Of a stretch of 11,593 nucleotides of DNA, positions 1-11,593 are shown piece by piece. The DNA comes from Nitrososphaerales archaeon TH526 (GTDB lineage Archaea; Thermoproteota; Nitrososphaeria; Nitrososphaerales; Nitrososphaeraceae), in NCBI GenBank assembly GCA_014523665.1, contig JAATVR010000282.1, forward strand, positions 1-11,593. Direction: 5' to 3'. Under the pieces are notes generated by a model. The model was not told the origin of the DNA, made no database searches, and saw nothing but the letters and a program-made list of their open reading frames with translations. The translations under genes were made by a program, and so were the position numbers. How positions within the stretch are numbered: the first letter of the stretch is position 1; every line of letters begins with the position of its first letter.

Positions 1-277
1 CAATAACTCTATGTCCTGCGTTCTGTAAAATGGGAATTACTTTGCTCCATGAAGATCCGTCGGCGAACATACCATGGACTAGAACGATATTCGTCTTGGT
101 GGTGGCATTTGTTGCTGTTGTCATGCCCTGTGAAGCCTCAGGTTCCATCAAAGTATTACTATTGTTCTCTGTGCTAGCGAAGCCAGAACGTGGAGTTAAA
201 GTAAAGCTAGCAATAAGCGTTATAGTCAAGAACAGCAAGAGTACAAAGCTTACCCTTTGATCACGTCTTCTTCCCAT
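1..277 (-). CDS. Exported alpha/beta hydrolase, N-terminal part (3' end outside window)
   Basis: The gene reads leftward from an ATG at 277 and leaves the window after 92 codons. Residues 1-35 are a signal sequence: MGRRRDQR, then a hydrophobic stretch (VSFVLLLFLTITLIASF). A polar Asn/Thr-rich linker follows, and then NIVLVHGMFADGSSW at about residues 64-78. In alpha/beta hydrolases this is the first strand, with the HG oxyanion-hole motif and a following DGSSW turn; the nucleophile elbow and the rest of the triad would lie beyond the window edge. The family includes esterases and related hydrolases acting on small molecules, and no substrate can be inferred here. The signal sequence suggests it works outside the membrane. 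It is probably a host gene flanking the mobile block. A TATA-like box lies 24-34 bases upstream, which supports this start. The plus-strand reading frame over the same bases is a shadow. Confidence 0.82.
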   Translation of the reverse strand, partial: MGRRRDQRVSFVLLLFLTITLIASFTLTPRSGFASTENNSNTLMEPEASQGMTTATNATTKTNIVLVHGMFADGSSWSKVIPILQNAGHRVI

Positions 278-300
278 CTATCTAAGGATTAGAATATCTA

Positions 301-311
301 ATATATTTAAA
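301..311 (-). promoter_or_regulatory. TATA-like box of the alpha/beta hydrolase gene
   Basis: On the minus strand the bases read TTTAAATATAT, lying 24-34 bases before the ATG at 277. This is the usual archaeal TATA-box spacing for a transcript with a very short leader. The call is based on composition and spacing only. Confidence 0.4.
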
Positions 312-489
312 GATGACGCTGAAATTATATGAAATAAGCCGCCAGCTATATGATATTCACAAACTTCTTCGTAAAAACAAGAGAATTTAAGGGTAACATG
401 CCCGTCCTTAGGGCGTTTCCATTCTCTGTTAAATTACAGTGTGACAGTCTCGTGAGTCATAGCGGTGTAACACTTTTATTCCTATACTA

Positions 490-515
490 CTGTAAAACCC
501 CTGTATTTTTACAGG
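490..515 (-). terminator. Overlapping inverted repeats, possible terminator
   Basis: Two perfect inverted repeats overlap. CCTGTA at 500-505 pairs with TACAGG at 510-515 across a 4-base loop. CTGTAAAA at 490-497 pairs with TTTTACAG at 507-514. Read on the minus strand, the short hairpin is followed by GGTTTT, so it could terminate leftward transcription from the secreted-protein gene. It could equally be a protein-binding palindrome. The two folds exclude each other. Confidence 0.3.
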
Positions 516-621
516 TATCACAAACATATTCTGTTGAAGGAACTGCAAGTCATATACAGAAGGATATGGCTATTTAGTAACCAGTATTTCAGCGTCCGAT
601 GATTTCATGATACTGCATCAT

Positions 622-1170
622 CTATGAAAGCAATGTGCACACTACATTCCCTGTAAGAGTTCCTTCTGTATTCGGATCTCTATAAGTGATTCTTACACCG
701 TCTCCACAATCCCCACTCAGTATCATCGGAGCAGGCAACTGGTTGCCCTGATCATCCGGACAAACAGGTTGATTTGTGCCGCTTAAAGTATAGGTGTTTC
801 CATCTGTAGTTCCATCTGTAAGTACACCTGGTATAAGGAAATTCGAGGTGAAGAGGAGATAAGATCCGTTCACTATTTCGCCACCACCCACTATTTCACT
901 ACCTACCGCTTGGAAGTCTATAGAAATCTCACCAGGTGGCACCTCTGTGTTACACACAAATGTTTCGCTACTCCCTGTTCCAGTGCCTCTAATGGCAAAG
1001 CCAGTTGGTGTGTCACGTAAGCACAAGCCATTACTTGCTTCATCTGCGATCGAACCGGGTGTACAACCCCTAGAGGCTACTCCCTGCTGTGGCAAAGAGA
1101 TTGTTTCCATGACAACTCCTAATACAAGTATGGCAACGATCAACATTGTCGCAAGCGTCGTTTCTGACAT
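622..1170 (-). CDS. Secreted six-cysteine protein, hypothetical (182 aa)
   Basis: I do not recognise a family. Residues 1-24 form a hydrophobic N-terminal segment (TLATMLIVAILVLGVVM), a signal peptide or membrane anchor with an almost uncharged start. The rest is a Gly/Thr/Ser-rich, beta-prone domain typical of an exported protein. The mature part has six cysteines (36, 50, 73, 137, 155, 178), enough for three disulfides. The first pair sits in CTPG...NGLCLR, which resembles the C-terminal CLPG...GNLCIR of the secreted protein at 8948-9646. The ATG at 1170 is kept because the signal begins there and an AT-rich box (AAATAAATC on minus, about 1197-1205) lies 27-35 bases before it. It is the left-most gene I would place in the element, but it could also be host sequence next to it. 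Confidence 0.62.
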   Translation of the reverse strand: MSETTLATMLIVAILVLGVVMETISLPQQGVASRGCTPGSIADEASNGLCLRDTPTGFAIRGTGTGSSETFVCNTEVPPGEISIDFQAVGSEIVGGGEIVNGSYLLFTSNFLIPGVLTDGTTDGNTYTLSGTNQPVCPDDQGNQLPAPMILSGDCGDGVRITYRDPNTEGTLTGNVVCTLLS

Positions 1171-1361
1171 TTGTTATGATTTAGAACTATAGATTGATTT
1201 ATTTGAATTCGATGGCTTTTCCAAACTACTTAAATCTGTTTTATCTTCTATGTTTATATGATCTCTGCCGGTTCTGAATTTCGATTACTTCATTGTTTTG
1301 TGGTATCAGTGGATAACTACTTATAATATTTTCAATAGTTCTATAGACTTAACTTTTTCAT

Positions 1362-1400
1362 TCAATGTCAAAATTTCAAAGACAACCTAAAACACTGCAT
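1362..1400 (-). pseudogene. Scar of a third terminase large-subunit 3' end
   Basis: Reading leftward from 1400 the codons give MQCFRLSLKF, then TGA, then His and a second TGA. The terminase scar ending at 1824 ends MDAFRLSQKFWH-stop. The two agree at Met, Phe, Arg, Leu, Ser, Lys, Phe and His in the same register, with the Trp codon TGG turned into TGA. The run of matched positions plus the shared stop makes chance unlikely, although the piece is very short. Upstream codons in the same frame show no clear terminase similarity. It may be a gene remnant or a copy of an attachment-site sequence derived from a terminase 3' end. Confidence 0.55.
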
Positions 1401-1479
1401 TTGGGTCTTCGTCCTACCATCAGCCAAACTCTCCATGCGATCGTAAACGTGAAAGCGGTTCAGTTGTCGGTCTAACTAA

Positions 1480-1521
1480 CTAATGCCAGAACTGCAACGA
1501 CAGCCTGGTTCCCAATCCATC
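1480..1521 (-). pseudogene. Scar of a second terminase large-subunit 3' end
   Basis: On the minus strand the frame reads DGLGTRLSLQFWH followed by TAG. RLSxxFWH-stop matches the end of the terminase scar at 1824 (RLSQKFWH-stop), and the intact TerL has RLSLCNY at the same place. The DNA agrees as well: AGG, TCG, TGG and CAT codons are shared with the 1824 scar. The fragment begins immediately after, and in the same frame as, the stop codon of the 82-residue gene at 1522-1770. Only about 13 codons are left, so it is a scar and not a functional gene. Confidence 0.5.
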
Positions 1522-1770
1522 TCATCCTATCATCATTTCAACATCCCTCAGAGTGTTGTGTATTGCATAAGCCATCGCTCTATGATATACGGCTTCGATG
1601 AGATCTTTTCGGTCACCATATACTTCTGCTAACGCCACTTCTCTATCAAAGTCACGGATTAAAACATCTTTTAGTTTGTTCCCGGCCCTTCTAAAGTCTT
1701 CGTCTAGTTCGTAACCGAGTTTTCTGCTAAGATCGAGTAGTATCTTTTCTCTCTCAGATGGACTTGACAT
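1522..1770 (-). CDS. Small hypothetical protein (82 aa), helical
   Basis: I do not recognise the family. The protein is strongly charged, has no cysteine, and appears all-helical (SEREKILLDLSRKLGYEL, then DVLIRDFDREVALAEVYGDR and a C-terminal amphipathic helix), so it is probably a small cytoplasmic protein. The ATG at 1770 is well supported. A TATA-like palindrome TAAATATTTA lies 23-32 bases upstream, and the sequence directly before the ATG is an inverted repeat. The gene stands between two terminase 3'-end scars (1480-1521 and 1824-1986). Its TGA is followed in frame by the DGLGTRLSLQFWH scar. It could be surviving cargo of an earlier element, or a decayed fusion. Having its own promoter argues for real expression. 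Confidence 0.55.
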   Translation of the reverse strand: MSSPSEREKILLDLSRKLGYELDEDFRRAGNKLKDVLIRDFDREVALAEVYGDRKDLIEAVYHRAMAYAIHNTLRDVEMMIG

Positions 1771-1783
1771 GTGGAATCTCCAC
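1771..1783 (-). promoter_or_regulatory. Perfect inverted repeat abutting a start codon
   Basis: GTGGA at 1771-1775 and TCCAC at 1779-1783 are exact inverted repeats around a 3-base spacer, touching the ATG at 1770. In a short-leader transcript this would sit at or around the transcription start, so it could be a repressor operator or an RNA hairpin hiding the start codon. There is no independent support. Confidence 0.3.
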
Positions 1784-1792
1784 TTTACTTGT

Positions 1793-1802
1793 TAAATATT
1801 TA
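1793..1802 (-). promoter_or_regulatory. TATA-like box of the 82-residue gene
   Basis: The self-complementary TAAATATTTA lies 23-32 bases before the ATG at 1770, the same spacing seen for the integrase and the flavoprotein gene. It implies transcription starting within a few bases of the ATG. Confidence 0.45.
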
Positions 1803-1823
1803 GACGTTTGTTGTTGACATCCA

Positions 1824-1986
1824 TCAATGCCAAAACTTCTGCGATAACCTGAAAGCATCCATGAGGTCATCATGACTAGTTGCTTCCTTGTCTAGATAAC
1901 CATTACCATTCTCTACAGCAGTACGAAGGGCTGCGATTAGTTTGTTAAATCTTGGATGCCTGTCCTTTATAGTACTCGAGCATCTC
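1824..1986 (-). pseudogene. Degraded C-terminal end of a divergent large terminase (TerL)
   Basis: The last 37 or so residues of this frame (LIAALRTA...LDKEATSHDDLMDAFRLSQKFW) align without gaps to residues 443-479 of the intact TerL next door (LIVSLRTA...LDKQQTSHHDTLDSLRLSLCNY). By eye 17 of 37 are identical, including the final nuclease-domain Asp. Above about position 1958 the similarity leaves this frame. A neighbouring frame at about 1986-1950 gives EMLEYY, matching TerL REMLQW. From that point to LIAALRTA the distance is 46 bases against 69 in TerL, so roughly 23 bases were lost and the frame was broken. The open frame starting at 2066 is therefore not a real gene start. The copy is too different to be a recent duplicate of the intact TerL and probably came from another related element. 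Confidence 0.78.
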
Positions 1987-2085
1987 CTAACAGTGAGGAG
2001 ACATGTTCTCATGCTATTTGCTGAAATAAACATGGATGAACAAATATCCACCTTTCCAGAAACCATGGATTAAACACTGCCATAA

Positions 2086-3546
2086 TCAAGGATTGTATTT
2101 TGGAAGTTCATAGTTGCATAACGAGAGCCTCAGTGAATCAAGTGTGTCATGATGTGATGTCTGCTGCTTATCTAGTTTCCACTCGTCTGATACTGTTGCT
2201 GTTCTAAGAGATACTATGAGATCATGCAGTGATAAATGTATTTTGACGAATCTTTTCGACATAAGCGTATACGTCCACTGCAGCATCTCTCTGTGTCTTT
2301 TCTGAAAGTTGACAGGGATTATCTGCCAACTGTTACTGGTGCGTAAACCCCAGATCTGTTCTTCTGTTAGTCTTCCGTAATGGTCATGGTATTCCCCAAT
2401 TCTTGCCTTCAATTCTCTTATCACTTCTGGATTTGCACCATCTACGTAAATCTTGGTTATGTGATGCTTCTGCTTTAGTTGCATGATATGGTTGATAATG
2501 CAATTCATCTGTGGCTTCTCAAAACTTTCAGCATAGAACGTCTCTATCTTTCTATTTCTGAATTGGGTAATGACGATAGCAAACTTTGACGTGTCTCCCC
2601 ATGCTACATCTATACCCATGCTTCTTCCAATCATCATGCTCGTGGACCAGTTCATCATTTCCTGTCCTTCATGCTGCGTGCATATTGCTGCTTCTATGTC
2701 TAGCGTATGAAACACATTGCCAACCTTGCCCAAATATTTCAGGTTGTACTCTCTTTCAAAACTAGGTGACGCCTTGGCTTTCTCTATTTCTACTTCTGTG
2801 TATATCTTGCCTAGTCCGTATGCGTAGTCGAGGAATAATCGTTTGTATAGGCATGTTCCTTCCGGTTCCCGTTCAATCTTCTCAAAGAGACCTTCTGGTG
2901 CATTAGGTGTTGAGACCATTACGATCCATGGACTGCTCTTTGCAATGTATCTCTCGGAAACGTGTCTAGAGTCTTGTTGCTGTCCCGGGGGAAAGAAGTC
3001 TGCCTCATCCAAATAGACGAATGAAACGTTTGTTAGGCCTCTCATTGAATCTAAGTGGTGACTAGGATATGCCTCAATGTGAACACCGTTTAACTCGATA
3101 ACTGTTTCTTTGGTGTTAAACCTAGAAATTTTTTCTAAGTCTCTGAATAAGCCTTTTAGCCTATCGATAAGAGTAATGGCTAACTCTAAACGGGGCCCTG
3201 TTACAATGCACATCTGTGAATTCTCAACTTTATTAGTTGAAAGACAAAGCCATGCCATATACCGCAGCATGAATTCGGTAACGCCTAGGCCAGTTGCCTT
3301 TTTAATCCATACATGCTTATGTTGCTGCAGAGTATCAAACAGTATTTGCTCGTAGTCAAACAGGGGATATGTCTTGCCATCTTTCTGAGGTAGGCCTATA
3401 GCATGATTGAATGTGTTACTATTATACAGATGCTGCTGCCAGTTATAGAATGGCAAACCATTCAGTTGTTCAAACTGCTGTATGCTGCTGCTACCTAACT
3501 GTGATTCGTACTTGTCAAGTATTTTTGATAAGTTCTGCAACGTCAT
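2086..3546 (-). CDS. terL: Large terminase subunit, packaging ATPase-nuclease (TerL)
   Basis: Terminase large subunits drive viral DNA into a procapsid by ATP hydrolysis and cut the concatemer. All core motifs are visible. The P-loop is at about residues 83-91 (KATGLGVTE); it lacks the usual GK[ST] lysine, as in the deviant lambda gpA-type Walker A where the lysine stands at the front. Walker B is at 174-183 (VSFVYLDEAD), and the coupling motif at 211-219 (VSTPNAPEG). The C-terminal RNase H-like nuclease has acidic residues D313 (GIDVAWGD), D369 (IYVDG) and D467 (SHHDTLD). The length of 486 residues is complete for the family. The start at 3546 (ATG) has a TATA-like CTATATAC 33-40 bases upstream, so it may be transcribed separately as well as from the operon. 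The TerS-like gene lies upstream, separated by a small secreted-protein gene. No portal or capsid gene is present. The intact catalytic set suggests it still works. Confidence 0.88.
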   Translation of the reverse strand: MTLQNLSKILDKYESQLGSSSIQQFEQLNGLPFYNWQQHLYNSNTFNHAIGLPQKDGKTYPLFDYEQILFDTLQQHKHVWIKKATGLGVTEFMLRYMAWLCLSTNKVENSQMCIVTGPRLELAITLIDRLKGLFRDLEKISRFNTKETVIELNGVHIEAYPSHHLDSMRGLTNVSFVYLDEADFFPPGQQQDSRHVSERYIAKSSPWIVMVSTPNAPEGLFEKIEREPEGTCLYKRLFLDYAYGLGKIYTEVEIEKAKASPSFEREYNLKYLGKVGNVFHTLDIEAAICTQHEGQEMMNWSTSMMIGRSMGIDVAWGDTSKFAIVITQFRNRKIETFYAESFEKPQMNCIINHIMQLKQKHHITKIYVDGANPEVIRELKARIGEYHDHYGRLTEEQIWGLRTSNSWQIIPVNFQKRHREMLQWTYTLMSKRFVKIHLSLHDLIVSLRTATVSDEWKLDKQQTSHHDTLDSLRLSLCNYELPKYNP

Positions 3547-3597
3547 ATACTTCTATTCGTACTTTACAATCTTGAAGTATATAGAGATACTATTTTA

Positions 3598-3825
3598 CTA
3601 AGCGGGCTTACAACCCCAAATTGTCCCAGATGCTGCGTGTTCCAATGACCGAACTTGTCCTTCGGGACAGCACTGCTCCTTGCCCGACAATAGCCCTGGA
3701 AATACCGTACACCGCACGCCGTTTTGTTGGCCACTCACTGGAATTGTCGTAGTCGGTATTACTAACAACATTGACACTCCTATTACTAAGATCAACGCGA
3801 TCACAATAGGATTTGATTTACTCAC
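3598..3825 (-). CDS. Tiny secreted or membrane-anchored cysteine protein (75 aa)
   Basis: I do not recognise a family. Residues 7-30 are hydrophobic (IVIALILVIGVSMLLVI), a signal or anchor. The 45-residue exported part has four cysteines (39, 52, 53, 72) with a CCPEG motif, consistent with two disulfides. The start is GTG at 3825, since no ATG or TTG occurs in frame before the upstream stop. It lies 33 bases after the TerS-like gene and 51 bases before TerL, on the same strand, so it appears to be part of the operon. A surface protein between two packaging subunits is unexpected. The overlapping plus-strand open frame at 3680-3934 is judged a shadow because the signal and cysteine pattern favour this strand. 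Confidence 0.6.
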   Translation of the reverse strand: MSKSNPIVIALILVIGVSMLLVIPTTTIPVSGQQNGVRCTVFPGLLSGKEQCCPEGQVRSLEHAASGTIWGCKPA

Positions 3826-3858
3826 ATTAAACGTATATGGCAGTGATCTATTAAAGGG

Positions 3859-4332
3859 CTATGGTAAGTTAGCAGCCCCGTCCTCAGGAGATGTAGTATT
3901 ATTTGATTGCTCTATCAATACTTGGTTGTTTTGAGGCATTAATCCCCTGTTCCTATCTACAAATTGTACTGCTCTCTCAACGACAGTAGCATTGGATAGC
4001 AAATCAATTTTCATTGAATATGCTTGCATGGTAACAGAAATAGCTTGCAGCCTGTCTCTTTCATTTGAGTGTGGATTATTTGCAATGTCCCAAGTCCTGG
4101 TTAGTATTGCATTAAGCCCAATTAGGCAAGTCTCATATTCCAACGGTAATGTCTCGTTGATGTATTTGGATATGTTGGCCTTCGCTAACCGCTTAAGGTG
4201 TTGCAAATCCCTGTTGACGGTGCCCAGGCTAACTTGAAGTATGGAAGCAATCTGTGGTTGGCTGCGGCCTTCGCTACTCAGTTCCAAGACCTTATTTCTC
4301 CGCCATTGCAACCTTTCAACTTCGGTGCTCAA
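3859..4332 (-). CDS. Small terminase-like HTH protein (TerS-like)
   Basis: Residues 9-48 form a helix-turn-helix (VLELSSEGRSQPQIASILQV, then SLGTVNRDL as the recognition region), the N-terminal DNA-binding module typical of small terminase subunits and related regulators. The remaining hundred residues are helical, fitting an oligomerisation core (CLIGLNAILTRTWDIA, DRLQAISVTMQAYSMKIDLL). The tail from 130 is Asn/Gln-rich and disordered. Small terminases recognise the packaging site and hand DNA to TerL, and the position upstream of TerL in the same operon fits that role. The start is TTG at 4332, because TAA precedes it four codons upstream and no ATG is available. That TTG overlaps the TGA of the upstream frame (TTGA), suggesting translational coupling. 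A plain transcriptional regulator is the alternative. Confidence 0.68.
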   Translation of the reverse strand: MSTEVERLQWRRNKVLELSSEGRSQPQIASILQVSLGTVNRDLQHLKRLAKANISKYINETLPLEYETCLIGLNAILTRTWDIANNPHSNERDRLQAISVTMQAYSMKIDLLSNATVVERAVQFVDRNRGLMPQNNQVLIEQSNNTTSPEDGAANLP

Positions 4333-4643
4333 TCTTTCAATTTACTCCTATTAGGAAAGTAACTTGTATTTTTCAATATCGGGAGGGGCAGCATGGCTTC
4401 AAAGTAAAGAACCTGAAAATAATAAAAGTGAGAGTTAATGAGGATATTTGAAGATGTCCTCCAGATTATTGCGAATGTTCTTCCAAGGTAATAATCAGAA
4501 CATCCTGTGATACCAAAAGTTAGACCTCTTCTTTCACACATTTCCACCATTCTTTTGATGTCTTTGTACTCTAGCGTGTATGGCTGTGAAACGTAGATTT
4601 TTTCATGTCTACGTCCTCCTTGGCACCTGTAACTATCTCCCAT
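4329..4643 (-). CDS. Hypothetical protein, downstream half of a frameshifted gene
   Basis: The clearly protein-like part is KIYVSQPYTLEYKDIKRMVE, continuing MCERRGLTFGITGCSDYYLGRTFAIIW; no family is recognised. The first 15 residues from the ATG at 4643 look unnatural. The bases upstream read better in the other frame (4571-4732), so the real product probably crosses frames at the A6 run near 4604-4609. The last 45 residues are rich in aromatic residues and may themselves be out of frame: a third frame gives KNIRNNLEDIFKYPH-stop. The final TGA overlaps the TTG start of the TerS-like gene. The choices are a decayed gene, a sequencing error, or programmed slippage. Confidence 0.45.
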   Translation of the reverse strand: MGDSYRCQGGRRHEKIYVSQPYTLEYKDIKRMVEMCERRGLTFGITGCSDYYLGRTFAIIWRTSSNILINSHFYYFQVLYFEAMLPLPILKNTSYFPNRSKLKD

Positions 4644-4732
4644 TTCTCAAAGTGGTCTAGAGGATCATCGTCAAACAATGGCACTGGGTTTTGATGCTGT
4701 CCAAAGTTAGGGTCATGTTTTTGGGTCATCAT
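4571..4732 (-). CDS. Hypothetical protein, upstream half of a frameshifted gene (53 aa)
   Basis: A short frame starts MMTQKHDPNFGQHQ and contains the acidic stretch PLFDDDPLDHFEKWEIVTG, followed by AKEDVDMKKS. It lies 88 bases after the PrimPol-helicase stop and 3 bases beyond the last possible iteron spacer region. Its natural composition stops at MKK, where an A6 run occurs. Adding one A there joins it to the YVSQPYTLEYKDIKRM frame (4329-4643), giving a single protein of about 135 residues. Alone it would end 20 codons later in a stretch with no obvious character. Function is unknown. Confidence 0.4.
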   Translation of the reverse strand: MMTQKHDPNFGQHQNPVPLFDDDPLDHFEKWEIVTGAKEDVDMKKSTFHSHTR

Positions 4733-4782
4733 CCAAGGAGGGAGATTCTTCTCATGTCTCCTACTTCTTGGTTAGGGCTTTG

Positions 4783-4807
4783 GGTACGCTTGGTACGCAG
4801 GGTACGC
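4783..4807 (+). repeat. Iteron-like triplet GGTACGC, 9-base period
   Basis: Three exact heptamers GGTACGC start at 4783, 4792 and 4801, separated by two bases each (TT, AG). They lie in the short gap after the PrimPol-helicase stop codon, outside any confident gene. The same heptamer occurs four more times within 175 bases in the opposite orientation (4836-4842 and 4956-4982), and I saw no other exact copy in the window. Regular spacing near one helical turn suggests cooperative protein binding, as at plasmid iteron origins or multi-site operators. Confidence 0.65.
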
Positions 4808-4820
4808 TTTCTTAGAAGTG

Positions 4821-7475
4821 TCAGGAGAGGTCAATGCGTACCCTCTCTTCAATATTTGAAGGATCTGTGTCTTGTTTTGATATAGTTTCATCGTTCTTAC
4901 CATCATTTTCTGAATCTTTTACTTCAGTGTCAGTACTGCCCCTGACACCTCCAGGATGCGTACCATGCGTACCATGCGTACCCGTATTGTCTGACTTGGC
5001 AATATTCTCTTCTATTTTCACCTGGCTACTGAAATAAACTGCAGATACTTTCTCCAATGTATCCCTGTCAAAAGTCAATGTCCTCTTCGAGTGGACAACA
5101 TTGTACTTGGCCTTAAGTATGTCCTCCAATGCACTCGTTATCTGCCTTTGGGAGACGGTTCCAAACTCGGCCGTCTCAACCGACAATGGCTTTCCCGGTA
5201 TCTCAATAGAGTGGATATGCGACTTGAAGTGAGCCCAAATATCGCTGGTTTCAAGCGTTACTTTCTTTCCTGCATATGACATGTCCTCATAGCTCTTCTC
5301 TTGAATGATGTCTTTAATCAAGGTACAGAGGAATGCATGAAGTGAGTTGACCTTCAGTTCCCGTCTTTCGTTGACATAGTAGCTCATAACTTCGCATAAC
5401 TCTGGGAATGTTTTGGTATTCTGGAACAGCCTAAGTACTGGCTTGAAGAGCTGTTTTTCTCTGTTCTTGAGATTGATCTTGATGTTTGGAATCTTGTCTG
5501 CAATGTGAAGTAGGCGATAGCAGAATAAAGTATTCCTCCATTGCATTATTTCATCCAACAAATGCTGGAAGTATTCATCCCCTGCCGGATTGACAACTTC
5601 CATGATGTCTTCTGCAGGGTCTCCAACGACACATCTTAACTTGATCATTCTTTGAACAATCCCCTTCCCTCTAATCAGATCTGGTGTCTTCTCTGCAGAA
5701 TAGGCTTTGAAACAGTACGTGAAGAACTTGTATTGAGTGCGTCCTGTAGCACCGATGAAGATTTTAGTCACAGGATATCCAGTGGTATATCCGCTCTTAG
5801 CAATGTCCATTTTGTCTTTATCATCTTCAATGGAGTTGGCTTCATCCTCGCAGATGGTTCCAGCCCCTTCACTTCTCGAACCGAGGAACTGGTAGACATT
5901 GGCTGCACTAACTCCTACACTCATCATATTACGATAGGCGAGGTAGTGTATCACGACCAAGTTATTTGACTTTCCTGAATCATTGTCTCCAACAAACCAG
6001 AGATAATGGGTCATTCCCAAGATGTCCTGGAAGTATGTGAAGAGAGTATCTGCAGCACAGAGAGAGATGTGTTCTTTCTCTGCATCAATATACTTGTCCC
6101 ATATCTTCCCAGTCATGACGTACAATGCATCGAAGTCATAATGCTTGGCCATATCTAGAGAGTTATGAAACTGCTCTTCAGAATCAAAAGAATATGCGAT
6201 GTTGATGTATGCATCAGCAGAAGATGGTTTCAGGGTTGTTTTCTGTTCATCATCAAGTTGGATCTCCTTCTCCAACTTGATTTCATTGGTGGCAAGATTC
6301 ACGACAGCAAAGAATGATTTACCATCAATCAACAACGCTTCTGCTAGCCTGTTCTTGTCTTTGAAGACTTGAACATATTCGTACCTCTTCTTCTGATCCT
6401 TATCCTTGTTCTTCTTTGAGTTAGAGCCGGAATCGGAGTTCGAGTCAGAGTTAGAGTTGGAACCTGAAGAAGACTCATCCTCTGCTGCAGTTGCCTTACC
6501 TGATGTGAAGAAGTTTGTTGCACAAGTCCACTGTTTCTGAAACTGGCTTTCATCAAGGGGTGGAGAGCAATGAATCCTGTTCCACTGTCTACAGATGCTG
6601 ATAATCTGTTCCATCGGTAGAATGGCTCTGTTCCTTTTGATCATGGACTCCATCACTCGCATCAATACCCTATGGCGATTGTCACCTTCGTAGACGGTCG
6701 TTTCTTCCAGGAACAAATCATGCATGGAGACGTCGTCCCCATTACCATTACCATTGGTACTAACCAGTCCATACTTCTTTAGTATGTCATCCATATGTTG
6801 TTGCCAATCCCGTGTTTCAAACACACCTAGTACCGCAGGAGTGTATGTTCCAACGATGAGTCTCCTACCTGATTTCGCATGCATTCCAGGTGCGACATAC
6901 AGCAGGAACTTGGATGAAGCATGAACTTCAAAAGACGGTTTGGTTGTGACATCCATTCCAGGTTTGCCAATATCGCTGGTTTTATCCCTAAGTTTTTGCC
7001 CGATAGTGTAAACAAAGAAGTGCATCCTGCTCTTGTCATCATGCTGATCTACTAGGGTTTTCTGTGCAAAATCTGGAACTGTCAGTGTCTTGCCGTTCCT
7101 AGTAAGGAGCTCATCTGTTGCTATCTGGTTATCTGAATCTATCCCTGCAAGGTAGCATCCTTCCAAGTCTTCTCGATGCCATACCTTGCCAGCAATGACT
7201 CCCATCCCTTCATTGAACATACCTTCGTTCTTCCAGTGTTCATGTTGTGCCTCAGGTATTGGCGCATCCTGATACAAGTCCCATTTGCATCCCTTAGGAG
7301 GGACTTTTAACTTGCTAATAACAGGAATGACATTGACGCCAATGTAGTAATGCCAATAGTCAGCCCACGCATTAGAGTATTCCTTGTGTGCTATTTCTGA
7401 GCGATTACGTTTATCGATGCATTCCAATAAACTGTCTAGGTAGTATTGTGGAGTATGCTCCTTTGATAGCACCAC
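4821..7475 (-). CDS. PrimPol-helicase replication protein (884 aa)
   Basis: This is a fused primase and helicase, the type used by plasmids and viruses to start their own replication. The N-terminal part (about 35-215) resembles archaeo-eukaryotic PrimPol enzymes: the catalytic D113-x-D115 pair in LAGIDSDN, a middle basic motif near 147-153, and the conserved His185 in FEVHASSKFLL. Residues 265-325 look like a primase C-terminal helical module. A Ser/Asn/Asp linker (333-363) follows. The helicase core has Walker A G496-DNDSGKS and Walker B ICEDE (541-545), then an Arg-containing segment (RGKGIVQRM, 602-610). A winged-helix-like region (about 737-815) and a disordered tail with (Gly-Thr-His)3 end the protein. 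The start is GTG at 7475, the first of two, six bases after the TAA of the upstream zinc protein; the two genes share a reading frame. The stop at 4821-4823 precedes an iteron-like array. Confidence 0.85.
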   Translation of the reverse strand: MVLSKEHTPQYYLDSLLECIDKRNRSEIAHKEYSNAWADYWHYYIGVNVIPVISKLKVPPKGCKWDLYQDAPIPEAQHEHWKNEGMFNEGMGVIAGKVWHREDLEGCYLAGIDSDNQIATDELLTRNGKTLTVPDFAQKTLVDQHDDKSRMHFFVYTIGQKLRDKTSDIGKPGMDVTTKPSFEVHASSKFLLYVAPGMHAKSGRRLIVGTYTPAVLGVFETRDWQQHMDDILKKYGLVSTNGNGNGDDVSMHDLFLEETTVYEGDNRHRVLMRVMESMIKRNRAILPMEQIISICRQWNRIHCSPPLDESQFQKQWTCATNFFTSGKATAAEDESSSGSNSNSDSNSDSGSNSKKNKDKDQKKRYEYVQVFKDKNRLAEALLIDGKSFFAVVNLATNEIKLEKEIQLDDEQKTTLKPSSADAYINIAYSFDSEEQFHNSLDMAKHYDFDALYVMTGKIWDKYIDAEKEHISLCAADTLFTYFQDILGMTHYLWFVGDNDSGKSNNLVVIHYLAYRNMMSVGVSAANVYQFLGSRSEGAGTICEDEANSIEDDKDKMDIAKSGYTTGYPVTKIFIGATGRTQYKFFTYCFKAYSAEKTPDLIRGKGIVQRMIKLRCVVGDPAEDIMEVVNPAGDEYFQHLLDEIMQWRNTLFCYRLLHIADKIPNIKINLKNREKQLFKPVLRLFQNTKTFPELCEVMSYYVNERRELKVNSLHAFLCTLIKDIIQEKSYEDMSYAGKKVTLETSDIWAHFKSHIHSIEIPGKPLSVETAEFGTVSQRQITSALEDILKAKYNVVHSKRTLTFDRDTLEKVSAVYFSSQVKIEENIAKSDNTGTHGTHGTHPGGVRGSTDTEVKDSENDGKNDETISKQDTDPSNIEERVRIDLS
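4956..4982 (-). repeat. Inverted iteron-like triplet inside the PrimPol gene end, plus one lone copy
   Basis: Three perfect 9-base units (GGTACGCAT on the minus strand) are consecutive here, and encode Gly-Thr-His three times in the PrimPol-helicase tail (residues 832-840). A single further copy at 4834-4842 is read in another frame (as Val-Arg-Ile). Identity at DNA level in two reading frames and in non-coding DNA argues that the DNA sequence itself is selected. The two triplets point in opposite directions around the lone copy. Confidence 0.65.
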
Positions 7476-7478
7476 AGG

Positions 7479-7718
7479 TTATGACAGTACCTCCTCCGAA
7501 ATGTGCCGATATGCATGAAAGTAAGTGCACTTACATCCCTTCTCGAGACAGTGACCATGCGACGGATGATCATTGCGCGAATGTTCGCCTATCTCATGGC
7601 TGCAGTTACACCTGAAACTGAGCCCATTCCACATGTAATTGGTTGCAGAATGTGTCCTTAAACCAAAACCAGAATACTTAACTGTGTCTTCGTTATTAGT
7701 ATTATTAACAACTAGCAT
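7479..7718 (-). CDS. Small zinc-binding-type protein (79 aa)
   Basis: Residues 37-64 carry C37-x-C39-x-H41-x4-H46 and, after a His-rich loop, C57-x4-C62-x-C64, with the ending CKCTYF. This pattern (CxCxH...H, then CxxxxCxC) fits a small treble-clef or ribbon-like zinc site seen in short archaeal and bacterial hypothetical proteins; the assignment rests on the ligand pattern only. The N-terminus has no recognisable domain. The ATG at 7718 is the only reasonable start. Its stop lies three bases before the PrimPol-helicase start in the same reading frame, so the two are co-transcribed, and the protein may serve replication or regulate it. A strong terminator separates it from the upstream ribbon-helix-helix gene. 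I could not pick a clear TATA box in the 80 bases before it. Confidence 0.68.
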   Translation of the reverse strand: MLVVNNTNNEDTVKYSGFGLRTHSATNYMWNGLSFRCNCSHEIGEHSRNDHPSHGHCLEKGCKCTYFHAYRHISEEVLS

Positions 7719-7801
7719 TTAGCGATTCAATGACGCTCTCCTAAGCATGGAGCGAGGTTGGATTGTATTGGAGGTACGGTTGTTGTTGGAGGATCTGTAG
7801 G

Positions 7802-7838
7802 AAAAAACGACCTGGGTCTTTGGTTCGGACCCTAGGTC
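7802..7838 (-). terminator. Intrinsic-type terminator after the RHH gene
   Basis: On the minus strand GACCTAGGGTC (7838-7828) pairs with GACCCAGGTC (7818-7809) with one bulged base and a 9-base loop, and is followed by C G? spacing of a single base and six T (7807-7802). It starts 15 bases after the stop of the ribbon-helix-helix gene. A GC-rich stem plus a T-run is the classical intrinsic terminator. In archaea the T-run alone can suffice, so the stem is a notable extra. It insulates the regulator from the zinc-protein/PrimPol operon. Confidence 0.7.
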
Positions 7839-7852
7839 ACTTCTTTTAATAT

Positions 7853-8041
7853 TCATTGTGTTGGCGTATCAGCAACTCCTGATGCCAATGACTGTACTAT
7901 TTCAACGTAATCAGGACGGGACTTCAACAACTCCATGATCAGAGCATCGTAGCTCTGATCTTTCCTTGCTATGTGTTTGAGAATATCACGAGTTGATGGA
8001 TCAACGATTATCGTTGTCCTCATCGGTTGTTCGGATATCAT
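7853..8041 (-). CDS. Ribbon-helix-helix type regulator (62 aa)
   Basis: From Met at 8041 the protein reads MISEQPMRTTIIVDPSTRDI, followed by LKHIARKDQSYDALIMELLK. The pattern TTIIVDPSTRDILKHIA, then a polar turn (RKDQ) and SYDALIMELL, fits the beta strand plus two helices of ribbon-helix-helix DNA-binding proteins, which act as dimers and often repress their own and neighbouring promoters. The longer open frame to 8143 adds Cys- and Ile-rich residues without RHH character and would run through the divergent promoter, so I reject that start. Met at 8023 (MRTTIIVD) is an equally possible start, favoured by a TATAATA box (8054-8060 on minus). The gene is divergent to the winged-helix gene at 8150, with a shared 108-base control region. 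It is terminated by the hairpin at 7802-7838. Confidence 0.66.
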   Translation of the reverse strand: MISEQPMRTTIIVDPSTRDILKHIARKDQSYDALIMELLKSRPDYVEIVQSLASGVADTPTQ

Positions 8042-8105
8042 ATTCTGAATATCTATTATACAAAACATACATATAACGTTGATCCTGAGAGTAATATCTG
8101 TGGAT

Positions 8106-8118
8106 ATATGTGACATAT
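8106..8118. promoter_or_regulatory. Palindromic operator candidate between divergent regulators
   Basis: ATATGT at 8106-8111 and ACATAT at 8113-8118 are exact inverted repeats around one G. Further ATATGT/ACATAT half-sites occur at 8069-8074 and 8148-8153 in the same control region. The sites lie among the promoters of the RHH and winged-helix genes, where either product could bind. AT-rich palindromes arise by chance, so this is moderate evidence only. Confidence 0.42.
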
Positions 8119-8128
8119 GCAGTGTCAA

Positions 8129-8134
8129 TATAAG
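8129..8134 (+). promoter_or_regulatory. TATA-like box for the winged-helix gene
   Basis: TATAAG lies 16-21 bases before the ATG at 8150 and 28-33 before the in-frame ATG at 8162. By the spacing seen elsewhere in the window, this favours the ATG at 8162 as the translated start, unless a second box at 8105-8110 (TATATG) is used. Confidence 0.35.
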
Positions 8135-8149
8135 TAGTTCCATTGATAT

Positions 8150-8758
8150 ATGTCTAATAAAATGTCGAGCATACTAGTCAACGAGATAGACATTCTAGAT
8201 GGTGAGATATTGCTACTCATTACTAAGGGAAATCCCTCTTCCTACGCAGTTTGGGCTTCAATGAATAGAAAAATGCAAGGACAGGGATTAGCCTATGTTA
8301 ATGTCAAGAAGCGAATAATACGCATGGTATCACTCGAACTCATACAACAATCAAAACTTGCTCCTGGTAAAACTTCAACTATACGCGGAAGGAAGGAGTA
8401 TGAACTTACTAGGAAAGGTATTGTGTATTTGATAGATCATCTCATATCACATTGGAAAATAGAAGACATCGAAACATTGACTGAATATCATAATAGCGCA
8501 GATAAACAACAACAACAAGCCTTTGAAACTTTCTTAAGAGATAGAATATTCCGAGTGGTTGAGTTTGCAGATTTGTATTATAAAGCAACAAACCAGAGAT
8601 TGGTAATAGCAGCCAAGATTGTTCCAAATATACGAATAGGCGAAATCAAGGATCTATCACAACTAACGGAAGTAGTACCATCTCCTGTATCAACGACAGC
8701 AACCTATCCCCAGCCACAACATCCACAACAACAATCACGCATACATAAGAAAAAATAG
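8150..8758 (+). CDS. Winged-helix DNA-binding regulator (202 aa)
   Basis: Residues 15-100 fit a winged helix-turn-helix: ILDGEILLLITKGNPSSYAV, a recognition-helix region (YVNVKKRIIRMVSLELI) and a wing ending in EYELTRKGIVYLIDHLI, as in PadR/MarR-like archaeal regulators where 'LTxKG' marks the wing-to-helix turn. Residues 105-165 are helical and could be a dimerisation or ligand domain. The tail from 175 is Pro/Gln/Thr-rich and ends in HKKK. It is the only plus-strand gene inside the block and is divergent to the RHH gene, so the pair looks like a lysogeny-type switch; that role is inferred. ATG at 8150 gives the longest form, and ATG at 8162 (MSSILVNE) may be the true start from promoter spacing. 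It converges on the secreted-protein gene ending at 8948. Confidence 0.72.
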   Translation: MSNKMSSILVNEIDILDGEILLLITKGNPSSYAVWASMNRKMQGQGLAYVNVKKRIIRMVSLELIQQSKLAPGKTSTIRGRKEYELTRKGIVYLIDHLISHWKIEDIETLTEYHNSADKQQQQAFETFLRDRIFRVVEFADLYYKATNQRLVIAAKIVPNIRIGEIKDLSQLTEVVPSPVSTTATYPQPQHPQQQSRIHKKK

Positions 8759-8761
8759 CAG

Positions 8762-8817
8762 CAGCAACCACAACATCAACATCGTCAAACTTCTTCTTCT
8801 TGTTCATGTTGTTGCTG
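8762..8817. terminator. Imperfect hairpin between convergent genes
   Basis: CAGCAAC (8762-8768) and AACAT (8772-8776) pair with GTTGCTG (8811-8817) and ATGTT (8806-8810), with a 3-base bulge and a loop rich in CTT repeats. It lies just past the stop of the winged-helix gene, whose end and trailer are low-complexity CAA/CAG sequence. It could terminate rightward transcription. The repeats make chance pairing likely. Confidence 0.25.
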
Positions 8818-8947
8818 TTCCTGTTGCTGTTGGCTATAATATTCAGACTTAACCTTATCATACGTCATGTCACAGAACCTGTGTACTAGCTCACTTTGAT
8901 GATTCTTCTGAAGCAGGAACAAAGGCACAATACATCCGTTACAACCT

Positions 8948-9646
8948 CTAGTATCGGATGCACAAATTACCGTCGCTGCTTCTTCTATAACCGGGTAGGC
9001 AATCTACACCAGGAGTTGCTGGATAAGAGTAGGTATAACCCGTTGTCGGAGTGGAAAAGTACGGATATGGGTTGTAAGTATTGGTTCCCGAAAAGGGAGA
9101 CGGAAGGATGATGGTATTAACCTTATCAGAAGCAGGAGTGGCGGGGAGAGGTGTCTTTATTTTGACATCACCAGTGGGACTGAAAGCTAGCGTTCTACAA
9201 TTATTGAACAGATTCTTTACGTCAAAGTCATCTCCTTGATTGGTTTTGATGTTGTCTTTACCAACAGTAATTTTTCCAGAAACATCATTACTACTGGTAA
9301 AGAATAAGCCACGATTGTCTTTATCCAATTGGATTTGCAATGCCATCAACTCTTCATCATTGATAGGAATGTTGACGCCTTTATCTGGAAGTCCTTCAAT
9401 GTTAAAAGAGAATAGACCTGCTCCACATGCTATAGCGGGAATAGATGGAAACCATGGAGAGAGCTGATTGGAGTAATAAGGATCGTAGAGGTTTGGAAAA
9501 TAGGGAAGAGTAGTCGCCTGTGCGTAAGCGTACGGAATCACCATCGTGTTTATACTTAGATTACTGTCAATCAGGTTCAACAGTAAGAGGAGCAATAGGC
9601 ATAACACCCCGAGTCCACTGATTTTGGGGACTGATGACCAGTACAT
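8948..9646 (-). CDS. Secreted Tyr/Pro-rich cysteine protein, hypothetical (232 aa)
   Basis: I do not recognise a family. Residues 1-43 are a long signal peptide: a Leu-rich core (GVLCLLLLLLLNLI), then PYAYAQA with probable cleavage after AYAQA or nearby, a style common in thaumarchaeal exported proteins. A Tyr/Pro-rich segment (45-70) leads to a beta-prone domain with C74 and C150, then another Tyr/Pro/Thr-rich linker (185-212). The C-terminal motif is CLPGYRRSSDGNLCIRY (C216, C229). That motif resembles CTPG...NGLCLR of the protein at 622-1170. The ATG at 9646 is the only start that precedes the signal, with GAGG about 14 bases upstream. A role in surface attachment or envelope modification is possible but not shown. 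It lies downstream of the integrase on the same strand, after a 407-base gap. Confidence 0.68.
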   Translation of the reverse strand: MYWSSVPKISGLGVLCLLLLLLLNLIDSNLSINTMVIPYAYAQATTLPYFPNLYDPYYSNQLSPWFPSIPAIACGAGLFSFNIEGLPDKGVNIPINDEELMALQIQLDKDNRGLFFTSSNDVSGKITVGKDNIKTNQGDDFDVKNLFNNCRTLAFSPTGDVKIKTPLPATPASDKVNTIILPSPFSGTNTYNPYPYFSTPTTGYTYSYPATPGVDCLPGYRRSSDGNLCIRY

Positions 9647-10053
9647 TGTTATTCCAACCTCGTTATGAATGAATATGTGAATGTCTGTAGAATAAAATTT
9701 TTGAAAAATAAATATGGATCATTGTACAGGATTTAAAATCTCAAGATAATGCGAAAGTATACTAACAGTCATGTACCAGTATCAGTACTTCCCTTTGAGT
9801 CCTCCCACCACTCCTCTTGAACCATATCGAGTCTTAAAGTTTCTTTGTAGTGTAATACAGGGATAGGTGTTCAGAGTTACCCTATGGTAGCAGCTCAACT
9901 GACCACCTACTGCTACTGTTAGAAAGGCCAAAAAGAAAACTTACCTGCAACCCCTGCATATCTTATAACATGATACTAACGACAAAAGGTCCCGGTTGAA
10001 TTTGCGTGATATGGGCCTCTGACGGGGTAGCGCAAGATGCTGCATCGGGTCTA
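9647..10053. other. Gene-free stretch between integrase and secreted protein
   Basis: No confident gene is present. The left part (9650-9740) is very AT-rich and should hold the promoter of the secreted-protein gene, with minus-strand CATATTTATTTTTC and AAATTTTATTC as candidate boxes. The middle holds an exact stem (GTAGCAG at 9887-9893 with CTGCTAC at 9910-9916). The right part (9963-10053) has higher GC and an open minus-strand frame (ending PFVVSIML) that continues out of frame from the integrase end. It has protein-like codons but no recognisable family. A 31-codon plus-strand frame at 9771 is not convincing. I found no tRNA. Confidence 0.45.
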
Positions 10054-11412
10054 TTAATTATTCCTTCCTTTTCCCCCTTCCCATTCGCGGCTTTCTCTTT
10101 CCTTTTTAAAATAATCCCTCTTCTGCTCTGCAACGGCCCCTGCAAACCAATCTTGATAGTCTTGCTGGAGTTCATCTGCTGCTGCAGAATTTAATCTACT
10201 TAGCATTTTTTGTTGGAGTTCTTGCTTGCGCAAATATGGTAGTTCGTCCCCGATTGCTCTAATGCAGAATTTCAATTGGTCAATTTCCTTCTTCAACGAA
10301 CCCCAGTCTTCTGAATGTTGTGTCTGAAGTTGGGATATCTGTGTCTTCAATCGATGGTTCTCCTTGATGGTAAGCAGGTCTATCGCCTTCCGATATTCCA
10401 TCAATCTGTCTTCCTCAGTTGCTCTAACATACGAAGAATCCTGGCCAGGAAGTTTGTGGCCTGCAAGAAACTCGCGACACGAAAAATGGACACCGGCTCT
10501 GTCCAATTGGTTGATGTTCAGTTTGCGAAATCCATGCGTTCTCATTACGTGCCGACTATTATTCAGCAAGACTCCTGCCTCTTTCTCCGCGGCCATGATT
10601 ATGAGTTGCAATGCTCTAACCCCTATTGGCTTGGCAACTCTGGATGTAAATGGATTATCGATTGAAATCTTGTCCCTGATAAGTGGCGATGAATCCTTAA
10701 TCTCTTCGAAGAATCTTTTACGGTATGCCAAATAATCATCAATCGCATTCGCACACTCGGGTGTTGTGAAAACATAATAGCGGTCCTTTCTGGAATTGGC
10801 GTAAACATTGACAAGGTACAGGTTAAACTCTGATATCTTACGGATATCGCCGACTCTTAATCCAGGAATAGCTCCCACACGCATACCAGTGGAGACCATT
10901 AGCAATACGATGACCCTTTCACGTATGTCACACACTTCCAATATCTTTGCGACTTCGTCGATAGAATAGGGCCTATCCATGCCCCTGTAACTCTCGTTAT
11001 CTTCTGAAGGAAGGAATTTCTTGATTTTGCGCGTGTTCAGATACACGTCATTTATATCAAAAAAATGGAGTATGGCGAAGTAATGTCCCTGTATTGTCCA
11101 ATAATTTAGTTTTCGGATATCTCTCAGGTATTCCAGAAACGATATTATTTTGGACTCAATCACGTCATGTCTGTAATCAAGCAATATCCTCAGGTTGATA
11201 TTCTGCAGGTATCTAATGAATTCACTGAACGTCGATTTGTAGACCCTGGCGGTCTGCTTAGACCTTAACCCGTCGGTCACAGCGTAGATTCTTCTTTCTT
11301 CTGCTGTTGCCGTTACTGATGTTGCTACTGGTTGTTGTTGTCCTTTCTCTTGCTCTGCATTTGATGGTATGGAGGAATGCGGGTCGCTGCCGTTGGCAAG
11401 TCCATTGCCCAT
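10054..11412 (-). CDS. Tyrosine recombinase / integrase with C-terminal coiled coil
   Basis: It catalyses site-specific strand exchange through a covalent phosphotyrosine and should integrate and excise the element. Counting from the ATG at 11412, the core-binding domain spans about 40-140 (SKQTARVYKSTFSEFIRYLQ). The catalytic domain runs from 145 to 345, with Arg178 in STGMRVGAIPGL, Lys209 in ANSRKDRYYVF, His293-xx-Arg296 in THGFRK, His319 in LAGHK and the nucleophile Tyr328 in QDSSYVRAT. A 40-residue low-complexity N-terminus precedes it. A charged coiled coil (350-397) plus a basic tail follow, making it longer than minimal integrases. A GTG three codons upstream (11421) is possible, but a TATA-like box lies 21-29 bases before the ATG. 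It is divergent to the flavoprotein gene with only 75 bases between starts. All catalytic residues are present, so it is likely active. Confidence 0.85.
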   Translation of the reverse strand: MGNGLANGSDPHSSIPSNAEQEKGQQQPVATSVTATAEERRIYAVTDGLRSKQTARVYKSTFSEFIRYLQNINLRILLDYRHDVIESKIISFLEYLRDIRKLNYWTIQGHYFAILHFFDINDVYLNTRKIKKFLPSEDNESYRGMDRPYSIDEVAKILEVCDIRERVIVLLMVSTGMRVGAIPGLRVGDIRKISEFNLYLVNVYANSRKDRYYVFTTPECANAIDDYLAYRKRFFEEIKDSSPLIRDKISIDNPFTSRVAKPIGVRALQLIIMAAEKEAGVLLNNSRHVMRTHGFRKLNINQLDRAGVHFSCREFLAGHKLPGQDSSYVRATEEDRLMEYRKAIDLLTIKENHRLKTQISQLQTQHSEDWGSLKKEIDQLKFCIRAIGDELPYLRKQELQQKMLSRLNSAAADELQQDYQDWFAGAVAEQKRDYFKKERESREWEGGKGRNN

Positions 11413-11432
11413 AGATAACACATCATGACCAG

Positions 11433-11441
11433 TTTATTTAA
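11433..11441 (-). promoter_or_regulatory. TATA-like box of the integrase gene
   Basis: On the minus strand the bases read TTAAATAAA, 21-29 bases before the ATG at 11412, implying a leaderless or nearly leaderless transcript and deciding in favour of that ATG over the GTG at 11421. Confidence 0.5.
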
Positions 11442-11458
11442 GCGAAGTCTATGATTCG

Positions 11459-11467
11459 TTAAATATT
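11459..11467 (+). promoter_or_regulatory. TATA-like box of the flavoprotein gene
   Basis: TTAAATATT lies 21-29 bases before the ATG at 11488, the same spacing as for the integrase on the other strand. The two boxes are 17 bases apart, so the divergent promoters are back to back and polymerases may interfere. Confidence 0.5.
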
Positions 11468-11487
11468 ACTAACACGAAATAAGATAA

Positions 11488-11593
11488 ATGGCAGACAATT
11501 TGAAAAGAATGCCTATCCACTCCTGTGATATTTTAATTGTAGGTGGTGGCTCAGCCGGTCTTCGAGCTGCAATTGAAGCCCATGATGCCGGTG
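11488..11593 (+). CDS. sdhA: Succinate dehydrogenase/fumarate reductase flavoprotein, N-terminus (partial)
   Basis: The first 35 codons read MADNLKRMPIHSCDILIVGG and continue GSAGLRAAIEAHDAG. DILIVGGGSAGLRAAIEA is the Rossmann dinucleotide-binding motif (GxGxxG, then A/G) at the very start of FAD-dependent succinate dehydrogenase/fumarate reductase flavoproteins. These oxidise succinate in the TCA cycle and pass electrons to an iron-sulfur subunit at the membrane. L-aspartate oxidase begins in a similar way and cannot be excluded from so short a piece. The gene leaves the window on the right. It is a host gene and marks the right flank of the accessory block, with its own leaderless-type promoter intact. 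Confidence 0.72.
   Translation, partial: MADNLKRMPIHSCDILIVGGGSAGLRAAIEAHDAG

Follow-up and report, generated by a model that had tools for sequence, protein, structure and literature searches.

Why should an intact gene for a terminase large subunit (TerL) in a Nitrososphaerales archaeon be followed by three further terminase endings in a row? We studied this locus in the window, the whole 11,593-bp stretch of DNA analysed, which is contig C129 of a draft genome of 4.9 Mb in 833 contigs (listed completeness 96.6%, contamination 5.26%); the genus genomes used here are all drafts, with contigs too short for viewing whole arrays. TerL ends were assigned to type A, the nuclease of the window TerL with the end NYELPKYNP-stop, or to type B, with the end FRLSLxFWH-stop. 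Along the minus strand the gene order of the window is tyrosine recombinase, large protein, HTH gene, intact TerL and then the scars, and its features are:

10054..11421, minus strand: tyrosine recombinase (PF00589), no adjoining tip
4821..7475, minus strand: large protein of the window element, at 5 places in the genome (itself included), i.e. low copy
3859..4332, minus strand: HTH gene upstream of TerL, over the cut-off for Sigma70_r4_2 and below it for HTH_23
2086..3546, minus strand: intact TerL-like gene (486 aa), ATPase half plus type-A nuclease half
1824..2000, minus strand: scar 1, orphan type-B TerL tail (P0118 residues 432-486) behind the type-A TerL
1470..1813, minus strand: mobile block, 82-aa gene plus scar-2 tip, 94% identical to G000:C119
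1522..1770, minus strand: 82-aa cargo gene of the mobile block, no Pfam match
1480..1507, minus strand: scar 2, TerL tip RLSLQFWH-stop
1362..1391, minus strand: scar 3, degraded TerL tip, its 3' flank common to tail G000:C300:4179
622..1170, minus strand: small gene downstream of scar 3, hydrophobic stretch at the N-terminus
486..584, minus strand: internal TerL fragment (P0118 residues 392-424, one stop, E=2.2e-6)
2..277, minus strand: start of a hydrolase-like gene, a kind also present in the G003:C55 cassette array

The gene with its stop at 2086, called an intact TerL in the initial annotation, is confirmed as such: it matches the PHROG terminase large subunit (E=1.6e-22) and is under strong purifying selection (dN 0.12 and dS 2.08 relative to the C149 copy), and no sequence relative was found in the PDB at E<=0.01. 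By its position the HTH gene is TerS-like, and an HTH gene adjoins TerL also in C142, C530, C169, C343, C297, C166 and others. The large protein lacks a Pfam or PHROG family match of its own and its relative on C169 matches a primase PHROG (E=8e-6), from which we infer a role in replication. The small gene at 622..1170, likewise without a Pfam or PHROG match, is probably cargo, while the hydrolase-like gene start is 84% identical over 85 bp to the G003:C55 array copy, which is an Abhydrolase_6. No virion gene as expected of a Caudoviricetes provirus (capsid, portal, tail) was detected among 10 window proteins compared with PHROG, nor among 10 chosen proteins from three other TerL contigs in a partial check of the drafts. 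The window has no detectable tRNA, and a tRNA as insertion site was accordingly rejected; Rfam gave no match over 1200-2300. The organism labels of the named relatives are mostly Nitrososphaeraceae or Nitrososphaerales; these relatives are two TerL records with a name and 22 tail loci, of which 21 carry one of the two labels and one is labelled Thaumarchaeota.

All three scars were confirmed as real, scar 3 being the weakest, and judged by their sequence they are all type-B ends. For the end at 1824 the initial annotation had counted 37 alignable residues, 17 of them identical to TerL, in good agreement with our alignment of scar 1 to the window TerL (39 residues, 46% identity, E=9e-7); the match to residues 432-486 of the type-B TerL P0118 is 62%. 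By eye, a weaker, frame-broken similarity extends upstream of scar 1. The end claimed at 1480 also holds, since scar 2 was recovered by a tip model from whose training the window had been excluded (E=6.6e-4, 19.1 bits in 800 kb) and fits exactly a 27-nt pattern, R-L-S-L-x-F-W-H-stop, which was drawn up with the tips, scar 2 among them, in view. For the end at 1362 only part of the claim stood: the tip by itself (1366-1391) reaches 5.8 bits (E=9), which is not significant across 800 kb, and the reversed sequence gave 12 hits at 5 bits or more, but the last 20 tip bases together with 47 bp of 3' flank align to G000:C300:4179 with a score of 69, compared to a best score of 27 among 1000 single-base shuffles. 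Failure to exceed shuffled sequence, the outcome named beforehand as speaking against a terminase origin, was therefore absent for scar 2 and was seen for scar 3 with the tip alone, not with its flank. That the scars resemble one another more than they resemble the window TerL is borne out, because they are type-B ends and the window TerL is of type A.

One explanation offered for such ends was the swapping of nuclease ends between terminases. The TerL proteins of this group do have a common N-terminal ATPase half and different nuclease halves; in P0097 the first 80 residues are almost those of the window TerL, yet the protein ends in FRLSLQFWH. On C276 a type-A stop is followed after ~30 bp by a displaced type-B nuclease, beginning at residue 311 of the G003:C315 TerL, and when the type-A part is taken out the C276 flanks align across the intact type-B TerL of G003:C315 at 67-68%. 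In Rhs and other polymorphic toxins a new C-terminal domain displaces the old one, and the orphan tip stays downstream. The same arrangement, with the old C-terminal domain directly downstream of the new, has one clear case here, C276, and the window's own case of nuclease swapping is scar 1; different from the toxins, the protein is a terminase and most tips do not lie behind an intact TerL. Among 20 listed type-A ends, 18 have 500 bp or more of downstream sequence; a further tip follows within 1.3 kb in 12 of these (one is probably another type-A end) and none in the remaining six. Swapped ends thus occur, at C276 and P0097, but leave tips beside unrelated genes unexplained.

The number of tips is high. 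The type-B tail has at least 82 protein matches in the window's own genome (7/82 inside open frames of at least 300 aa), and a 14-row profile, which also caught type-A and intact ends, has at least 100, a count that may be low as 102 of 218 own-genome candidates were scored. Across the family the profile matched 30 of 70 genomes, with 100, 40, 20, 12 and 10 matches in the five genomes of the genus and, for another genus, 15 and 14 in two genomes. Within the own 4.9-Mb genome the strict 27-nt pattern was counted 30 times; it is present in 5/70 genomes, while its reverse is found in none of the 70. Moreover, the tip model, trained on 60 tails of which none came from the window, predicted 159 tips at 9 bits or more in 104 loci (800 kb), the 60 training tips included, and gave no such hit on reversed sequence; because these loci were mostly picked for TerL or tail matches, the resulting densities are not genome-wide, whereas the protein, profile and strict-pattern counts are. 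Assembly error as the sole cause is unlikely, since a 65-kb contig and several genomes from separate deposits show the pattern as well.

With P0118 as query, TerL and its fragments were found at 151 places in the own genome versus 5 for the large protein, so it is TerL, chiefly its end, that has been amplified and not the whole element. Many tails are decayed TerL copies with stops. Among the 150 listed of the 151 fragments, coverage is 15 at residue 1 and climbs to 76 by residue 466, and ends outnumber starts: 74/150 reach residue 478 or beyond and 15/150 begin at residue 3 or earlier. A fixed left end common to the TerL copies was not seen.

When the tails are aligned on the stop codon their right edge is sharp and their left edges vary between copies; in 112 tips with His or Tyr as final codon the information is near background beyond base +3, save for a weak T at +4. 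Neighbouring tips lie on the same strand in 88 pairs and on opposite strands in nine (n=97), and on G003:C55 nine tips on one strand fall within 7.4 kb. A-runs are seen behind some stops. Serine is encoded by both AGY and TCN codons and synonymous sites vary, which is odd for a strict DNA site. In the other genus the tip differs (LKGYxI-stop), and the junction sequence follows the local TerL sequence in both genera. The 42-nt tips (n=177) fold no more stably than dinucleotide shuffles (mean z -0.05; upstream control -0.14), noting that attC sites are longer, and there is no GTTRRRY consensus after the tips; scar 2 itself happens to precede GTTAGAC. A fixed 3' end, a variable 5' end, coverage rising toward the 3' end and A-runs after some stops are also what would be expected had reverse transcripts of TerL messages been inserted by their 3' ends and truncated at their 5' ends, as in non-LTR-type retroelements. 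This we regard as extremely improbable: retro-insertion is disfavoured by the finding that RVT_1 had no match at E<=0.001 in the five draft genomes of the genus, with three of 14 controls positive.

Blocks of gene plus tip are found with different flanks. The block at 1470-1813 aligns to C119 over 344 columns; there, too, the gene is flanked by two tips and the DNA outside is unalignable. Related gene blocks with the identical end point are present on C740 and G003:C88, and also on C253, where no tip was scored. We collected 35 alignments that cover a tip plus 60 bp or more on its upstream side, of which 33 had room to continue (two were set aside). Of the 33, 27 end between -10 and +15 bp of the tip's stop codon (16 distinct tips, given because locus pairs were counted both ways), none ends 15-120 bp past the stop and six run on further. 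An earlier statistic, in which both block ends lay at tips in 53/601 cases against a shift-control mean of 1.4, is biased, the tips having been masked, and was not relied on. A SnoaL-type gene also recurs in the own genome and in genus mates, followed by a tip and often preceded by one too.

A search for empty sites set the flanks of 110 tails (of 117) against these 104 loci. Two pairs of filled and empty sites are known. In the first, C345 and C543 run from the tail straight into the downstream gene, and C142 carries ~1,040 bp in between, in which two more tips score 33 and 8 bits. In the second, which comes from another genus, L210 is contiguous and L200 carries an insert of ~725 bp that holds two more tips. 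Within 800 bp downstream, 58/117 tails are similar at the protein level to the DNA behind another tail, so a tip does not always have downstream DNA of its own; our interpretation is that cassettes recur and loci have been duplicated, either of which would produce such similarity. These static draft genomes showed neither a circular cassette nor an excision product.

The initial annotation had also suggested a hotspot at which related elements replaced one another and left fossils. In its strict form, elements with TerL at the right edge would have inserted and decayed until their last codons remained, and nothing would move as a unit. Many tails are indeed decayed TerL with stops and TerL is the last gene before the window array, but one and the same gene-plus-tip block at different loci with different flanks, and tip-bounded inserts separating otherwise matching loci, disfavour fossils alone, and we consider this improbable. 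Best supported is the suggestion of the tip as a recombination site, with a copy left behind at every insertion, since blocks recur with unrelated flanks, mostly end at a tip, and tip-bounded inserts occur in two genera; it has to be amended in that the units are mostly single small genes and not whole related elements, and in that the genome has at least 82 such ends.

On these grounds we lean towards the reading that the scars are junctions of a gene-cassette array with the TerL tip as the junction. A cassette would typically consist of one small gene, facing either way, and behind it a TerL end of ~20 to several hundred bp that closes with the TerL stop codon. Cassettes would be gained and lost between two tips in direct orientation, and repeated insertion behind TerL would in this way produce a row of tips. 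What is observed are the units with their ends, the rows on one strand and the two filled/empty site pairs; the exchange would be a dedicated cut-and-join at the tip, as opposed to general recombination. Against this reading stand the six of 33 block alignments that run on past the tip, the similarity of downstream DNA among tails, the synonymous variation of the tips, the missing fixed left end of TerL copies, the 24 integrase-like loci with no tip upstream and the six type-A ends with no further tip behind them.

The main rival is homologous recombination among dispersed TerL 3' ends, which would swap flanks and add or drop the DNA in between. Similar direct repeats give same-strand gain and loss without any special enzyme, the decayed TerL copies provide such repeats at many places, and at 11 of the 27 junction alignments the tips match over at least 60 bp. 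Furthermore, as the tails are all alike, alignments would reach the stop wherever a crossover fell, and the block-end result alone cannot place the cut. Against it, the other 16 junctions involve tip matches of 17-34 nt, short and divergent, and it leaves unexplained both a TerL that ends at its stop beside unrelated DNA and the excess of ends over starts (74/150 vs 15/150). We judge it unlikely, though still a serious rival to the cassette reading.

Gene-cassette arrays are known from integrons, and the arrays described here share with them the rows of small genes, the repeated junction in one direction and the shuffling of cassettes at that junction; tandem single-gene cassettes with a common terminal site, an integron trait, are present. 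For G003:C55, six of ten genes scanned have a Pfam match (RibD_C, ABM, DoxX, Abhydrolase_6, DUF1326 and SnoaL_2). The differences are that the junction here is the end of a protein gene, with no excess hairpin in the 42 nt tested, and that the longest ORFs face either way and not mostly in one direction. Specifically, 82 stretches of 150-3000 bp lie between consecutive same-strand tips, and in the 70 that are less than 45% TerL the longest ORF (at least 40 aa) runs along the tips in 34 and against them in 31, five having none, with the caveat that some short ORFs may not be genes. The IntI model TIGR02249 scored over its cut-off in none of the five genus genomes; generic recombinases matched in four of the five, and likewise in 14/14 controls. 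A canonical integron was therefore rejected: no IntI over the cut-off in the five draft genomes, no excess hairpin in 42 nt, no Rfam match over 1200-2300 and genes both ways. The main text of a paper on archaeal integrons mentions Thermoproteota three times and contains no word starting with Nitroso (Ghaly et al. 2022, PMC9668308), and among the titles and abstracts of open-licence papers that were listed we found no report of terminase tips as cassette junctions.

Which enzyme might act at the tip? A tyrosine recombinase seems an unlikely answer. Krupovic et al. 2019 (PMC6563490) mention tyrosine-recombinase elements arrayed in tandem at a single attachment site, which resemble the present rows in their direct repeats and one-direction accretion. 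If the recombinase of these elements used the TerL tip as its attachment site, tandem accretion would give one-direction arrays of direct repeats, and the window element does encode a recombinase, with 29 matches in its own genome (itself included). Of these, 24 are only 27-45% identical. Among 27 loci scanned, 24 had an integrase-like match, and in none of the 24 do the 500 bp upstream (several with little upstream sequence) contain a tip on the same strand, although that is the place expected for it in an integrated element. Unlike the known tandem arrays, there is no tip beside integrase-like genes here and the units are gene-sized. An integrase attachment site at the tip was rejected on the 0/24 count, and accretion by this route is accordingly improbable.

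Terminases cleave DNA at defined sites, which makes cutting at the tip plausible. In our model the TerS/TerL-like pair would cut at the tip as a terminase does at a cos or pac site, and we consider it possible, though no better than that, that TerL is the cutting enzyme of the cassette system. The pair is the best candidate in that the junction is the TerL end and follows the local TerL, that TerL is under purifying selection and that no virion gene was found in the 20 proteins checked. In type-A elements, that of the window among them, a type-B tip would persist downstream of the swapped nuclease because it acts as the end signal of the element. Phage satellites may carry the cos or pac site of a helper. 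Those are, similarly, small units bearing a terminase-related site, with the differences that the site here is the TerL coding end and that neither capsids nor satellites are seen here. Another parallel is NitKor-E1, in the description of Krupovic et al. 2019 (PMC6563490) an integrated thaumarchaeal element of enigmatic function that has TerS and TerL as its only head-tail virus genes. According to that description the two have in common a TerS/TerL pair unaccompanied by other virus genes; they differ in that TerL and its fragments here occupy 151 places in one genome and the 3' tip marks cassette ends. Taken further, the pair would be the engine of a cassette platform in the Nitrososphaeraceae, cutting its own gene's 3' tip so that tip-bearing accessory genes are released and rejoined, a suggestion that we regard as rather doubtful.

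In summary, the gene cassettes of these archaea appear to resemble bacterial integron cassettes in moving as tip-bounded units, without known integron parts. If this is correct, terminase-end junctions would be a second, unrelated route to gene-cassette arrays, in archaea, and the terminase pair of an element that lacks other virus genes, so far unexplained, would have a possible role. Should the TerS/TerL pair be the engine, a DNA-packaging enzyme would do the job of the integron integrase. Finally, for the Nitrososphaeraceae, a family that oxidises ammonia in soils, the tips would provide a route for acquiring the accessory genes found in the arrays, i.e. SnoaL, RibD_C, ABM, DoxX, DUF1326, hydrolase and SDR genes.

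Two features of the window, and two genes from an array of small genes with TerL (terminase large subunit-like) 3' ends between them at locus L166, are as follows:

Window 486-584, minus strand: internal TerL nuclease fragment without the 3' tip, approximately 1.5 kb from TerL
Window 4782-4812 and 4953-4983: inverted repeat of 31 nt (87%), flanking the 3' end of the window's large gene (4821-7475)
L166 6699-7331 (DUF1326) and 5662-6504 (hydrolase): two genes in the array

GGTACGC-type motifs are abundant in the inverted repeat, and the DUF1326 and hydrolase genes have matches at many places across the genus, with identities mostly between 68 and 87%.

Same-strand rows of TerL tails also occur in another genus, g6 (L194-L211), where the tails carry other end sequences, e.g. 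..LKGYxI*, and several are orphans. In the genus mate G003 (C315, L158, 2249-7850) two intact HTH-TerL pairs are arranged in tandem with a spacing of 3.7 kb, both TerL being of type B (ending ..FWH). At L093 in the TH526 genome (C752, ≈2168-3250) two tails lie on opposite strands and the DNA upstream of them forms an inverted duplicate of ≈650 bp; the translations of its halves are identical, and it is possibly an assembly palindrome.

Finally, comparison by eye of the window TerL (2086-3546) with the TerL proteins P0097, P0101 and P0113 revealed at least four different C-terminal ends joined to a common ATPase half, which suggests that the nuclease half has been exchanged frequently in this TerL group.
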